A stretch of DNA of 64,000 bases. Source: Campylobacteraceae bacterium. GTDB lineage: Bacteria; Campylobacterota; Campylobacteria; Campylobacterales; Arcobacteraceae. The translations under genes and the position numbers were made by a program. The notes beneath the pieces are model-generated. The model saw nothing but the letters and a program-made list of their open reading frames with translations. It was not told the origin of the DNA and made no database searches. How positions within the stretch are numbered: the stretch's first letter is position 1; every line of letters starts with the position of its first letter. Of the stretch, positions 1 through 64,000 are shown in pieces. The stretch is from assembly GCA_013215945.1 (NCBI GenBank), contig JABSOM010000005.1, forward strand, positions 124,001 to 188,000, in the 5' to 3' direction.

Positions 1-981
1 AAGAGGAAGTTTTTTATTTGATCCCAATAATTTATAAATCATAGGTAAAACATATAAAATAGCACAAACAGTTGAAGAATAAGCAAAGCCAGGCAAAGCA
101 ATGATTAACTTTTCATCTTTTACAGCAATTAATATATGCATACCTGGTTTAATAATCACTCCATGAAATAAAACTTTTGCATTTAATTTATCTTTAATAA
201 CATCTTGTACAAAATCATAATCTCCAACAGAAACTCCTCCTGTTGTTACTATGATATCTGCTTTTTTTAATCCCTCAAGCATTAAATTAGTAATTGAAGA
301 AATATCGTCTTTTACAATTCCTAATTGTAATGTAGAAGCCCCTGCTGTCTGACATAAAGCTTCTATTGTTAAATGATTAGAGCTTCTAATTTGCGAATCA
401 TTTGTTTGTTTTTCCCCCAGGTCCAAAATTTCACTTCCCGTACTTGCAATCGCAACAATGGGCTTAGAAAAAACGCAAACCAAAGGAATATTTAAAGAAG
501 CCATAACGCCAATTTCAGCAAAAGAAATAATGCTTCCTTTTTTAATTAAAATTTCATTCTTTTTATAGTTTTCTCCAATGTCTCTGTTTGCAAAACCTTT
601 GGGTACTTTTTTATTAATAATAATAGTATTGTTTAGAACTTCTACATTTTCAATTGGAATTAAGGTATCTGCTCCTTGTGGCATAAGTGAGCCCGTAAAA
701 GTTTTAATACAAAGACCTTCTTCAACGCTTGATTTACTAATGCTTCCAGCAGGTGTTTTATCAATAATTATAATACTTTGTTTATCTTGGTCACTGTATT
801 TAATCGCATAACCATCCATTGCAGATGTTGGAAATTCTGGACTGTTATGATCTGCAATTATATCTTGAGCTAAAACGCGGCCTCTGGCATCTGAAATAAA
901 TAGTTTTTCAATTAAATTGTTTTTTAATGTAAGTGTATTTAAAATCTCTAAAGATTTTTTGTACGTTATAAAATCTCTCAT
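1..981 (-). CDS. moeA: Molybdopterin molybdenumtransferase MoeA (3' end outside window)
   Basis: Reading the minus strand from an ATG at 981, preceded by AAGGATAAAA, gives 327 codons with no stop before the window edge, so the C-terminal domain is cut off. The product has the MoeA hallmarks: SAMDGYA near residue 50, a central TGSEILDLGE stretch, TTGGVSVGDYDF in the molybdopterin-binding MoCF domain, and LPGFAYSS in place of the usual LPGNPVS. MoeA inserts molybdate into adenylylated molybdopterin in the cytoplasm, the last step of molybdenum cofactor synthesis. No neighbouring moa/mob genes are visible in the window. Identification is firm. Confidence 0.93.
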   Translation of the reverse strand, partial: MRDFITYKKSLEILNTLTLKNNLIEKLFISDARGRVLAQDIIADHNSPEFPTSAMDGYAIKYSDQDKQSIIIIDKTPAGSISKSSVEEGLCIKTFTGSLMPQGADTLIPIENVEVLNNTIIINKKVPKGFANRDIGENYKKNEILIKKGSIISFAEIGVMASLNIPLVCVFSKPIVAIASTGSEILDLGEKQTNDSQIRSSNHLTIEALCQTAGASTLQLGIVKDDISSITNLMLEGLKKADIIVTTGGVSVGDYDFVQDVIKDKLNAKVLFHGVIIKPGMHILIAVKDEKLIIALPGFAYSSTVCAILYVLPMIYKLLGSNKKLPL

Positions 982-1083
982 TTTTATCCTTAAAGTATTT
1001 TGCATCAATAATAGGGCGAAATATGAAATATATTAGCACATAATTGTAAAATAAATAATTAAAAAATGAGTTTTTTTCTTTTC

Positions 1084-1329
1084 TTAGTTCGCGTTTTGCA
1101 GAATATAATCTTTATATTTACTGGCGGTATTATAAGATACTTTTGCATCTTTAGCAACTGAATAAACAGTGATTTTTGCATTTAAAAGTCTCATCATATT
1201 AATACTGTTTTCAATTTTCCTTTTAGCCGTCTCTTGCCTTGTTTTAGTAGCTTTTTTAGTAGCTTTTGTTTTTTTAAGTGTTTTACTGTTGTTTGCTTTT
1301 TCTTCTTCAATATGAAGTTTTTTATACAA
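1084..1329 (-). CDS. Small basic helix-turn-helix protein, start codon uncertain
   Basis: The given start is a TTG at 1329, which yields 81 residues. The N-terminal half is Lys/Thr-rich (TKATKKATKTRQETAKRK). The C-terminal half reads ITVYSVAKDAKVSYNTASKY, which looks like a helix-turn-helix of the kind seen in TnpC-type transposition regulators ('it ysVAkeAgVS..T'). The frame stays open upstream for at least 25 sensible codons (ELKILQELCKNQGQAEL). A good AAAGGAAAG ribosome site sits just before ATT (1404) and ATC (1401), but there is no ATG, GTG or TTG there. The true start may therefore be a rare ATT/ATC codon. Function is unknown; DNA binding is inferred. Confidence 0.6.
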   Translation of the reverse strand: MYKKLHIEEEKANNSKTLKKTKATKKATKTRQETAKRKIENSINMMRLLNAKITVYSVAKDAKVSYNTASKYKDYILQNAN

Positions 1330-1578
1330 TTCTGCTTGGCCTTGGTTTTTACATAATTCTTGTAAAATTTTTAATTCAATGAGTGTAAGTGTAATTCTGA
1401 TAATCTTTCCTTTAAAATGGACGCGAATTATAACACTTAAGGTTTAATTTTAAATAAATTTTGTTAAATAAATCAATCGTAACTAAGAAAATTATTAAAA
1501 TGTTTTTTTAATATAAATTAATAATTAATATATAAATATAGAATGACTATTATTAGATACAAATAAAAAGGATCACTT

Positions 1579-2520
1579 ATGTTTACTCATGATTTAAAAA
1601 TAAGTATAAATGGTTTTGAAAAGAAAGAAGCGAAGGAATTGATTGATTCCTTGTTAGAAATTTTTGCATTATTTGTCAATTTAGACCTTCGACGGTTTTC
1701 AACATTAATTGTAAGCGATACTTTTGATGATGAAATAAGAAAAATTACTACAAGAAGCACTTTTGTAATGAAAAATACGTTTCTCCTAAATAACAATACT
1801 CATGCAATGGTATTAACGCTTGTCAAAGATGATACCTATGAGATGCTTCTTGTATTAAAAAGTTGTTTTGCTCTTAATTTAATAAGAAATGAAAAAAATC
1901 CTATTCGATACAAAGATGCAATTCATATTGTTCATCATGAATTTGCGCACATTCATGATATAAATAAAAAAATCGATGCAAAAAAAGATTTTTCTTTTTC
2001 AAAAAGTGTTGGTATTAAAAAAGTTTTTTATCCCATTGCAGAATTATGTTGGAGTGAGTATATTGCCAATTATATTTCTTCTAAATCTGCAACAAAATCT
2101 AAATACCCTTTAATAATGGCTCAAAAATTAATTAAACTTATTAAAAACAATAATTTGGAACTTTTACTTAAAAAAGGAAAAAAAGACCTTAATGATGAAG
2201 TTCTTCAAAAGATTTCGGAAGAAGTAAATGCTTTATTAAAAACATCTTCATATTTATTAGGATATTTACATGGCTTTAAAATTTCTTTATCTGAATTAGA
2301 TCATAATCTTGCATTTGATTTAGAAAATTCATATTTCAAGGATACTTGGGATATTTTATCTTACGAATTTTATGCTATTAGAAAAAACTATCCAAAGTGT
2401 TTTTTTAAAGACAATACTTATGACTCTTTGTGTTTGGCAATAGAAAGTGCTTATAACAAAACAGGAATTCTTTTTTATGAAAAAGAAAACAAAAAGTATG
2501 AAGTCAAAGTATTGTATTAA
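1579..2520 (+). CDS. Zincin-like protein with HEFAH motif, function unknown
   Basis: The ORF encodes 313 residues from an ATG with AAAGGATCACTT upstream. Around residue 120 it has HIVHHEFAHIHDI, an HExxH zinc-binding helix. About 40 residues later comes ELCWSEYIANYI, which could give the third zinc ligand (Glu), as in gluzincins. There is no signal peptide or membrane segment, so a cytoplasmic metalloprotease or a phage/stress-related zincin is plausible. The rest of the protein is Lys-rich and helical and was not recognised. It stands alone and converges with the universal stress gene across a shared terminator hairpin. Confidence 0.75.
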   Translation: MFTHDLKISINGFEKKEAKELIDSLLEIFALFVNLDLRRFSTLIVSDTFDDEIRKITTRSTFVMKNTFLLNNNTHAMVLTLVKDDTYEMLLVLKSCFALNLIRNEKNPIRYKDAIHIVHHEFAHIHDINKKIDAKKDFSFSKSVGIKKVFYPIAELCWSEYIANYISSKSATKSKYPLIMAQKLIKLIKNNNLELLLKKGKKDLNDEVLQKISEEVNALLKTSSYLLGYLHGFKISLSELDHNLAFDLENSYFKDTWDILSYEFYAIRKNYPKCFFKDNTYDSLCLAIESAYNKTGILFYEKENKKYEVKVLY

Positions 2521-2544
2521 AAGATAGTTTTTAAACTGTCTTTT
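2519..2544. terminator. Bidirectional hairpin terminator
   Basis: AAAAGATAGTTT, a 2-nt TT spacer and AAACTGTCTTTT form a 12-bp stem with one U-G wobble. A and T tracts at its two ends let it work in both directions between the convergent zincin gene and the universal stress gene. The hairpin overlaps both stop codons. Confidence 0.7.
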
Positions 2545-3391
2545 AATGTGCCATAAAAATAGGAATAGTGGTATGCTCTAAAATATATTTAGTTGCTCCT
2601 CCAAACATTAGTTCTTTTAAACCTTTTCTTCCAAAAGCACCAGCAACTATTATGTCGAAGTTTCCTTCATTTGCATGGTTTAGTAAGGCTTGTCCAGGTA
2701 TTCTTGTTGTTTCAATAATATTTGAAGTACTTTTAATACCATGGCATAATAAATAATCTTGAAGTTTTTCCATTTGATTAGAGTTTTTAATATATTCAAT
2801 AGAAGTAACAATATGCACTTCTTTTGCATTTTTAAGTAAAGGAATACTTTGAGTTAAAGCTCTTGATGCTTCTGCTGAATTATTCCATCCAATTAATATT
2901 TTTTCATTTTTAAAACTTTTCATTACTCTTGGAAACATTAATACAGGTTTACCACTTTTTGTAATAGTTGTTTCAAATGTTGCAGTAATATTTCCATTAG
3001 GAGGAGAAGCAGCAATTACTAAATCACAAAACTTTGATTCTTCTTCTATTAATTTACTTCTGTATCCATTTCTAGCTATGAAAGAAGCACTTGCTTCATT
3101 GTCTAAAGCTTTTTCTGAGATACTTACTCCTATCTCTTCAGCAAGGGTTTTAACCAAATTTTGATGAATATGCAAACTTTCTTCTAATCTATTATGTGCA
3201 ACGGCATTAAGTTCTTTTAAAAGTGTCTCCGGAAGATTTTCATCAAATTGCATAATTTCACTGGGTTTTGCAATGGATTGAAATATTTCTACATGAGCAT
3301 TTAATTTTTTAGCAATTAATAAAGCACCATTGATTCGTGATTCTAATTCGTCTCCACCACCAATTGGGAAAAATAGTTTGTTGTAGTTCAT
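2543..3391 (-). CDS. Universal stress protein, tandem UspA domains
   Basis: The 282-residue product has two Usp halves. The second ends with GAFGRKGLKELMFGGATKYI, the family G-x2-G-x9-G-(S/T) nucleotide-binding signature. In the first half the corresponding stretch (AASPPNGNITATFETTIT) is degenerate, which suggests that only one half binds ATP. The start ATG at 3391 follows AAGGATATATT. It is a soluble cytoplasmic protein with no operon partner. UspA proteins accumulate in stress and starvation; the exact role here cannot be read from sequence. Confidence 0.88.
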   Translation of the reverse strand: MNYNKLFFPIGGGDELESRINGALLIAKKLNAHVEIFQSIAKPSEIMQFDENLPETLLKELNAVAHNRLEESLHIHQNLVKTLAEEIGVSISEKALDNEASASFIARNGYRSKLIEEESKFCDLVIAASPPNGNITATFETTITKSGKPVLMFPRVMKSFKNEKILIGWNNSAEASRALTQSIPLLKNAKEVHIVTSIEYIKNSNQMEKLQDYLLCHGIKSTSNIIETTRIPGQALLNHANEGNFDIIVAGAFGRKGLKELMFGGATKYILEHTTIPIFMAH

Positions 3392-3615
3392 AATATATCC
3401 TTAGTTTAGTCATAATGTTATAATGTTATGAAAGTGTATCTAAAACATTTTTAAAATAACAAGTCTTTACCTTGCATTGTTATGGAAAGTATTGTTCTGA
3501 ACAAAAAAGTATTAAAATGAATATAATAAATTTTCTACGATAACTTAAGAATATTTATAACAATATTTAAGCAGTTTTAATAAAAAAAGTATTATGATAA
3601 GCAAAAAACATATAT

Positions 3616-4521
3616 TTGATTTATGAGATAAGTGAGAAAGAATTGCAAAAATTAATTGAGAATAAAGTATTTATTTTAGGCTGTGTACTGTTGGTAGTTG
3701 TTTTGTGGGCAATGAATTTTGTTTTTATAAAGTTTGTTCTTCTGGAGTTTGATGTTTATACCGCTTTGTTTCTACGTCTGACACTGGTAGCCCTTGTACT
3801 GCTTCCTTTTGTAAAAGCCCCTAAGTTAGATGATTTACTAATGATATTTTTAACAGCTCTTGTACTTGTACCTGGGCATTATGGTTTATTGTTTTTATCT
3901 CTTAAACTTACGACTAATGTAGGGGTGATTTCTGTAGTGATGCAACTAGCCATTCCTTTTTCAATTTTATTGTCATGGTTTATTTTTAAAGATTCTCCAG
4001 GAAAGATGAAATTAACAGGTCTTTTTATTGCTTTTTCTGGAATTATTGTTTTGTTTTATGAACCAAGCATGTTTGATAATATCTGGGCATTATTAATTGG
4101 AACCGCTTCTGCTTTTTTTCTGGGTCTGTATTTTATCTTAGTAAAAAAAATTAAGCATTTATCTCCTTTTGGAATTATTGCATACACCTCTTTATTAGGA
4201 CTACCTTTTTTATATATATTAATGCTAATGAATAATGAAAATTTTTCTTCTGTTTTAGCTATTGAAAATAATATTACATGGTTTTCTTTGTTGTTTACTG
4301 TTATTGGAAGTAGTATTATGGGTCATGGTTTATGGGCATGGTTGATTAAGTATCAAGATATTTCTTTTATTACACCTTTTTTATTATTAGTACCCGTCTT
4401 AGCTGTGATGATATCTTCAGTGGTTTTTAATGAAATACTTACTTTTGAATTTTTATTGATTTCTTCCGTGATAATCTTTGGAATATTTCTGGTTTTTATT
4501 GCAAAAAAAGAAAAAAAATAA
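3616..4521 (+). CDS. EamA/DMT-family permease
   Basis: About 300 residues with ten hydrophobic segments in two five-helix EamA repeats. The first helix begins after ENKVFILG and ends WAMNFVFIK, a typical EamA opening. The second repeat is marked by GLYFILVKKIKHLSPFG. The start is uncertain: the frame opens at a TTG (3616) without a clear ribosome site, directly after an in-frame stop at 3598. A TTG in codon 13 is an alternative. DMT carriers export or import small metabolites; the substrate is unknown. Confidence 0.85.
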   Translation: MIYEISEKELQKLIENKVFILGCVLLVVVLWAMNFVFIKFVLLEFDVYTALFLRLTLVALVLLPFVKAPKLDDLLMIFLTALVLVPGHYGLLFLSLKLTTNVGVISVVMQLAIPFSILLSWFIFKDSPGKMKLTGLFIAFSGIIVLFYEPSMFDNIWALLIGTASAFFLGLYFILVKKIKHLSPFGIIAYTSLLGLPFLYILMLMNNENFSSVLAIENNITWFSLLFTVIGSSIMGHGLWAWLIKYQDISFITPFLLLVPVLAVMISSVVFNEILTFEFLLISSVIIFGIFLVFIAKKEKK

Positions 4522-4594
4522 ATATTTAAAGATGAGTTTTATACTTTTTAAGAATAATTAACAAAAAAGTATTAGTATAAATTGAAGGATTAAA

Positions 4595-5386
4595 ATGAAT
4601 ATTATAAATTTTGAAAATGTAAATATTGGGTATGACTATAGGTATTTAATTTTAAAAAACTTAAATTTAAAAATACAAGAGGGTGAACATTGGGTTATTT
4701 TAGGAGGCAATGGTTCAGGAAAAACAACCTTACTGAAACTTATGTCTAATGATTTGTACCCCAATACGTATACTGCTTTTAAAAAAGAAGTTTTTGATCA
4801 AGAGCGTTGGGAAATTAGTAAATTGAAAAATCATTTAGGAATAGTAAGCACTAATTTACAAAATGATTTTATCTATAATGCGAGAAATTCAAGTGCTTTT
4901 GAGATTATTATGTCTGGTTTTTATTCAAGTTTAGGGAAAATGCTTCATCATATATATACAAAAGAACAAATACAAAAAACAAATGATATTTTAAAAGAAT
5001 TGTCTATTGAAAACTTGAAAGATAAAAAAGCCTATGAAATGTCAACGGGAGAGTTACGTAAGTGTTTAATTGCAAGAGCGTTAATACATCAACCAAAAGC
5101 TTTGATATTAGATGAACCAAGTACAGGCTTAGATATTAAAGCACAACATGAGTTTACTAAGCTTTTACGAAAATTAAGTAAAAAATTAAGCATTATTATT
5201 ATTACACATCATTTGGAAGAAATATTTGAAGAAATCACACATGTAGCACTTTTAGCCAAGAATCAAATATATAAACAAGGAAAAAAAGAAGACTTACTTA
5301 ACTCTAGTAATATTTCCAAGGTATTTGATATGAAACTTGAACTTGGAAAGAACAATCAAAGATACTTTATAAAAAATATTTTATGA
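4595..5386 (+). CDS. ABC transporter ATP-binding protein, single domain (ModF-like)
   Basis: 263 residues: Walker A GGNGSGKTT near residue 37, signature MSTGELRKCLIARA, Walker B ALILDEPSTGLD and H-loop IIITHHLEE. The ATG follows TTGAAGGATTAAA. No permease or binding protein lies next to it, so it is an orphan ATPase. The closest general type is the soluble ModF/YlmA group ('GEHWVILGGNGSGKTTLL'). Its last 6 bases overlap the convergent EamA gene. The transported substrate, if any, is unknown. Confidence 0.85.
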   Translation: MNIINFENVNIGYDYRYLILKNLNLKIQEGEHWVILGGNGSGKTTLLKLMSNDLYPNTYTAFKKEVFDQERWEISKLKNHLGIVSTNLQNDFIYNARNSSAFEIIMSGFYSSLGKMLHHIYTKEQIQKTNDILKELSIENLKDKKAYEMSTGELRKCLIARALIHQPKALILDEPSTGLDIKAQHEFTKLLRKLSKKLSIIIITHHLEEIFEEITHVALLAKNQIYKQGKKEDLLNSSNISKVFDMKLELGKNNQRYFIKNIL

Positions 5387-6262
5387 TTTTTTCTTAATCT
5401 GCTGTAATAATAGTCCCATTATTATTAAGCATAGACCTATTAGCGTTGAAAAAAGAATTTTTTCATCTAATATTAAATAAATAAGAAGTAATGAAATAAA
5501 GGGTGCTATGAAGATCAAATTAGCAATTTTTGACGTTGAAATTGTTTCTTTCATCGCTTTTAGCCAAAATAAGAATGTAATACTCATTTCAAATAAACCT
5601 ACATAAAAAGCCCCTAGTAAACCTTTTATTTCTGGAAGAATAAAACCCTCATCAAAATAAATATAAAGTAAAATAAAAGGAAAAGAGAGTAAAAAATTAC
5701 AAAATAGACCTACAACTGGGTCTACAGTGATTTTTGTATTATAAATCCAATACAAGGCCCAAAATACAGTTGAACTTAAAGCCAAAATTATTCCTAGCGT
5801 ACTTGTAAACTCTAAAGAAAAAGGACTGCCTTTGGTGGCAATAATTAATACTCCAAAATAACAAATAATTCCAGCTATAAAATCTCTTAGATGTAATTTT
5901 TGTTTTAATAATGGAATGGATAAATAACTTAAAGTTAATGCCCACGTATAGTTTATTGTTTGTGCTTCTTGAACAGGTAATAAATCATAGGCTTTAAACA
6001 ATACAAGATAAAATAAAAAAGGATTTAAAATAGCTAAAAATACTATCATTAAAAAGTTATTTTTAATATGTATAAGTATAAGAGCTGTTTTGTTCTGATA
6101 TATTAATATTGAAAACAAGGTGAGAATCGAAAAAAGTGCTGCATAAAACAGTAGTTGAGAGGGGTTTAAATATTCCAATGATATTTTAAATGCACTTGCT
6201 ACTGTGGACCATAGAAATACAGCTATTAATGCATAAATATACGCAAGCCTTTGATTCTTCAT
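5381..6262 (-). CDS. EamA/DMT-family permease
   Basis: 293 residues with ten predicted helices in two EamA halves. It starts MKNQRLAYIYALIAVFLWST and has FWALYWIYNTK at the junction of the halves. The C-terminus is cytoplasmic and Lys-rich (QQIKKKS). It is transcribed away from the hydroxyproline operon, so the 6263-6410 gap holds divergent promoters. A metabolite carrier of the DMT superfamily; co-location with the amino-acid catabolic genes may hint at amino-acid export, but this is only inference. Confidence 0.87.
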   Translation of the reverse strand: MKNQRLAYIYALIAVFLWSTVASAFKISLEYLNPSQLLFYAALFSILTLFSILIYQNKTALILIHIKNNFLMIVFLAILNPFLFYLVLFKAYDLLPVQEAQTINYTWALTLSYLSIPLLKQKLHLRDFIAGIICYFGVLIIATKGSPFSLEFTSTLGIILALSSTVFWALYWIYNTKITVDPVVGLFCNFLLSFPFILLYIYFDEGFILPEIKGLLGAFYVGLFEMSITFLFWLKAMKETISTSKIANLIFIAPFISLLLIYLILDEKILFSTLIGLCLIIMGLLLQQIKKKS

Positions 6263-6326
6263 TTATTGCCTTTTTAATTATTTCAGGATTCTTTAAGTTA
6301 AAAGTAAAATTCTATATGATATACTT

Positions 6327-6350
6327 CTGATATATCAGTTGATATATCAG
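6327..6350. promoter_or_regulatory. Tandem palindromic operator candidate
   Basis: A perfect 12-bp palindrome CTGATATATCAG is followed at once by a second near copy, TTGATATATCAG. It lies in the divergent gap between the EamA gene and the hydroxyproline operon, about 60 bases before the first translated codon of the latter. Size and symmetry suit a dimeric regulator such as the FCD-type GntR protein encoded at 17029. That pairing is inferred. Confidence 0.5.
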
Positions 6351-6410
6351 ACATATATTACATCCGACATAATATTACTATATTAATTAAATACAAATAA
6401 AAGGATTAAT

Positions 6411-6571
6411 ATGACTTGTGATTTTATTGGAGTATATCAAGCAGTAACAACAAAGTTCACTTCTAATGATGAAGTAGATATGGAGAAGAAAGAAAAGCAG
6501 TTTAAGCTATAATTGATACTGGTTTAAAAAACAGACCAAATTACCAACACTATAAAAAAAGACAAAAATAA
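6411..6571 (+). pseudogene. Relic of a DapA-family hydroxyproline-pathway deaminase (LhpC-like)
   Basis: An ATG at 6411 with AAGGATTAAT upstream opens MTCDFIGVYQAVTTKFTSND and runs only 33 codons to a TAA. The N-terminus matches the opening of the dihydrodipicolinate synthase/NAL superfamily ('GvxpAVtTpF..D..vD'). In another frame from about 6507 the text continues AIIDTGLKNRPNYQHYKKRQ to a TAA at 6571, which looks like the C-terminal helix of the same kind of protein. About 250 central residues, including the Schiff-base Lys, are gone. It sits directly ahead of alpha-ketoglutarate semialdehyde dehydrogenase, where 1-pyrroline-4-hydroxy-2-carboxylate deaminase is expected. The family call is from recall of the motif. 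Confidence 0.6.
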
Positions 6572-6582
6572 AAGGATTTAAT

Positions 6583-8166
6583 TTGAGTATACATGGCAAA
6601 AACTTTATTGGAAATGATTTATCAGCACAAGGCGATAAAAGTAATAAAATATATGATATTAACAGCAATATTGCATTAGAAGGTGATTTTAGTCATGCAA
6701 CTTCTAATGAAGTTTCTAAAGCTTTAGATTTAGCATCTAGTGCTTTTGTTGTGTATAAACAAAAATCACAAATACAAAGAGCCGTTTTTTTAGAAACAAT
6801 TGCGGAAGAAATAATGAATTTGGGTGATGAGTTAATACTTAGAGTAATGAGTGAATCTAATCTTCCAAGACCAAGACTTGAAGGTGAGAGAGGCCGTACA
6901 ATAGGACAACTTAAAATGTTCGCAAATTTATTAAGAGAGGGTTCTTGGGTTGAAGCTACAATAGATACAGCCTTGCCAAATAGAGCTCCCCTTCCTAGAA
7001 ATGATTTAAGAAAAATGCTTAGACCTTTGGGTGTAGTATCTGTTTTTGAAGCTAGTAATTTTCCTTTGGCTTTTTCTTGTGCAGGAGGAGATACAGCATC
7101 TGCATTAGCAGCAGGATGTCCAGTAATTGTAAAAGCACATAGCTCACATTCAGGAACTTCTGAATTAGTAGCAGGTGCTATTATTAAAGCAGTAATAAAA
7201 TGTGATATGCCTTCTGGTACTTTTTCTATGTTACATGGTAGCGGACGTGTGGTAGGACAGCAAATTGTAATGCATGATGCTGTTTGTGCTGTAGGGTTTA
7301 CGGGATCTACTTATGCAGGAATGGAACTGTATAAATTGGCAAATACACGAAAACACCCCATTCCAGTTTTCGCAGAAATGGGAAGTATTAATCCGTGTTT
7401 ATTTTTACCATCAGCTTTAAATGATACAAAAAAATTAGCAGCTTCTTATGCTTTTTCTATTACTTTGGGTGCAGGACAGTTTTGTACGAACCCTGGACTT
7501 ATTATTGCACTAAAAGATGAAAAACTAGAAGAATTTAAGAAAGATTTAGCGCAAGAAATAGAAAAAGTAAAACCTGCAACTATGCTTTCAAGCTCAATTG
7601 CTAAAGCCTATAAAGAAAATAAAGACAAAGCAATAGCTCAACATGGAACAACAGTAATTGCACAGGCTTTAGAAGATGGAATGATTAGTGAAGGAAAAGC
7701 TATTGTTGCAAGTGTAGCAGGAAGCGAGTTTATTAAAAATCCTACTTTACAAGAAGAAGTATTCGGACCTTATTCACTCTTAGTTGAATGTGAAAATAAA
7801 GAAGAGTTAATGAACGTTATTACGTCTTTAGAAGGGCAATTAACTGCTACTGTTATGGGTGAAGATCATGAAATGGATGAGTTTTCGTCTTTTATTTATG
7901 CGCTTGAAAACAAAGCGGGAAGAATATTATTTAATTCTGTTCCCACAGGTGTTGAAGTATGTCATTCTATGCAACATGGAGGTCCTTTCCCAGCTGCAAC
8001 AGATGCAAGATTTACCTCTGTAGGTACTGGAGCAATTAAACGATTTGTTAGACCTGTTTGTTTTCAAGATTGCCCAGTTTCACTTTTACCTCTAGAATTA
8101 AGAGATGAAAATGAATTAAAAATTTTAAGAATGGTAGATGATTCTTATTCAAATGAAAGTCTATGA
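6583..8166 (+). CDS. Alpha-ketoglutarate semialdehyde dehydrogenase (NADP-dependent aldehyde dehydrogenase)
   Basis: 527 residues of the long KGSADH-type aldehyde dehydrogenases. Catalytic Cys301 lies in GAGQFCTNPG and the general-base Glu in FAEMGSINP. It oxidises 2,5-dioxopentanoate to 2-oxoglutarate, the last step of the 4-hydroxyproline pathway (and of some sugar-acid pathways). The start is a TTG with AAAAGGATTTAA upstream, 12 bases after the deaminase relic. It overlaps the next gene by ATGA, so the two are translationally coupled. With the upstream deaminase broken, its substrate supply is unclear. Confidence 0.85.
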   Translation: MSIHGKNFIGNDLSAQGDKSNKIYDINSNIALEGDFSHATSNEVSKALDLASSAFVVYKQKSQIQRAVFLETIAEEIMNLGDELILRVMSESNLPRPRLEGERGRTIGQLKMFANLLREGSWVEATIDTALPNRAPLPRNDLRKMLRPLGVVSVFEASNFPLAFSCAGGDTASALAAGCPVIVKAHSSHSGTSELVAGAIIKAVIKCDMPSGTFSMLHGSGRVVGQQIVMHDAVCAVGFTGSTYAGMELYKLANTRKHPIPVFAEMGSINPCLFLPSALNDTKKLAASYAFSITLGAGQFCTNPGLIIALKDEKLEEFKKDLAQEIEKVKPATMLSSSIAKAYKENKDKAIAQHGTTVIAQALEDGMISEGKAIVASVAGSEFIKNPTLQEEVFGPYSLLVECENKEELMNVITSLEGQLTATVMGEDHEMDEFSSFIYALENKAGRILFNSVPTGVEVCHSMQHGGPFPAATDARFTSVGTGAIKRFVRPVCFQDCPVSLLPLELRDENELKILRMVDDSYSNESL

Positions 8167-9107
8167 GATTTTATACTAAAGAAGAAATAGATGGTGTTTT
8201 AAACTATCCTTCTTTAATAGAAGCACTAAAGGGTGCTTTTATTGGAGATAGTATTGTGCCTCCAAGACATCATCATGATTTCAAAAACCCAAAAGAAGGT
8301 ATTGACTCTACACTTTTATTAATGCCTGCGTGGAAAGAAAGTGAAAGTCTAGGCGTAAAGGTTGTAACCGTTAGTCCAAATAATGCAAAATACGATATGC
8401 CTTCAATTCAAGGAATTTATCTTTTATTTAATGCCCAAAATGGGAAATTAGATGCTCTTTTAGATGGTAAAGCGCTTACAGCTAAACGAACTGCTGCTTC
8501 TTCTGCTTTAGGATCTTCTTTTTTATCAAGAAAAGATTCTTCTTCTTTATTAATGATAGGTACTGGTGCTTTAAGCATTGAACTTATACGTGCACATGCA
8601 AGTGTAAGACCTATAAAAGATGTTTTTGTTTGGGGAAGAGATATTAACAAAGCAAAAAAAATAGCAAATGAATTAAAAAATGAATTTAACATTATAGCCG
8701 TTGAAACAATTTTGGAAGTTATTTCAAAAGTAGATATTATTTCTTGTGCGACCTTAAGTAAAACAGCTCTTGTTTTAGGTGAAAACCTAGTGGAAGGGCA
8801 ACATATAGATTTAGTTGGGGCTTATAAACCAGATATGAGAGAAGCCAACGATGCTTTGATCAAAAAAGTTGATATTTTTATTGATACACCTATGGCTTTA
8901 AAAGAAACAGGTGATCTTAAAATTCCTTTAGAACAAGGTACTATTAATAAAAATGACATACAAGCTGATTTATTTGACTTAAGCAGAAAAAAACACTTAG
9001 GTAGAAACAATAATAAACAAATTACTTTATTTAAATCTGTTGGCCATGCGCTGGAAGATTTAGCAGCGGCAATATTAGTAAAAGAAAAATTAATAGATAA
9101 AAATTAA
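8163..9107 (+). CDS. Ornithine cyclodeaminase/mu-crystallin family, likely 1-pyrroline-2-carboxylate reductase
   Basis: 314 residues: an N-terminal region with PPRHHHDF and DGKALTAKRTAASSALGS, then a Rossmann segment LLMIGTGALSIELIRAH that binds NAD(P)H, followed by VFVWGRD. Members of this family next to trans-3-hydroxyproline dehydratase reduce 1-pyrroline-2-carboxylate to L-proline. The dehydratase at 15973 and PutA at 19068 make that role the best fit here. True ornithine cyclodeaminase is less likely in this setting. The ATG overlaps the stop of the dehydrogenase by 4 bases. Confidence 0.75.
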   Translation: MRFYTKEEIDGVLNYPSLIEALKGAFIGDSIVPPRHHHDFKNPKEGIDSTLLLMPAWKESESLGVKVVTVSPNNAKYDMPSIQGIYLLFNAQNGKLDALLDGKALTAKRTAASSALGSSFLSRKDSSSLLMIGTGALSIELIRAHASVRPIKDVFVWGRDINKAKKIANELKNEFNIIAVETILEVISKVDIISCATLSKTALVLGENLVEGQHIDLVGAYKPDMREANDALIKKVDIFIDTPMALKETGDLKIPLEQGTINKNDIQADLFDLSRKKHLGRNNNKQITLFKSVGHALEDLAAAILVKEKLIDKN

Positions 9108-9133
9108 ATATTATAAATTATGTAGGAGAAACT

Positions 9134-10138
9134 ATGTCATGTAAAACATTTTTTTGCGTAGATGCACATACTTGTGGAAACCCTGTTAGAGTTATTTTAG
9201 GAGGAGCACCTTTATTAAAAGGTGCTAATATGAGTGAAAAAAGGCAGCACTTTTTAAAAGAATTTGATTGGATTAGAACAGGGCTTATGTTTGAACCACG
9301 TGGTCATGATATGATGAGTGGAACAATAATATTTGAGCCAAGCAGCGATGATTTTGATGTATCTATTCTATTTATTGAAACAAGTGGGTGTTTACCTATG
9401 TGTGGACATGGAACAATTGGAACGGTTACTGTATTAATTGAAAAAGAAATAATTACTCCTAAAACACAAGGAGTATTGAGAATAGAAACTCCTGCTGGTT
9501 TGGTAATTGCAACATATAAAAAAGATGAAATGAACAGAGTTAAATCTGTAAAAATCGTTAATGTTCCTTCTTTTTTGCACTCACAGAACTTAAGTATAGA
9601 GTGTGAAGAACTGGGTGAGCTAAAATTTGATGTAGCTTATGGTGGAAACTTTTACGCCATTATTGATCCTCAAAAAAACTTTTCAGGTATTGAAAATTTT
9701 ACAGCAGCAGCTTTAATTTCAATGAGTAAAAAATTAAGAGATAAAATCAATGAAAAATATACTTTTATTCATCCTCTTAATGAAACCATTAATGGACTGT
9801 CTCATCTTGAATGGACAGGAAAAACAATAGATTCTAGCTCAAGTGCACGTAATGCTGTTTTTTATGGAGACAAAGCTATTGACAGATCACCTTGTGGAAC
9901 AGGAACATCTGCACGAATGGCGCAGTTATACGCAAAAGGAGAACTAAAACAAGGGGATGAATTTATTCATGAAAGTTTTATTGGTTCTAAATTTATAGGT
10001 CGCATTGAAGAAGAAATAAAATTAGGTAAATTTAATGCAATCATTCCTTCTGTTGAGGGATGGGCAAAAATCACAGGTCTAAATACTATTACTATTGATG
10101 ATGATGATCCTTATGCTCACGGTTTTGTGGTAATTTAA
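9134..10138 (+). CDS. 4-hydroxyproline 2-epimerase (proline racemase family)
   Basis: 334 residues. Both catalytic cysteines of the proline racemase fold are present: Cys90 in MCGHGTIG and Cys254 in DRSPCGTGTSARM. The two-Cys arrangement means racemisation or epimerisation rather than dehydration, and the RSPCGTGTSA form is usual in hydroxyproline epimerases (trans-4-hydroxy-L-proline to cis-4-hydroxy-D-proline). The ATG follows TAGGAGAAACT. One base separates it from the D-amino-acid dehydrogenase, its expected next enzyme. Confidence 0.85.
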   Translation: MSCKTFFCVDAHTCGNPVRVILGGAPLLKGANMSEKRQHFLKEFDWIRTGLMFEPRGHDMMSGTIIFEPSSDDFDVSILFIETSGCLPMCGHGTIGTVTVLIEKEIITPKTQGVLRIETPAGLVIATYKKDEMNRVKSVKIVNVPSFLHSQNLSIECEELGELKFDVAYGGNFYAIIDPQKNFSGIENFTAAALISMSKKLRDKINEKYTFIHPLNETINGLSHLEWTGKTIDSSSSARNAVFYGDKAIDRSPCGTGTSARMAQLYAKGELKQGDEFIHESFIGSKFIGRIEEEIKLGKFNAIIPSVEGWAKITGLNTITIDDDDPYAHGFVVI

Positions 10139-10139
10139 G

Positions 10140-11387
10140 ATGAGCAGTGTTGTAATTGTAGGAGCTGGAATTTCTGGACTTTGTTGTGCTTATTATTTGC
10201 ATAAAAGTGGACATGAAGTAAGTATTTATGATAGTTCTGATCTTGGAAGAGAATGTTCTTATGGAAATGCAGGACTTATTGTTCCCAGTCATTTTGAAAC
10301 CCTTGCAAATCCAGGAATTTTAAAAAAAGGATTTAAATGGATGTTAAATCCTAATTCTCCCTTTTTTTTGAAACCTCGTTTTGATATGGATTTAGTAAAA
10401 TGGCTTATTAAATTTAATATGTTTTGTACTAAAAAACATGTAAATGATAATAAGTATTTTTTACGAGATATAAATTTGTACTCTTTGTCTTTATATAAAG
10501 ACTTGGAAAAAAGTGATGATTTGAATTTTTCTTTAAAACAAAATGGTTTGTTAATGTTGTGTAAAGAAGAAAAAACTCTAGAAGAAGAAAGAAAGTTAGT
10601 AAGTGAAGCAAAAGAGCTTTCATTAGATGCGCAAATTTTAAGTTTGGATGAGATAAAAAAACTTGAACCTAATGTTTCTTTTAATGCCCTTGGTGCTAGT
10701 TACTTTAAAAGTGATGCCATTTTACAGCCTTATGATTTTATGATGAGTATTAAAAAATATTTAGAAGATAATAATGTCAAAATATATGAAAACTGTGAAA
10801 TTGAAGATGTTAATATTCAAAACAATAAAATCGTCTCTATTTCTTCTAAAGATGAATCTATTTCTGCTGATAATTTTGTTTTTACAGCGGGAATTGCTAC
10901 TTTTAAATTTGCAAAAAAACTCAATTTAAATCTAAGTATGGAAGCAGGAAAGGGATTTTCTTTTAAAGTTGATAAAAACCCTTCTTTAAACTTTTCAACA
11001 CCTTTAATATTAGCGGAGCAAAAAGTTGCGGTTAGCCCTTATGACTCTTATGTGAGATTTGGTGGTACTATGATGTTAGCAGGAGTTGATTTGTCTTTAA
11101 ATGATAGAAGAATCACAAATATAACAAAAGCTGCGAATTCTTATATTAATAATTTAGATATTAAAAAAGAAGACAGAAAAGATTTGTGGGCAGGATTAAG
11201 ACCTTGTTCCCCTGATGGTTTACCTTATATTGGAAAAGATAAAAACATCAAAAATCTTTTTGTAGCTACTGGTCATGCGATGATGGGAGTTTCTTTAGGC
11301 CCAGCAACTGGAAAAATTATTTGTGATTTAATTAATAACACAGCCTGTGATTTAGATATATCTAAAATGGATATCAATAGGTTTTAA
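10140..11387 (+). CDS. FAD-dependent D-amino acid dehydrogenase (D-hydroxyproline dehydrogenase-like)
   Basis: 415 residues starting SSVVIVGAGISGLCCAYYLH, the GxGxxG FAD-binding motif of the DadA/DAO family. The C-terminal FAD contact region reads LWAGLRPCSPDGLPYIG, then ATGHAMMGVSLGPATGK. Immediately downstream of the epimerase, it should oxidise cis-4-hydroxy-D-proline to 1-pyrroline-4-hydroxy-2-carboxylate and pass electrons to the respiratory chain. General D-amino-acid dehydrogenase activity is the alternative. It appears to be the last gene of the first transcript; a 238-bp gap follows. Confidence 0.82.
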   Translation: MSSVVIVGAGISGLCCAYYLHKSGHEVSIYDSSDLGRECSYGNAGLIVPSHFETLANPGILKKGFKWMLNPNSPFFLKPRFDMDLVKWLIKFNMFCTKKHVNDNKYFLRDINLYSLSLYKDLEKSDDLNFSLKQNGLLMLCKEEKTLEEERKLVSEAKELSLDAQILSLDEIKKLEPNVSFNALGASYFKSDAILQPYDFMMSIKKYLEDNNVKIYENCEIEDVNIQNNKIVSISSKDESISADNFVFTAGIATFKFAKKLNLNLSMEAGKGFSFKVDKNPSLNFSTPLILAEQKVAVSPYDSYVRFGGTMMLAGVDLSLNDRRITNITKAANSYINNLDIKKEDRKDLWAGLRPCSPDGLPYIGKDKNIKNLFVATGHAMMGVSLGPATGKIICDLINNTACDLDISKMDINRF

Positions 11388-11476
11388 ATTTAATTTTAAA
11401 ATAAAAAAGGAATAAATAATTGATTATTATGGAGATATATATTGAAGTGAAAGGAACACTATTTTGCAGTTCTTCA

Positions 11477-11534
11477 GCTTAATATAAGTCTTACTATGAG
11501 ATAATTTTTATTAGGTAGTACTAAAAGTAGTACT
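11477..11534 (+). promoter_or_regulatory. Promoter with GTAGTACT direct-repeat operator (transporter operon)
   Basis: An extended -10, TGAGATAAT (11497-11505), is followed nine bases later by GTAGTACT, AAAA and GTAGTACT (11515-11534). The repeats would cover the transcription start and early leader, a position suited to repression. The block from TATAAGT to the operator is nearly identical upstream of putA. The rest of the 11388-11625 gap holds a 17-codon ATG frame at about 11430 (probably not a gene) and an AAAGGAGATGG site with no good start. Confidence 0.65.
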
Positions 11535-11625
11535 TATTTTTTTAAATAAATATTAATCTTAAAATAAAGGAGATGGAACAACATCGTTAAATTAGGACTA
11601 AACATATTACACAAATAAAGGAAAA

Positions 11626-12450
11626 ATGATGAATATAGTAAAAAAATTGGCGTTTTTAGCAGTATCGGTTTTAGCATTTGGGGCTACAAGTGCAAGTGCA
11701 GACAAGTTGGATAAAATTCTTTCTAAGGGTACAATTAGATGTGGAGTTGTTCTTGATTTCCCACCAATGGGATACAGAGATGCGAAAAATAATCCAGCAG
11801 GGTTTGATGTTGAATATTGTAAAGATTTAGCAAAAGCTTTGGGTGTTAAATTAGAGCTTAAATCTATGTCTTTTGCTCAAAGACTTCCAGCATTAAATGC
11901 AGGAAAAGTGGATGTTGTAATTGGATCAACGTCTGATACATTACAAAGAGCTAAATCAGCTGGTTTCACAATGCCTTATTTTGTATTTAAATTACAAGCT
12001 ATGGTTAAAAAAGATTCTGGAATTAAAGAATTTAAAGACTTAAAAGGTAAAAAAATTACTGCTGCTTTAAGTACAACTCCTGAAACTGAATTTTTGAAAA
12101 ATGCTAAAGCAAATGGTTGGGATTCATCAAACTATTTTTCTTCTAAAAAAGAAAGTGATACTCACTTAGCACTTTTACAAGGTAAAGCAGATGCAATTAT
12201 TACAACAGATACTACTATTGTTGAATTATTAAAACTTCCTAAGTACAAAGATTATAAAGCAGGTCCTTTTGTTCCTGGATTTGATGATTTTGTATCAATT
12301 ATTGTAAAAAGAACAGAATATGGAATGATTAATTACATGAACTTATTTATTCACCAACAAGTAAGATCTGGAAGATATAAAGAACTTAACAAAATGTTTT
12401 ACGGAAATAGTCCTGTTAGAAAATTAACTGTTGATGGTATTTATTACTAA
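11626..12450 (+). CDS. Polar amino-acid ABC transporter, periplasmic substrate-binding protein
   Basis: 274 residues with a Sec signal peptide ending ...AFGATSASA before DKLDKILSKG. The SBP_bac_3 fold is clear: IRCGVVLDFPPMGYRD, PAGFDVEYCKDLAKALG, DVVIGSTSDTLQRAK. Two ATGs are adjacent (11626 and 11629) after AAAGGAAAA; either can start the protein. The gene heads a transporter operon inside the hydroxyproline cluster, so proline, hydroxyproline or their betaines are the likely ligands. It is followed by a small hairpin that can lower expression of the membrane genes. Confidence 0.9.
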   Translation: MMNIVKKLAFLAVSVLAFGATSASADKLDKILSKGTIRCGVVLDFPPMGYRDAKNNPAGFDVEYCKDLAKALGVKLELKSMSFAQRLPALNAGKVDVVIGSTSDTLQRAKSAGFTMPYFVFKLQAMVKKDSGIKEFKDLKGKKITAALSTTPETEFLKNAKANGWDSSNYFSSKKESDTHLALLQGKADAIITTDTTIVELLKLPKYKDYKAGPFVPGFDDFVSIIVKRTEYGMINYMNLFIHQQVRSGRYKELNKMFYGNSPVRKLTVDGIYY

Positions 12451-12478
12451 AAATTAAGAGCTTTTGCTCTTGATTTTT
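12450..12478 (+). terminator. Hairpin between binding-protein and permease genes
   Basis: AAGAGC-TTTT-GCTCTT with flanking A and T tracts and ATTTTT after it forms a short terminator-like stem. In this position it probably gives partial termination or mRNA stabilisation, so that the binding protein is made in excess over the permeases. Confidence 0.6.
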
Positions 12479-12497
12479 AAACAAAGAAGGATTAGTA

Positions 12498-13172
12498 ATG
12501 TTTGATTTTGATTACACATTTCACTGGATAACCGTCTGGAACGTTTTTCCCGAGATGTTAAGTGCTGCAATGGTTACAATAGAAGTTGCAGTTATATCTA
12601 TGATTGTTGGTTTGTTTTTCGCTGTTTTTTTATCCTTAGGAAAAGACAGTTCAAATGAATTATATAGAACACCCAGTATTATTTGGATTGAGATTGCAAG
12701 AAATACACCTGCATTGTTTCAAATATACATGGCATATTTTGGTTTAGGAGCATTTGGTATTCATTTAAGTCCTTATTTGGCAGTAATGATGGCGCTTATT
12801 TTTAATAACGCAGGTTATTTAGCTGAAACATTAAGAGGAGGATTTGCATCAATACCACATACTCAAATGGCATCATCAAGATCTTTAGGTATGACTACTT
12901 TTCAAGCCTATAGATATATTATTTTACCTCAGGTTTTTAAAGTGGTATATCATCCAATGACAAATCAAATGATTTGGTCAATATTAATGACATCTTTAGG
13001 TACTTTGGTTGGAATGTTAGAACTTACAGGGAAAACTGATCAATTACAATCTCTGTCTTTTAGAACCTTTGAATTTTATTTAGTAGCAGCTGTAATGTAT
13101 TTTGTTATTGCAAAAGGTACACTGCTTTTAGCAAAATTATTAGCACATAAAATATTTAAAGGAGATGCATAA
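12498..13172 (+). CDS. Amino-acid ABC transporter permease (HisM family)
   Basis: 224 residues with five hydrophobic helices. The family EAA-type loop reads ETLRGGFASIPHTQMASSRSLGM. Start ATG 12498 has AGAAGGATTAGT upstream. It ends on the base where the second permease starts, so the two are coupled and form the heteromeric channel in the inner membrane. Confidence 0.9.
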   Translation: MFDFDYTFHWITVWNVFPEMLSAAMVTIEVAVISMIVGLFFAVFLSLGKDSSNELYRTPSIIWIEIARNTPALFQIYMAYFGLGAFGIHLSPYLAVMMALIFNNAGYLAETLRGGFASIPHTQMASSRSLGMTTFQAYRYIILPQVFKVVYHPMTNQMIWSILMTSLGTLVGMLELTGKTDQLQSLSFRTFEFYLVAAVMYFVIAKGTLLLAKLLAHKIFKGDA

Positions 13173-13894
13173 TGACTAATAAACAAATAAAATATCTTAT
13201 TTATAGTTCAATTTTTTTATATGCTGTTTATCAAACTGTAGTATCAGTAAAAGCATCGTCTTTAACATATTATGATTTAGTATTTTTATTAGAAGGATTA
13301 GAGCGAACGATTTACATTTCTTTTGTTTCTATTGTAATTGGAACATTTTTTGGAATAATATTTGGTTGGATGAAGGTTAATATGGGAACCTTTGGAAATA
13401 TAATATTAAGTGGTTTTTTGGATATTTTACGTTCAGTTCCCTTAATTATTCAACTTATTTTATTTTATTCTTTTATGGGAATTTTAGAAATTGAAATATC
13501 TGTTTTTTGGGTAGGAGCTATTATTTTATCTGCTTATACTTCTGCTTTTGTAACAGAAGTAGTACGTGCAGGAATTGAATGTGTCCCTGAAACAACAAGA
13601 AGAGCGGCCAGATCCTTAGGAATGACGTATTGGCAAGATTACAGATATATTGTTTTTCCCTTAGGTCTTAGAGCAGTATTCCCTTCATGGATATCAATTG
13701 TTTTATCTGTTATTAAAGATTCAGCATTGATTTCTGTTATTGGGTACTTAGAGTTGTTGAAAACAACAGAAGAATTAATAGCAAAAACAAATGAAGCACT
13801 GTTATTATTATTAGGAATTGGTTTGTTTTATTTTATTATTTCATATCCTATTTCATTGTATGCAGCTAAGTTAGAAAGGAAATTAAAAGTATGA
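13172..13894 (+). CDS. Amino-acid ABC transporter permease (HisM/GlnP family)
   Basis: 240 residues with five or six helices and a permease loop VVRAGIECVPETTRRAARSLGM. Its ATG shares one base with the stop of the previous permease, and its stop overlaps the ATPase start by 4 bases, so the three genes are translated together. ETTRRAARSLG matches the EAA consensus for ATPase contact. Confidence 0.9.
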   Translation: MTNKQIKYLIYSSIFLYAVYQTVVSVKASSLTYYDLVFLLEGLERTIYISFVSIVIGTFFGIIFGWMKVNMGTFGNIILSGFLDILRSVPLIIQLILFYSFMGILEIEISVFWVGAIILSAYTSAFVTEVVRAGIECVPETTRRAARSLGMTYWQDYRYIVFPLGLRAVFPSWISIVLSVIKDSALISVIGYLELLKTTEELIAKTNEALLLLLGIGLFYFIISYPISLYAAKLERKLKV

Positions 13895-14616
13895 TTGAAT
13901 TAAAGAAAGTACATAAGTCTTATGGAGATTTAGAAGTGTTAAAAGGTATTGATTTAACAGTTAAAAAAGGAGAAGTTCTTTCCGTTATTGGAGGTTCTGG
14001 TTCTGGAAAATCTACAATGCTTTATTGTATAAACGCTATTGAAAGTATTCAAAAAGGCGAAGTTTTAGTCGATGGAATTTCTGTTCACGATAAAAGTACT
14101 AATATTAATACCTTAAGACAAAAGATTGGAATGGTTTTTCAACAATGGAATTCTTTTCCTCATTTGACTGTATTAGAAAATGCGGCACTTTCTCCACAAA
14201 TTGTATTGGGAAAAAGCAAAGCAGAAGCAGAAAAAATTGCAAAAGAACAGCTTGATCATGTGGGATTAGGAGATAAGTTTAATGTTTATCCTGGTCGTAT
14301 GTCAGGTGGGCAACAACAGCGTCTTGCTATTGCGCGTGCTTTAGCTATGGAGCCTGAATACATGCTCTTTGATGAAATTACATCTGCTTTAGATCCTGAA
14401 TTAGTAGGAGAAGTACTAGATACCTTAAGACTTTTAAGAAAAGAAGGAATGACAATGATATGTGTTACTCACGAAATTGCATTTGCAAGAGAAGTATCAG
14501 ATAATGTTGCTTTTTTCCATAAGGGTGTTATTGAAGAATTTGGACCTCCTTCTCAGGTTATTTCAAATCCACAAAAAGAAAGAACACAACAATTCTTATC
14601 AAAAGTACTACAATAA
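13891..14616 (+). CDS. Amino-acid ABC transporter ATP-binding protein (GlnQ-like)
   Basis: 241 residues: Walker A GGSGSGKST, Q-loop VFQQWNSFPH, signature MSGGQQQRLAIARAL, Walker B MLFDEITSALDPE and H-loop VTHEIAFAREV. It has the full length and motif set of polar amino-acid transporter ATPases and completes the four-gene importer. Note that Walker B reads DEITSALD where DEPTSALD is usual; a Pro-to-Ile change there is tolerated in several family members. Confidence 0.92.
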   Translation: MIELKKVHKSYGDLEVLKGIDLTVKKGEVLSVIGGSGSGKSTMLYCINAIESIQKGEVLVDGISVHDKSTNINTLRQKIGMVFQQWNSFPHLTVLENAALSPQIVLGKSKAEAEKIAKEQLDHVGLGDKFNVYPGRMSGGQQQRLAIARALAMEPEYMLFDEITSALDPELVGEVLDTLRLLRKEGMTMICVTHEIAFAREVSDNVAFFHKGVIEEFGPPSQVISNPQKERTQQFLSKVLQ

Positions 14617-14627
14617 TATATATCGAA

Positions 14628-14692
14628 TTTATACGAAACACTCAAGGTTTCGTATAAATATATTTCATTCTTTTTTTAAAAAGAGTGAAATA
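14628..14692 (+). terminator. Two consecutive strong stem-loops after the transporter operon
   Basis: The first (14628-14658) is a perfect 12-bp stem, TTTATACGAAAC / GTTTCGTATAAA, with a 7-nt loop. The second (14661-14692) pairs TATTTCATTCTTTTT with AAAAAGAGTGAAATA with one wobble and almost no loop. They lie between the ATPase gene and the enolase-family gene. Terminator or processing roles are likely; the first could also be a palindromic operator for the downstream gene. Confidence 0.55.
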
Positions 14693-14712
14693 TGTTTATA
14701 CAAAGGAAAACT

Positions 14713-15819
14713 ATGAAAATTACAAATATTTTAGTATATCAAGTAGATTTACCCTTACATGAAGGTAGATACTCTTGGGCCAGTGGTAAGTATGTTGATG
14801 TTTTTGATTCAACTATTGTATGTATACAAACAGATACATCTTATATGGGGTGGGGAGAAAATTGTCCTTTAGGGCCATTTTATTTACCTGCTCATGCAAA
14901 AGGTTGTAGAGCTGCAATAGAAGAAATAGCACCTCATTTAATTGGTCTTGATCCCAGTAATTACGGTTTAATTAATAAAGTAATGGATGAAGCATTAATA
15001 GGACACAACTATGCCAAATCAGCTATTGATATGGCATGTTGGGATTTATTGGGTAAAAAAGCTAATTTAAGTATTTGTGATTTAATGGGTGGTAAACATG
15101 GTGATGAAATAGAATTATACAGAGCTATTTCTCAAGAAAGTCCCGAAAAAATGGCAGCAAAAGTATCTGGATATAGAAAAGAAGGATATAGAAAGTTTCA
15201 GTTAAAAGTAGGTGGCGATCCTGTTGAAGATATCAAACGAATTAAAGCTGTTTCAGAAGTATTAAAAGAGGGTGAGACTTTGGTAGCTGATGCTAATACT
15301 GGCTGGAAAGCACATGAAGCAATACGCGTTGTTAATGCAGTTAAAGATATTGATGTTTATATTGAGCAACCTTGTTTGTCTTATGAAGAATCTATTAAAG
15401 TTAGAAACAATACTACACTTCCTTTTATTCTGGATGAAAATATCAATGACATGTTAACGCTTTTACGTGCAGAAAATGACAGTGCAATGGATTGTATTAA
15501 TCTTAAGATTTCAAAAGTAGGGGGACTTACTAAAGCCAGACAAATAAGAGATTTGTGTGTGAACTTAGGCCTTCCTATGACTATTGAGGATTCTTGGGGT
15601 GGAGATATTGTAACCGCAGCTATTTCTCAATTAGCGCATTCAACGCCTGAGCGTTTTAGATTTTCATCAACAGATTTTAATTCTTATACCCCGGTAACAT
15701 TTGCAACAGGAGCTCCTAAAAGAGTAAATGGAAAAATGTCTGCTTCTTCTAAACCTGGACTTGGAATTGAACCTATTATGGATGTTTTGGGAAAAGCTGT
15801 ATATACATGTATTAAATAA
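14713..15819 (+). CDS. Enolase-superfamily enzyme, likely cis-3-hydroxy-L-proline dehydratase (or hydroxyproline-betaine epimerase)
   Basis: About 368 residues of the mandelate racemase/muconate lactonizing group. A lid residue region [10 protein letters not shown] is followed by [19 protein letters not shown]. The barrel residues are a Lys in KFQLKVGG, metal ligands in [13 protein letters not shown] and ILDEN, and the second Lys in NLKISKVGG. The QLK form replaces the common KxK motif, as in the HpbD and cis-3-hydroxyproline dehydratase clade. The neighbours (T3LHyp dehydratase, reductase, PutA) favour dehydration of cis-3-hydroxyproline to 1-pyrroline-2-carboxylate. I chose ATG 14713 because AAAGGAAAACT precedes it; an in-frame ATG 21 bases earlier has no site. 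Confidence 0.65.
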
Positions 15820-15840
15820 AAGCGATTCTCGCTTTTGTTT
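15818..15840 (+). terminator. Short terminator hairpin
   Basis: AAAAGCGA, a 3-nt loop TTC and TCGCTTTT are followed by GTTTGT. The 8-bp stem starts within the stop codon of the enolase-family gene and can end its transcript. Confidence 0.7.
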
Positions 15841-15879
15841 GTATCTAATTATATTACAGATATATTCTAGGATAAGTAT

Positions 15880-15905
15880 TTTTACTGTTTTACTTAACAG
15901 TAAAA
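15880..15905. promoter_or_regulatory. Perfect inverted repeat upstream of trans-3-hydroxyproline dehydratase
   Basis: TTTTACTGTT, six bases, then AACAGTAAAA gives a perfect 10-bp inverted repeat about 70 bases before the dehydratase ATG. It has no T-run and lies 40 bases after the terminator, so an operator is more likely than a second terminator. It may be the site of the adjacent GntR regulator. Confidence 0.45.
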
Positions 15906-15972
15906 TATCCTTTTATACGTGTTATTTTTATAATAAATCAAGCTTTAAAATACTTCTTTAAAAAGAGAGAAA

Positions 15973-17019
15973 ATGAATATATTAAATAAAATAAAACAAA
16001 GTAAATTGTCTTATAACAATGCATTAAGCATTAAAACAATTGATATGCACACAGGAGGCGAGCCTTTACGTGTTATTATTGATGGTTATCCTACGCTTAA
16101 AGGTAAGAGTATTCTAGAAAAAAGAAACTATACCAAAGAACATCTTGATCATTTACGAAAAGCTTTGATGTTTGAACCACGTGGCCATGCAGATATGTAT
16201 GGAGTAATTTTAACTGAAGCTTGTACTAAGGGCTGTGATTTTGGGGTTATTTTTATGCACAATGAAGGGTACAGTACTATGTGTGGACATGCAACTATTG
16301 CCATTACTAAATTAGCAGTACTTCAAAACTGGGTTGAAGTAACTGCTCCAATAACACATATTACAATAGATGCGCCTTGCGGGGTTTTACATGCCAGTGC
16401 TTATATTAATGATGAAGGAGAAGTAACAAAAGTAAGCTTTAAATGCGTACCTTCTTTTGTTCTTGCTTTAAATGAAAAAATCGAAGTTACAGATTTAGGT
16501 GAAATTACTTATGATTTGGCATATGGAGGGGCTTTCTATGCTTATATAGATGCGGACGAAATAGGCCTTAGTTTAGATAAGAATAATTATGATAAAATTA
16601 TCACTTATGGGAAAAAAATTAAAAAAAGTATAGTAGAAACAAAAGACAATATAAAACATCCTTTTGAAGAAGATTTAAGTTTTTTATATGGAACTATTTT
16701 TATCTCAAACAAATCAGACGTACATTCTAAAAATGTTTGTGTATTTGCAAATGGTGAAGTAGATAGAAGTCCCACGGGTTCTGGTGTATCTGGACGTGCA
16801 GCAATACACTATAAAAAAAATGAATTAGAAAAAAATCACTCAATTATTATTGAAAGTATTTTAAATACGAGTTTTGAAGTAAAAGTCCTGGAAGCATTAA
16901 AATATGGACAGTTTGATGCTATTATTCCAGAAGTAAGTGGGAATGCATATATTACAGGCGAGCATAACTTTTTAATAGATGAAGACGATGAATTGAAATA
17001 TGGATTTTTTTTAAGATAA
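15973..17019 (+). CDS. Trans-3-hydroxy-L-proline dehydratase (proline racemase family)
   Basis: 348 residues. The first catalytic Cys is present (Cys104 in MCGHATIAI), but the second is replaced by Thr268 in DRSPTGSGVSGRAA. That Cys/Thr pair is the known mark of trans-3-hydroxy-L-proline dehydratases, which release water to give 1-pyrroline-2-carboxylate, as opposed to the epimerase at 9134 with two Cys. The ATG follows AAAAGAGAGAAA. It is followed after 9 bases by a GntR gene and is probably co-transcribed with it. The product would be reduced to proline by the 8163 enzyme and burnt by PutA. Confidence 0.85.
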   Translation: MNILNKIKQSKLSYNNALSIKTIDMHTGGEPLRVIIDGYPTLKGKSILEKRNYTKEHLDHLRKALMFEPRGHADMYGVILTEACTKGCDFGVIFMHNEGYSTMCGHATIAITKLAVLQNWVEVTAPITHITIDAPCGVLHASAYINDEGEVTKVSFKCVPSFVLALNEKIEVTDLGEITYDLAYGGAFYAYIDADEIGLSLDKNNYDKIITYGKKIKKSIVETKDNIKHPFEEDLSFLYGTIFISNKSDVHSKNVCVFANGEVDRSPTGSGVSGRAAIHYKKNELEKNHSIIIESILNTSFEVKVLEALKYGQFDAIIPEVSGNAYITGEHNFLIDEDDELKYGFFLR

Positions 17020-17028
17020 AGGACTGAA

Positions 17029-17667
17029 ATGCCAGAAAATAAGTTATCAAATAAAGCGTATATAATACTAGAAGAATTTTTAGTAACACTTAAATTAGAA
17101 CCAGGAAAGACCTATTCAGAGAAAGAGTTGATGTCTTTAACTGGAGTCTCTCGTACACCTTTACGAGAAGCTTTACTAAAATTATCTTATGAAAGTTTAA
17201 TAAATATAATTCCACGCCGTGGTATAGAAATATCAGATATTAATATGACAAACCAATTGGCTATTTTAGAAACCAGAAGAGTTTTAGACAGTTTATTAAT
17301 TTCACGAGCGACTAAATATGCTACTACTTTTGAAAAAGAACATATTCAGGAATTTAAAAACCATATGCAAGAAGCCGTTGATGCAAATGATGTGGAAGCA
17401 TTTTTACGTATTGACAAAGAAATGGATAATCTTATTTTTAAAACCGCAAGAAATGAATTTGCAAGTAAGGCTACAAGCCCATTACATGTGAGGTCTAGAC
17501 GCTTTTGGTATTATTTTAAAGGCATAGAAGATTTACAAAAATCGGCAAATACTCATATGAAATTAATTGATGCGATAATAGAAGGTAATGAAAAAGAAGC
17601 CTTACAAATTTCAGATCAGATCATAAATGGTTTGGTAGATGTTGTAAAAAAATATATTAATCTGTAA
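17029..17667 (+). CDS. GntR-family transcriptional regulator, FCD subfamily
   Basis: 212 residues. A winged helix-turn-helix (KELMSLTGVSRTPLREALLKL, then IPRRGIEIS) is followed by an all-helical FCD ligand domain (residues about 80-205) with ETRRVLDSLLI and a late HMKLIDAIIEGNEKEAL helix with His and acidic residues. Proteins of this kind sense organic acids or amino acids and act on palindromic sites. Being in the transcript of the dehydratase, it probably controls the hydroxyproline genes; the palindromes at 6327 and 15880 are candidate sites. Which one it binds is not known. Confidence 0.85.
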   Translation: MPENKLSNKAYIILEEFLVTLKLEPGKTYSEKELMSLTGVSRTPLREALLKLSYESLINIIPRRGIEISDINMTNQLAILETRRVLDSLLISRATKYATTFEKEHIQEFKNHMQEAVDANDVEAFLRIDKEMDNLIFKTARNEFASKATSPLHVRSRRFWYYFKGIEDLQKSANTHMKLIDAIIEGNEKEALQISDQIINGLVDVVKKYINL

Positions 17668-17773
17668 CAAAATATTGCCTTAATCACGAATACACTGTTT
17701 CTGCATATTCTGCTTTAATTGTTACTACTTTCAAATGAGTATTTTTTTGTAATAAGTTTTAATTAAGTTTAAA

Positions 17774-17818
17774 TGTGAAATAATTACTATATTAAAAGTA
17801 GTTTAAAAAGTACTACTT
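17774..17818 (+). promoter_or_regulatory. Promoter and AGTAGT/ACTACT operator of the RHH gene
   Basis: An extended -10, TGAAATAAT (17776-17784), is followed by AAGTAG, 11 bases including AGTAC, then CTACTT (17796-17818). The site combines AGTAGT and AGTACTACT and resembles the operators before the transporter and putA, at the same distance from the -10. It lies 19 bases before the RHH start codon, which fits autoregulation. Confidence 0.6.
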
Positions 17819-17837
17819 AAATTATCTTAGGATTAAA

Positions 17838-18065
17838 ATGGCAAAACTTAAAAACTCTAGAAATATTATTAAAAATGTTATTCAAAAACACGCAAGTGAA
17901 AATAAAAAAGAAATTTCACAAATAACTATTAAAATTGATAAGCGCTTGGATAAAGCCTTGATTATTTTGTCAAAAGAGCTAAACGTGTCTAAGAATAGGC
18001 TTATTGAAGATATTTTATTTGAGAGTGGAATTATTGACGAAGTGGATGAAAATTATGTTGACTAA
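17838..18065 (+). CDS. Ribbon-helix-helix DNA-binding protein (PutA-RHH-like regulator)
   Basis: 75 residues. After a basic N-terminal arm the protein reads ISQITIKIDKRLDKALIILS, then ELNVSKNRLIEDILFESG: a beta strand followed by two helices, the MetJ/Arc/CopG ribbon-helix-helix fold. RHH dimers bind short repeated sites, matching the AGTAGTAC repeats before this gene, the transporter and putA. The PutA encoded downstream lacks an N-terminal RHH domain, so this protein may fill that regulatory role. The ATG follows TTAGGATTAAA. It overlaps the next gene by 11 or more bases. Confidence 0.75.
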   Translation: MAKLKNSRNIIKNVIQKHASENKKEISQITIKIDKRLDKALIILSKELNVSKNRLIEDILFESGIIDEVDENYVD

Positions 18066-18726
18066 AAACAATATTTTTCCTGAAAAAAAGGATGTAGTAG
18101 ATGCTGTACTAAGAGGTATTCTTTGTTCTAAAGAAAATTACACTTCTTGGACTTGTGATGAACTCTACCTTTCAACTGCTCCTAATAATTTTTTAAGAGT
18201 GCATATTGCACAAGAAATTGCCAAATTAGAAGATAAACCAGAGATATTTATGGATGCAACGCTTGCAGATATCTTACGTTGTTCTTTAAGCTCACGTACT
18301 TCGTATAAAGCTTTTATGAAAGATAATAATTTGGCACAAGGAACATTTTGTTTAACTCTTGATGAACGATTTACACATCTTAGTGATAATGATTCTGTAT
18401 CGCGGGTTATAATGAGTATTCAAAATGGGGTTAGAAATGCTCAAGATGAATATAAAAATCAAATTAAAAGAATTTGTATTATGTTAGAGCGAGAAAAAAA
18501 AGAAGATTCAAGTTTGGATTACGGAATATTCGCTTTTTATCTAGATATCTCAAATCTTGCACGAAAAAAAACCCAAAAACGATTGGATGAAATTATTTCC
18601 AGTTTTGATGCTATTGTTTCTTCTCATAATGGACTTACCTCTACATTTAAAAGAGGAGATATTAATATAATTGAAGGTACTGGTGAATGGTGTATCGCTT
18701 GTTATCTAATAGAACCAACTTTCTAA
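18055..18726 (+). CDS. Unrecognised 223-residue partner of the RHH regulator
   Basis: I take ATG 18055 (MLTKNNIFPEKK); 18046 is an equal alternative, and a TTG-like start further up would run through the RHH gene. Either way the start lies inside the end of the RHH gene, so translation is coupled. The protein is soluble, without signal peptide or membrane segment. It has conserved-looking stretches CDELYLSTAPNNFLRVHIAQ, DIRCSLSSRTSYKAFM-like sequence, and FKRGDINIIEGTGEWCIACY near the C-terminus. I do not recognise a family. Its position between regulator and putA suggests a proline-related sensor or accessory factor; that is inference. Confidence 0.7.
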   Translation: MLTKNNIFPEKKDVVDAVLRGILCSKENYTSWTCDELYLSTAPNNFLRVHIAQEIAKLEDKPEIFMDATLADILRCSLSSRTSYKAFMKDNNLAQGTFCLTLDERFTHLSDNDSVSRVIMSIQNGVRNAQDEYKNQIKRICIMLEREKKEDSSLDYGIFAFYLDISNLARKKTQKRLDEIISSFDAIVSSHNGLTSTFKRGDINIIEGTGEWCIACYLIEPTF

Positions 18727-19000
18727 TAAATCTTTTTTCCGTATAATTTTAGGCTTTCATATTTTTTAATTTGAAGCTTCTAAAATTTTTCTACTATATC
18801 TATAAATACTTTTCCCATATATTTATCTAAGCCCAAAATATTCTTATTTGATTAAAACATGACTTTTATCTAAGCATTTCTAAGAAATTTTACTTTATTT
18901 CCACTGTCCAAGATACTTCCTTATTAACATATTTCTTTAACTAGAAAATATAGCTTAAAATTATCATTAAGGAATACTCTTATAAGCTTATTATAAGTAT
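18727..19000. other. AT-rich gap without a gene
   Basis: No coding frame with a ribosome site, no clear hairpin and no RNA gene were seen between the partner gene and the putA promoter. Close to the promoter CTTATAA and TTATAAG form a loose inverted repeat (about 18979-18997). Confidence 0.5.
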
Positions 19001-19043
19001 TACTGTGAGATAATTATTAAAAGGTAGTACTAAAAGTAGTACT
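18988..19043 (+). promoter_or_regulatory. putA promoter with GTAGTACT direct-repeat operator
   Basis: TATAAGTATTACTGTGAGATAAT-like sequence with the extended -10 TGAGATAAT at 19006-19014 is followed after nine bases by GTAGTACT, AAAA, GTAGTACT (19024-19043). Spacing and sequence are the same as before the transporter gene at 11626. The operator covers the expected transcription start. Binding by the RHH protein at 17838 is inferred. Confidence 0.68.
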
Positions 19044-19067
19044 GATAAATAACTAAGGAATAATAAT

Positions 19068-22000
19068 ATGGAAAAAAATATTGAGCTTATCAATTCGGCA
19101 ATAAAACTTGCAGCTAAATGGCAAAACAGAGCTACAGAACTTGTAAGTGATTTTGACAGAGTATTTTATATTAAAATGAATAAGATGTTAGAACAGCCAA
19201 AAGACAAGGCTTTGTTAATAGAGTTGATGGATCAATGTTTTAGAGCTGAATCTAATGCTAGAGTTGCTAATCAAATTTGTTTTTTGTTAAAAAAACATGG
19301 AATGGCACATTTTTTTACAACAAAAGATAAAACATTATTATATCTTTTCCAAAACATAGGGAAATACTTACCCAATATCTCTGTTCCTTTATTTGTGAAT
19401 CAAATAAGAGAAGATACTAAAACAGTTGTAATTAAAGGCGAGGAAAAATTTCTTTCTGCTCATTTACAAAAAAGAAAAAAAGAAGGTACAAGAGTTAATA
19501 TTAATCTTATTGGGGAAGTAGTTCTTGGAGAAGAAGAAGCGGGCGAGCGAATGGATAAGTATATTAAAGCTTTAAAAAACCCTGATGTAGATTATTTATC
19601 AATTAAAATTTCTACTATTTTTTCTCAAATTAATCCTTTAGATTTTGATAATACAGTAGATATATTGGTTGAAAAATTAACAAAAATTTATAGAGTGGCT
19701 AAAGAAAACACTTTTATTAATTTTAATGGAAAAAAAGAGTATAAATTTGTAAATCTTGATATGGAAGAGTACAGAGATTTAGCAATTACAGTGGCTGTAT
19801 TTAAAAAGACTCTTGAAAAAGAAGAATTCAAAGATTTGTATGCTGGAATTGTATTACAAGCTTATTTACCTGATTCTTACCTTTGGCAACAAGATTTATG
19901 TGACTGGGCAAGAAACAGAGTTCAAAATGGTGGTTCTGCTATTAAGTTCAGATTGGTTAAAGGTGCTAACATGGAAATGGAAGAAACCGAAGCCTCTCAA
20001 AAACATTGGGAAATGGTTACTTATATAGATAAAGCGGATACAGATTCAAATTACAAACGAATGGTAAATTATGCACTTGATAAAAACAATGCTCAATATA
20101 TGCATATAGGAACAGCTTCTCATAACTTATTTGAATTGGCTTATGCAACTGTATTAGCTGACGATAATAATACGGGGGAATTTCATAGCTTAGAAATGCT
20201 TGAGGGTATGAGTGAATCTGCACGACTTGCTATAAAAGAGATTTCAAAAGAAGTGATTTTATATGCACCTACTGCTTCTAAAGAACAGTTTACCAATGCT
20301 ATTGCTTATTTAGTTAGAAGATTGGATGAAAATACAGGACCTGATAACTTTATAAGATATTCTTTTGGTTTAACAGTGGATTCAAGTGATTGGAAAATGC
20401 AAGAAAAACTTTTTGTAGAAAGTTTTGAAGTAGAAAAAACATCTTTTGTAGGTAGTAAAAGAACACAAAACAGATTAGAAGAAAAATGGAATAAATTTTC
20501 AAATTCTTCTTATGATACAAATTCTTATCATGCTGAAGCAGATACGGATTTTATTTTAAGTAAAAATCATGAGTGGGCACAAAATATTGTTAAAAAATGG
20601 AAAAAATCTAACGCTAGTAAACATGAAATTGCTCCTGTTGTTGTTGGAGGAGAAGATTTAGTAGGTGATCGTAAAATTTATGAGGCTATTGACAAATCAC
20701 AATTTGAAGAAGGTGTTCTTGCTGGTAAATTTGCATTAGCAACAGAAGCTGATATTAAAAAAGCCGTTGACGTTGCAAGAGCAGATAAAGATGGGTGGAG
20801 AGATTTATCTCATGAACAAAGACATGAAGCTTTAAAAAAAGTGGCTATAAAAGTACGTGAGAGAAGAGATGATTTAATTGGGGTTGCAGCTGCTGAAGTT
20901 GGTAAAGTATTTACTGAAACTGATGTAGAAGTATCTGAAGCGATTGATTTTATTGAATTTTATACTCATGCTATAAGACATTTTGATGCTTATGAAAACT
21001 TAGAGTTAAAAGCAAAAGGAGTAGGTGTTGTTGTACCACCTTGGAATTTCCCTATTGCTATTCCTATGGGTGGGGTTGCTGCTTCATTAGCTGCTGGAAA
21101 TACGGTTATTATTAAACCTGCTTCTGTTGCTGCTTTATGTTCTTATGAGATGTGTAAGTGTTTTTGGGATGCTGGAATTTCTAAGAATGTATTACAATTT
21201 TTGCCTTGTCCAGGTGCACTTGCAGGAGAATTTTTAATTCCTAATAAAGATATTGATTTCTTGATTTTAACAGGGGGAGAAGATACGGCTGCTTCTATGT
21301 TAGAAACAAGAAACGATTTGTTTTTATCTGCTGAAACAGGTGGAAAAGATGCGACTATAGTTACTAATATGGCAGATCGAGAACAAGCGGTTAAAAATGT
21401 GTGTTTATCTGCTTTTAAAAACTCAGGGCAAAAATGTAGCGCAACTTCTCTTTTAGTATTAGAAGAAGAAGTTTATAATGATAAAAATTTTAGAAAAGCG
21501 CTAATAGATACTGCAAAATCACTAAATGTAGGATCAATTTGGGATTTTAAAAATGCAATTGGAACCTTGGCTAATAAAGTAAGTGGAAATTTAGAAAAAG
21601 CAATTTCTTCATTAGAAGGCGAAGAAGAATGGGCACTAGAGCCTAAATATGTAAATGATAATCCTTATATGTTAAGTCCAGGAATTAAATGGGGAGTAAG
21701 TGAAGGTAGTTTTATTCATATGAATGAATTATTCGGACCTGTACTAGCTGTTATAAAAGCGTCTGATTTAAAACATGCTGTAAAGATTGTAAATGCTACA
21801 GGTTATGGCTTAACATCTGGAATTGAGTCTTTAGATGAAAGAGAAGTATCGTACTGGAGAGAAAATTTAAAAGCGGGGAATCTTTATATTAATAGAGGAA
21901 CTACGGGTGCTATTGTTTTACGTCAGCCTTTTGGTGGAATGGGAAAATCTGCTATAGGAGCTGGGCGTAAGGCTGGTTTTTATAACTATATTACACAATT

Positions 22001-22640
22001 CGTTGATATTGCTGAAAAAACGCTTCCTAAGGCTAAAAAAGAATATAAAAGTGATTTGAGTTCTTTTCTAAAAAGATGTGCTTCAATATCTTCAAATAAA
22101 AGTGATTTTAATAAATTAGAAGCTGCTTATCAATCGTATGAAGAAAATTATGAAAATGAGTTTTCTCTTGAAAAAGATTATGCGAAAGTTAGAGGAGAAG
22201 ACAATCACTTTAGATACTTACCTTTAAATAAGGTTGTTATTAGAGTAAGTAAAGAAGACAGTATTTTTGAAATAGTATCTAGAATACTAGCTTCTAGAGT
22301 AGCTAAGGTAAGTTTTACAGTTTCAATGAGTGAGGATGCAAATATAAAAGTATTTTTAGAAAATTCTTTAGAACTTTTTTCAAGTTCTGATACTCTTGTT
22401 ATTGAAAATGAAGAATCATTCATTAAAACGATAAAACAATATGAAAGAGTTATTTACTCTAATATTAAAAAAGTATCTTCTGCTGTATTTAAAGAAAGTG
22501 TTAAAACCTTGGTTTTTATCATAAGACAAGAGCCTTTAATGGAGGGTAGATTAGAATTATTGAATTATTTTTCTGAACAAAGTATTTCTCATTCATATCA
22601 CAGATATGGGAATATTGGGGCAAGAGAAGCAAGTAAATAA
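19068..22640 (+). CDS. putA: Bifunctional proline dehydrogenase / L-glutamate gamma-semialdehyde dehydrogenase
   Basis: 1190 residues. The N-terminal half is the FAD-dependent proline dehydrogenase barrel (KISTIFSQINPLDFD, FRLVKGANMEMEE, HIGTASHNLFELAYA, and RYSFG). From about residue 530 comes the aldehyde dehydrogenase with VVPPWNFPIAIPMGG, Glu near 754 in SAETGGKDA, and catalytic Cys near 789 in SGQKCSATS. A C-terminal domain of about 200 residues follows. There is no N-terminal RHH domain, unlike E. coli PutA, so this PutA cannot repress its own gene by that route. It converts proline to glutamate and donates electrons to quinone at the membrane. The ATG follows CTAAGGAATAATA. Confidence 0.96.
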   Translation: MEKNIELINSAIKLAAKWQNRATELVSDFDRVFYIKMNKMLEQPKDKALLIELMDQCFRAESNARVANQICFLLKKHGMAHFFTTKDKTLLYLFQNIGKYLPNISVPLFVNQIREDTKTVVIKGEEKFLSAHLQKRKKEGTRVNINLIGEVVLGEEEAGERMDKYIKALKNPDVDYLSIKISTIFSQINPLDFDNTVDILVEKLTKIYRVAKENTFINFNGKKEYKFVNLDMEEYRDLAITVAVFKKTLEKEEFKDLYAGIVLQAYLPDSYLWQQDLCDWARNRVQNGGSAIKFRLVKGANMEMEETEASQKHWEMVTYIDKADTDSNYKRMVNYALDKNNAQYMHIGTASHNLFELAYATVLADDNNTGEFHSLEMLEGMSESARLAIKEISKEVILYAPTASKEQFTNAIAYLVRRLDENTGPDNFIRYSFGLTVDSSDWKMQEKLFVESFEVEKTSFVGSKRTQNRLEEKWNKFSNSSYDTNSYHAEADTDFILSKNHEWAQNIVKKWKKSNASKHEIAPVVVGGEDLVGDRKIYEAIDKSQFEEGVLAGKFALATEADIKKAVDVARADKDGWRDLSHEQRHEALKKVAIKVRERRDDLIGVAAAEVGKVFTETDVEVSEAIDFIEFYTHAIRHFDAYENLELKAKGVGVVVPPWNFPIAIPMGGVAASLAAGNTVIIKPASVAALCSYEMCKCFWDAGISKNVLQFLPCPGALAGEFLIPNKDIDFLILTGGEDTAASMLETRNDLFLSAETGGKDATIVTNMADREQAVKNVCLSAFKNSGQKCSATSLLVLEEEVYNDKNFRKALIDTAKSLNVGSIWDFKNAIGTLANKVSGNLEKAISSLEGEEEWALEPKYVNDNPYMLSPGIKWGVSEGSFIHMNELFGPVLAVIKASDLKHAVKIVNATGYGLTSGIESLDEREVSYWRENLKAGNLYINRGTTGAIVLRQPFGGMGKSAIGAGRKAGFYNYITQFVDIAEKTLPKAKKEYKSDLSSFLKRCASISSNKSDFNKLEAAYQSYEENYENEFSLEKDYAKVRGEDNHFRYLPLNKVVIRVSKEDSIFEIVSRILASRVAKVSFTVSMSEDANIKVFLENSLELFSSSDTLVIENEESFIKTIKQYERVIYSNIKKVSSAVFKESVKTLVFIIRQEPLMEGRLELLNYFSEQSISHSYHRYGNIGAREASK

Positions 22641-22654
22641 ACGTATACACAAAC

Positions 22655-22684
22655 AGTATGAAATAAGTTTACTTATTTCATACT
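22655..22684 (+). terminator. putA terminator hairpin
   Basis: AGTATGAAATAAGT, TT, ACTTATTTCATACT is a perfect 14-bp inverted repeat with a 2-base centre, followed by TCTTCTT. It lies 14 bases after the putA stop. Confidence 0.7.
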
Positions 22685-22730
22685 TCTTCTTAACTTTAAA
22701 ACTCTCACTTACTTTCTTAATTTATATTTT

Positions 22731-22919
22731 TTATACTGAATCTTTTAGTGCAATAATTTGTTCAAATAACATATTTCCAAAACCAAAAGGAAGCTCTTCA
22801 TTGTTTTTTTGAGCCATTTCAATTATTTGTAAAATTTGTTCATTATTCATATATTTAGCATGGGGTAAAATAGTTTCTATAACGGTATTTTTAAATGTTT
22901 CTATTTCTTCAATAGTCAT
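22731..22919 (-). CDS. Small hypothetical protein
   Basis: 62 residues from an ATG at 22919 with AAAAAGAAGATTTA upstream. The sequence is acidic and helical (TIEEIETFKNTVIETILPHA; QILQIIEMAQKNNEELPFGF) with no Cys and no membrane segment. It resembles small conserved Campylobacterota proteins of unknown role. It stands alone between convergent putA and the DUF1223 gene. Confidence 0.6.
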   Translation of the reverse strand: MTIEEIETFKNTVIETILPHAKYMNNEQILQIIEMAQKNNEELPFGFGNMLFEQIIALKDSV

Positions 22920-23020
22920 TAAATCTTCTTTTTATTAAATTTATAGAATTATAGTTATTTTTTACAAAATAAGAAATAAAAAACCTTCTCTTTTCCAATA
23001 TTTTAAGAAAACAGTCTAAA

Positions 23021-23737
23021 TTATAGATAAGAAGCACTTGCTTGTATTTGTTTTCCATTTTTATCTGAAATAAAAACTACTAAAACTTTATTTTTTCTTG
23101 TGTTTATTTTATATTTATACGTTTGTGTAAATCTTCCATTTATAATGTTTGATTTATGTGATTCAAGACTTTGAACAACAAAATCGTGTTCCAGATTTTT
23201 GTTTTTATTTTCGCCATTTTTTATATATATATTAAAGTCATTTTCTAATAAAGCGATATTAATAATCACGTTTTTATTTAAATTCTTATTTTTATGTGTG
23301 AAGTTTATATCTATTGTATTCTTTTCTAGATTTATACTTAGTACTCCTGCATAAGATGATTTTAAAGGGGGAAATACTTGACTTGTAAACCATTGTTTAT
23401 ATTCTTTTGCATCAATAATGAATTGTGGGGTATATACAGAATTCTTTTTCCATACATTTGATGAATAATATCTTTGTCTATTGTTAAATTTTTCTTTTGC
23501 AAATGTATCTTTCCATCCCAAAAAATCCCAATAGGTAATATGAAAAGCCATAGGAATGAAGGTTTTAAATAAATCTTCTTTATTTTTAAGACTTGATAAC
23601 CATTTATCAGCAGGAGGGCAGGATGAACAGCCTTGAGAGGTATATAATTCAATAAGTGTTACTTTGTTTTCACTGCTTTTAAATTCAAGAGAGAAAAGAA
23701 GAGAGCTTAATAAACTTAAGATAAACAGTATTTTCAT
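23021..23737 (-). CDS. DUF1223 family secreted thioredoxin-fold protein
   Basis: 238 residues with a signal peptide (MKILFILSLLSSLLFSLEFK). The DUF1223 core is clear: VTLIELYTSQGCSSCPPADKW carries a CxxC pair in a thioredoxin-like setting, followed by HITYWDFLGWKD and YTPQFIIDAKE. Periplasmic location is expected. The biochemical role of DUF1223 is not settled. The ATG follows AAAAGGATTTATC. Confidence 0.88.
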   Translation of the reverse strand: MKILFILSLLSSLLFSLEFKSSENKVTLIELYTSQGCSSCPPADKWLSSLKNKEDLFKTFIPMAFHITYWDFLGWKDTFAKEKFNNRQRYYSSNVWKKNSVYTPQFIIDAKEYKQWFTSQVFPPLKSSYAGVLSINLEKNTIDINFTHKNKNLNKNVIINIALLENDFNIYIKNGENKNKNLEHDFVVQSLESHKSNIINGRFTQTYKYKINTRKNKVLVVFISDKNGKQIQASASYL

Positions 23738-23832
23738 GATAAATCCTTTTACTATGATTTACAGTATAAAACCTTTTTGTGTAGTAAATATTTAGATATT
23801 TGGATATAATTGCAAAAAAATATTAGGACAGT

Positions 23833-24591
23833 TTGAAAGTGATAGAATTAAGTAAAAAAATAACTTCTCTTGTAGGTAAAACAAATGCCGAGTATGGGCT
23901 TATTAAAGAAGGAGATAAGATACTTGTTGGTTTTTCTGGTGGAAAAGACTCAACAACGCTTATTCATGCTTTAAATCATATAAAAAGAGTTGCTCCTTTT
24001 AATTTTGAGTTTAAAGCTATAACTATTACATATGGAATGGGAGAAGAAGTAGAATTCTTAACTAAACATTGTAATGAACATGGAATTGAACATGAAATCA
24101 TTGATACTAAAATATATGAATTAGCAGGGGATAAAATTAGAAAAAATTCTTCTTTTTGTTCTTTTTTCTCAAGAATGAGAAGAGGATATTTATATTCAGC
24201 TGCACTTGACCAAGGATATAATAAATTAGCGCTTGGACATCATTTAGATGATGCAATGGAGAGTTTTTTTATGAACTTTATGTACAGCGGAGCTTTACGA
24301 TCTATGCCTCCTAAATATACAGCTGAAAATGGCTTGGAAATAATACGGCCTTTGATTTTTTGTAGAGAAGGGCAATTACGTGCTTTTGCTTTAAAAAATG
24401 AAATATCTGTTATTGGAGATGAAGCCTGTCCTGCTATGAGATTTGATATTAAAATGCCTCATACAAGAGAAAAGACGAAAAAAATGTTAGCAAAACTTGA
24501 AGAAGAAAATCCTCAAATTTTTGTTTCTATGAAAGCAGCTTTTCAAAATGTACAAACATCAACCTTTTTTGATAAAGATATGTTGGTTTAG
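23833..24591 (+). CDS. TtcA-like ATP-dependent tRNA thiolation protein
   Basis: 252 residues of the PP-loop ATPase family. The P-loop reads GFSGGKDSTTLIHAL near residue 36, followed by LALGHHLDDAMESFFMNFMYSG and IRPLIFCREGQLRAFA. TtcA makes 2-thiocytidine in tRNA with an Fe-S cluster held by three Cys. Here FCSFFSRMRRG keeps the first Cys of the CxxC, but Phe replaces the second; the later Cys in DEACPAM is present. The start is a TTG with TTAGGACAGT upstream. A related PP-loop thiolase with a different cluster is an alternative. Confidence 0.75.
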   Translation: MKVIELSKKITSLVGKTNAEYGLIKEGDKILVGFSGGKDSTTLIHALNHIKRVAPFNFEFKAITITYGMGEEVEFLTKHCNEHGIEHEIIDTKIYELAGDKIRKNSSFCSFFSRMRRGYLYSAALDQGYNKLALGHHLDDAMESFFMNFMYSGALRSMPPKYTAENGLEIIRPLIFCREGQLRAFALKNEISVIGDEACPAMRFDIKMPHTREKTKKMLAKLEEENPQIFVSMKAAFQNVQTSTFFDKDMLV

Positions 24592-25052
24592 TGAAACTGC
24601 TTGTTTCTTCTTGCCTCTTAGGTGAGAAAGTACGATACGATGCCAAAGGAAATAAAATAGATTCAAAACTTTTTGAATCTATTCTAAATACGCACCAAAT
24701 TTTCTCTTTTTGTCCTGAAGTAGAAGGGGGATTACCCATTCCAAGGCCTGCTGCTGAGATTCATAATAAAAGGGTTCTTAGTTCTACCAATATTGATTTT
24801 ACAAAAGAATTTGAAGAAGGTGCTTTAAAAGCGCTTACTTTATGCATGAAAGAAAACATCATTTTTGCTTTATTAAAATCTAAATCCCCTTCTTGTGGCA
24901 ACAAACAGATTTATGATGGAAGTTTTTCTGGTAGATTAATTGATGGCATGGGCTTATGTGTTAAAAAACTACAAGCGCATAATATTATGGTGTTTAATGA
25001 AAATGAGCTTGAAGAATTATTAGAAGCTATAAATGATCTTGAACTAAAATAG
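24591..25052 (+). CDS. DUF523 family protein
   Basis: 153 residues with the DUF523 pattern: SSCLLGEKVRYD, FCPEVEGGLPIPRPAAEI, and LLKSKSPSCGNKQIYDGSF. Four conserved Cys suggest metal or Fe-S binding. The GTG start shares one base with the ttcA-like stop, so the two genes are coupled; the pairing hints at a link to sulfur or tRNA modification. The 3' end overlaps the convergent thioredoxin gene by 26 bases. Confidence 0.85.
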   Translation: MKLLVSSCLLGEKVRYDAKGNKIDSKLFESILNTHQIFSFCPEVEGGLPIPRPAAEIHNKRVLSSTNIDFTKEFEEGALKALTLCMKENIIFALLKSKSPSCGNKQIYDGSFSGRLIDGMGLCVKKLQAHNIMVFNENELEELLEAINDLELK

Positions 25053-25458
25053 AGAGTTTTGTTGGATCAATAAGTCCAGAAACTCTTTTAATTTCTTCTG
25101 CATTTTTAAATATAACTAAAGTGGGAATGGATTGAATCCCATATTTTTGTGCAATATTTTGTTCTTCTTGTGTATTGATTTTTATAAACAGTGCTTTTAA
25201 AACAAAAGATTTTGATGTTTCTTCAAAGATAGGAGAAAAAGACTTACATGGTCCACACCAGGGTGCCCAAAAATCGATAATAACTGGTATATCAGAATTC
25301 ATTAATATATGATCTAAATTGTATTCGTTTACATCCAGAATATTTTTTTCCAAAAGAGAATTTTTACATTCTCCACATAAGGCTTTTTTATAAGAATCTT
25401 TTTTGGGAATCTTATTTATTTTCAAGCATGTTGCACATACTACATTTATTTTTTGCAT
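25027..25458 (-). CDS. trxC: Thioredoxin 2 (TrxC-like)
   Basis: 143 residues. The N-terminal zinc ribbon has CATC and CGEC pairs (residues about 9-35), followed by a thioredoxin domain with active site DFWAPWCGPCKSF and the cis-Pro loop QSIPTLVIF. The zinc-ribbon form marks TrxC, a stress-linked cytoplasmic disulfide reductase. The start ATG is a single base from the stop of the next gene upstream, so it is likely in an operon with the two small flagellar-like genes. Confidence 0.9.
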   Translation of the reverse strand: MQKINVVCATCLKINKIPKKDSYKKALCGECKNSLLEKNILDVNEYNLDHILMNSDIPVIIDFWAPWCGPCKSFSPIFEETSKSFVLKALFIKINTQEEQNIAQKYGIQSIPTLVIFKNAEEIKRVSGLIDPTKLSILVQDHL

Positions 25459-25459
25459 T

Positions 25460-25699
25460 TTAGGCTTTTATATTTAATAATATATCTTGAACCGCATTTT
25501 GTGTTGATATTACACCCGCATTTGCTTCATAAGAAATTTGCAAAGGTATTTGTTCTGTAATTTCTTCTAATAATGATGATGAAACTTCTTGTAAACCTGG
25601 ATCACCAAGAGCAGAAGCAATTTTTGATATATTCACGGCATTTTGTGCTAATTCTTGTTGAGTAGCTAACATTGAGCTTATGTTACTGTTAATTTCCAT
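25460..25699 (-). CDS. Minimal flagellar rod/hook-like protein (79 aa)
   Basis: The N-terminal part reads SSMLATQQELAQNAVNISKIA, resembling the conserved N-terminal motif of axial flagellar proteins ('sgL.a.q.r..v.a.NIAN'). The C-terminus reads SYEANAGVISTQNAVQDILL, resembling the rod C-terminal motif ('YqANakvi.t.d.ml..ll'). The central domains of FlgB/C/E/G are missing, so only the two D0 helices remain. It has AAGGATAAAT before its ATG and lies 2 bases after an 83-residue partner. Role unknown; it may be a flagellar cap, plug or regulator. Confidence 0.6.
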   Translation of the reverse strand: MEINSNISSMLATQQELAQNAVNISKIASALGDPGLQEVSSSLLEEITEQIPLQISYEANAGVISTQNAVQDILLNIKA

Positions 25700-25701
25700 A
25701 T

Positions 25702-25953
25702 TTATCCTTTATACGATAGGGATTCCAATAATGCTTTGTTTAAATAAGCAGTGGAATTAAGTTGTGCTTTGATGTTATTTGTTTCATCTTTATATTCATC
25801 TTGCGATGAAAAAGAGTTTGTGGCATTTGTATTATCGCTGCGCTCAAAGGTAGATTTATTTTCTTCTTTTTTATCAATTTGATCAATTTGTAATTTTGAA
25901 TCTTGTCTTTGAATATAAAGAGTGGAGGGGGATGTTATGTTATTTATGTCCAT
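25702..25953 (-). CDS. Small hypothetical protein, partner of rod-like gene
   Basis: 83 residues, polar and low in Cys (SKLQIDQIDKKEENKSTFER, then TAYLNKALLESLSYKG). The opening MDINNI resembles the MDVNNI opening of the flagellin-like protein at 42563, which suggests a shared export or family signal. AAAGGATATTTT precedes the ATG. Not recognised; coupled to the rod-like gene, so a flagellar link is inferred. Confidence 0.55.
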   Translation of the reverse strand: MDINNITSPSTLYIQRQDSKLQIDQIDKKEENKSTFERSDNTNATNSFSSQDEYKDETNNIKAQLNSTAYLNKALLESLSYKG

Positions 25954-26043
25954 AAAATATCCTTTGTTATATTAAGTATAGCGGATAATTTTTTTTTATG
26001 CAAAATTAATGAATTTTTGATTTGTATTTGAGGCTTTCTAAAT

Positions 26044-26075
26044 AAAGGTTATGTTTTTTGAATGACATAACCTTT
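26044..26075 (-). terminator. Terminator hairpin of the SulP gene
   Basis: AAAGGTTATG and CATAACCTTT form a perfect 10-bp stem around a 12-nt loop, just after the SulP stop on the minus strand, followed by TTTATTT. A modest terminator. Confidence 0.55.
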
Positions 26076-26082
26076 AATTTTA

Positions 26083-27627
26083 TTAATAATCTATTGCAAC
26101 TTTATATTTAGGGTCATTTTCTTCATACGTACAAAAAGGACCAGCATCTTTTAAAATCTTTTTACAATCTTCACTTAAATGTCTAATGGTTAATTTTTTT
26201 CCAGCATTAGCATATTTTTTAGTAATAGTATCAATAGCTTCAACGCCTGATATATCCATAACTCTTGCATCTTTAAAATCAAGAATTACTTCAATTGGAT
26301 CATGTTTTAAGTCAAAAAGTTCAAAAAATGATGTTGTAGAACCAAAAAACAAAGGACCATCAAATTCATAAATCTTTTTACCATCATCATCTAAAAATGT
26401 TCGTGAGCTAACTTTTGAATGATTCCAAGCAAATACTAAAGCAGAAATAATAATACCTGTAATAACAGCAATTGCCAAATCTGCATACACTGTAATTGCT
26501 GTAACAATTATTAAAACAAATCTGTCTGAATTAGGCATATATCTGAATCTGTTTCCACTTTCCCATTCAAAAGTACCAATAGATACCATAAACATGATAC
26601 CAACTAATACAGCAACAGGAATAAGTGCAATAAAATCAGGTAAAATAACAACAAAAGAAATCAATAATAATGCAGCGGTAATTGCTGATAATCTACCCCA
26701 ACCATTGTTTGAAAAGTTAATTATACTTTGACCAATCATTGCACAACCAGCCATTCCACCAAAGAAACCACAAGTAACATTTCCAATTCCTTGTGCAATA
26801 CATTCTTGGTTTCCGCTTCCTCTTTTTCCACCCATTTCATCTAACACAGAAAGTGTTAATAAAGATTCAATTAAACCAACTAAAGCTACTAAAATTGAAT
26901 AAGGAAGAACAAGTAAAATTGATTCCATATTAATATGTAAAGTAGGCAGTGCAAAAGAAGGAAGAGAGCCTGAAATATTAGCTAAATCTCCCACTCGTTT
27001 TGTATCTAAATCCATAGTAATAACCAAAACAGAAATAACAACAATAGCTACAAGTCCTGAAGGAATTGCCGATGATATTTTTGGGAAATACTTAACAATA
27101 ATCATGGTTGCAGCTACAAGTGCATACATAATCCAGTTTTCACCTTCAAAAAGCGGAAATTGTGCCATAGCAATTACTATTGCCAAACCATTTACAAAAC
27201 CGTACATAGCTGGTTGAGGAACCAAACGAATAAGTTTCCCCAGTTTTAATAAACCAATTATTATTTGAATACTTCCTGATATTAAAGTGGCCAATAATAT
27301 ATACTGTAAAATATAGGTTGAAAGTTCACCGTTGTTTACTAAAGTATCGTAGGCCTCTTTAGGAAGTGCATCTTTTACTTTTATGCTTAATCCTACTAAT
27401 ACTACTGCAACTGCCCCTGTTGCACCTGAAATCATTCCTGCTTTACCACCAATTAATGCGGTAATTATTCCAAGAATAAAAGCAGTGTATAGTCCTACTA
27501 AAGGAGAAACTCCTGCAATAATAGAGAATGCAATAGCCTCTGGTACTAAAGCAACTGCAACAACAATTCCAGAAAGGATATCACTTTTTGCACTTTGCCC
27601 AATTAATGTGTCTTTTATATTTAACAA
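26083..27627 (-). CDS. SulP family anion permease with STAS domain
   Basis: 514 residues with about twelve helices. SulP signatures include SGIVVAVALVPEAIAFSIIAG near the start and GGMAGCAMIGQSIINFSNNG with AGCAMIGQS. The cytoplasmic STAS domain begins after FDGPLFFGSTTSFFELF and has VILDFKDARVMDISGVEAI. SulP proteins carry sulfate, bicarbonate or dicarboxylates; the substrate cannot be told from sequence. In ocean and host-associated relatives bicarbonate uptake is common. Confidence 0.92.
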   Translation of the reverse strand: MLNIKDTLIGQSAKSDILSGIVVAVALVPEAIAFSIIAGVSPLVGLYTAFILGIITALIGGKAGMISGATGAVAVVLVGLSIKVKDALPKEAYDTLVNNGELSTYILQYILLATLISGSIQIIIGLLKLGKLIRLVPQPAMYGFVNGLAIVIAMAQFPLFEGENWIMYALVAATMIIVKYFPKISSAIPSGLVAIVVISVLVITMDLDTKRVGDLANISGSLPSFALPTLHINMESILLVLPYSILVALVGLIESLLTLSVLDEMGGKRGSGNQECIAQGIGNVTCGFFGGMAGCAMIGQSIINFSNNGWGRLSAITAALLLISFVVILPDFIALIPVAVLVGIMFMVSIGTFEWESGNRFRYMPNSDRFVLIIVTAITVYADLAIAVITGIIISALVFAWNHSKVSSRTFLDDDGKKIYEFDGPLFFGSTTSFFELFDLKHDPIEVILDFKDARVMDISGVEAIDTITKKYANAGKKLTIRHLSEDCKKILKDAGPFCTYEENDPKYKVAIDY

Positions 27628-27735
27628 AATATTAGCCTTTTATTTAAAACGCGATTATAGCGAAATGTTATTAAATATACACAGTTTATTTTCTTTTGTA
27701 ATTAGTCTTTAAAGCTTTTTTGCTATAATCACTTA

Positions 27736-28833
27736 ATGAAAAATGACTTTGTAAAAACACTTGGTTTTAAATTAATTTTATTATTAGTAACCATAATTCT
27801 GACGTTCTTTACTACTATATATATGTTTAATACCCAAATAGATAAACTTAAACTTCAAATTGATAGTATTTTTTTTGCTAATCTTGTACCTGTTCTTAAG
27901 CTTCAAAAAGTAGAGAATTCCTATAAAGATTTAATTATATGCATCAAAGAAAACAATAATTGTGACAGAAGCCTCTTTATTGATGAAATACACAAAAACT
28001 GGCAGTACTACAATAAATCCTACAAAACTATTGAAGAAAAAATGGTTGTAGTGCGTGTTGATAAAGCAATGAAAAATGCACTAAAAGTGAATGCTTCTAT
28101 AAAAAATTATAAATTAATGCTTCAAAAAATAAATTTTTTAATTGCTTATGAAATTGATGGTGCCTACAAAGAAAGGAAAAACTTCCTAAATGATTATTTG
28201 AGTATGAAAAACTATTTGTTGTATAGTTTGATTGTTCTTGTTTTTATTGCTTTAGCCATTATTTCTTTTATAATAGTTTCAATTATTAAAAAAGACAAAG
28301 ATCTAAATTATTTGAATAAAAAATATAAAAATGACTCAATTACAGATGCTATGACTAAATTATACAATAGAAAACACTTTGATACTTTGTTTGATCATTT
28401 GCCTAAAATTTCTAAAGAAAATCATTGGAAAAGTGCATTTATTATGTGTGATATTGATCATTTTAAACAATACAATGATACTTATGGACATGATATGGGG
28501 GATACCACCTTAAAAGAAGTATCAAAAGTATTAAAAGAATATTTTAATAAAGAATACGAATATGTTTTTCGTTTAGGTGGAGAAGAGTTTGGAGTATTAC
28601 TATTTGACACAGACCTGAGTATTTTAGAGCAATGTTTAGATGATATTAATAAAAATATAGTAAGATTACAAATTGAACACAAAAACTCTTCTTGTTTGGC
28701 TTTTGTTAGTATTTCTATGGGGGCTGTTATGTATACGAGTAAAAATGAATATTCATCCAATCAATTATACAAACTGGCTGACCAAAAACTCTATAAATCG
28801 AAAAACTCTGGAAGAAATAAATACACACTTTAA
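27736..28833 (+). CDS. Membrane-bound diguanylate cyclase (GGDEF)
   Basis: 365 residues. A helix near residues 9-29 and another near 157-177 bound a helical periplasmic sensor region. The cytoplasmic GGDEF domain has DAMTKLYNRKHFD, MCDIDHFKQYNDTYGHDMGD and active motif RLGGEEFGVLLF. The inhibitory RxxD site five residues before GGEEF reads KEYE, so product inhibition at the usual I-site is probably absent. It makes cyclic di-GMP. The start ATG lies right after a TATAATCAC sequence that may be a -10, leaving little room for a leader. Confidence 0.88.
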   Translation: MKNDFVKTLGFKLILLLVTIILTFFTTIYMFNTQIDKLKLQIDSIFFANLVPVLKLQKVENSYKDLIICIKENNNCDRSLFIDEIHKNWQYYNKSYKTIEEKMVVVRVDKAMKNALKVNASIKNYKLMLQKINFLIAYEIDGAYKERKNFLNDYLSMKNYLLYSLIVLVFIALAIISFIIVSIIKKDKDLNYLNKKYKNDSITDAMTKLYNRKHFDTLFDHLPKISKENHWKSAFIMCDIDHFKQYNDTYGHDMGDTTLKEVSKVLKEYFNKEYEYVFRLGGEEFGVLLFDTDLSILEQCLDDINKNIVRLQIEHKNSSCLAFVSISMGAVMYTSKNEYSSNQLYKLADQKLYKSKNSGRNKYTL

Positions 28834-28843
28834 AGGATAGAAT

Positions 28844-29395
28844 TTGGATTTTTTATTTAATAAAAATCATCATTTTAATTTAGCTAATTTAACAACATTT
28901 ATGAATATTGCATCGGGTATTATAGCAATATATTTTTTAACCCATCAAGACTTTATATTTGCAGCTGTTTTTGCATGGCTGGGTGGTGCTTTTGATATAA
29001 TTGATGGTAAAATCGCAAGGAAATATAAACTTTCTACTGAATTTGGTATTCAACTTGATTCTTATGCTGATTTTTTATCCTTTGTTATTGTTCCTGTAAT
29101 GTATATATACTTTGCTATTTTTGAAAGCTCAATGATTAATAAAGCACTGCTTGCTGTAGTTTTTATATTTTATGTTATTTCGGGACTAAGACGTTTAATT
29201 CAATTTAATATAGATGCTCAAGAAGGTGAAGTTACAAAATACTTTACAGGAATACCTACGCCTCTAGGCGCTATTTTATTATTCGCTTCTTATTTAGCAT
29301 GGACTAGTGGTTATGTGCCAGAAGAGTTAATTTTAGTATTTATGATTCTTGTAGCTTATATGTTAAACTCAAAAATTAAAATCCCTCACCCTTAA
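28844..29395 (+). CDS. pssA: CDP-alcohol phosphatidyltransferase, likely phosphatidylserine synthase
   Basis: 183 residues with several helices. The CDP-alcohol motif D-G-x2-A-R-x8-G-x3-D-x3-D is exact in DGKIARKYKLSTEFGIQLD and the following SYAD. ISGLRRLIQFN and FTGIPTPLGA fit the PssA group. It makes phosphatidylserine, the precursor of phosphatidylethanolamine, in the inner membrane. The start appears to be a TTG after AAGGATAGAA; its last base overlaps the Ppx start. Confidence 0.82.
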   Translation: MDFLFNKNHHFNLANLTTFMNIASGIIAIYFLTHQDFIFAAVFAWLGGAFDIIDGKIARKYKLSTEFGIQLDSYADFLSFVIVPVMYIYFAIFESSMINKALLAVVFIFYVISGLRRLIQFNIDAQEGEVTKYFTGIPTPLGAILLFASYLAWTSGYVPEELILVFMILVAYMLNSKIKIPHP

Positions 29396-30309
29396 TGAGT
29401 ATTATAACAGCTATAGATTTAGGCTCTAATTCTTTTAGAGTTTTAATATACGATTGTAAAAAAGAACTTATACTGGCTTCTCACAATGAAGTTGTTGGCA
29501 TGGCAGATGGTCTTACTCATACGGGATGTATTTCTAAAGAAGCACAAGAAAGAGTAATAAATGCAATTAATACAACATCCGAAGAAATGAAGTATGATAC
29601 AAGTAGGGCTATTTGTGTAACAACAGCGGCCATGCGAATGGCATCAAATGCAAAAGAGGTTCTTTGTTATTTTAAAGAAAAAACAGGCGCAAGTTTTGAA
29701 ATAATTGATGGCAAGGAAGAAGCAAGGTTAACGCTTTTAGCTGTTAAATATGCATTAAAAAGAGAAAAAATTGTCTCAGATAATTTCATTTTATTAGATA
29801 TTGGTGGAGGCTCACTTGAACTTATTGTTAATACAAAAGATAAATACATTGCTCATAGTTTTAACTTTGGAATTGTTACATTAACGCAAAAACATTATAA
29901 ACAAACAGAACTTGAAAATTTTCTAGAAAAAAGAAAAAAAGAAATAAACAATTTTTTAAGTACTATGGATATTGATTATACGAAATATTCTTTTGTAGCT
30001 ACTGCGGGAACTCCTACAACAATTGCAGCCATGAAACTGGGTCAAGACTTTTTTAATTATAATAAAAATGATGTTAATGGAAGTATTGTAAATTTGGATG
30101 ATTTAGACAAATCTTTAGATATTTTAAAAAATTCTTCTAAAAGTGAAATAAGAAACTTAGTGGGTGAAGGAAGAGTTGATTTTATTGAAATTGGTATTTA
30201 TATTTACAGAGCCATTTTTGAAGTATTAAATAAAAAAGAATCAATAGTTTTAGATGATGGGTTAAGAGAAGGAGTAGCTCTTAATTATGCTTTGAAGAAG
30301 ACTATTTAG
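29395..30309 (+). CDS. ppx: Ppx/GppA family phosphatase
   Basis: 304 residues of the actin-like ASKHA fold: AIDLGSNSFRVLIYD at the start, VTTAAMRMASNAKEVL and LLDIGGGSLELIV in the phosphate loops, and a final DDGLREGVAL. It hydrolyses polyphosphate or pppGpp. At about 300 residues it is the short form lacking the C-terminal HD domain. The ATG shares one base with the pssA stop. It is the last core gene before the integrated island. Confidence 0.9.
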   Translation: MSIITAIDLGSNSFRVLIYDCKKELILASHNEVVGMADGLTHTGCISKEAQERVINAINTTSEEMKYDTSRAICVTTAAMRMASNAKEVLCYFKEKTGASFEIIDGKEEARLTLLAVKYALKREKIVSDNFILLDIGGGSLELIVNTKDKYIAHSFNFGIVTLTQKHYKQTELENFLEKRKKEINNFLSTMDIDYTKYSFVATAGTPTTIAAMKLGQDFFNYNKNDVNGSIVNLDDLDKSLDILKNSSKSEIRNLVGEGRVDFIEIGIYIYRAIFEVLNKKESIVLDDGLREGVALNYALKKTI

Positions 30310-30344
30310 ACAATAGCCGACTTACTCGATAAATAGGGCTCTAT

Positions 30345-31391
30345 TTAAGAGGTGTGTCGATTTTGTGCGTTTTCTATATCTAAAACAACTCTTTTTGAGT
30401 CTTCTTTCGGAATATATCTATAATATCTTTCAAGTGTTATTCTTGGGTTTTTATGTCTTAACATAAAAGATACCCATTCTAATTTTTCTCCTGCTATTAA
30501 TTTTAAACTAGCAAAAGTATGTCTTGTTTGATAAATATTTCTTATTACCATATCTAAACTTTTCAACAGTTTCTTAAATTTAATATTCAAACTATCACTT
30601 GATTTATATATTTTATTTCTCTGCTCAGAATAAAAGATATTTTTTCTTAGTCCTGTTTTTAATTGTTCATTCTTAAAATACTTAAGTGCCTCAATTGGTA
30701 AGTCAATTTCTGCTAGAGAATTTTTTGTTTTAGGCTTTTGTAGAAAACCATTTGTCATTGTTTTATTTATGGAAATAGTATTTCTATTAAAATCAATATC
30801 TTCCCATGAAAGAGCTATTAATTCTCCTGGTCTTATTCCTGTAAAAAACGAGATTGCTAAAAAGTTTCCAAATGAATTAGATTTTGCACTCGTAATGAGT
30901 ACCATCACTTCTTCTAAAGTAAATGGGATAACCTTATAATCACTTTTTAATGATGGTTTTTTAAGCACAAAAGGGGTTGCAGAAATATGCTCACATAATA
31001 TGGCATTTTCTACTGCAGCCTTTAAAAGCGTTTCACAACCTTTCAATGTGCTAAGATCAGTAAATGTTTTATACCATTCCTTTACATCAATTGGCTTTAG
31101 TTCTGTAATTAGCTTTTTATCGAAATATGGAACAATTCTACTATTGAAAAAGCCTAAGTATGTTACGCATGTAGTAGATTTTAAAGTCTTTTCTTTTTCA
31201 TTCAACACTTCTACACATAGTTCAATAATGGTAGGTATTTTTTTATTAACATTAAATTTGTTAAAGAACTCGTCATTTTTAGCATAGCTTTTAAATAACT
31301 TCCTGTTTGCTTTTGTATCTTCTAATTTAGTAGATACTCTTTTCCCATTGATACGAGCATACAGCGTACCATTTCTATGATAAAAGGTCAT
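30345..31391 (-). CDS. Tyrosine recombinase / phage-type integrase
   Basis: 348 residues. An N-terminal SAM-like core-binding domain (residues about 55-150) precedes the catalytic domain. Catalytic residues are visible: Arg in FFTGIRPGELIALSWEDIDF, then TRHTFASLKL (His-x-x-x motif with Arg), LRHKNPRITLERYYRY (His and the Tyr). All required residues appear present, so the enzyme may be active. It overlaps the excisionase-like gene by 4 bases (ATGA). Its 3' end abuts ppx, so the left junction lies in or next to its own terminal codons. Confidence 0.9.
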   Translation of the reverse strand: MTFYHRNGTLYARINGKRVSTKLEDTKANRKLFKSYAKNDEFFNKFNVNKKIPTIIELCVEVLNEKEKTLKSTTCVTYLGFFNSRIVPYFDKKLITELKPIDVKEWYKTFTDLSTLKGCETLLKAAVENAILCEHISATPFVLKKPSLKSDYKVIPFTLEEVMVLITSAKSNSFGNFLAISFFTGIRPGELIALSWEDIDFNRNTISINKTMTNGFLQKPKTKNSLAEIDLPIEALKYFKNEQLKTGLRKNIFYSEQRNKIYKSSDSLNIKFKKLLKSLDMVIRNIYQTRHTFASLKLIAGEKLEWVSFMLRHKNPRITLERYYRYIPKEDSKRVVLDIENAQNRHTS

Positions 31392-31684
31392 TTTGTGTTC
31401 TCCTTGAACTCCAAAATACCACTCTCTATAAAAGTGATTTTAGTTTTATTCCCCTTAATCTCTCTTATAAAGTGAATATTGATTTTTAACCTACCATCTT
31501 TCATCATTACTTTTAATTTACTTTCACTTATATGTAAGAACTGTAAAACTCCTACTCTTTTTGTTAAATCAAGTTCTGGTACTAATGCAGTTTTTAAAAC
31601 AGGTACTTCACTTCTTAGCCTTTTTAATTCATCAAGAAGTTCTGGTATTAGTTCTAACAATTCAAAATCTATTATTTTACTCAT
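31388..31684 (-). CDS. Excisionase-like small DNA-binding protein
   Basis: 98 residues. The middle part, KRVGVLQFLHISESKLKVMMKDGRLKINIHFI, has the layout of a MerR/excisionase winged helix ('lt..evA..L.iS..tv..w.k.Gkl'). The N-terminal 40 residues form a Leu-rich helix that could be a coiled coil. AAAAGGAGGGATAAAACA before the ATG is an unusually strong ribosome site. Coupled directly to the integrase, it probably directs excision or regulates the element. Confidence 0.7.
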   Translation of the reverse strand: MSKIIDFELLELIPELLDELKRLRSEVPVLKTALVPELDLTKRVGVLQFLHISESKLKVMMKDGRLKINIHFIREIKGNKTKITFIESGILEFKENTK

Positions 31685-31754
31685 TGTTTTATCCCTCCTT
31701 TTAATTTAAATAGCTATCTGACATTTTTATGACAAATATTTGTTATACTTTTCA

Positions 31755-31818
31755 GCGATACAAACCCTATACTTAAGACTGCATAACGTATGTGTGTGCT
31801 TAGGGTTTGTTTATTTTT
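31755..31818 (+). ncRNA. Candidate small RNA in the island
   Basis: On the plus strand, opposite to all nearby genes, an extended -10 TGTTATACT (31741-31749) precedes a region starting CAGCG. It folds as ACAAACCCTA (31760-31769) with TAGGGTTTGT (31801-31810), an inner GCATA/ATGC-type arm, and ends in TTTATTTTTATT. That is the form of a short RNA with an intrinsic terminator of about 60 bases. It has no credible reading frame. A plain terminator read on the minus strand is unlikely because no T-run follows on that side. Confidence 0.45.
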
Positions 31819-31838
31819 ATTAAGTTTCTGAAATTTAA

Positions 31839-32639
31839 CTATAATATTGTATTTTCGATTGCTCTTGTAGAATATTTTTTGTTTTCGTCAATTAATATCG
31901 TTAGATAGTTAGCAGCATGTTTTTTTACCATAATCATTCCACCTTCTCTTCTCCATTTTTCTAATGCAATAGAAGAATCAAGAATCATACTGTCATCTAG
32001 TGGATCATTGAAATCCTTTGGATATTCTACAAAACTAAATAAAGTAATAATACTACTTTCTGCTAGCCTAAAATTTGCGCTATTACTGAATATATTAGCC
32101 ATTACAAGGTCTTCATTTTCATTCTCCTCATAAGGTAAACCTGCAAAAAAAGACAAACACTGATACTCTTTAGATTCGAACAAAGTACTTAGCTTGTGTT
32201 TTAGTTGGAACTCTTGTATTTCATATACATCTTTGTGAGAACTTTTCTCAATATTTTTAGATAATTTAATTGCATCGATTAAAACTCTTGCAGCTAAGAT
32301 CCATGTTACTCTATCATTATTTTTGTCTTTTAATAAATCATATACATTTTTGATTTCTTCAAGTGATTTTTCTAGATAAAAGTTAGAAGTCTCATTTACT
32401 TCTTTCTTATCTTCATTTGTATTGGTATTAAGAATTGATTGCATTATTGTTGTAGATGCCAATAATGCAGATAGTCCAATTAATAGACCACTTATTAAAA
32501 AAGCGTTGCCTTCATTTATATTAGAAGAATGACCAATCAAGTTCAATATTACCATTCCAATAAAGTATATTATGAGTGTCCATAATATCCACATAGTAAT
32601 AGCAAGTTTATTTTTTGTTAATGAGTATAATTCCGACAC
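31839..32639 (-). CDS. Membrane protein with shared two-helix module (266 aa), unknown
   Basis: Two helices (about residues 13-34 and 46-66) are followed by a cytoplasmic domain of about 190 residues. The second helix and its exit, FLISGLLIGLSALLASTTIM then QSILNTN, are nearly the same as in the next upstream gene, whereas the cytoplasmic parts differ. The cytoplasmic domain has VTWILAARVLIDAIKLSKNI and SFFAGLPYEENENEDL and is helical; I do not recognise it. The genes at 31839, 32665, 33345 and probably 33993 lie in one direction with gaps of about 25-45 bases and form an operon. Confidence 0.75.
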   Translation of the reverse strand: MSELYSLTKNKLAITMWILWTLIIYFIGMVILNLIGHSSNINEGNAFLISGLLIGLSALLASTTIMQSILNTNTNEDKKEVNETSNFYLEKSLEEIKNVYDLLKDKNNDRVTWILAARVLIDAIKLSKNIEKSSHKDVYEIQEFQLKHKLSTLFESKEYQCLSFFAGLPYEENENEDLVMANIFSNSANFRLAESSIITLFSFVEYPKDFNDPLDDSMILDSSIALEKWRREGGMIMVKKHAANYLTILIDENKKYSTRAIENTIL

Positions 32640-32664
32640 TTTAATCCTTTTATTATTGGTGTAA

Positions 32665-33321
32665 TTAAATTAGTTTTAAATCAACTTTAATTAGTTCTAA
32701 GGCTTTTACACATTTTTCTGATATTACATCTATTTCATTATAGTTTATTTCCATAAAGCATCTACGAATATATTGTTCATCTTCCTCTTCCTGTACTGAA
32801 CCACCATATTTTTGTGCGAACTTTCTTTTCGCTATATTTTCATGTTCAGATTTAAATGGTTCAAGCTTGATTTGATACTCAATATAATAAAGTCTTATAT
32901 GTCGTGAAGTATTTTCAATTTCTTCATAGGTATTTTTTGTGAAAATAAATTCACTAGAAGATAATATTCTAATTATTTCGTTAAATCTTGATTCATTGTT
33001 TAAATAAAACACATCTGTTTTATCGCGCATTAACTCCTGTAGCGTATAGTACACAATTAATCGTCTATCATATAAGTCTCTTTTTTCTTTTTCTTCCTCA
33101 ATTCTATTTGTATTTAATATTGATTGAGTAATCGTTGCAGAAGCTAATAATGCAGATAATCCAATTAGTGCACCACTAATTAGAAATACGTTATCTTTGT
33201 CGATACTTTGGGCATAACCAATGACATTAATAAATATCATTAGAAGTAGCCATGCTATTAAAATTACTAAGAAGAACATTACAACATTAAGTTTTTTCTT
33301 AAAATTTGGTATTTCTGTCAT
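32665..33321 (-). CDS. Membrane protein with shared two-helix module (218 aa), unknown
   Basis: Helices at about residues 12-32 and 45-65 carry FLISGALIGLSALLASATIT and QSILNTN, the module shared with the 266-residue neighbour. The cytoplasmic part is different: helical, charged, with DLYDRRLIVYYTLQELMRD and ISEKCVKALELIKVDLKLI. A paired membrane anchor with swapped soluble domains suggests a hetero-oligomer. The ATG follows AAAAGGATTTAA. Function unknown; an accessory defence or stress role is a guess from the island setting. Confidence 0.75.
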   Translation of the reverse strand: MTEIPNFKKKLNVVMFFLVILIAWLLLMIFINVIGYAQSIDKDNVFLISGALIGLSALLASATITQSILNTNRIEEEKEKRDLYDRRLIVYYTLQELMRDKTDVFYLNNESRFNEIIRILSSSEFIFTKNTYEEIENTSRHIRLYYIEYQIKLEPFKSEHENIAKRKFAQKYGGSVQEEEDEQYIRRCFMEINYNEIDVISEKCVKALELIKVDLKLI

Positions 33322-33344
33322 TTAAATCCTTTTAAATTTATATA

Positions 33345-33947
33345 TTACCTTAACAAATTCTGTAAAAATGGGAAATATAGATATGCCACTTCACCTATTG
33401 ATAACCAAAATATAAACCAAAAATCAGTTAAATATTGTAGATATATTTTTATAATAGCAATTCTTGCTATTATATGACGATAGTGAACGATTTTGTTTAT
33501 TATATTTATGTCAACTAAATCCATATCTTGAAGCTTTTTTTCTATTATTATATCCTGTGTTCTTGCTGATTTTATCGTGTACGTATTATCAACTAAGACT
33601 GCTTCTAGCCTTTCATCATTTTTTTCTTTTTTAATTCTTTGATAAAAAAATGTTGATGCAAGTATTTTTTTTACGTAAATATTTTCTTGAGCTTTAATTT
33701 CATCATTGATCTGCATATACAATTTACAATCATCATTTATATATAAGATATATCTAAAAAGCAAATATGCCCAAATAATTAATAGTAAATTCTTTAATTG
33801 TGACAATAATGTATTCTCAGTTGTAAATATAAATTTTAACCCAAGTAGATTTATTTCCGTTATTGAACCACCTGCTGTAAATGTAAGCAGTATTACAAAT
33901 GATATTATTATTAAATTTCTTCTTTGTCTTAAAAATGCCTCTGACAT
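33345..33947 (-). CDS. Membrane protein of unknown function (200 aa)
   Basis: A helix at about residues 12-30, one at 48-68 (LKNLLLIIWAYLLFRYILYI) and one near the C-terminus (YLTDFWFIFWLSIGEVAYLYF) frame a charged cytoplasmic segment with FYQRIKKEKNDERLEA. It precedes the twin-module genes and is probably in the same transcript. AAAAGGGATTCA precedes its ATG. No family recognised. Confidence 0.7.
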   Translation of the reverse strand: MSEAFLRQRRNLIIISFVILLTFTAGGSITEINLLGLKFIFTTENTLLSQLKNLLLIIWAYLLFRYILYINDDCKLYMQINDEIKAQENIYVKKILASTFFYQRIKKEKNDERLEAVLVDNTYTIKSARTQDIIIEKKLQDMDLVDINIINKIVHYRHIIARIAIIKIYLQYLTDFWFIFWLSIGEVAYLYFPFLQNLLR

Positions 33948-33992
33948 TGAATCCCTTTTGTTTGATTTATGTGTTCTTTTTAGTCTTAGATG

Positions 33993-34082
33993 TTATTGTT
34001 TATTTTTATTTTCTCTAAAATGGATATATACAGTGCTGATAATTGCTAATGTTCCTGGAGCTAAATAAAATATATATTCCAT
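33993..34082 (-). CDS. 29-residue single-helix peptide
   Basis: ATG at 34082 with AAAAGGAATAAAT upstream encodes MEYIFYLAPGTLAIISTVYI followed by HFRENKNKQ: one membrane helix and a basic tail. It lies 45 bases before the 200-residue membrane gene on the same strand. The strong ribosome site and layout make translation likely. Too short for family assignment. Confidence 0.45.
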   Translation of the reverse strand: MEYIFYLAPGTLAIISTVYIHFRENKNKQ

Positions 34083-34266
34083 ATTTATTCCTTTTAAATT
34101 TAGACAAAATGTTATCTAAATCATATTAAAACAACATTATTAAATGAAATAATAAGAATAATCATTTCATATTTTTTTTGCCTTTCAATAGCTTTTACAA
34201 AAGTAACTTTATATTTGGAGTTTTATTTTTTTGATAATATCAATAGTTTTATTTAGGCATAAAAAA
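34083..34266. other. Promoter-bearing gap, no gene
   Basis: AT-rich gap upstream of the membrane-protein operon on the minus strand. TTATTAAATGAAATAATAAG and nearby ATGAAATGATT-like palindromic stretches (about 34136-34172) may carry the promoter. No frame with a ribosome site was seen. Confidence 0.4.
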
Positions 34267-34291
34267 AGGCAGATGGGGGTAGTATCTGCCT
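34267..34291 (-). terminator. Terminator of the zinc-ribbon gene
   Basis: AGGCAGAT and ATCTGCCT form an 8-bp stem with a 9-nt C-rich loop when read on the minus strand, followed by TTTTTTT. It lies 24 bases after the stop of the zinc-ribbon gene. Confidence 0.85.
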
Positions 34292-34314
34292 ATTCAATTT
34301 ACTTTAAAATATAC

Positions 34315-34725
34315 TTATACTGATCTTCTTGTCGCTTCTCTTTCTTTCCTGCCTAATGCGTATTTTATTCTGCTGTCTCTCACTTCTATATAATGAATTG
34401 TTTCTGTAATTTTTACATTGCAGCCTGAATAAGGCACTGATCCGCCTTCATAATTTATCATTGATTCATTTTTTTCAATTATTTTAAGTGGTTCAGTTGT
34501 TCCATTTAAGTAAACAGTATCTCCAACTTCTAAAGAATTGTATATGACACTAGTTAACTGTTGTAGAGTACTTTCTTGTGTATAGTCTTCTTTTCTTTTT
34601 TTAAATGCACTTGGAAGATAAATATATTCACAATTTGAACATTTGTAATCTCCTGTACTATGACCACTACCTACTTCCTTTCCTATGTTTTCAGAATCAC
34701 ATTTTGGACACATTCCTTTTGACAT
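34315..34725 (-). CDS. Zinc-ribbon protein of unknown function
   Basis: 136 residues. CPKCDSEN and later CSNCEYIY give two CxxC pairs (residues about 6-32), a zinc ribbon. The second half is a small beta-rich region (LEVGDTVYLNGTTEPLKIIE) and a basic C-terminus (GRKEREATRRSV). AGGAGAGAATATG is the start context. It could be a nucleic-acid or protein-binding adaptor; role unknown. Confidence 0.75.
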   Translation of the reverse strand: MSKGMCPKCDSENIGKEVGSGHSTGDYKCSNCEYIYLPSAFKKRKEDYTQESTLQQLTSVIYNSLEVGDTVYLNGTTEPLKIIEKNESMINYEGGSVPYSGCNVKITETIHYIEVRDSRIKYALGRKEREATRRSV

Positions 34726-34795
34726 ATTCTCTCCTAATTTATTATTTAATAATTATATTAACAGTAAACAAAGTTTTTGTTTGTCTTTGTTATGA

Positions 34796-35002
34796 TTAAT
34801 TACTGTTTAGGAAATCACATAATTCATCAAGTGTTCCATAATCTTTCTCAAGTACTGTAAAGCGGCTACCATCAGATACAGTAATTTCATATATATTGAT
34901 TTCATTGTTATTACTATCATAATATGAACTTGTATCAATAGAAGATATTTGGGTAGTATTTACAAGCTTTCTTTCACTACGTGTTTTTATCATCTTAAAC
35001 AT
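34796..35002 (-). CDS. Small hypothetical protein (68 aa)
   Basis: ATG at 35002 has AAAAAGGATTAGA upstream. The sequence is MFKMIKTRSERKLVNTTQIS followed by a beta-rich part with NIYEITVSDGSRFTVLEKDY. It looks like a small SH3/PH-like beta domain. No family recognised. Same direction as the zinc-ribbon gene 70 bases away. Confidence 0.6.
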   Translation of the reverse strand: MFKMIKTRSERKLVNTTQISSIDTSSYYDSNNNEINIYEITVSDGSRFTVLEKDYGTLDELCDFLNSN

Positions 35003-35194
35003 TCTAATCCTTTTTAAAGTTTAACAAAATTGTATCTAAATTTTATTAAAGTTTTATTCTTTCTCACTTTCATTTATTTTTCATTTAAAAATACTAACCT
35101 CAAATTTTTAAAAATTTGTAAATTCTTTTTTAAACTTCCCTCCATGTAAATATATTCTGAGAACAGAATATAAATAAACTAAAAGGAGATCAAA

Positions 35195-35260
35195 ATGAAA
35201 GAGTTTACAAAAATTATTATAAAGTTAATTATTAAAATTATTATCTATTCACTATCCTAA
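35195..35260 (+). CDS. 21-residue hydrophobic cationic peptide, possible type I toxin
   Basis: AAAAGGAGATCAAA stands before an ATG that opens MKEFTKIIIKLIIKIIIYSL and one more residue, then TAA. An Ile-rich helix with Lys every few residues and a near-perfect Shine-Dalgarno is typical of type I toxin peptides, but no antisense RNA was identified. It lies between decayed genes of the island. Confidence 0.4.
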   Translation: MKEFTKIIIKLIIKIIIYSLS

Positions 35261-35262
35261 AA

Positions 35263-35538
35263 TTACCCTCCAACCGCTTCTTCCAAAGCAACATCAATAC
35301 TCGCAGGGTCATCTAAAAACGTTTGTAATACTTCGCCTTTACCTTTGCACCAATTACTAGCTTGTCTTGCTGTCGCACCTCTATCTGTTAGTTCTTTAAT
35401 CATCTTATCTTTTGCTGTTGGTTCAGTTGGAATGGTAATCTTAACTGCTGTTGAATCTATGACAACAGGAGCACGTTTTGACAGCTCTACTTTTTCATTA
35501 AAAAACTTTCTTGGTAGCTCTTTAAAAACTTCTGTAAT
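35263..35538 (-). pseudogene. C-terminal fragment of a minus-strand gene
   Basis: The minus strand between a TGA near 35538 and the TAA at 35263 reads FITEVFKELPRKFFNEKVEL, then SKRAPVVIDSTAVKITIPTE, then DRGATARQASNWCKGKGEVL and ends DVALEEAVGG. There is no start or ribosome site at its beginning, so the 5' part is missing. The composition is clearly protein-like. The overlapping plus-strand reading (MHQLLACLAV...) is its shadow. Family not recognised. Confidence 0.5.
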
Positions 35539-36307
35539 AAATCAATTTTCTAATCAAGTTACAAAAGGAATAATAAATACGTTTGGAGTTACGAGTTTTG
35601 TTTCAATGAGAATTATTACAGTAAGTGTAGGTACTTTATTTGATGAATTGTTTGAAATGGCTGCTGGTTTAGATAATCACTTTGGCTTTGGTGGAGATTA
35701 TGCAGGAACTAATAAGGATGGTGTTGCAAGTGATAGAGAAAAAATAGGAATAGGGCAAGGAGCATGGGATACAATTAAAGAAATTGCTACCTTGGGACAA
35801 ATGAATACTTCAACATATAATGGAACTGAATTTAGAACAGTTGATTACGATGGGAATTATAATGGATGGAGCATTGATGGAAACTTAGGTGCTACGTATA
35901 CAGAAGCTTGGGATTTTGAAGGTAGATGTGGATTACCTGATTATTCATATGACGATTACACTTCTGATTATGGTGGAGATTTAAACTGGGAAAGTCCTTC
36001 AGAAGAAGCACAATTTGAAGAAGAATACAGAGAGCTTGATGAAGAGATACTTGAAGAAATAATAGGTATTACAAGAGATAGTTTTGGCGGTGTGTCTTAC
36101 AATGGCCATTATTATGGAAAAGGTTCATATTCTAAGGAACAAGCTGCACATGATGAAATGGTTGATGATGCATTAAAAGACTATGAAGACAGTGGAGGAG
36201 ATGCAGCACATAACAATAATAATGATGATTGGGATGGTGATGGAGATAGTAATAATGGTGTAAATGATGGCTCAGATAGAATGAATGATGATGAAGAGGA
36301 AGGGTAA
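35539..36307 (+). pseudogene. 5'-truncated gene, acidic Gly/Asp/Asn-rich C-terminus
   Basis: The plus-strand frame is open from before this point, but protein-like sequence starts around NQFSNQVTKGIINTFGVTSF. There is a hydrophobic helix (MRIITVSVGTLFDELFEMAA), then DNHFGFGGDYAGTNKDGVAS and a long acidic, Tyr-rich tail with a DWDGDGDSNNGVNDGSD end. The first part of the frame is antisense to the 35263 fragment, so the native start is gone. Two truncated 3' halves meet tail to tail at about 35539. The native protein may have been a surface or effector protein; unknown. Confidence 0.5.
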
Positions 36308-36406
36308 ATTAACAATGAACGTAATTAAAAGATAAAATAACTTTTTCCTAAGTTTCTTTTCTATAATATAGAGTCAAGAATGATGAAACTTTTTAAAAGG
36401 CATTAA

Positions 36407-37426
36407 ATGGCAGAACCGATATTTGAATTTATAGATAATATACTTGGTCAAGAAAGGTGTAAATTTAAAGGAACAGTGTATAAAATTATTCGAGAAGAAT
36501 TCACTGATAATCGATTTATAAGATATGGTAATCAAAAGTATGCTCTAATAGATAATAAAAAACAAATAGAAAGTAGAATTAAAACTGCTAAATTGAGTCT
36601 TAATTTTCAGAATTGTATTTTTACAGAATATGCAGATTTTGGATTTCAATTATTTTCAAAACATGTAAACTTCATAGGCGCAACATTTACGAAGAATGCA
36701 GATTTTAGGAAAACAGTTTTTGAAGAAGATGCAAGTTTTAGGTTTGCAACATTTATGAAAGACGCTTATTTTAGAGACTCGGTATTTGAAAAAGAGGCAT
36801 ATTTTGATTCCACTATATTTCTACAAGAAACATATTTTGGTCATGCAGATTTTTTTAACTATACATCTTTTAAAGGTGCAATAATAAACACTTTTAATCT
36901 TTCGAACCTAATTACACACGAAAAATTTAGGCTTGATTTATCTTTCTCACAAATTGGGATGATGTATTATCAAAATACAAACTTTAAAAAAACAGATACA
37001 AAAGAAACTTTTCTAATTTTAAAACAAGCTGCATTAAAACAACATGATCAAATAAATGCATTAGATTTTTATAAAAAAGAAATGCAAGCACATAAAGATA
37101 GTTTGGAGTGGTGTAGTAGAGATTGTTTGGATAAGTTAGTTCTTAGTTTTGAACGACTGTCTAGTAACTATGGAACAAATGGAATTATATCAATACTGTG
37201 GGTTTTTGCAATAACCTTTTTATTTTCAGGATTGATGGTTGGGACATACTCATTGGAAGTTTTTCTGCACATAATTAATCCTCTTACTAAGTTTAATGAT
37301 ATTGCAGATACCCTCGTATGTAATACAACATTAAATCATACACTATTCATATTTCACAAACTATCTCTGGCTGTTTTAATCTACGAAACAATCAAATCTT
37401 TTAGAAAGTTTTCAAGAAAATTATAG
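36407..37426 (+). CDS. Pentapeptide-repeat membrane protein
   Basis: 339 residues. Between about residues 60 and 155 the A(D/N/S)F-type pentapeptide repeat runs through TKNADFRKTVFEEDASFRFA, then DAYFRDSVFEKEAYFDSTIF and further, which folds as a right-handed quadrilateral helix. The C-terminal part has two hydrophobic helices (GIISILWVFAITFLFSGLMV and a later HTLFIFHKLSLAVLIYETI). The ATG follows AAAAGGCATTAA. Such proteins occur in islands and sometimes in defence contexts; a channel-like effector is possible but not shown. Confidence 0.8.
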   Translation: MAEPIFEFIDNILGQERCKFKGTVYKIIREEFTDNRFIRYGNQKYALIDNKKQIESRIKTAKLSLNFQNCIFTEYADFGFQLFSKHVNFIGATFTKNADFRKTVFEEDASFRFATFMKDAYFRDSVFEKEAYFDSTIFLQETYFGHADFFNYTSFKGAIINTFNLSNLITHEKFRLDLSFSQIGMMYYQNTNFKKTDTKETFLILKQAALKQHDQINALDFYKKEMQAHKDSLEWCSRDCLDKLVLSFERLSSNYGTNGIISILWVFAITFLFSGLMVGTYSLEVFLHIINPLTKFNDIADTLVCNTTLNHTLFIFHKLSLAVLIYETIKSFRKFSRKL

Positions 37427-37469
37427 TCATAAAGCATGGATACTTATATTATCATTCATTTGATTGCGG

Positions 37470-38546
37470 TTATACAAGATTATTTTGAATAAGATATTCC
37501 TTTCCTTTGTACTCTAATGAATAAAGGTAATCTAATTGGTCATTGTAATGGCGACTAAGAAAATTATTTTTCACTAAAGTATCAATATAGAATTCAGTTT
37601 TAAAATGACTTTCTTTTATGATATTTTTAATATATTCCAGTTCTGATGGTGTTTGATTATAAGAATAAGTTAATAGTATTTTTTGTTCAATTTCATGAAT
37701 GAAGTTATTATCTTTTTCTTCTTTAATCTCTACTTTTTTAACTACAGTTTTTTCTAAAGCTTTATTCATTTCGTTTAACATATCTTGGTAGCTAATTCTA
37801 GGTGTCTTTGAAACATCTAGGTGTTTTGCTATACCTTTAAAAAGTTTTTCCAAAGATTCTTTTCTATCTAAATTAATTCCTTGAAAAGATGATACAGGTG
37901 AAGGAAGGGAGCTTTTTGTCATGCCATTGTAGCAAATTGGGATAATAGGTATTTGTTTCGTCCATGCACAGCCAATTTCGAAGTTTATCCATGGTCTTGG
38001 CATCGATGATTGACTACAAAGAACTATAAATACTATAGATTCATTTAATGCATTATTTATTTGTGTTAACCATTTTGACCCTACCGGAATATCTTCATTA
38101 TCATTACTCACAAATACACTGAATTGTCCTGTGAAAGTACTTTCAATCCAGTCTTTTAAAACTAATGCTACTTCTTTTTCTTCTGTAATATGACTGATAA
38201 ATATATTTTTAATTTTATGCTCTCTTGTTGTATCTGGTTCCCAAAATTCGTTAATTTCTTCAAGATATGACTCTAGTAATATTTTTGCTTTTTTTACACC
38301 TAAAATGTATGTGGCAACGGATAATGAAGAATTATCGCTTATTAGAGAGATAGTTTCTGGATGATAAATTATATTTTTAAATTTAGTCGTGTACTCTGCA
38401 TCGTCAAAAATATGAAAAATAGTTTTTTCTGTATTAACTTTCCAGTTAGAAAACTCAAAGTTATCTCCATTATAAATATAATCTGGAAGCTTTGTTAACT
38501 CATAAATCTTTTTTTTTAATTTTTTAATTGCGTCTTGTTTAATCAT
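37470..38546 (-). CDS. TIR-domain protein with C-terminal winged-helix-like region
   Basis: 358 residues. Residues about 113-235 form a TIR domain: IKNIFISHITEEKEVALVLK, FVSNDNEDIPVGSKW, and SMPRPWINFEIGCAW with Glu190 in the place of the catalytic Glu of NAD-cleaving TIRs. The N-terminal 110 residues are helical and unrecognised. The last 80 residues (EYIKNIIKESHFKTEFYIDT, then YSLEYKGKEYLIQ) look like a winged helix. It follows the membrane gene by 2 bases, so they form one operon. Bacterial TIR proteins often act as NAD-depleting anti-phage effectors; that role is inferred. Confidence 0.82.
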   Translation of the reverse strand: MIKQDAIKKLKKKIYELTKLPDYIYNGDNFEFSNWKVNTEKTIFHIFDDAEYTTKFKNIIYHPETISLISDNSSLSVATYILGVKKAKILLESYLEEINEFWEPDTTREHKIKNIFISHITEEKEVALVLKDWIESTFTGQFSVFVSNDNEDIPVGSKWLTQINNALNESIVFIVLCSQSSMPRPWINFEIGCAWTKQIPIIPICYNGMTKSSLPSPVSSFQGINLDRKESLEKLFKGIAKHLDVSKTPRISYQDMLNEMNKALEKTVVKKVEIKEEKDNNFIHEIEQKILLTYSYNQTPSELEYIKNIIKESHFKTEFYIDTLVKNNFLSRHYNDQLDYLYSLEYKGKEYLIQNNLV

Positions 38547-38548
38547 AT

Positions 38549-39628
38549 TTATTTACCGTTATTCTTAAATAGATTAGGAACAGCCTTAATAATGCTTTTA
38601 ACACTTTCGGACTCTGATTTTGCACGTTCAAGTTCTACAGTTGTTTCTCCTTTTTTCATTATGAAGTTTCTTTCCGTTGCTAACAAACTTTCAAGGGCTA
38701 TTTTCAATATTTTTTTATTATCTTGAATTAAAGCTATTTCTACTGCAATTAGTTTGGACTCTATATTCGTAAGTTCATTTTGAAAATATTTCATTTCACT
38801 TAGACCTTCTCTATACAATCTAAGAAAAAAATATGCAAATAATTCGATAAATAAAACAAGTGAAAATGTAGGAATAAGGCTTATAACATTATCTGTTGTT
38901 AAAAATTTATTTGTTACGTTTATCGTTAATTTTGTAGGTACAACTTTGATATTTGTTTTTTCAATTGACTGTCTAATAAGTTCTGCTGGAATATTATTTT
39001 TAAGATTGACAATTGAATCAGAAAGTATTCCTACTCCTAAAAGTGTAATGGAAACTCCGATAAGTAAATTATACATGGAACGTTTATTAATTAATGTTAT
39101 TTCTGATTTTAATCGATCTGTCATTGAGTCAAATGAATCTTTAAAATATTTTTTTTCTAACTCACTACCAATTTTTTTTTCTAATAAATAAGACTCTTGT
39201 TTAAAGATATTACTGACAGTTACTTCTGTTAGTGAAGCAACTACTCTATCTTTAATTTCTTTTTTTTCATTTTCAGATATTTCCTTATCTGTATTGAAAT
39301 ATTTAATTTTGTCATATATCTGTTTTAATTCATCTTTGATACTATCTTTGTATTTATCATTTATATTTGTATCCACTGTTTTGGTCTTTTCTTCCTCTCT
39401 CAAAAAAGCATAAGAAAAGAACATAAATGATAAGAATACAGTTGATGTTAAAAGAAGAACATAAGTACTCTCAGAGAATGTGTAGATACTATAACGGGTA
39501 AGATAATAATCAATAAACAAAATTATCCCGGCTGATAGTCCAAAAACAAAAGAAAAATAATAGAGAACTCTAGTTTTTTTACTTAATATATTAATATTTA
39601 TCTTCTTCGAAGTAGTTGTGAAACTCAT
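38549..39628 (-). CDS. Four-helix membrane protein paired with the TIR gene
   Basis: 359 residues. Helices lie at about 21-40, 55-75, 184-205 and 247-270. Between helices 2 and 3 is a long charged cytoplasmic coiled region (KDELKQIYDKIKYFNTDKEI), and after helix 4 another (NELTNIESKLIAVEIALIQ). No family recognised. With only 2 bases to the TIR gene, it is likely the sensor or membrane anchor of a two-gene system. The ATG follows AAAAGGTGTTAAAAC. Confidence 0.72.
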   Translation of the reverse strand: MSFTTTSKKININILSKKTRVLYYFSFVFGLSAGIILFIDYYLTRYSIYTFSESTYVLLLTSTVFLSFMFFSYAFLREEEKTKTVDTNINDKYKDSIKDELKQIYDKIKYFNTDKEISENEKKEIKDRVVASLTEVTVSNIFKQESYLLEKKIGSELEKKYFKDSFDSMTDRLKSEITLINKRSMYNLLIGVSITLLGVGILSDSIVNLKNNIPAELIRQSIEKTNIKVVPTKLTINVTNKFLTTDNVISLIPTFSLVLFIELFAYFFLRLYREGLSEMKYFQNELTNIESKLIAVEIALIQDNKKILKIALESLLATERNFIMKKGETTVELERAKSESESVKSIIKAVPNLFKNNGK

Positions 39629-39699
39629 GTTTTAACACCTTTTAAATAATTATTCATTTTTTTATTTCATAAAATAGCAACATTATATACAAATAATAA

Positions 39700-39836
39700 T
39701 TATTCTTTCTTCAAATCAGCCAAGTAATTCTGAATATCATACAAAGCCAAAGCAACAGCACTTTTAAACCCTTTTCATCTTGGATTAGCCCCATTAATAT
39801 TATTCCTTTGAACTTTCACATAATCATTAAAAATAA
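39700..39836 (-). pseudogene. Decayed C-terminal fragment, copy 1
   Basis: The minus strand reads YVKVQRNNINGANPR, an in-frame TGA, then KGFKSAVALALYDIQNYLAD and LKKE before a TAA at 39700. The same C-terminus occurs intact at 41307-41548 (VQRNNINGTNPRQEGFKSG). The internal stop and missing N-terminus show decay. No family recognised. Confidence 0.55.
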
Positions 39837-39954
39837 TCTAATTATTCTTTTAAGTCACAATTAAGTGTATTTTAAAAATTAATAGATGCTTTTATCATTT
39901 ATTAATGAAATAACAACTATCATTAATTAGAAACTATACTTTAAAGGATTTATC

Positions 39955-41058
39955 ATGTTACGAGTACAAAACCTTACTATTATGTCCGCAATCGTCCTGC
40001 TAGTATCAGGATGTGGGAACACGGCAAAAATATTAGTCCCAAGTAATTCTGCAAAAGTTTTAACCTTTGATGGAAGTAAACAAGTAGCTTTAGGTTTTGA
40101 AACAACATCATTTAGTAAAACAGATGATACGATAATAGAAAAGAAAGTTTTTTATTGCTTGGGTAAGAGCCCTGAAATAGTCAAAAACAAAGCAAAAGAG
40201 GCAAAACTAATTGGAGAAATTTTAAAAAAAGGTTCTTTAACTTTATCTGGAGCTTCTTCGGAGGGGAGCGCTTCTGTTGCTTTTAGAACACAAACTCTGG
40301 AGCTATTAAGAGATCAAAGTCTTATGAATTGTATTAGTTATGGAGCAGGTGGGTTATCTAAATTTGGTTTCGAAGCACTAAATAGAAAAGTATATAATGT
40401 TATTCCTCTTTTGGCTGCGATTGATGGCTTAACAGGAAGTATAACTAGTGCACCAGTCTCTCTAGTCTCTTCCTCTAATGTAGGTTCTGCAGAACAATTA
40501 GCGAAAGTTTCAACTCTTATTGTCGATGAAACAAAAGAAGTAAATAAAATAAAAGACACAATTAATAACCTTTCAAAAGAAATTGAAACATTAAAAGAAA
40601 ACTTGGATACAAAACATGATCCTGCAGATATAAAATCTATAATGAATAAAAAAGTAGAAAAAAGAGAAAAAACGGAAATTATAAAGTATTCTGAATATTT
40701 AGCTGATAAAAAACCATACGATGTAAAGTTAAAAGAACTAAGTAGGTTAAATGAAATTTTAACACTAAGAGAAGAAACACTCAATGACATTAAGGAATCA
40801 AGAAAATCAATTAAGGCAACAGGGGCCACATCAACAAGTAGTAACTTTGGCACATTTCTAAATACAAGAGTTTCAGACGAGACAATTAAAGAGGTATCCG
40901 GTGATATTGTTAGAATGCTTAGATCATATTACCAATTAGGAAGCTTGAGTGATACTTGTGCAATGATAGTTGTTGAAAAAGGAAATGAAGTACCTGCAGA
41001 GGGATCTATGCTAAGTTTATGTATTAGTAAATATAACAATGGAATGAAAGCTAGATAA
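39955..41058 (+). CDS. Putative lipoprotein with coiled coil
   Basis: 367 residues. The signal ends with the lipobox LLVSGCGN, so the mature protein begins at Cys20 or nearby and is lipid-anchored. A beta-rich region with VALGFETTSFSK and VFYCLGKSPEIV is followed by a coiled coil (EVNKIKDTINNLSKEIETLK), then SYYQLGSLSDTCAMIVVEKG. AAAGGATTTATC precedes the ATG. Unknown function; it lies between the two copies of a decayed gene fragment, so it may have been captured with them. Confidence 0.78.
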   Translation: MLRVQNLTIMSAIVLLVSGCGNTAKILVPSNSAKVLTFDGSKQVALGFETTSFSKTDDTIIEKKVFYCLGKSPEIVKNKAKEAKLIGEILKKGSLTLSGASSEGSASVAFRTQTLELLRDQSLMNCISYGAGGLSKFGFEALNRKVYNVIPLLAAIDGLTGSITSAPVSLVSSSNVGSAEQLAKVSTLIVDETKEVNKIKDTINNLSKEIETLKENLDTKHDPADIKSIMNKKVEKREKTEIIKYSEYLADKKPYDVKLKELSRLNEILTLREETLNDIKESRKSIKATGATSTSSNFGTFLNTRVSDETIKEVSGDIVRMLRSYYQLGSLSDTCAMIVVEKGNEVPAEGSMLSLCISKYNNGMKAR

Positions 41059-41098
41059 AGTAAAAAATTGAATAGATATTTAAAAAAGGATGTTCTGA

Positions 41099-41318
41099 AT
41101 GCCATATGAAAATATAATTGAAGTAAAGAATAGAAAATACAAAATTTTAGCATATGATAATAAAAAAATGATGTTACGGTGTGTGATGTACAATAAACAT
41201 TAATTGTCAATATGGACATCATAAAAGTATTATAGAAATATTTCCATTTAAGATTATTAAAGAGGGGAAATTGATTCAAGGGATAATGGATGAATATCCA
41301 GAATACTTAGTTATGTAA
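41099..41318 (+). pseudogene. Small broken gene
   Basis: ATG 41099 (AAAAAAGGATGTTCTGA before it) opens MPYENIIEVKNRKYKILAYD and stops after 34 codons at 41203. In a second frame protein-like text continues, CQYGHHKSIIEIFPFKIIKE then GKLIQGIMDEYPEYLVM to the TAA at 41318. This suggests a frameshift in a gene of about 70 codons. Family not recognised. Confidence 0.4.
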
Positions 41319-41548
41319 ATCAGCCAAGTAGTTCTGAATATCATACAAAGCCAAAGCAAGACCACTTTTAAAACCTTCTTGTCTTGGATTCGTCCCATTA
41401 ATATTATTTCTTTGAACTTTTACATGATTATAAAGTGAAACAGAATTTAAATGCTCTTTGTGCGATATTAAATAGTTACACATTTTTTTCCCAAATAAGT
41501 AGCCTTTATATTTTCCTCTGTAAATTCCGGGGACACAATACCAAATTA
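41307..41548 (-). pseudogene. Small gene split by the inverted-repeat element, 3' part
   Basis: The minus strand reads IWYCVPGIYRGKYKGYLFGK, then KMCNYLISHKEHLNSVSLYN, then HVKVQRNNINGTNPRQEGFK and ends NYLADLHN with TAA at 41307. The start Met is missing here. An ATG at 42239 on the same strand opens MTTIIWYCAPGI, so the gene seems cut by the element at 41550-42202, with the IWYCxPGI segment present on both sides. The intact product would be about 83 residues. Family not recognised. Confidence 0.5.
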
Positions 41549-41549
41549 T
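41522..41549. repeat. 28-bp direct repeat, left copy
   Basis: AAATTCC-GGGG-ACACAATACC-AAATTAT here matches 42203-42230 at 26 of 28 positions in the same orientation. The two copies bracket the inverted-repeat element. It could be a target duplication, or a repeat of the widespread ATTCCGGGGACA type seen near REP-associated transposases; I cannot tell which. Confidence 0.55.
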
Positions 41550-41555
41550 TTTATA

Positions 41556-42120
41556 TTTAAGAGCTCATACAAAGTAACCTTTGCGCTTTTTTCTTTTTCT
41601 TAATTGTCAGAAAAAGAAACAAAAAGAAGCAACTGACGAAATGATAAAGCCCTTCGGGTGCCTAAATATTTTTATTGTTTAACTAGGCTGTGGAACCTAC
41701 TAAAATGTGCTAAAGAGCACATTTCTTTACGCTCGATTAGTCCTCGCCTTTTTCCGTTAAAAAATAAAAAGATTTAGCTTTCTCAAAGTCAGGGGAAGAG
41801 CCTTCTGAATGATTATTTTACTTATGACCACTTCTTTATACTTCTAGCTTTTAAAAAAAATCAATTATTTAGAAAAATGTGGAGCGTGGTTCTGACTTTG
41901 TTGAAGCCGAGCGTTTATTTTTTGTTTCGAAACAGCCTGAGGACTGCTTGACCGTAAAAAAGGTACTTTAATGCACGTTTTAGGGAGTTCCACAAGGCAG
42001 AAACACAAAATAATAAGTGAGGGAAGCTCCGCCTTCAACAACTGTCAGTTGCTTTCTTGTTTCTTCTTTTCAAGAAAAGAAGAAAAAAAACGAATGCGAT
42101 AGCTTTCACGAGCTCTTAAA
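41556..42120. repeat. Roughly 565-bp long imperfect inverted-repeat element
   Basis: The ends TTTAAGAGCTC (41556-41566) and GAGCTCTTAAA (42110-42120) are perfect inverted copies. Further in, GCAACTGAC (41629) answers GTCAGTTGC (42044), TGTGGAAC (41689) answers GTTCCACA (41987), and AGTCCTC (41739) answers GAGGACT (41939). The offsets from each end grow in step (73/68, 133/126, 183/175). So each half is a diverged mirror copy of about 250 bases, and the whole can fold as one long hairpin. No transposase is encoded. A MITE-like or RNA-based repeat is likely. CAAATTATT flanks both ends (41542 and 42123), a possible 9-bp duplication. Confidence 0.65.
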
Positions 42121-42202
42121 ATCAAATTATTAAGAAATAATCTGTATTATGCTTTAATCATAGTTTAAATACAATTAAATATATTTAAAGGAAAAAGAAT
42201 TG

Positions 42203-42239
42203 AAATTCCAGGGGCACAATACCAAATTATAGTAGTCAT
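42203..42239 (-). pseudogene. 5' part of the split small gene, with right 28-bp repeat copy
   Basis: On the minus strand ATG 42239 opens MTTIIWYCAPGI and the frame then runs into the inverted-repeat element (SILFPLNIFNCI, stop). The repeat copy 42203-42230 lies inside it. Together with 41307-41548 this looks like one gene interrupted near codon 12. Confidence 0.4.
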
Positions 42240-42453
42240 TTGAAAATTTATATTGCACTAGTTACTTGAAGTTACAATTTATTCCTTTAAATTTAATGCT
42301 CTTATTTGTCTTTTAATTTGGCAGTATTTTTTTAAATCTTCCAATTCTCTTTTATATAAAGTAATCATTTTTTATTTTAGGAGAATTATTTTAAGTAGGG
42401 TGATTGTCTTTCATTTTGTTATGATGTTTTGATAGTTAATTGAATATTTAATA

Positions 42454-42478
42454 AGGTGTGTCAATTTTTGACACACTT
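42454..42478. repeat. GTGTGTCAA inverted repeat with attachment-site-like match
   Basis: GTGTGTCAA, TTT, TTGACACAC (42457-42477) is a perfect 9-bp inverted repeat. AGGTGTGTCAATTTT within it matches 30350-30364 at 14 of 15 positions. It could be the right attachment site, or simply a terminator at the island edge. Confidence 0.4.
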
Positions 42479-42562
42479 AAAACCCCGTTTCCAAGGTTTA
42501 AAGATGATAATGATGTTAAGGGGTTTATGTAGTTATTTAATAGCTTAAAACCTATCGTCGCA

Positions 42563-43345
42563 TTATTTTGACAATAGCCTTACACTTTGTTCTTGAACGA
42601 TATTGGCTTGTGATGCTATAAGTCCAGCATTTGCAATAATATTTGTTCTTGAAAAGTCTTTTACTTCATTGGAAAAATTAATTTCTTTATATTTACTGTT
42701 TTCTACTCTTACCGTATCTTCTTGAGTAATATTCTCTTTTGCAGACAATTCAATATTTTTCTCTATTCCTTTAAAATCACTAGAAGCTGTGTTTATTATC
42801 TCTTTTGCTTGTGTTAACACTTCTAGAAACTCTGCTTCTTCTAATGGAAGTTTATTTGCTTGTATATTTAAATTTTGTGTAATTTCTTTTAAGTCTACTT
42901 TATCAATTTGTAAAGAATTGTTATCAACAGACAAAGTAATCGTTTTTTCTTCGTATTGTGCGGCAAAAAGATTTTTATTGTCAAATTTACTGTTTTGTGT
43001 TTCTACTGCAAAGTCTTTTAACAAAGATTTTACTTCTAAAACATCTTCGTTGTTTAATTGTTGATCTTCACTTTTCTCAAATTTATTTTCAATTTTATCT
43101 AAGATTTTGCTTTGTTCTTCTAGGGTATTTTGTGCAATTTTAGTAATAGCTAAACCTTGATTAGATTGTTCCAAGCCAAGAGCTAAATTACTTCTATCAT
43201 GGGTTAATAGTGCTGATATACTTAAGTTATAGGAATCTTCTTCTTCGTTTTTTACTTGTGAGGAAGCATGGGTTCTGTCTAAATTTACTTGGGGATTAAG
43301 ACCTTGTAAATTATCAATATTGGGGTTTATATTATTAACATCCAT
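42563..43345 (-). CDS. Flagellin-like protein (260 aa)
   Basis: The part RSNLALGLEQSNQGLAITKI then AQNTLEEQSKILDKIENKFE recalls the flagellin N-terminal region ('sG laI...l..q..gl..a..Na.dg.s'). The C-terminus VKDFSRTNIIANAGLIASQA then NIVQEQSVRLL matches the flagellin C-terminal helix. No disulfide or signal peptide. The first 60 residues (MDVNNINPNIDNLQGLNPQV) are unlike flagellin and open as in the 83-residue gene at 25702. It could be a minor filament or filament-cap protein. AAAAGGATTTTTT precedes the ATG. Confidence 0.6.
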   Translation of the reverse strand: MDVNNINPNIDNLQGLNPQVNLDRTHASSQVKNEEEDSYNLSISALLTHDRSNLALGLEQSNQGLAITKIAQNTLEEQSKILDKIENKFEKSEDQQLNNEDVLEVKSLLKDFAVETQNSKFDNKNLFAAQYEEKTITLSVDNNSLQIDKVDLKEITQNLNIQANKLPLEEAEFLEVLTQAKEIINTASSDFKGIEKNIELSAKENITQEDTVRVENSKYKEINFSNEVKDFSRTNIIANAGLIASQANIVQEQSVRLLSK

Positions 43346-43488
43346 AAAAAATCCTTTTCTATATTAATGGATTATAAGATAAGTACTATTAAAATTGCAT
43401 AAAACTATTAAGATAGTCCTCTTTTCTTAACGCACTTTTAATGTATTTTTTTGTACAATAATGCCTATTTTATTAGGGAGAAAGTATT

Positions 43489-45183
43489 ATGAAAATGACC
43501 GGCGCGAAAATGGTTACAGAATCATTACATGAAGAAGGGGTAGACGTAGTTTTTGGTTATCCTGGAGGCGCTATTATGAACGTCTATGATGAAATTTATA
43601 AACAAGATAATTTTCAACATATCTTAACAAGACACGAACAAGCTGCAATTCATGCGGCTGAAGGTTATGCTAAGTCAACTGGTAAAGTTGGAGTTGCTAT
43701 TGTAACATCAGGTCCTGGTTTTACAAATGCAGTTACTGGTTTGGCAGATGCATATATGGATTCAATTCCTTTGGTTGTTATTTCGGGACAAGTTCCTACA
43801 ACAATAATTGGAACAGATGGTTTTCAAGAGATTGATGCTATTGGAATTTCAAGACCATGTACAAAACACAATTATTTAATTAATCATATTGATGATATTG
43901 CACGCGTTATGAAAGAAGCTTTTCATATTGCTTCAACAGGCAGACCTGGTCCTGTGCATGTTGATATTCCAAAAGATATTACTGCACAAATGGGTATTTT
44001 TGATTATTCAAAACCGGTTGATTTACCAACGTATAAACCTACCGTTAATTATAATAAACGGCAATTAAAAAAAGCAATGGAAGCTATTAGTAAAGCTAAA
44101 AAACCATTATTATATGTAGGTGGAGGGGCTGTTCTTGCTAATTGTAGTGAAGAAATAAGGGAGTTTTCAAAACTTACTAATATTCCTGCTGTTGAAACAT
44201 TAATGGCAAGAGGTGTTATGGGACATGATAATAAAATGTTTTTTGGAATGCTTGGTATGCATGGTGAATATGCTGCTAATATGGCGGCTCATGAAACTGA
44301 TTTACTTATTTCCTTGGGAGCAAGATTTGATGATAGAGTTACTGGGCGTTTAGATCAGTTTGCAAAAAAAGCAAAAGTAATTCATATTGATATTGATCCT
44401 ACTTCTATTGATAAATTAGTAGATACAAACTTTCCAATAGTGGGAGATTTAAAAGTTACTTTAAAAGGTATGCTTGAAGCAGCTGCTGAGATGAAATTTA
44501 ATGACTATTCTAATTGGAATGATTTATTATTAGAATACAGAGAAAAACAACCTTTACGCTTCATTGATTCTACTGAAACTATTAAACCTCAATGGCCAAT
44601 AGTTAGAATTGGTGAATTATTAGGAGATAAAGCTATTGTATCAACCGATGTTGGACAACATCAAATGTGGGCTGCACAATTTTATCCATTTTCACGTCCA
44701 AGACAATTTGTAACTTCTGGTGGATTGGGAACTATGGGCTTTGGTCTTCCAGCTGCAATGGGTGTGGCACGTGGTAATCCAGATAAAATTTCAATAAATA
44801 TTACAGGTGATGGTTCAATTTTAATGAACATTCAAGAGTTAATGACTTGTGTTGAAAGTAATCTTCCTGTAATTAATGTAATTTTAAATAATAATTACCT
44901 AGGAATGGTAAGACAATGGCAAACCATGTTTTATGGTAACAGATTATCTGAAACAGTATTAGATGCTCAACCTAATTTTCAAATGTTAGTAGAAGCATTT
45001 GGTGGTGTTGGTTATAAAGTTAAAACAAAAGAAGAATTTGATGCTGCATTAAAAGATGCTGTTAAACAAAAGAAAGTTGCAATGATTGAAGTTATTGTTG
45101 ATAGAAATGAAGATGTTTTACCAATGGTTCCCAATGGGCATGCTTTAAATGAAATGACACTTATAGGAGATACAGATGCATAG
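43489..45183 (+). CDS. ilvB: Acetolactate synthase large subunit
   Basis: 564 residues. The TPP enzyme core is complete: GYPGGAIMNVYDEI, catalytic Glu in TRHEQAAIHAAEGYA, the FAD domain with GMHGEYAAN, and the TPP-binding segment GDGSILMNIQELMTCVESNLP-type with NNNYLGMVRQWQ. It joins two pyruvates, or pyruvate and 2-oxobutyrate, in branched-chain amino acid synthesis. AGGGAGAAAGTATT precedes the ATG. It overlaps the small-subunit gene by 8 bases. Confidence 0.95.
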   Translation: MKMTGAKMVTESLHEEGVDVVFGYPGGAIMNVYDEIYKQDNFQHILTRHEQAAIHAAEGYAKSTGKVGVAIVTSGPGFTNAVTGLADAYMDSIPLVVISGQVPTTIIGTDGFQEIDAIGISRPCTKHNYLINHIDDIARVMKEAFHIASTGRPGPVHVDIPKDITAQMGIFDYSKPVDLPTYKPTVNYNKRQLKKAMEAISKAKKPLLYVGGGAVLANCSEEIREFSKLTNIPAVETLMARGVMGHDNKMFFGMLGMHGEYAANMAAHETDLLISLGARFDDRVTGRLDQFAKKAKVIHIDIDPTSIDKLVDTNFPIVGDLKVTLKGMLEAAAEMKFNDYSNWNDLLLEYREKQPLRFIDSTETIKPQWPIVRIGELLGDKAIVSTDVGQHQMWAAQFYPFSRPRQFVTSGGLGTMGFGLPAAMGVARGNPDKISINITGDGSILMNIQELMTCVESNLPVINVILNNNYLGMVRQWQTMFYGNRLSETVLDAQPNFQMLVEAFGGVGYKVKTKEEFDAALKDAVKQKKVAMIEVIVDRNEDVLPMVPNGHALNEMTLIGDTDA

Positions 45184-45673
45184 TGATAATCACTACTACG
45201 ACAAAGAAATCACAAGACAGGTTATTTCTGTAGTTGTTCTAAATGAAAACAATGCTTTGTCAAGAATTGTAGGTTTATTTTCAGCGCGTGGTTACAATAT
45301 TGATTCTTTGACTGTTGCACCTGTAGAAGGAAGTGATTATTCACGTATGACTATTGTTACAACAGGAGATAAAAGAGTTATCTCTCAAATTGTTAAACAA
45401 TTAAATAAACTTATTCCTATTTTAAAAGTAAACGAACATAAAGATGTAATTGAAAAAGATACAGTATTAATGAAATTTTCTATTGATAATAATTTAGCAG
45501 ATATTGACGTTATTGCAAAAACCTATCATGGTAGTATTCAAGATGTAACAGATGATGCAATTATAGTTTCAGCTACTGATTCAGCAGCAAGAATTGCTAA
45601 TTTTATTTCTGTAATGCAAAAATATAAACCCTTAGAAATCGTACGATCTGGAATTGTAGCAATTGAGAGATAA
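45176..45673 (+). CDS. ilvH: Acetolactate synthase small (regulatory) subunit
   Basis: 165 residues with the ACT domain VISVVVLNENNALSRIVGLF and SARGYNIDSLTVAPVEGSDY, then the second half ending IEKDTVLMKFSID. It binds valine and adjusts the large subunit. The start lies within the end of ilvB, so the two subunits are coupled. Confidence 0.94.
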   Translation: MHSDNHYYDKEITRQVISVVVLNENNALSRIVGLFSARGYNIDSLTVAPVEGSDYSRMTIVTTGDKRVISQIVKQLNKLIPILKVNEHKDVIEKDTVLMKFSIDNNLADIDVIAKTYHGSIQDVTDDAIIVSATDSAARIANFISVMQKYKPLEIVRSGIVAIER

Positions 45674-45682
45674 GGATTAGAA

Positions 45683-46630
45683 ATGAAATTAAATGACTTG
45701 TGTAAAAATCTGGATATTGAGTGTTCTAGTAATCAAAAAATTATAGGCCTTAATACCCTAAAAGACGCAAATGCGAAAGAAGTCACTTTTTTAGAAAACA
45801 AAAAATATCTGAAAGATTTGGAGAATACTAAAGCTGCAGCTGTTTTTATTAAAAAAGAGTTTGCATCTTTACTTCCTTTAAATACACTTGCTCTTATTTG
45901 TGAAGAACCTTATATTGAACTTGCGAGAGCAAGTAAGTATTTTTCTTCTCAGCTTGTAGATGTGGATGGAAAAGAGCCTTTAATTGGAAAAAATACAGTA
46001 ATTATGCCAGGGGCAAATCTTGGAAAAAATGTAATTATTGGTAACAATTGTACGGTTTTCCCTGGGGCGTATATTGGAGATAATGTACGTATTGGAGACA
46101 ATACTATTATTCAAGCCAATGTTGTAATATATCGTGATTGTACAGTAGGAGATGATTGTTTAATTCATTCTGGTGCTATTATAGGTGCTGATGGTTTTGG
46201 TTTTGCTAATAATAAAGGCAAATACATTAAAATATACCAAAATGGAAATGTAATGATTGGAAACGATGTTGAAATTGGTGCAAATACTACAATTGACAGA
46301 GCTGCCTTTAAATCTACTATTATCCATGATGGTGTAAGAATTGATAATTTAATTCAAATTGCGCATAATTGTATAGTAGGACCTGGCTGTATTTTAACAG
46401 CACAAATTGGTTTAGCAGGCTCAACTGTTTTAAATGAATATGTAATTATGGGTGCACAAAGTGGTACAGCTGGGCATTTAGAAATCGCACCTTTTACTAC
46501 AATATCAGCACGTGCTGGTGTTACAAAAAGTATTAAAGTAAGTAAAAAACAATGGGCTGGTTTTCCTTTAATGGAGCACAGATCGTGGTTACGTTTACAA
46601 GGCAAAATTTCTAAATTATTAAAAGGATAA
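45683..46630 (+). CDS. lpxD: UDP-3-O-acylglucosamine N-acyltransferase
   Basis: 315 residues. After the N-terminal uridine-binding domain ([13 protein letters not shown]-like) comes a left-handed beta-helix of hexapeptide repeats ([20 protein letters not shown] and onwards) with the active-site His in [12 protein letters not shown]. It adds the second hydroxyacyl chain in lipid A synthesis. TAAGGATTAGAA precedes the ATG. It is followed by ftsK after three bases. Confidence 0.94.
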
Positions 46631-46633
46631 ACC

Positions 46634-48769
46634 ATAACTAAAAAAATACTTTCTTTAATTTCTTTATTTATAATACTGTTTTTACAATATTCAATCTTTA
46701 TCTCTGATATGCAAACCGTAGGCGTTATAGGCTCTAGTTTTGCAGACTTTTCACATAATTATTTTGGATATCTTTCTTACGCATATTTACTTTTTTTATT
46801 ATATCCCTTGTATATACTTAATTTTATTGATTATGAAAAAGAGAAACTCTTAATGAAATCCTTGATTTTAGTAATTTTTATTTTTGCAGTGTTAATCTTT
46901 CAAGCTTTAGTAATTAAAGACAATTTAAGTGGTGAAATTGGCAGTATTATTGTATTAAGTTTGAATCCCTTTATCGGAAAAGCAGGCTTATGGATTTTTA
47001 TTTTAATTTGTTTTGTCATTACTTTACTTGTATTTCTTGAAGATAAAAATATTTCATTAAAAGAAAAACTAGCAGCAGTTAAAATAAAAAAACCTTCTTT
47101 TGATTTTAAACAAATCGAAAAAATACCGCAGTCCAGTAAAAAACGTGTAAAAAGAAAAGTCGAAAAAGTCTCTGTTAAAGAAGTAGGAGATACTGCTGAG
47201 ATAATTCTTGAAGAAACACTTCTTCAAGAAGAAAAAATTCAAGAAGCAGTAATTATAGAAGAAAAAGTAAATGAAGTAGAGTCCTCTCATTCAGTAATTG
47301 TAGAAGAATTAGAAGAAAACAAAATTTTACAAGATCAAATTGAATTAGGTGAGAATATTAAACCAAAAGATTTTAAATTACCTTTAAATAAATTTTTTCA
47401 AGATGCTCCTAAAATGAAAAAATCAAAAATGGATGAAGATTTAATAGATAAAAAAATTGGTGATTTATTGGATAAACTTTCAAAGTTTAAAATTGAAGGA
47501 GATGTTGTCCGTACGTATACAGGTCCGGTTGTAACAACGTTTGAATTTAAACCAGCTGCTCATATTAAAGTATCTAAAATATTAAATTTACAAGATGATT
47601 TAGCTATGGCTTTAAAAGCTCAAACCATTAGAATTCAAGCTCCCATTCCTGGAAAAGATGTAGTTGGTATTGAAGTTCCTAATGAAGAGTCACAAATTAT
47701 ATATTTTAAAGATTTATTGGACTCAGAAATTTTTCAAAAATCAACTTCTCCTTTGACTATGATTTTAGGAAAAGATATTGTAGGTAAACCTTTTGTAACA
47801 GATCTTAAAAAACTTCCTCACTTATTAATTGCAGGAACTACAGGTTCTGGTAAATCTGTGGGAATTAATTCAATGATTTTATCTTTATTGTATAAAAACT
47901 CTCCCGATGATTTAAAACTGGTGATGATTGATCCTAAAATGCTTGAATTTACAATGTATGAAGATATTCCTCATTTATTAACGCCTATTATTACAAAACC
48001 CAGTGAAGCGGTAACTGCTTTAGCTAATATGGTGTTAGAGATGGAGAGAAGATATACTCTGATGGCTAAATCACGTACAAAAAATATTGAAAACTATAAT
48101 GAAAAGTCAAAAACAGCTGATTATGATGCTTTTCCATATATTGTTGTGATTATTGATGAGTTAGGAGATTTAATGATGACTTCTGGAAAAGAAGTTGAAA
48201 TTTCCATTGCAAGGCTTGCTCAAATGGCTAGGGCTTCTGGAATACATCTAATAGTGGCAACGCAACGACCTTCTGTTGATGTTGTAACGGGTCTTATTAA
48301 AGCCAATCTTCCAAGTAGAATTGCTTATAAAGTAGGGCAGAGAATTGATTCCAAAATCATTTTAGATGCTATGGGCGCTGAATCTTTATTAGGGCGTGGA
48401 GATATGTTATTTACTCCTCCTGGTATGTCTGGACTTGTAAGGCTTCATGCTCCTTGGTCAAAAGAAAGTGAAATTGAAGAAGTAGTTGAGTTTTTAAAAG
48501 CGCAGCGAGAAGTGCAATATGATATGAATTTTATTAAAGCAAAAGAGGGCTCAGCTATGAGCTCCAATCCATCTGATGAAAGCGCATTTGATGAATTGTA
48601 CGAAAGTGCGAAAATGATTGTGATTAATGATAAAAAAACATCTATTTCTTATATACAAAGAAAATTAAGAATTGGTTATAACCGTGCTGCTACTATTGTT
48701 GAACAATTACAATTAGCAGGAGTTTTATCTGAGCCCAATGTAAAAGGTAACAGAGAAATACTTATTTAA
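46634..48769 (+). CDS. ftsK: DNA translocase FtsK, apparent ATA start codon
   Basis: Up to 711 residues. Reading from ATA at 46634 gives XTKKILSLISLFIILFLQYS, which supplies the expected first membrane helix; the AAAGGA of a good ribosome site ends 6 bases before ATA. The first ATG (46709) has no ribosome site and cuts off that helix. Three more helices follow, then a Lys/Glu-rich linker. The motor has Walker A GTTGSGKSVG, Walker B IVVIIDELGDLMM, and a C-terminal gamma winged helix. It pumps DNA toward dif at the septum. ATA start or an ATG-to-ATA change in this strain (or a base error) are the choices. Confidence 0.9.
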   Translation: MTKKILSLISLFIILFLQYSIFISDMQTVGVIGSSFADFSHNYFGYLSYAYLLFLLYPLYILNFIDYEKEKLLMKSLILVIFIFAVLIFQALVIKDNLSGEIGSIIVLSLNPFIGKAGLWIFILICFVITLLVFLEDKNISLKEKLAAVKIKKPSFDFKQIEKIPQSSKKRVKRKVEKVSVKEVGDTAEIILEETLLQEEKIQEAVIIEEKVNEVESSHSVIVEELEENKILQDQIELGENIKPKDFKLPLNKFFQDAPKMKKSKMDEDLIDKKIGDLLDKLSKFKIEGDVVRTYTGPVVTTFEFKPAAHIKVSKILNLQDDLAMALKAQTIRIQAPIPGKDVVGIEVPNEESQIIYFKDLLDSEIFQKSTSPLTMILGKDIVGKPFVTDLKKLPHLLIAGTTGSGKSVGINSMILSLLYKNSPDDLKLVMIDPKMLEFTMYEDIPHLLTPIITKPSEAVTALANMVLEMERRYTLMAKSRTKNIENYNEKSKTADYDAFPYIVVIIDELGDLMMTSGKEVEISIARLAQMARASGIHLIVATQRPSVDVVTGLIKANLPSRIAYKVGQRIDSKIILDAMGAESLLGRGDMLFTPPGMSGLVRLHAPWSKESEIEEVVEFLKAQREVQYDMNFIKAKEGSAMSSNPSDESAFDELYESAKMIVINDKKTSISYIQRKLRIGYNRAATIVEQLQLAGVLSEPNVKGNREILI

Positions 48770-48799
48770 GTTAGATAATCTATTCTTATAGAAATACTT

Positions 48800-48846
48800 A
48801 AGATATAAATAATTACAAAGAATAGTAATTATTTTATATCTTTTTA
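48800..48846 (+). terminator. ftsK terminator
   Basis: AAGATATAAATAATTAC, eight bases, and GTAATTATTTTATATCTT pair as a stem of 17 bp with one bulged base, followed by TTTTATT. It lies 30 bases after the ftsK stop. The rest of the 48770-49071 gap is AT-rich with a TATAATT-like sequence near 48952 and no gene. Confidence 0.7.
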
Positions 48847-49071
48847 TTCAAAATGTTAGATAAAACATGATTTAGAATAAAAAACTTAATATTACTATTC
48901 TTTTATTCTCTCACTTTTATCTCTAATATATATATTCCCTTCTTTTTTAATTTTATAATTATTATTATAATTTACTAAATTATAAAATTAAGCCATACCT
49001 TATAAAATATTAATTAATTTTTAAATTTACTTTGGTAAACTTAACCTGTAACTTATTACAAGGAGTATTAG

Positions 49072-49614
49072 ATGAATACAAGTATTGTAGGTAGACATAT
49101 AGATTTAACAGATCCAATCAAAGAATATATTAATGCATCAATAGAAGCATTTGCAAAATATAATTTAGATATTATTTCAGTCAATTCGATTATTTCTCAA
49201 GAAGAGAAACATGGCAAAAAAGCATTTTCTTTTGAATTTACTTTAAATATTGCTAATTTAGATACTGTTGTTGTAAAACAAAAAGATAAAGATTTATATA
49301 CAGCTATTGATATTGCAGTTGATAGAGTATCTAAAGTCTTAAGAAGACATCATGATAAGATATCAGGTCATAGAGCAACTAAACTAAGCGAAGTTGATTC
49401 AGCTAGCAAAGAAGATGAAATTGCTAATGAATTAGAAAAATTAGAAGGTGAAATTGTTGGAGTTAGATTAAATTCTTATAAACCAATGGATATTGAAGAT
49501 GCTTTAAATGAATTAAAAGAATCTGAAGCTGCATTTAAAGTTTTTTATGACAAAGACGATAATATGAGAGTGATTTATCCAATGAAAGAAGAGTCAAAAT
49601 TTGGTTTATACTAA
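49072..49614 (+). CDS. hpf: Ribosome hibernation promoting factor, long form
   Basis: 180 residues. The N-terminal domain (SIVGRHIDLTDPIKEYINAS) is the ribosome-binding HPF fold. A linker leads to the C-terminal dimerisation domain (KPMDIEDALNELKESEAAFK then VFYDKDDNMRVIY), so this is the long form able to make 100S dimers. AAGGAGTATTAG is its ribosome site. It has its own transcript, closed by a strong terminator. Confidence 0.94.
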   Translation: MNTSIVGRHIDLTDPIKEYINASIEAFAKYNLDIISVNSIISQEEKHGKKAFSFEFTLNIANLDTVVVKQKDKDLYTAIDIAVDRVSKVLRRHHDKISGHRATKLSEVDSASKEDEIANELEKLEGEIVGVRLNSYKPMDIEDALNELKESEAAFKVFYDKDDNMRVIYPMKEESKFGLY

Positions 49615-49639
49615 ACTTTAGTAGTAAATAGTAAAATTA

Positions 49640-49672
49640 AAGGTATTAGCTTTGGCTAATACCTTTTTTTTT
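49640..49672 (+). terminator. hpf terminator
   Basis: AAGGTATTAGC, TTTG, GCTAATACCTT is a perfect 11-bp stem with a 4-nt loop and a run of nine T after it: a classic intrinsic terminator. Confidence 0.92.
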
Positions 49673-49742
49673 GTTATAATACAAAAAAATTACATATACA
49701 TGTAAAAACTTTTTGTTATTAAAAGATATTAGAAGCTTCTAT

Positions 49743-49788
49743 GTTTAAATTTCTAAGGTATTTTCTTAAATACTTTAGAAATTTAAAC
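49743..49788. promoter_or_regulatory. 21-bp near-perfect inverted repeat before der
   Basis: GTTTAAATTTCTAAGGTATTT and AAATACTTTAGAAATTTAAAC pair over 21 positions with one G-T mismatch and a 4-nt loop. It is 48 bases ahead of the der start, so it could be an mRNA leader hairpin or a second terminator. Confidence 0.55.
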
Positions 49789-49836
49789 GTACTTCTTTTT
49801 TATCACATTGTATATGTTTAAATAAATAGGATAAGA

Positions 49837-51276
49837 ATGCAAGATATAAAAGAATTAACAAAAATTGCTTTAATTGGACAACCCAATGTTGGAAAATCAT
49901 CGCTTTTTAATAGAATTGCTCAGAAGCGTATTGCTATTGTATCTGAACAATCAGGAACTACAAGAGATATAAGAAAACACAGAGTTAGTATTTTTGATAA
50001 AGAAGCTCTAATGCTTGATACTGGTGGAATTGATGAAACAGATGATGCTATTTTTTCAGTAGTAAAAAGAAAAGCAATTGAAACAGCAAAAGAGTCTGAT
50101 ATCATACTTTTTATGGTGGATGGGAAAAAACTTCCTGATGAAAAAGACAAAGAATTGTTTTATGAATTACAAAACTTGGGTAAAAAACTGGCTCTTGTAG
50201 TTAATAAAATCGATAATGATAAAGAGATGGAAAGACTTTGGGATTTTTATGAGTTCGGAATTGGTGAAGAAAATTTATTTGCTATTTCTGTTTCGCATAA
50301 CAGAGGAACAAAATCTTTAATGGATTGGATAAACAGATATTTACCTGAACCTTATGTTGAGCCTTCAGAAGAAGATGAAAACAAAGAATTAAATGAAGAT
50401 GAATTAGATGAAAACTATGATGAAAAAATCACTGATGTTAATGAAACACAAGAAGATGATAATAAATTAAGAGTGGCTATTATTGGAAGAGTGAATGTTG
50501 GTAAATCTTCTATTCTAAATGCACTTCTTGGTGAAGAGCGTTCTGTAGTATCTCCCATTGCTGGTACTACTATTGATCCTGTTGATGAAATGTATGAATA
50601 CAAAGACAAAGAGATTACTTTTGTTGATACGGCTGGATTAAGACGAAGAGGGAGTATTGAAGGTATAGAAAAATATGCTTTAATGCGAACAAAAGAGATG
50701 TTACAAGTAGCAAACTTAGCGTTATTAGTTCTTGATGCTTCTGAGCCTTTTGTTGATTTAGATGAAAAAATTGCTGGTTTGGTTGATGAGTATGGATTAG
50801 GTACTATTGTTGTTTTAAATAAATGGGATAATAATATTGAAACGTTCAAAAAAGTAGAAGAAGAAATTAGAACACGTTTTAAATTTTTATTTTATGCTCC
50901 TATTATTGCAGTATCTGCAAAAACAGGACGATCTATTGATAGATTAAAAGATAAATTAATAGAAATTTATGACAATTATTCACAAAGAATAACTACGTCT
51001 GTATTAAATGCAACAATAGAAGAAGCAGTTAGAAGACATGCTCTTCCTAGTCCTAATGGTGCGTATTTAAGAATTTATTATACTACTCAATTTGAAACGA
51101 AACCGCCAAGAATTGCGCTTATAATGAATAAACCTAATTTACTGCATTTCTCTTATAAAAGGTATTTGATTAACTTTTTACGCTCAAATATTGATTTTGA
51201 TGGAACACCTATACATTTAGTTGCTAGAAAAAAAGGTGAAAGAGACAATAACGAAGAAGAATTTTTAGAAGAATAA
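49837..51276 (+). CDS. der: Ribosome assembly GTPase Der (EngA)
   Basis: 479 residues with two GTPase domains and a C-terminal KH-like domain. First G1 is IGQPNVGKSSLF, second is IGRVNVGKSSIL; NKID and NKWD specify guanine. The linker between the two domains is very acidic (NKELNEDELDENYDEK). It is needed for 50S assembly. AAATAGGATAAGA precedes the ATG. Confidence 0.95.
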   Translation: MQDIKELTKIALIGQPNVGKSSLFNRIAQKRIAIVSEQSGTTRDIRKHRVSIFDKEALMLDTGGIDETDDAIFSVVKRKAIETAKESDIILFMVDGKKLPDEKDKELFYELQNLGKKLALVVNKIDNDKEMERLWDFYEFGIGEENLFAISVSHNRGTKSLMDWINRYLPEPYVEPSEEDENKELNEDELDENYDEKITDVNETQEDDNKLRVAIIGRVNVGKSSILNALLGEERSVVSPIAGTTIDPVDEMYEYKDKEITFVDTAGLRRRGSIEGIEKYALMRTKEMLQVANLALLVLDASEPFVDLDEKIAGLVDEYGLGTIVVLNKWDNNIETFKKVEEEIRTRFKFLFYAPIIAVSAKTGRSIDRLKDKLIEIYDNYSQRITTSVLNATIEEAVRRHALPSPNGAYLRIYYTTQFETKPPRIALIMNKPNLLHFSYKRYLINFLRSNIDFDGTPIHLVARKKGERDNNEEEFLEE

Positions 51277-51300
51277 AAAGATTATAAAAAAGGTTTAGAT

Positions 51301-51939
51301 ATGTCTAATATTTATCTTCTAAATAATCAAAAACACGAGGGAGTAATTAATCTAAAAGTTTTTAGGATTAATTACCTTCCTTTTAAAGCAGATTTCTCAC
51401 AATATAATGCTTTAATTTTTACATCTAAAAATGCCATTACTTCACTTCTTCCACATAAGGGTTTATGGGAAAGTATTGATTCTTATGCAATTGCACCTAA
51501 AACAAGTGAAATTTTATTATCCCATCATTCAAAACTAGTATTTGTTGGAAAAACGTCTCATGGTAATGATTTTGCAAAAGAACTGATTCCTTTATTAAAA
51601 GATAAAAATGTTTTATATATTTCTGCTAAAAAAACTGTTTCTAATTTAGTCTCACTTTTAACAAATGCAAAAATTAACATAAAACAACAAATCACTTATG
51701 AAACCGTATGTTCAAATGAAGATAAAATGTATATTTCAAAGAATGCTGTTATTATCTTCTCCTCTCCTTCTTGTATTGAATGTTTTTTTAAACAGTACTC
51801 TTGGGATAAATCTTATAGAGCTGTTCTTATCGGTAAAACTACAGCTTCTTATTTCCCTTCTAACTTAGATTATGCAATAAGTGCTAAACCAAATATCAAG
51901 TCTTGCATTAACTTAGCTAAAGAACTTTATAATAAATAA
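51301..51939 (+). CDS. hemD: Uroporphyrinogen-III synthase (HemD-like)
   Basis: 212 residues with the low-similarity HemD layout: LIFTSKNAITSLL near residue 40, SYAIAPKTSEILLSHH, LYISAKKTVSNLVSLL, then IIFSSPSCIECFF. HemD cyclises hydroxymethylbilane in heme synthesis. The family is poorly conserved, so the call rests on these local matches and length. AAAAAAGGTTTAGAT precedes the ATG; 24 bases follow der. Confidence 0.72.
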   Translation: MSNIYLLNNQKHEGVINLKVFRINYLPFKADFSQYNALIFTSKNAITSLLPHKGLWESIDSYAIAPKTSEILLSHHSKLVFVGKTSHGNDFAKELIPLLKDKNVLYISAKKTVSNLVSLLTNAKINIKQQITYETVCSNEDKMYISKNAVIIFSSPSCIECFFKQYSWDKSYRAVLIGKTTASYFPSNLDYAISAKPNIKSCINLAKELYNK

Positions 51940-52001
51940 GATAATTCTTTTTTATGCTCTAAATTTAAACTATAATTTAAATTTACTTTGCTACAATTAC
52001 G

Positions 52002-52174
52002 GTATCTAGGTAGCTCGGGATTTCCATTGTTGAGGGTCCGATACTGTATTTTTGCGAGTAAATGTAGATGTATGGTGTGCAGTGTTTCTTTTTGTTTACA
52101 CTCCTGAAGTACAACTCTTACATGCAGTGATTGGCTTTTATGGGCCAAATTGATGGTTAACGACTACTTGGTAC
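52002..52174 (+). ncRNA. ssrS: 6S-like RNA (SsrS) between hemD and purD
   Basis: An extended -10, TGCTACAAT (51989-51997), precedes a GC-richer region of about 170 bases with no credible frame. Its 5' end GTATCTAGGTAG pairs with CTACTTGGTAC at the 3' end (52164-52174), with one bulge, and UCG/CGA extends the stem. This closing stem around an internal bubble is the 6S form. CTTTATTTATTAAAG and TTTTTT follow. Upstream of purD is, to my recollection, a known 6S site in this phylum. 6S RNA sequesters the housekeeping RNA polymerase. Other structured RNAs are possible. Confidence 0.62.
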
Positions 52175-52239
52175 TTTATTTATTAAAGAGTGTTTTTTAA
52201 ACATTGTTTTATAAATAATATTTAATGCAAGGATTTTTA

Positions 52240-53505
52240 GTGAAGATTTTGATACTTGGAAGTGGTGGTAGAGAATACTCAATGGGTTTGAGTATTTCTA
52301 ATGAAAAAGAGCATGAATTATTTTTTATGCCAGGAAATGGTGCTACTTCTGACTTAGGTACAAATATTAATATTGAAAATTATAATGAATTGTGTTCTTG
52401 GGCAATTACTAAAAAAATTGATTTAACTATTGTTGGTCCAGAAGCTCCTTTAGTTGATGGTATTGTAGATATTTTCAAAGCAAAAAATTTGGTAATTTTT
52501 GGACCAAGTAAAGCGGCCGCTAGACTTGAAGGTTCAAAAGTGTATATGAAAAATATGCTTAAAAAATTTAACATTCCTACTGCTGCTTTTTTAGAAACAA
52601 GCAAAGCAGAAGAAGCTTACTCTTTTATTGATAATATGAACACTCCCATCGTTGTAAAAGCAGATGGTTTATGTGCTGGAAAAGGTGTAATAATAGCAGC
52701 ATCTAAAGAGGAAGCAAAAGAAGCAGTAAAAGATATGTTAAGTGGAAGTTCTTTTGGAGATGCGGGGAAAGCTGTTATTATAGAAGAATTTTTAGATGGT
52801 TATGAACTATCCGTTTTTGCTATTTGTGATGGAGAAAATTATAAAGTATTACCAGCTGCCCAAGATCATAAACGTCTTTTAGATGGTGATAAAGGACCTA
52901 ATACTGGGGGAATGGGTGCTTATGCTCCAACCCCTTTGGTTGATGAGGAACTTTATAAAAAAATTGAAGATAGGGTTATTAAACCAACACTTGAGGGAAT
53001 GAAAAAAGAAGGGGCTTCTTTTGAAGGTGTTCTTTTTATTGGTGTTATGGTAGTAAAAGGTGAGCCTATTATTTTGGAATACAATGTGCGGTTTGGGGAT
53101 CCTGAGTGCGAAATACTATTGCCATTAATTAAAAGTAAAGTTTCTGATCTTTTTTATAAAGCAGCAACAAAAGACTTATCTAATTTAAACATTGTTATGA
53201 AAAATGATTATGCTGTTGGTATTGTAATGGCAAGTGGAAATTATCCTTACTCTTCATCCCAAGCTGCTGAAATTATTGTGGATGAAATAATTGATGAAGA
53301 CTTAAAAAATAATTCTCATATTTCTTATGCAGGTGTAAAAAAAGAAGATGGAAAACTTTTTGCAAGTGGTGGAAGAGTTCTTGTTTGTGTTGGTTTTGGG
53401 AAAAACATTAATGAAGCAAGAAACAGAGCATATGCTTTATGTGGTCAAGTTCACTTCTTAGGAAAAAAACTAAGAACTGATATCGCTTACCAAGCATTAA
53501 AGTAA
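52240..53505 (+). CDS. purD: Phosphoribosylamine-glycine ligase
   Basis: About 421 residues. [16 protein letters not shown] is the family N-terminus, so I take GTG 52240, which has AAGGA six bases before it, over the ATG five codons upstream. ATP-grasp features include [36 protein letters not shown] and [14 protein letters not shown]. It joins phosphoribosylamine and glycine in purine synthesis. Confidence 0.95.
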
Positions 53506-53509
53506 GCCT

Positions 53510-53941
53510 ATGAACAACAGCAATGAACTAGAATTAGCTTCCATTCAAGCAAGAATAAAAGCCTTTGTTATTGATGATATATTAATGACTGTTTTGATTA
53601 TTTTTGTTTTTTGGGAGTTATTTACTAAAAACAATACGTCAATGGAAGAGTTATTATTAATTATGAATGAATTTGTTTATCAAATTGTTTTTATTAAGTT
53701 TGTTTATCATACTTTCTTTATCTGGTATTATGGAGCCACTTTGGGTAAATTATTTGCAAAAATCAAAGTCATTGATAATGACAATTTAGGAAAAGTGTCT
53801 TTTTTAAATGCTGCCTTTCGCTCAAGTGCTAGAGTAGTGTCTGAAATGCTGTTTTATATTGGTTTTATAATTGCTTTTTTTAATGATGGCAAAAGAACAT
53901 TTCATGATATGTTAGGTAGGACTGTTGTTGTTAGTGCGTAA
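53510..53941 (+). CDS. RDD family membrane protein
   Basis: 143 residues with RDD hallmarks: ARIKAFVIDDILMTVLIIFV (the R..D in the first helix) and YYGATLGKLFAKIKVIDNDN. Three helices. RDD proteins are small ion-exchange or assembly factors. It lies 4 bases after purD and overlaps lptD. Confidence 0.88.
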   Translation: MNNSNELELASIQARIKAFVIDDILMTVLIIFVFWELFTKNNTSMEELLLIMNEFVYQIVFIKFVYHTFFIWYYGATLGKLFAKIKVIDNDNLGKVSFLNAAFRSSARVVSEMLFYIGFIIAFFNDGKRTFHDMLGRTVVVSA

Positions 53942-56027
53942 TTATATATTTTTAATCTCATTTTTATTTATTTCTTTTGCACAAGCTGCTATAGAAACAC
54001 AAAAGTTGCAAATTCTTGCAGCTAAAGTTACTACAAATAACGATACCCTAATAGCAACAGGAGATGTTGTTATTTATTCTCCTAAATATTATATCACTGC
54101 TGATAAAGTAATTTATGATAAAAAACTTGAAACGTTGGAGCTTTTTGACAATGTAATTATTATAAAAGATAATAAAATAAAAACACAAAGTAATTATTCC
54201 TTTTTAGATATGAAAAAAGATGAATTATTGCAGAACCCCTCTTTTCTTATAAACAATGCAAGTAATGTATGGATTGATACAAATGTTATGACAAAAGAAA
54301 ACGATGAGTTTTCTTTTGGCTCTGCTGTTATTTCTTCTTGTGATTGTATTGATCCTATGTGGAGTTTGCGTTTTTCTTCTGGATATTACGATGAGTTAGA
54401 TCAATTTATCCATACTTTTAATACGCGATTGTATATAAAATCTATGCCTATTTTTTATACACCATATTTTGGTTTCTCAACCAATACAAATAGAAGAACA
54501 GGGCTTTTGAGACCTACTATTGGTTTTTCAAGCGGAGAGGGTTTTGTTTACTCTCAACCCATTTTTTATGCACCAGAAGCTAATTATGATTTTGAATTTG
54601 TGCCTCAATATAAATCAAATCGAGGAGTGGGATTATATTCTTATTTTAGATATGCCGATTCTGCTTATTCAACATTAAAAGTTAAAGTTGGGGCCTTTAA
54701 AGAACAAGATTCTTATTATAAAGAACATGACTTAGACAATCAAAAACATTATGGATGGGATTTAGATTATGTACGTAGTAATTTATTCTCCGATAATGAA
54801 AACAATAAAGATGCATTATTTGTTTCTCTTTCTTATTTGAATGATGTAGAATTTATTACTTTAGAAGGGGATGAATCTGCTCCAAGTGATAAAAAAATCA
54901 CATCTAAAATTAATTATTATTTTAATACTCCTTCTTATTATGCAGGAACTTATTTAAGATACTATTTAGATCGTTCAATTGATGATAATTCTTCTACTCT
55001 TCAACAGTTACCACAGGTACAAGCACATAAATATATTGATTCCGTTTTTTATGATAATTTACTTTATTCTGTTGATGTTAAAAATACGAATTACACCAGA
55101 GAAAATGGTTTAAATGCGAATATGACAGATGTTAATGTTCCTATTTCTTTAAGTTTTTCTTTTTTTGATGATTTTTTAAATCTTACTTTAAGTGAAGAAC
55201 TTCAATTGTCAAAAATAGATTATTCTAATTCTTCAAGGGATTATGAAAATGCATATTTAGCACAAAACTTGCATGTTTTAGATTTATCTACGGATTTAAT
55301 AAAACCCTATAGCTCATTTATTCATACGATTAATTTGTCTTCTAAATTTACTTTTGCAGATACGTTAAAACAAAGTGGTGATATTTATAAGATTAATGGT
55401 GAAAATCAAGATGACAGTGATTTATCTTCTTTTTCATTAAGCAAAAATGAACGTTCGGTTGCTTTAGGGCTTAATCAGTCTTTTTACTCACAAATTGATT
55501 TATCACAAATTATTAATCATAAAATGACACAAAATATTACCTATGATAGCAGTGGAAATTCAAAATTGACCAATTTGGAAAATACACTAAGTTATAATTT
55601 TGATTTGGGAACTTTTTCTAATAGATTTGTTTATTCAAATGAAGATAAAACATTTATTGAGAATTCCACAACAGTAAAATTTGACTTTAATGATTTTGGA
55701 ACAAGTGTAGGGCATTATAAATCTAAGGATACTCCCAATTCTAATAAAGATGATTTAGAATCTGCAAATATTGCTTTGCGTTACAAAATAAATAAAAAAT
55801 ATAATATTGCTTATAAGCAAAATTATAATATTCATGATAAAATAAAAAGTAAAGAAAGTTTTATATTTTCTATATCTGAAGATTGTTGGGCTTTATCCTT
55901 AGAATTACGAAATGAAATAATTACCAGTTCAAGTGCTGATACTACTAAACAAAGTATAATATTTATTAATTTTGAGTTAAAACCAATAACAAGTGTTCGT
56001 CAAAAATTTAAAATAAGAGAAGAATAA
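53934..56027 (+). CDS. lptD: LPS assembly outer-membrane protein LptD
   Basis: About 697 residues. I take GTG 53934, giving the signal peptide MRNYIFLISFLFISFAQA; the frame is open nine bases further (TTG 53925). An N-terminal OstA domain (AKVTTNNDTLIATGDVVIYS) is followed by a long beta-barrel with alternating aromatic residues and DCIDPMWSLRFSSG, PYFGFSTNTNRRTGLL. It inserts lipopolysaccharide into the outer leaflet. The pairs of Cys (SCDCIDP; later SEDCWALS) are consistent with a reduced form of the usual disulfide set. Confidence 0.88.
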   Translation: MRNYIFLISFLFISFAQAAIETQKLQILAAKVTTNNDTLIATGDVVIYSPKYYITADKVIYDKKLETLELFDNVIIIKDNKIKTQSNYSFLDMKKDELLQNPSFLINNASNVWIDTNVMTKENDEFSFGSAVISSCDCIDPMWSLRFSSGYYDELDQFIHTFNTRLYIKSMPIFYTPYFGFSTNTNRRTGLLRPTIGFSSGEGFVYSQPIFYAPEANYDFEFVPQYKSNRGVGLYSYFRYADSAYSTLKVKVGAFKEQDSYYKEHDLDNQKHYGWDLDYVRSNLFSDNENNKDALFVSLSYLNDVEFITLEGDESAPSDKKITSKINYYFNTPSYYAGTYLRYYLDRSIDDNSSTLQQLPQVQAHKYIDSVFYDNLLYSVDVKNTNYTRENGLNANMTDVNVPISLSFSFFDDFLNLTLSEELQLSKIDYSNSSRDYENAYLAQNLHVLDLSTDLIKPYSSFIHTINLSSKFTFADTLKQSGDIYKINGENQDDSDLSSFSLSKNERSVALGLNQSFYSQIDLSQIINHKMTQNITYDSSGNSKLTNLENTLSYNFDLGTFSNRFVYSNEDKTFIENSTTVKFDFNDFGTSVGHYKSKDTPNSNKDDLESANIALRYKINKKYNIAYKQNYNIHDKIKSKESFIFSISEDCWALSLELRNEIITSSSADTTKQSIIFINFELKPITSVRQKFKIREE

Positions 56028-56048
56028 TATTGATGATAAAGAGTTGAA

Positions 56049-56696
56049 ATGAAAACAGATAAGGTTTATTTTAAAAATAGAGAAGATGCGGCAAAGCAGT
56101 TAATTGATATTTTGCCAATTGAAGAAATGAAACTTGAAGATTGGATAGTATTTTCTACCTCTGCAAGTGGATACAGTATTGCTAAAATAGTTGCAAAAGC
56201 TTTAAATGCAAAAGTAGATTATTTATTTTGTGCTAAAATATATACACCAAATAATGATGAATGTGAGATTGCAATTGTTAGTGAATCGCAAGAAGTTGTG
56301 ATTCACGAAGAGTTGGCTAAGTCTTTTGATATTTCTTTGGATTATGTATATTCTAAATCCAAAATAATGCATGAAAATCTTCTTAATGAGAAGGTTTATA
56401 AGTTTAGGAATAATAAAAGACTTGTTAATTTAGAAAATAAAAATGTTTTATTAGTAGATGAAGGATTAAATACGAGTTTAACAATGATGGCGTGTATTAA
56501 AACAGCCATCAATTTAAAAGCTAAGTCTGTATCCGTTGCTGTTCCTATTATACCAAGTGCTAGTATACAGGTGATTGAGTCTATAGCAGATGATTTATAC
56601 TATAAAAAAAATATTGCACATTTTATTAATATAAAACATTATTATGAAGAATTAGAAGAAGTTAAATTTATAGATATTTTAAATATAAAGAATTAA
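56049..56696 (+). CDS. Phosphoribosyltransferase-fold protein
   Basis: 215 residues. VFSTSASGYSIAKIVAKALN and later NVLLVDEGLNTSLTMMACIK show the PRTase fold, but the PRPP loop, usually VDDGIATG or VDD..tTGaT, reads VDEGLNTSLT, so activity is doubtful. Between lptD and pnp, in one direction. It may have a regulatory role; no partner known. Confidence 0.65.
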   Translation: MKTDKVYFKNREDAAKQLIDILPIEEMKLEDWIVFSTSASGYSIAKIVAKALNAKVDYLFCAKIYTPNNDECEIAIVSESQEVVIHEELAKSFDISLDYVYSKSKIMHENLLNEKVYKFRNNKRLVNLENKNVLLVDEGLNTSLTMMACIKTAINLKAKSVSVAVPIIPSASIQVIESIADDLYYKKNIAHFINIKHYYEELEEVKFIDILNIKN

Positions 56697-56705
56697 GGAA
56701 AAAAT

Positions 56706-58883
56706 ATGTCAACAGTGTGTGAATTTGAATTAAATAATAAAGAAGAACTGTTTCAGTTTAATAAAGTTGCTAAACAAGCAAATGGTTCAGTAATGTTAAG
56801 TTTAGGAAATGCAGTTGTATTAGCAACTGTTGTAAGTGAGTTTGATAATCCTGTTTCAGAAGATTTTACGCCTTTAACAGTACAGTATATTGAAAAAACA
56901 TATGCAGCAGCTAAATTGCCCGGTGGTTTTATTAAAAGAGAGGCAAAACCAAGTGAGTTTGAAACCTTAACATCAAGAGTAATTGATAGAAGTTTACGCC
57001 CTTTATTTCCAAAAGGTTATGTTTATCCTACTACAATAACTGTTATTGTATTTTCTGCTGATAAAGAAGTTGATTTACAAGCTCTTGCTTTAAATGCGGC
57101 AAGTGCTGCTTTATATACGTCTAATTTACCTATTAGAAAATCAGTAGCAGCAGTTAGAATTGCTAAAATTAATAATGAACTTGTTGTTAATCCAGAAATG
57201 TCTTTGCTTAATGAATCTACATTAGATTTATTTGTTGCAGGATCAAAAGATGAATTGTTAATGATTGAAATGAAGGCTATTTCATCTTTAGATATGGTTG
57301 AAGTTGATATTGAAGCATTTACAAAAGTTCATAATACCAATGAAATAAATGAAGATGATTTAATTGAAGCTATAGCTCTTGCACAAAGTGCATTAAATGA
57401 AATTAATACTACTTATGAAGGTGGTTTTGAGTCTGTTTGTAAAGAACAAGAAGTTGTAAATTTACTTTCTTCTTCATTAAAAGAGGAAGTTCTGGAATAC
57501 ATTAGAGATAATTTTTCTTCTGATATTAAAGAGGCTATAAAAAAACTTGCAAAAAGTGAAAGAGCAAATGATCTTAAACGAATATCTAAAGAAGTAAGTG
57601 CTAATGAATATTGCAAAAAAGAAGAACTTGAATATGCTTCAATTTATGAAGCAGTAAACATAGTAAAAAGAGAACTGGTTCGTTCAATGATTGTTAATGA
57701 TAAAGTTAGAGCTGATGGTAGAGGTCTTAAAGATGTAAGAGCTATTAGTATAGAAACCAATATTTTACCTTCTGCTCATGCTTCTTGTTTATTTACAAGA
57801 GGAGAAACACAAGCTTTAGTAGTAGCTACTTTAGCAGGTCATAAAGAAGGGCAAATGTATGAAAAACTTACAGAGAAATCTACTTCAATGGACAATTTTT
57901 TACTACATTATAACTTCCCTGGTTTTTCAGTAGGAGAAGCTAAACCTATGTTCAATGTGAGCAGAAGAGAATTAGGTCATGGTAATTTAGGTAAAAAAGC
58001 GCTGGAATCATCAATTGATAAAGATTATTCTGAAACAGTTAGACTAGTATCTGAAATACTTGAATCCAATGGTAGTTCATCTATGGCTACAGTTTGTGGA
58101 GGTTCTTTAGCGTTAAAAGCAGCAGGTGTTCCTGTTTCTACCTTAATTGCAGGTGTTGCAATGGGAATGGTAACTGAAGGTGATAAATATTCAATTCTTA
58201 CTGATATTATGGGCCTAGAAGATCATGATGGAGATATGGATTTTAAAGTTGCTGGTTCTTCTAAAGGAATTACGGCTTTACAAATGGATATTAAATTAGG
58301 TGGTATTGAATTAGATGTTTTAAAAGAAGCATTATATCAAGCAAAAGAAGGTAAAGATCATATTCTTGAACTTATGGAAGAAGCAGCAAAAGGAATTATT
58401 CCAAGTTCTGCTTTACCATTAATTGAACAATTTAAAATTGATCCTTCTAAAATAATGGTTGTTATTGGAAAAGCAGGTTCTACAATTAAAGAAATAATTG
58501 AGAAATTCTCTGTATCTATTGATCTTGACAGAGATTCAGGAAATGTAAAAGTTAGTGGAAATTCACAGCAAAGTATTTTAGATGCTTGTGCACATATTAA
58601 AACAATATCTGACAACGCACCTGCAAGAAAAGAAAAAAAATACATTAATTTTGAAGAACTTTACAAAGTTGATGACGTAATGATGGGAAAAATTGAAAGA
58701 ATTGCGGATTTTGGAGCATTTATTGTTCTTCCTCAAGGTGGAGAAGGATTATTGCATATTTCAAAAATATCGAAACAAAGAGTTTCTAATATTAATGACT
58801 TATATAAAGTTGGTGATGAACTTGAAATTAAAGTATTAAAAGTGAAGAAAGACCGAATAGAGCTCGCACTATCAACATTATAA
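56706..58883 (+). CDS. pnp: Polyribonucleotide nucleotidyltransferase (PNPase)
   Basis: 725 residues: two RNase PH domains (LGNAVVLATVVSEF; LFTRGETQALVVATLAG), a KH domain with GKAGSTIKEI, and an S1 domain with GMIERI-like GKIERIADFGAFIVLPQGGE. It degrades mRNA with phosphate. AATTAAGGAAAAAAT precedes the ATG, 9 bases from the PRTase-fold gene. Confidence 0.96.
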   Translation: MSTVCEFELNNKEELFQFNKVAKQANGSVMLSLGNAVVLATVVSEFDNPVSEDFTPLTVQYIEKTYAAAKLPGGFIKREAKPSEFETLTSRVIDRSLRPLFPKGYVYPTTITVIVFSADKEVDLQALALNAASAALYTSNLPIRKSVAAVRIAKINNELVVNPEMSLLNESTLDLFVAGSKDELLMIEMKAISSLDMVEVDIEAFTKVHNTNEINEDDLIEAIALAQSALNEINTTYEGGFESVCKEQEVVNLLSSSLKEEVLEYIRDNFSSDIKEAIKKLAKSERANDLKRISKEVSANEYCKKEELEYASIYEAVNIVKRELVRSMIVNDKVRADGRGLKDVRAISIETNILPSAHASCLFTRGETQALVVATLAGHKEGQMYEKLTEKSTSMDNFLLHYNFPGFSVGEAKPMFNVSRRELGHGNLGKKALESSIDKDYSETVRLVSEILESNGSSSMATVCGGSLALKAAGVPVSTLIAGVAMGMVTEGDKYSILTDIMGLEDHDGDMDFKVAGSSKGITALQMDIKLGGIELDVLKEALYQAKEGKDHILELMEEAAKGIIPSSALPLIEQFKIDPSKIMVVIGKAGSTIKEIIEKFSVSIDLDRDSGNVKVSGNSQQSILDACAHIKTISDNAPARKEKKYINFEELYKVDDVMMGKIERIADFGAFIVLPQGGEGLLHISKISKQRVSNINDLYKVGDELEIKVLKVKKDRIELALSTL

Positions 58884-58958
58884 ATTTATTCTAGTTTAAT
58901 ATTTCTTAGGCTATCATATAAAAAATAACATTTTATTAAATTAAAGAAGGAAGACTAT

Positions 58959-59327
58959 ATGGCAAAACTTTTAATTGTAGATGATTCTACTATGCTAAGA
59001 GATATGTTAAATTATGCATTAACAGAAGGGGGGTATACTGATGTAACTGAAGCAGTTGATGGTGTTGATGGCTTAGCAAAAGCAAAACTTGCATCTTATG
59101 ACCTTATAATTACCGATGTTAATATGCCAAATATGGATGGCCTTACTTTAATTACAGAATTAAGAAAAGTGCCTGCATACATTAAAAAACCAATTCTAGT
59201 TTTAACAACAGAAAGAAGTGACGAAATGAAAGCAAAAGGGAAAGCAGCAGGAGCTACAGGCTGGATTGTTAAACCTTTTGTTCCAGATCAATTATTAAAA
59301 GCTGTCAATATTGTATTAAGTAGATAA
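58959..59327 (+). CDS. cheY: Chemotaxis response regulator CheY
   Basis: 122 residues of a single receiver domain: IVDDSTMLRDML, phospho-acceptor Asp in LIITDVNMPNMDG, Thr in VLTTERSDEMK and Lys in WIVKPF. Phosphorylated CheY binds the flagellar switch. It begins the chemotaxis operon; cheA follows 17 bases later. GAAGGAAGACTAT precedes the ATG. Confidence 0.94.
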   Translation: MAKLLIVDDSTMLRDMLNYALTEGGYTDVTEAVDGVDGLAKAKLASYDLIITDVNMPNMDGLTLITELRKVPAYIKKPILVLTTERSDEMKAKGKAAGATGWIVKPFVPDQLLKAVNIVLSR

Positions 59328-59344
59328 AAACTGAAAGGTAAATC

Positions 59345-61393
59345 ATGTCATTTGATATTTCAAAATATAGAGAAATGTTCGTAGAAGAAGCCGAAGAACT
59401 TTTTGAATCAGCAGATAATGTATTATTATCAGCAGAAGCTAATGGCTCTTTAACTGAAGAAGAAATGGGACAATTGTTTCGTGATGTACATACCTTAAAA
59501 GGTAGTGGTGCCTCTGTTGAATTAACACTTTTTGCTAAGTTTACTCATAGTGTTGAAAACTTAATGGACAAACTAAGAAATCATAAAATTGAATATTTGC
59601 CTGAAATGGCAGGTGCATTGATTGATGCTATAGACATAATGAAAGAATTGCTGGAATTAGAAGTTGATAATGAGTTAAGCGAAGAAATCTTTGTAGAAAG
59701 AACTGCTGCACAACTTGTTGTTATTAATGCATATTCTGAAGGTACAGTAGAAACAGAAGCAGTAGCTCCTGTCGCTCCTGTTGCTACACCTTCTGTAAAA
59801 GCACCTGTTCATGAAGAAAATGATAACTTTGGTTTCTTTGATGATGATTTAGAAAACACTCAAAATAAAAAACCTTACGGTATTTTTGCTGATGATGATA
59901 TTTCTAATGATACTAGTAATGATGCTTTTGGATTTTTTGATGATGAATTAGAAGAAATTTCTAAAAATACTGAAACAAAAAAATTAAAAGAACATCAAGA
60001 AGAAGACAACTTTGGATTTTTTGATGATGTTCCTGCTGTGACACCTGCTTCAGAAATGCAAGCACAAAGTCCTTCTCAAGAAGTAGTTGTGCAAAAAAGT
60101 GCAGAAGTAGTAAAAGCCCCAGTAGCTGCTGTTAAAAAAGCTGATGATACTAAAGAAAAACCTATGAAAAAAGCATCATCTACTAATAATATCAGAGTAA
60201 ATCTTGATAAAATTGATTTATTAATGAATAATGTTGGAGATTTAGTTATTACAAATGCTATGTTGACTCAATTTACTTCAACCATTGATGATACAAAAAC
60301 GAGAAACTCAGTTCTTGAGCGTTTAGAGTTACTCGAGAGACATATAAGAGACATGCAAGATTCAATTATGAGTATTCGTATGGTTCCAATGGAATCTATT
60401 TACTCTAAATTTCCAAAAGTTGTAAGAGATATTTCTAAAAAACTTTCTAAAAAAGTAGAATTTAAACATTTTGGTGATAATGTTGAAATTGATAAAGCAA
60501 TGATTGAAGGTTTAACTGATCCATTGATGCATATTATTAGAAATTCTCTTGATCATGGTTTAGAAATACCAGAAGATAGAGTTAAAGCTGGAAAAGATGA
60601 AGTTGGTATTATAACTATTTCTGCTGAACAAGCAAATGGTCAAATGATTATTACTATTGAAGATGATGGTAAAGGTATTGATTATGAAAAAGTTGCTGCA
60701 AAAGCCCTGGAAAATGGATTAATTGACGAAAACGAATTTAATACTATGACAAAAAATGAAAAAGCCATGCTTGTTTTTGGAGCAGGTGTTTCTACTGCTG
60801 ATCAAGTAACTGATATTTCTGGTCGTGGAGTTGGAATGGATGTTGTTAAAACCAATATTCATAAACTTGGTGGTGCTCTTAAACTTGATACGGAAATAGG
60901 TGAGGGTACTACTATTACAATTATGTTACCTCTTACTTTAGCTATTTTAGATGGTTTAGATATTGCTGTTGGAAATCAAAAATATATTTTACCATTAAGT
61001 TCAATTGTAGAATCTCTTCAGCCTACAGCTGAAATGATTAAAAAAATTGGTGACGGAAGTCAAGATTTATTGATGTTAAGAGAAGAATTTATTCCAGTAG
61101 TTAGACTACATAATTTATTTGGAGTTGAGAGAACATTTGATAATTTAGAAGATGGTATGTTAATTGTTGTTAAATCAGGAACTACAAAAGTTGCTATTTC
61201 AATTGATGAATTTTTAGATCAACATCAAGTTGTTGTAAAACCATTAGATAAAAACTTCAGAGCAGTAGAAGGTATTGGTGCTGCAACGGTTAGAGGAGAT
61301 GGAAGTATTGGTTTAATTCTTGATATTCTTGGAATTATTAATGCACAATTAAAAGTTGATAAGGGTGTAACTGATTCTAAAAGAGCTTCATAA
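59345..61393 (+). CDS. cheA: Chemotaxis histidine kinase CheA
   Basis: 682 residues. Hpt domain with His49 in DVHTLKGSGASVE, then a long linker, P3 dimerisation (RVNLDKIDLLMNNVGDLVIT), ATPase (HIIRNSLDHGLEIP, then DDGKGID, GRGVGMDVV) and a C-terminal CheW-like domain. There is no clear P2 domain; the linker carries DNFGFFDDDLE, PYGIFADDDIS, DAFGFFDDELE and DNFGFFDDVPA. Phosphate goes from ATP to His49 and on to CheY and CheB. The stop shares a base with the cheR start. Confidence 0.95.
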   Translation: MSFDISKYREMFVEEAEELFESADNVLLSAEANGSLTEEEMGQLFRDVHTLKGSGASVELTLFAKFTHSVENLMDKLRNHKIEYLPEMAGALIDAIDIMKELLELEVDNELSEEIFVERTAAQLVVINAYSEGTVETEAVAPVAPVATPSVKAPVHEENDNFGFFDDDLENTQNKKPYGIFADDDISNDTSNDAFGFFDDELEEISKNTETKKLKEHQEEDNFGFFDDVPAVTPASEMQAQSPSQEVVVQKSAEVVKAPVAAVKKADDTKEKPMKKASSTNNIRVNLDKIDLLMNNVGDLVITNAMLTQFTSTIDDTKTRNSVLERLELLERHIRDMQDSIMSIRMVPMESIYSKFPKVVRDISKKLSKKVEFKHFGDNVEIDKAMIEGLTDPLMHIIRNSLDHGLEIPEDRVKAGKDEVGIITISAEQANGQMIITIEDDGKGIDYEKVAAKALENGLIDENEFNTMTKNEKAMLVFGAGVSTADQVTDISGRGVGMDVVKTNIHKLGGALKLDTEIGEGTTITIMLPLTLAILDGLDIAVGNQKYILPLSSIVESLQPTAEMIKKIGDGSQDLLMLREEFIPVVRLHNLFGVERTFDNLEDGMLIVVKSGTTKVAISIDEFLDQHQVVVKPLDKNFRAVEGIGAATVRGDGSIGLILDILGIINAQLKVDKGVTDSKRAS

Positions 61394-62232
61394 TGGAAGA
61401 AAATACCCTTCATTTACATGAAAAAGTAAAAAAACTTCTTTATTCTTTGACGGGAATTACTCTCTCTGAGAATAAAGACATTATGATTGCTAATAGACTA
61501 CATAAACTCAGACGTGATACCAGTTTTTCTGGTGATTTAGAGGAGTTATTGGATTCTATTAAAGAAGGTCATAATACTACAGAGTTTATTAACTCTTTTA
61601 CTACAAATAAAACACACTTTTTTAGAGAAGACTTTCATTTTGAAGATTTAAAAGACAGGGTTCTTCCTTCTTTTAAAGCAGGTGATAATATTAAAATGTA
61701 TTGTTCTGCATCTTCTACTGGGGAAGAACCCTATTCTATGGCGATGACAGTACTTGAAGCGCAAGAAGAACATAACTGTAGATACTCTGCTTCAATAATT
61801 GCTACAGATATTGATACCAATGTTCTACAATATGCTGCCAATGGGGTATATCGTTTTTCGAAATCTTCTAAAGAATTTCCTTCTTGGATTAAACCTTCTA
61901 AATATTTTAAAAAAAGAGTAAACAAAACATTAGCAAGTGAAGAAATACTGATTAAAACAAAACCAGAATTACAAAAAATGGTTTCTTTCCAAGCAATGAA
62001 TTTAAATGATAATGTATATCCATTTTCTTCTAATCAGTTTGATGTTGTATTTTGTCGAAATGTTTTAATATATTTTTCAACTCAAGATCAAAATAAAATA
62101 TTAAAAAAACTTTTTAAACACCTCAAAATTGGGGGAACATTATATTTAGGACACTCAGAGAATCCTCAAGATTTAATTTCTTATGTGGATAGAGTGGGCC
62201 AAAATATTTTTATAAAAAATAAGGAAATCTAG
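61393..62232 (+). CDS. cheR: Chemotaxis protein methyltransferase CheR
   Basis: 279 residues. Helical N-terminal domain, then the SAM-binding domain: TTNKTHFFREDFHFEDL, MYCSASSTGEEPYSMAM, and FCRNVLIYFS. It methylates Glu residues of chemoreceptors. The start and end each share one base with the neighbouring genes, so cheA-cheR-cheD are translated as a unit. Confidence 0.94.
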   Translation: MEENTLHLHEKVKKLLYSLTGITLSENKDIMIANRLHKLRRDTSFSGDLEELLDSIKEGHNTTEFINSFTTNKTHFFREDFHFEDLKDRVLPSFKAGDNIKMYCSASSTGEEPYSMAMTVLEAQEEHNCRYSASIIATDIDTNVLQYAANGVYRFSKSSKEFPSWIKPSKYFKKRVNKTLASEEILIKTKPELQKMVSFQAMNLNDNVYPFSSNQFDVVFCRNVLIYFSTQDQNKILKKLFKHLKIGGTLYLGHSENPQDLISYVDRVGQNIFIKNKEI

Positions 62233-62909
62233 TGGTTGTTATTGGACATAAAGACGGAAGTATTGAAAAAGCTTCTAATACTAGGTTTACTCAAAAAATA
62301 AAAGGTTACAATGCTCACACCGTAATTGGTGGAGAGTTTGCTGTGGCACAAGATATTGATAATATTGCTTTTAAAACGCTTCTTGGTTCTTGTGTTGCTA
62401 TTATGTTTTTTGATAAAGTTAAAAAGATAAGAGCAATGAACCATTTTTTACTTCCAAGTACTCAAAATTCAAACAATGATATGAAATATGGTTTGTATTC
62501 TGTTGAAGCCATGTTAAATGAGATGTATAAAATGGGATGTTCTAAAAATAATATGTATGCAAAAATAAGCGGTGGCGCAGATATTATGCAATTAAATATT
62601 GGTGGTGGCATGGGGTCAATAGGGCATAGAAATGTTGAATTTGCAAAAGATTTTTGCAAAACTGAAGGTTTTAAACTTTTATCTGAACATACAAGAGGCG
62701 AACACGGTCGTTTGATCTTATTAACGAATGAGTTTAGTACCTATATTAAAGTAACCAGCAAATCAGCTACTGATGCAGAAATTGCAAAAGATGAAAGAAA
62801 TCTTCAAAAAGAAATTACCAAAGAGCCTGTTATTAAAGAATATTCAAAAGGTGTTGATTTATTTGGAGATGACACTGCAGAGCCTGAAATGGAAATAGAA
62901 TTATTTTAG
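62232..62909 (+). CDS. cheD: Chemoreceptor glutamine deamidase CheD
   Basis: 225 residues. The catalytic triad context is present: Cys in LLGSCVAIMFFD, His in AMNHFLLPS. Also YAKISGGADIMQ and GRLILLTNEFSTYI. A C-terminal extension of about 40 residues is acidic and variable. The GTG start shares a base with the cheR stop. Confidence 0.9.
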   Translation: MVVIGHKDGSIEKASNTRFTQKIKGYNAHTVIGGEFAVAQDIDNIAFKTLLGSCVAIMFFDKVKKIRAMNHFLLPSTQNSNNDMKYGLYSVEAMLNEMYKMGCSKNNMYAKISGGADIMQLNIGGGMGSIGHRNVEFAKDFCKTEGFKLLSEHTRGEHGRLILLTNEFSTYIKVTSKSATDAEIAKDERNLQKEITKEPVIKEYSKGVDLFGDDTAEPEMEIELF

Positions 62910-62917
62910 GAGTGTAA

Positions 62918-63979
62918 ATGTATACCGTATTAGTTGTTGACGATTCTAAGTCAATGAGAATAATGTTAGAAGACATGATTAATTCAATTGACGAATTTGA
63001 AGTAGTTGCTTCAGCTGATGATGCTTTTGAAGCAAGAGATAAGATTAAAGAATATGAACCTGATTTGGTTACAATTGATCTTAATATGCCCAAAATGGAC
63101 GGTGCCGTTTTTTTGCGTAATCTAATGCGTTTACATGCTATGCCTGCTGTTGTAATTTCAAGTGAAAGTGAACGAGGCAATGATATTTTTGATGATGGAG
63201 CTGTTGGCTTTATTCCTAAACCAAGTCCAGGGGAATCCTTAGCTACTTTTCAAGAAAATATTAAAGAAACACTTTTAAATCTTACTTTTTTACTAAAAAG
63301 ATATACCTTGAAAAAACCAAAAGGAACTAGAATAGTTAAAACGGCTGAGCCAACTTACAAAGTACATCCGGATGAAGTAATTAAGAGCAAACCTGCTTTA
63401 TTACCAGGTTCTAAAGTTATTGCAATTGGAAGTTCAACTGGTGGAGTTGACTCACTTTTACAAGTTTTTTCTAAATTAAGTGGGGATTTACCCCCTATTG
63501 TCATGACACAACATATACCCTATGGCTTTTCAAATTCATTTGCCCACAGGTTAAATGACCATTCTTTAATTAATGTAAGAGAAGCAAAAAATGGAATGGT
63601 TCTTAAAAATGGCCATGCTTATTTAGCTCCTGGGAATATGCATATGACAATTAAAAAAATAAACAAAGAATATATTGTTGAATTATTAGATACCAAAAAG
63701 GTTTCTTTTCATAAACCAAGCGTAAATGTAATGTTTCGTTCAATTAATAATGTTGTTGGCTCAAGTGCAATGGCTGTAATGATGACAGGTATGGGAGATG
63801 ATGGTACAATTGCTATGAAAGAAATGCATGATAATGGTATTTATACCCTCGCTCAAAATGAAGAATCTTGTGTTGTTTTTGGAATGCCTGCAAAAGCGAT
63901 TGCGAGTGGGGCTGTAAAAGATATTGTTCATTTAGACGATATTGCAAAAAGTATTATGGCTTTTTCTAAAAGAAGATAA
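62918..63979 (+). CDS. cheB: Chemoreceptor glutamate methylesterase CheB
   Basis: 353 residues: a receiver domain (VVDDSKSMRIML; Asp in LVTIDLNMPKMDG) and a methylesterase domain with Ser in IGSSTGGVDSLL, His in MTQHIPYGFSNSFA and Asp in MTGMGDDGTIAMK. Phosphorylation of the receiver activates demethylation. It lies 8 bases after cheD and ends near the window edge. Confidence 0.95.
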   Translation: MYTVLVVDDSKSMRIMLEDMINSIDEFEVVASADDAFEARDKIKEYEPDLVTIDLNMPKMDGAVFLRNLMRLHAMPAVVISSESERGNDIFDDGAVGFIPKPSPGESLATFQENIKETLLNLTFLLKRYTLKKPKGTRIVKTAEPTYKVHPDEVIKSKPALLPGSKVIAIGSSTGGVDSLLQVFSKLSGDLPPIVMTQHIPYGFSNSFAHRLNDHSLINVREAKNGMVLKNGHAYLAPGNMHMTIKKINKEYIVELLDTKKVSFHKPSVNVMFRSINNVVGSSAMAVMMTGMGDDGTIAMKEMHDNGIYTLAQNEESCVVFGMPAKAIASGAVKDIVHLDDIAKSIMAFSKRR

Positions 63980-64000
63980 ATTTATAAATCATCCATAACA

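Follow-up and report, generated by a model that had tools for sequence, protein, structure and literature searches.

The deaminase step of hydroxyproline catabolism is known from the DHDPS superfamily, to which both LhpC and the protein described below, D326, belong (PMC4113996, PMC6608401). In clusters of the LhpC type the deaminase gene lies beside those for the epimerase, the D-hydroxyproline dehydrogenase and the semialdehyde dehydrogenase (PMC4113996, PMC6608401); the locus analysed here is like them in superfamily and in this arrangement, but its own LhpC-like gene is a relic, and the proposed replacement, D326, forms a separate DHDPS lineage. The HypR (GntR) hydroxyproline regulons of Proteobacteria consist of genes scattered over several loci and joined by one GntR-type regulon (PMC5343134). 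The same appears to hold here, although the TGATATATCA motif and its reader are predictions in the present case, and Campylobacterota lie outside that study. As in non-orthologous gene displacement, a gene of different ancestry seems to have assumed one step of a conserved pathway; the difference is that LhpC and D326 share a superfamily, that the swap recurs in three phyla and that the remains of the old gene are still visible. The literature on hydroxyproline with Arcobacter or Pseudoalteromonas yielded nothing on displacement of LhpC by D326.

The window, the whole 64,000-nucleotide stretch that was analysed, comes from an Arcobacteraceae genome (G000) whose assembly is 98.7% complete, with 28 contigs and 3.24 Mb. 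Its operon (Table 1) encodes the pathway for 4-hydroxyproline, an amino acid of collagen, with an added branch from 3-hydroxyproline to proline (window 14692-17019, with PutA). The roles of the D-amino acid dehydrogenase and the aldehyde dehydrogenase follow the published logic of hydroxyproline clusters (PMC4113996), and the name LhpC is assigned here by gene place.

Table 1. Positions of the operon features in the window, and of D326 elsewhere in the genome
Feature	Position	Strand	Basis
22-bp palindrome TGATATATCAGTTGATATATCA, probable operon operator	6328..6349	.	2 copies in 3.24-Mb genome
5' piece of lhpC relic	6411..6479	+	codons 1-23 with start codon; alignment to intact G002, G003, G006 and G024 genes
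3' piece of lhpC relic	6480..6555	+	codons 278-301, out of frame with 5' piece; alignment to intact genes and to second relic on C2
Aldehyde dehydrogenase, by place 2-oxoglutarate semialdehyde dehydrogenase	6583..8166	+	best NCBIfam matches 2,5-dioxovalerate / ketoglutaric semialdehyde dehydrogenases, below cut-off
Pyrroline-2-carboxylate reductase (OCD family)	8163..9107	+	NCBIfam NF004793, 377 bits, cut-off 322
4-hydroxyproline epimerase	9134..10138	+	NCBIfam NF010578, 570.5 bits, cut-off 376
FAD-dependent D-amino acid dehydrogenase, by place D-hydroxyproline dehydrogenase	10140..11387	+	NCBIfam NF001933, 251.6 bits, below cut-off
ABC transporter: binding protein, two permeases, ATPase	11626..14616	+	ORFs; kept in all complete related operons fetched
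cis-3-hydroxyproline dehydratase	14692-15819		NCBIfam, over cut-off
Second proline-racemase family protein, closest to trans-3-hydroxyproline dehydratase	15973-17019		NCBIfam, below cut-off
GntR-family regulator, candidate reader of the palindrome	17029..17667	+	
PutA	19068-22640		
D326, 326 aa	G000:C2:303866-304846		PF00701 member

At the head of the operon there is a 33-codon frame with its start at 6411 and its stop codon at 6510-6512 (6411-6512 including the stop), and a C-terminal-like tail, AIIDTGLKNRPN, is found in a different frame. From these two features, both of which are indeed in the sequence, the earlier note had proposed an internal-deletion relic of a DapA-family deaminase gene at 6411-6571. 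Alignment of the DNA to intact genes bears out the relic: codons 1-23 and 278-301 are kept, ~760 bp are missing between the two pieces and the join is out of frame. The end that had been proposed, 6571, lies ~15 bases past the old stop. The 5' piece is identical at 59 of 69 bases to the gene of G003 and at 61 of 69 to that of G024, while the 3' piece is identical at 65 of 74 bases to a second lhpC relic on contig C2. Further damage includes a TAA in place of CAA at 6503-6505, a change of proline 10 to glutamine and the loss of one base near the C-terminus.

The best three-frame Smith-Waterman score of the relic against LhpC was 109, as compared with a mean of 27 (SD 4) and a maximum of 44 when its bases were shuffled 1000 times, which rules out chance resemblance; the 3' piece alone scored 56 (shuffle maximum 38). 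Against D326 and DapA the same stretch scored only 27 and 32, respectively. The 33- and 48-residue relic peptides gave no Pfam match; as these are too short for Pfam, the intact orthologue served as the reference for similarity. A sister genome, G001, whose aldehyde dehydrogenase is 98% identical to that of the window, shares this relic, including its junction and the TAA, and differs by one A in the spacer. Because an independent genome has an identical junction and TAA, an assembly error is rejected. The similarity is beyond chance, an intact orthologue occupies the same place in relatives and the open frame is destroyed; 6411-6555 is thus confirmed as the internal-deletion relic of an LhpC-like DHDPS-family gene.

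The identity of window 6263-6582 in G000 and G001 may reflect either recent local recombination or some retained function. This spacer, which holds the relic, has no substitutions between the two genomes (319 bp, one indel), as compared with differences of ~3-8% in four other operon spacers, and the lhpC start also persists in scraps of five other genomes. Both observations would fit a relic whose 5' leader, with its 33-codon frame, has been kept as a translated leader or as an element of operon expression. We consider this most improbable. The adjoining 5000-6199 is also of low divergence, so that a recent recombination tract would suffice for the identity of the spacer; furthermore, the second relic on C2 has no start, and the comparison covers two genomes only.

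A complete 301-codon DHDPS-family gene lies between an EamA-type exporter and the aldehyde dehydrogenase in G002 and G003, which are of the same genus; its protein starts with MTCDFIGVYPAVTTKFN and ends with QAIIDHGIQNRPTLPAL. In G006 and G024, of the same family, an intact LhpC gene stands directly before the same aldehyde dehydrogenase. The relic therefore occupies the place of LhpC, as had been supposed; the relatives that might have had no DapA-family gene here do have one, and the similarity to DapA/LhpC is present. An intact LhpC-like gene elsewhere in G000, which the earlier note had suggested looking for, was found neither by tblastn with intact LhpC nor by a PF00701 search of the genome.

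The latter search returned two proteins only, DapA on C12 and D326 on C2, and no further PF00701 member that could be a third, Sinorhizobium-like HypD. D326 is 27% identical to the Arcobacteraceae LhpC, and a DHDPS-family protein of Sinorhizobium medicae at a hypD-like position is likewise 27% identical to both. D326 matches PF00701 with 81.6 bits (cut-off 22.1) and its predicted structure is a DHDPS-like barrel (pTM 0.82). It resembles DapA in superfamily fold and in the position of the Schiff-base lysine, which aligns in D326, DapA and LhpC. Nevertheless, it scores 94.5 bits against the dapA equivalog TIGR00674, below the cut-off of 206 (the genome's own DapA scores 360 bits), and has YNNPDAAG in place of YNVPGRTG; assignment of D326 as a DapA was rejected on these grounds. 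With LhpC it has in common the lysine position, GTLGE and YNNP, and neither protein has the YNVPGRTG motif of DapA. No published enzyme assay of D326 was found.

The palindrome TGATATATCAGTTGATATATCA, searched at up to three mismatches in the 3.24-Mb genome, occurs at two places only, upstream of the operon and upstream of D326 on C2; its reversed pattern is absent. On C2 the palindrome copy, the second lhpC relic (codons 250-301, 5'-deleted, its start entirely lost) and D326 follow one another in that order (G000:C2:303611-304846, which is L067 9612-10847), the relic being directly upstream of D326. This segment is an apparent duplicate of the operon head; in this genus D326 is located on another contig than the operon. 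With a copy of the palindrome and the 3' end of lhpC before it, D326 lies downstream of a duplicated operon promoter region, and its expression would be induced by hydroxyproline. The TGATATATCA element, or a near copy, is found upstream of the LhpC or D326 gene in 12 of the 12 related operons examined.

The operon aldehyde dehydrogenase is present in 14 of 104 Arcobacteraceae genomes, four of which have an intact LhpC and ten, G000 included, D326; none has both and none has neither. D326 was not found without the operon dehydrogenase among the 104 genomes (Fisher p 4e-11, the genomes being related and not independent). In eight of the ten (G008, G036, G019, G109, G118, G112, G111 and G099) D326 is itself the first gene of the operon, immediately before the dehydrogenase; five of these genomes (G008, G036, G109, G112 and G099) retain the initial codons of LhpC (MKCKFIGVYPAVTT or a near variant) between these two genes. 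The scrap of the lhpC start in G112 (L075 10112-11773) shares the reading frame of the aldehyde dehydrogenase, and the annotated dehydrogenase frame thereby gains a 26-residue lhpC-derived extension. The operon head of G019 (L072 6602-11137) is a patchwork, with two EamA exporter copies before D326; its dehydrogenase is only 56% identical to that of the window and has an internal TAA at the contig end.

The deaminase might have been lost without replacement, in which case 4-hydroxyproline carbon would stop at the pyrroline intermediate and the operon would either survive for the branch from 3-hydroxyproline to proline or be disappearing. The gene for LhpC is dead in G000, and the cis-3-hydroxyproline dehydratase, the trans-3-hydroxyproline dehydratase-like protein, the pyrroline-2-carboxylate reductase and PutA would provide a second use of the operon. 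Nevertheless, the epimerase and the D-amino acid and semialdehyde dehydrogenases, which that branch does not need, are still under strong purifying selection, and D326 is found exactly where LhpC is absent; we regard an unreplaced loss as very unlikely. The G000-G001 comparison gave dN/dS values of 0.043 (aldehyde dehydrogenase), 0.057 (epimerase), 0.070 (D-amino acid dehydrogenase) and 0.096 (D326), within a range of 0.04-0.12 for pathway genes. In both genomes, where lhpC is dead, the rest of the pathway is under purifying selection and shows no sign of decay. The earlier note had gone on to argue that 4-hydroxyproline carbon is cut off from 2-oxoglutarate unless another deaminase exists. 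The cut-off finds no support, given that D326 lies behind the same palindrome and occurs in all of the operon-bearing genomes without LhpC and in none of those with it, and that the pathway genes are undecayed. It is the proviso that applies, with D326, the putative deaminase, in the place of LhpC in eight related genomes.

Between Arcobacteraceae genera the dS of D326 is 0.08-0.41, as compared with mostly 0.7-1.6 for neighbouring genes. In a tree, D326 of Arcobacteraceae falls together with a single Colwellia sequence (L081), within a Colwellia/Shewanella/Thalassotalea clade. The L081 protein is 98% identical to the Arcobacteraceae copy (dS 0.12), and the epimerase on the same contig, which is metagenome-assembled, is 58% identical. 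On that contig D326 (L081 3999-4973) lies beside a typical Colwellia epimerase and FAD dehydrogenase, which could reflect a recent cross-phylum exchange or a matter of binning or assembly. The low dS relative to neighbours, together with the grouping with Colwellia, shows that D326 moved across phyla as a single gene, and its nesting in the midpoint-rooted tree points to a direction into Arcobacteraceae, from gammaproteobacterial (Colwellia-like) relatives. Further relatives of D326 (137 stretches, of which 80 were kept) occur in Colwellia, Shewanella, Pseudoalteromonas, Thalassotalea, Undibacterium and many Flavobacteriia. A gene of the 4-hydroxyproline-epimerase family lies within the fetched stretch in 48 of 81 D326 loci, and on a Pseudoalteromonas plasmid the D326 locus has an epimerase near a collagenase.

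When intact DHDPS genes were masked, LhpC relics were detected in D326-bearing loci of Colwellia (3), Shewanella electrodiphila, Lacinutrix, Hyunsoonleella, Gaetbulibacter (2), Polaribacter, Flaviramulus and Aestuariibaculum; in the same loci, reversed queries and DapA, used as controls, gave zero relics. In five Shewanella genomes an lhpC relic lies just before hypE, and in four of the five D326 is located far from the cluster; the break points differ (codons 1-86 and 259-304; 1-13 and 221-303; 1-84; 264-304; 1-105 and 170-304). The relic of Shewanella kaireitica (L162 2135-2527, codons 1-86 and 259-304) falls inside a single open frame of 139 codons, from which translation could yield a short DHDPS fragment. 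The relic in the window is one case of a recurrent event.

D326 could belong to the hydroxyproline regulon and yet serve another step, deamination being left to an unrelated enzyme or to spontaneous chemistry. Six genomes of Undibacterium/Oxalobacteraceae carry D326 yet lack a close 4-hydroxyproline epimerase, so that D326 may have another or a wider role, and in Shewanella sp. UCD-KL12 LhpC and D326 are both intact. The strict either-or in Arcobacteraceae and the many LhpC relics beside D326 tell against such a role, as does the membership of both proteins in the superfamily known for the deamination step (PMC4113996, PMC6608401), and we hold it to be highly improbable.

We conclude that recurrent displacement of the deaminase LhpC by D326, with D326 as the predicted catalyst, is by far the most probable explanation of these observations. 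We propose that D326 was acquired as a single gene from Colwellia-like gammaproteobacterial relatives, and that its arrival would have preceded the death of lhpC, whose loss could be tolerated because a member of the same superfamily had been acquired that does the same step. In the most likely account, D326 would act on the pyrroline substrate through the same Schiff-base intermediate, releasing ketoglutarate semialdehyde; by performing the deamination it would make LhpC redundant. With this replacement in place, the route from 4-hydroxyproline through D-hydroxyproline, pyrroline-hydroxycarboxylate and ketoglutarate semialdehyde to 2-oxoglutarate should still run, and the hydroxyproline pathway of G000 is probably intact. 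More broadly, we think it likely that D326 represents an undescribed second lineage of hydroxyproline-pathway deaminases, which has spread between phyla as a lone gene and rendered LhpC redundant on repeated occasions, the lhpC fossils marking independent replacements in Campylobacterota, Gammaproteobacteria and Bacteroidota.

What had appeared to be a pathway loss thus becomes a natural experiment on enzyme replacement, and its interest lies in recurrent displacement rather than in loss. One relic is insufficient to call a pathway broken. The old gene, the new gene and the intermediate states (both intact, one decaying, the old one gone) can be read in living genomes, and a likely function is suggested for a large, highly conserved group of 'dihydrodipicolinate synthase family protein' sequences of marine bacteria.

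Follow-up and report, generated by a model that had tools for sequence, protein, structure and literature searches.

On its forward strand, the window (the whole 64,000-nt stretch analysed) harbours an ABC transporter of the polar amino-acid type within a hydroxyproline cluster, consisting of the solute-binding protein gene sbp (11626..12450; SBP_bac_3, E 3e-32) and, within 12498..14616, two permease genes (12498-13172 and 13172-13894) and an ATPase gene (13891-14616). The first permease was assigned from BPD_transp_1, and the second, together with the ATPase, from position and sequence. Further downstream lie a regulator with GntR and FCD domains (17029..17667), a gene for a free-standing 75-aa ribbon-helix-helix (RHH) protein, rhh (17838..18065), whose fold matches Arc, CopG and the RHH domain of Escherichia coli PutA, and a second gene, here termed the partner, encoding 223 aa from an ATG at 18055 (18055..18726; start read from sequence), which overlaps rhh by 11 nt. 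All of these precede putA (19068..22640), which encodes 1190 aa with proline dehydrogenase and P5C dehydrogenase activities assigned and no RHH domain found. The absence of this domain had been claimed in the initial annotation and is borne out by Pfam, which gives Pro_dh (132-430) and Aldedh (550-976) only. The N-terminal part is not extended relative to the solved PutA 5ur2 (residue 89 versus 83), which we take to be without an RHH domain, and the protein does not carry the fused N-terminal RHH that marks trifunctional (type C) PutAs.

As had been proposed, a common motif occurs at the promoters of the transporter, rhh and putA, in each case behind an extended -10 element on the forward strand. 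Read from the sequence, the latter are TGAGATAAT for the transporter (11497..11505), TGAAATAAT for rhh (17776..17784) and again TGAGATAAT for putA (19006..19014). The operators, for which no strand is assigned, are located at 11514..11534 upstream of the sbp operon (operator 1; GTAGTAC boxes at 11515-11521 and 11527-11533), at 17797..17817 upstream of rhh (operator 2, predicted to be autoregulatory and conserved in relatives) and at 19023..19043 upstream of putA (operator 3; GTAGTAC boxes at 19024-19030 and 19036-19042). Operators 1 and 3 follow the pattern exactly (29.4 bits each), and the rhh site is weaker (17.3 bits), reading GTAGTTT-AAAAA-GTACTAC, with a degenerate box carrying two mismatches (17798-17804) and an exact one (17810-17816). 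Whilst the presence of a repeat at all three promoters stands, its description as direct or inverted copies of GTAGTACT does not, and the unit is better given as a pair of palindromic GTANTAC boxes whose centres are 12 bp apart. Similarly, the spacing of 9-11 nt originally given between -10 element and repeat holds for the transporter and putA (9 nt each) but not for rhh (13 nt), counting the bases that separate the -10 from the first box. A 22-bp exact repeat, AGGTAGTACTAAAAGTAGTACT, is found at 11513 and 19022, the window containing eight repeated 22-mers in all. The shorter AGTAGTAC occurs in six copies, three of them outside the three promoters, against 1.07 expected, a count reached by none of 100 shuffles. 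A weight matrix derived from rhh upstream regions, with the window's own region included, exceeds 12 bits nowhere in the 64 kb but at the three operators.

Conservation of the motif was followed across relatives from the Arcobacteraceae and Sulfurospirillum-like genomes. Of 64 distinct upstream regions, 60 have an operator with no more than two mismatches at 120 bp or less from rhh, compared to 0.92 expected from shuffles; this set excludes regions with N or shorter than 50 bp, counts each RHH protein once, and still contains close relatives. The other four regions show three (two regions) or four (two regions) mismatches. Pairs of exact halves at this position are invariably spaced by 12 bp (46/46), and at rhh promoters the gap from -10 to box is 16 nt in 20 of 29. 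In whole genomes, an exact match is present in 33 of 35 rhh carriers, 32 of these at the rhh cluster, versus 7 of 35 family members without rhh, which as a rule have smaller genomes. Site totals were 44 for carriers (reversed control, 18) and 11 for non-carriers (reversed control, 16). The 35 carriers derive from 44, a number from which three additional weak matches of the RHH search and three of the partner search are excluded; G000, G006, G040, G063, G071, G074, G125, G139 and G144 were left out. Both regions and genomes are related by descent, such that the counts are not independent. At the level of sequence, the motif tracks the presence of rhh across genomes. Off-locus sites within coding frames were taken as chance, both exact (L245, L246, L248, L249 and L250) and with one mismatch (L256, L258 and L260). 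A further off-locus site (L251) precedes an uncharacterised gene.

The genome from which the window derives contains the exact two-box pattern three times, at the two exact operators and once within a coding frame (C8:68569). Allowing one mismatch returns 18 sites versus 15 for the reversed control, and one-mismatch matches are therefore mostly noise. One such site (C8:129417) is about 100 bp upstream of proA; as it belongs to this noise-level class, proA is unproven as a target, and among the 35 carriers, using a stricter pattern, the proA site could be traced only to the near relative G001. The genome searches did not reveal the repeat widely upstream of unrelated genes, the outcome that the initial annotation had named as speaking against its proposal.

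Across 150 relatives, a putA match is found in all 44 rhh carriers (in G063 partial, and on a contig other than that of rhh) versus 10 of 106 non-carriers, and putA is present in 42 of 43 rhh-bearing stretches, the 43rd being a 10-kb contig. Five genomes have putA divergent from rhh (L091, L097, L100, L102 and L107), each with a site at the putA promoter; a site beside rhh is present as well in L107 and missing from the other four. A site is also found upstream of gltB (glutamate synthase) in 14 of 30 carriers versus 0 of 21 non-carriers, at 97-208 nt from the gene start, and is absent from the remaining 16 carriers, the window's genome included. This comparison covered 30 carriers and 30 non-carriers, eight of the latter having no gltB match, and neither a partial match (L313, in G022) nor an additional, weaker one in G054 (L314) entered its counts; three of the non-carrier regions fell short of 420 bp (103, 335 and 252), and six loci (two from carriers, four from non-carriers) were scanned whole. 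Five of the 14 positive genomes (G003, G005, G036, G046 and G070) prompted the comparison, the other nine coming from 25. An arrangement of gltB facing dctP was looked at in those five genomes only. In G008 and G046 the rhh-partner pair is present twice, the additional pair having an operator of its own; in G008 this pair precedes CtlX, ornithine cyclodeaminase and arginase-like genes.

Structural predictions for the RHH protein (pLDDT 73) display helices at residues 35-48 and 52-63 behind an extended segment, in keeping with the beta-alpha-alpha fold, the strand itself being unassigned in the monomer model. The Foldseek and VIA lists consist mostly of RHH chains, with no E-value below 0.1 and Z no higher than 4.8; first among the aligned chains, level with ParG and several more, is that of the PutA RHH domain (2ay0_C, Z 4.8). 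At the sequence level, the window protein is matched by the Arc-like repressors of PHROG 582 (E 4e-5). Pfam RHH_1 matches 7 of 21 members of the RHH set (best E 2.4e-4), the window protein not being among them, and the commonest weak Pfam match in that set is an NTPase domain (14/21, best E 0.0036). The putative strand carries a conserved Q-x-T/S-x-K sequence, with Q28 and K32 in 40 of 40 proteins and residue 30 being T in 32 and S in 8. The layout of the sites fits RHH dimers on tandem subsites, to which binding is predicted.

The initial annotation had invoked an unknown coupled partner, now recognisable as a PD-(D/E)XK homologue with degenerate catalytic residues. Of 87 rhh-partner pairs, 75 have overlapping genes, the overlap measuring 8 nt in 47 (some genomes being counted twice), and the rhh and partner distances correlate (0.81), as common descent alone would yield. 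In G002 and G003, the partner occurs with no RHH match next to it. No described family includes the partner. Sequence searches of Pfam, NCBIfam and the PDB gave no useful lead, and Pfam matches amongst 28 members were scattered, the commonest in 10 (best E 0.0081) and the lowest E-value, 5.9e-4, in 3. By profile evidence, it is a homologue of PD-(D/E)XK nucleases that has lost the catalytic glutamate. Homologues of about 205 aa with an intact D...ExK motif (5/5), the motif-bearing relatives of A5 in our labelling, were reached by a profile search in four cases (E 8.9e-11, 4.8e-7, 6.5e-7 and 3.6e-6) and by a single sequence in the fifth (E 9.2e-5), and hhalign of the partner against them gives a probability of 99.2. 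Their identity as PD-(D/E)XK proteins rests on this motif and on weak hits in Pfam, such as HSDR_N_2 at a best E of 5.3e-4, which falls short of the cut-off. The five match the PADLOC 'Tin' profile at E 6.2e-6 to 6.5e-11, the partner itself giving no match, and this profile is the only link to Tin of phage P2; tblastn of a motif-bearing relative against phage records and a viral-contig scan with A5 yielded no lead. The ExK glutamate is kept in none of 41 partners (S in 32, T in 6, and C, A and D in one each), the lysine in 25, and the position of D91 is D in three, and the partner is probably not an active nuclease, as judged from these residues. With regard to structure, the top five VIA rows for the AlphaFold2 model (pLDDT 93.6) are restriction-endonuclease-like or NucC (Z 7.0-5.6); methyltransferases fill much of the list at Z of about 5, and values below 8 can reflect a common arrangement. 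Methyltransferases also form the best Foldseek rows, at a non-significant E of 4.5e-3, none being at or below 0.001.

Taken together, we favour, with a probability of roughly 0.6, a put regulator split over two proteins, in which the RHH protein would repress and the partner would tune. The split design put forward in the initial annotation, with a separate RHH protein and a coupled partner, thus gains comparative support, in that the operator is conserved at rhh across genera and tracks rhh, and putA is present in all carriers. RHH dimers are predicted to bind each palindromic GTANTAC box, with two dimers side by side at 12 bp. The operator would begin 9-18 nt past the -10, overlapping the transcription start, and the repressed set would comprise the rhh-partner operon itself, putA and the amino-acid ABC transporter, as well as gltB in many relatives. 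The co-translated partner may bind the RHH protein rather than cut DNA, and could relay a signal from metabolism, for which proline or a close product is the likeliest candidate, such that repression would be lifted when proline can be burned.

It is conceivable that the boxes are bound as operators by a GntR-FCD protein instead, be it the neighbouring regulator or a different one. FadR/FCD-type GntR proteins bind GT-N3-AC, a form that GTANTAC fits, and gntR adjoins rhh in the window. In addition, G024 possesses a gntR gene (76 % identical) and, ahead of a gene for D-amino-acid dehydrogenase, a good site, with no rhh, partner or putA match. However, an orthologue (at least 68 % identity) is present in only 12 of 44 rhh carriers, which makes the adjacent regulator a less likely binder, yet the exact motif occurs at the rhh cluster in 32 of the 35 tested; the rhh upstream site also persists without this gntR, including in three genomes outside the family (L109-L111). 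A GntR-FCD protein was hence set aside as the general binder, other FCD regulators of those genomes being still candidates, and we regard this explanation as rather unlikely. More improbable is a type II toxin-antitoxin module, with RHH antitoxin and nuclease toxin, that is autoregulated and merely lodged by putA. Two overlapping genes with RHH first, autoregulatory palindromic repeats and a nuclease homologue as partner would all suit such a module, but the catalytic glutamate is absent from all 41 partners, putA accompanies all 44 carriers, the operator is common to metabolic genes, partner copies without an RHH neighbour exist, and the partner has no match in plasmid records at E 1e-3. Due to the catalytic loss and the lack of a plasmid match, this plain reading was set aside.

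The direction of regulation is a separate matter, as sequence alone does not give it: the RHH-partner pair could activate rather than repress, or the partner could be a corepressor and not an anti-repressor. The strongly fixed gap between -10 and box at rhh would suit this, but with the site located past the -10, a bound protein would usually block initiation or escape, and we consider such a scheme unlikely. Attenuation, with the repeat forming a hairpin in the 5' leader RNA instead of serving as a DNA operator, seems very improbable. The repeat lies downstream of the -10, and hence is probably transcribed, and its halves can pair; among 47 exact sites, however, the central bases of the two boxes are complementary in 13, where base composition predicts 12.4, and identical in 21, where it predicts 12.3, and the gltB sites lie at the distances from the gene start given above. 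With no excess of complementary bases, RNA pairing is not favoured, and the hairpin was set aside.

The split put regulator would thereby be a candidate for proline users amongst the Arcobacteraceae and Sulfurospirillum-like organisms whose PutA is without a self-regulating RHH domain, and it suggests that the same RHH module may serve either fused or free-standing. It also draws attention to a protein family that is conserved yet undescribed, and entails the concrete prediction that a degenerate nuclease homologue is a transcriptional coregulator. Rather more tentatively, and with some doubt, the pair may be an ancient toxin-antitoxin-like module that was domesticated, in which the RHH protein serves as a lineage-wide repressor of proline and glutamate genes and the dead-nuclease partner as a proline-responsive switch, with the paralogous pair retuned for degradation of citrulline, ornithine and arginine to proline. 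In the literature covered, which excludes most subscription journals, no report of free-standing RHH control of putA was found.

Comparisons with known systems place the partner alongside PD-(D/E)XK nucleases, including 'Tin'-profile proteins, through profile homology, with restriction-endonuclease-like entries leading the VIA list, and it differs from them by the missing ExK glutamate (41/41) and by having D at the aspartate position in only 3 of 41. Type II toxin-antitoxin operons with an RHH antitoxin likewise consist of two overlapping genes, RHH first, and are autoregulated through palindromic repeats; here the partner is without the catalytic glutamate and sites are also found at metabolic genes. 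The MetJ/Arc-type repressors (Arc, CopG and MetJ) have a like fold, and their neighbouring dimers occupy tandem short subsites, as in the layout described here, which is distinguished by its GTANTAC box, 12-bp spacing and conserved partner gene of unrelated fold. NikR has a sensor domain fused to its RHH, which is not the case here. The trifunctional PutA of E. coli likewise places an RHH DNA-binding module over put genes, but one that is fused to the enzyme, and its operator, GTTGCA, differs from that found here. Type C and bifunctional PutAs are both described in PMC5293562. A separate regulator of a bifunctional PutA is PruR (AraC/XylS) of Pseudomonas aeruginosa (PMC5879082), which is of another protein family and an activator, and for which the abstract of that paper mentions no partner. 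In the system described here, unlike in E. coli PutA, the RHH protein is encoded by a separate gene, PutA is without this domain, and a second protein is coupled to the putative repressor.

The window region surrounding the free-standing 75-aa ribbon–helix–helix (RHH) gene, hereafter rhh (17838–18065), is, judging by its gene content, a hydroxyproline/proline cluster. It harbours a Delta(1)-pyrroline-2-carboxylate reductase (8163) and a cis-3-hydroxy-L-proline dehydratase (14692), both matching above cut-off, and a 4-hydroxyproline epimerase (9134; domain/family match above cut-off), with an ABC transporter, GntR-FCD, rhh, its 223-aa partner gene (18055–18726) and putA as further members. The source assembly is 3.24 Mb, and the partner of its near relative, G001, is 97 % identical. 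In many family genomes a relative of the window's EamA-like transporter gene (5381–6262) lies directly 5′ of rhh (e.g. L072:6690-7559), whereas in the window the two are more than 11 kb apart.

The initial annotation described three extended −10 elements with a repeated motif at three window promoters (transporter, rhh and putA), and this is confirmed, with one site behind each −10 at distances of 9, 13 and 9 nt; a weight matrix exceeds 12 bits at these three sites and nowhere else in the window. The consensus, RGTANTACYWWWWRGTANTACY, comprises two boxes, each self-palindromic about an unconstrained central base. Among 64 distinct regions upstream of rhh (up to 120 bp each), the best match to GTANTAC-N5-GTANTAC has no mismatches in 46, one in 8, two in 6, three in 2 and four in 2, with 0.92 regions of two or fewer mismatches expected from dinucleotide shuffles. 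Exact halves are spaced by 12 bp in 46 cases, and two other spacings occur once each. Between the two boxes, the central base is the same in 21 of 47 cases (12.3 expected) and complementary in 13 (12.4 expected), and this chance level of complementarity argues against an RNA stem. A pattern search recovered an extended −10 at 29 exact-site promoters; the site follows it at 14–18 nt in every case, and at 16 nt in 20. Further upstream lies a TTAAGTTT element, similar to TTTAAGTnTT, the C. jejuni −35 consensus (PMC3824568). Sulfurospirillum-like regions, assessed by eye, retain the site but not the promoter layout.

Across genomes, the motif tracks rhh, with an exact site in 33 of 35 carriers tested versus 7 of 35 family members lacking the gene. 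Carriers hold 44 exact sites against 18 for a reversed control, and non-carriers, which tend to have smaller genomes, hold 11 against 16. The rhh/putA cluster accounts for 35 of the 44 carrier sites, spread over 32 genomes and including the transporter site of G001 and the second rhh–partner pairs of G008 and G046. No exact site was found in five genomes that match putA but lack rhh (G007, G028, G030, G038 and G048; the putA matches of G028 and G030 are partial). Five g19 genomes (L091, L097, L100, L102 and L107) have putA divergent from rhh; in all of them the putA promoter carries the site, and only L107 also has one beside rhh. Each of the five has one additional site, of 20 bits in L107 and 15–16 bits in the others, which in L097 (the one checked gene by gene) lies between an EamA-like gene and a branched-chain-type transporter operon. 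G024, which has a gntR orthologue and no rhh, partner or putA match, carries a good two-box site ahead of a gene for a D-amino-acid dehydrogenase (L252:2600).

Off-locus matches in five genomes fall between gltB and the TRAP binding-protein gene dctP. When 30 carriers and 30 non-carriers were compared (site of at least 14 bits and no more than two mismatches), 14 of 30 carriers had a site upstream of gltB, versus 0 of 21 usable non-carriers; without the five discovery genomes, the carrier figure is 9 of 25. No such site was found upstream of gltB in the window's own genome or G001. The initial observation is extended to these sites and to 60 of the 64 rhh upstream regions at two mismatches or fewer. 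G021 has a site 5′ of an AgcS-type amino-acid carrier gene. Elsewhere in the window's genome, a one-mismatch site (G000:C8:129417-129435; L003), with a third degenerate box after 12 bp, lies approximately 100 bp ahead of the proline-biosynthesis gene proA and is also traced in G001.

Of 150 relatives, the 44 with rhh are also the 44 with the partner (three weak extra rows omitted for each), and a putA match occurs in all 44 versus 10 of the 106 others. In the first set of stretches fetched, 42 of 43 bearing rhh contain putA; in a second, many from the same genomes, 35 of 44 do; of the remaining nine, seven are contigs or stretches that are short or cut off, and two contain second partner copies. 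Of 87 pairs, with gene starts picked by script, 75 have overlapping rhh and partner genes, and in 47 the overlap is 8 nt. Second pairs with their own site occur in G008 (L315:2368-7880) and G046 (L316). Downstream of the G008 pair come CtlX and ornithine cyclodeaminase, each scoring above cut-off, and an arginase match that falls slightly short of it. Divergent partner copies with no neighbouring rhh match lie near amino-acid ABC transporter genes in G002 and G003 (L113 and L112), the former also near genes with, by eye, CtlX-like and ornithine cyclodeaminase-like N-termini. As proline is the common denominator of these contexts, our guess at the ligand is proline.

The RHH monomer model is modest (pLDDT 73), with RHH-like helices and mostly RHH fold matches of weak score. 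Within its strand, all 40 sequences share Q28 and K32 and have T or S at residue 30; in Arc and PutA these alternating positions make the DNA contacts. The partner model reaches pLDDT 93.6 and pTM 0.91, and its structural list is topped by restriction-endonuclease-like entries and NucC (Z 7.0, 6.5, 6.3, 6.0 and 5.6). Taken alone, such scores could be coincidence, and Foldseek ranks methyltransferases first, not significantly. When 397 genomes of the phylum were searched with a profile, 38 gave a match with E no higher than 1e-4, and five of those hold distant relatives only. The distant relatives in alignment A5, approximately 205 aa long, keep the D...ExK motif in 5 of 5, and profile comparison with the partner gives a probability of 99.2. 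Of the 41 partners in the combined alignment, 3 have D at the aspartate position and 25 retain the ExK lysine; the catalytic glutamate has given way to S (32 sequences), T (6) or, once each, C, A and D. Proteins of approximately 205 aa in L204 and L207–L210, with D...ExK intact and PADLOC Tin-profile matches, are possibly an undescribed nuclease family.

The split design initially proposed, with a separate RHH protein and a coupled partner at proline genes, is supported in outline; the sequence facts hold, and from them we infer the steps of mechanism. The operator's position immediately behind the −10, the autoregulation, the lack of a sensor domain in the RHH protein and its co-translation with the partner jointly suggest that repression is modulated by the partner: RHH would repress from directly downstream of the −10, its own promoter included, and the partner would adjust this. 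Since antitoxin ancestry has been proposed for RHH transcription factors (PMC8987985), an ancient toxin–antitoxin-like pair may have become a repressor of proline/glutamate metabolism with a dead-nuclease metabolite switch. Type C PutA, as described in PMC5293562, unites RHH and enzyme within a single chain, whereas here the same logic would be split over two small proteins.
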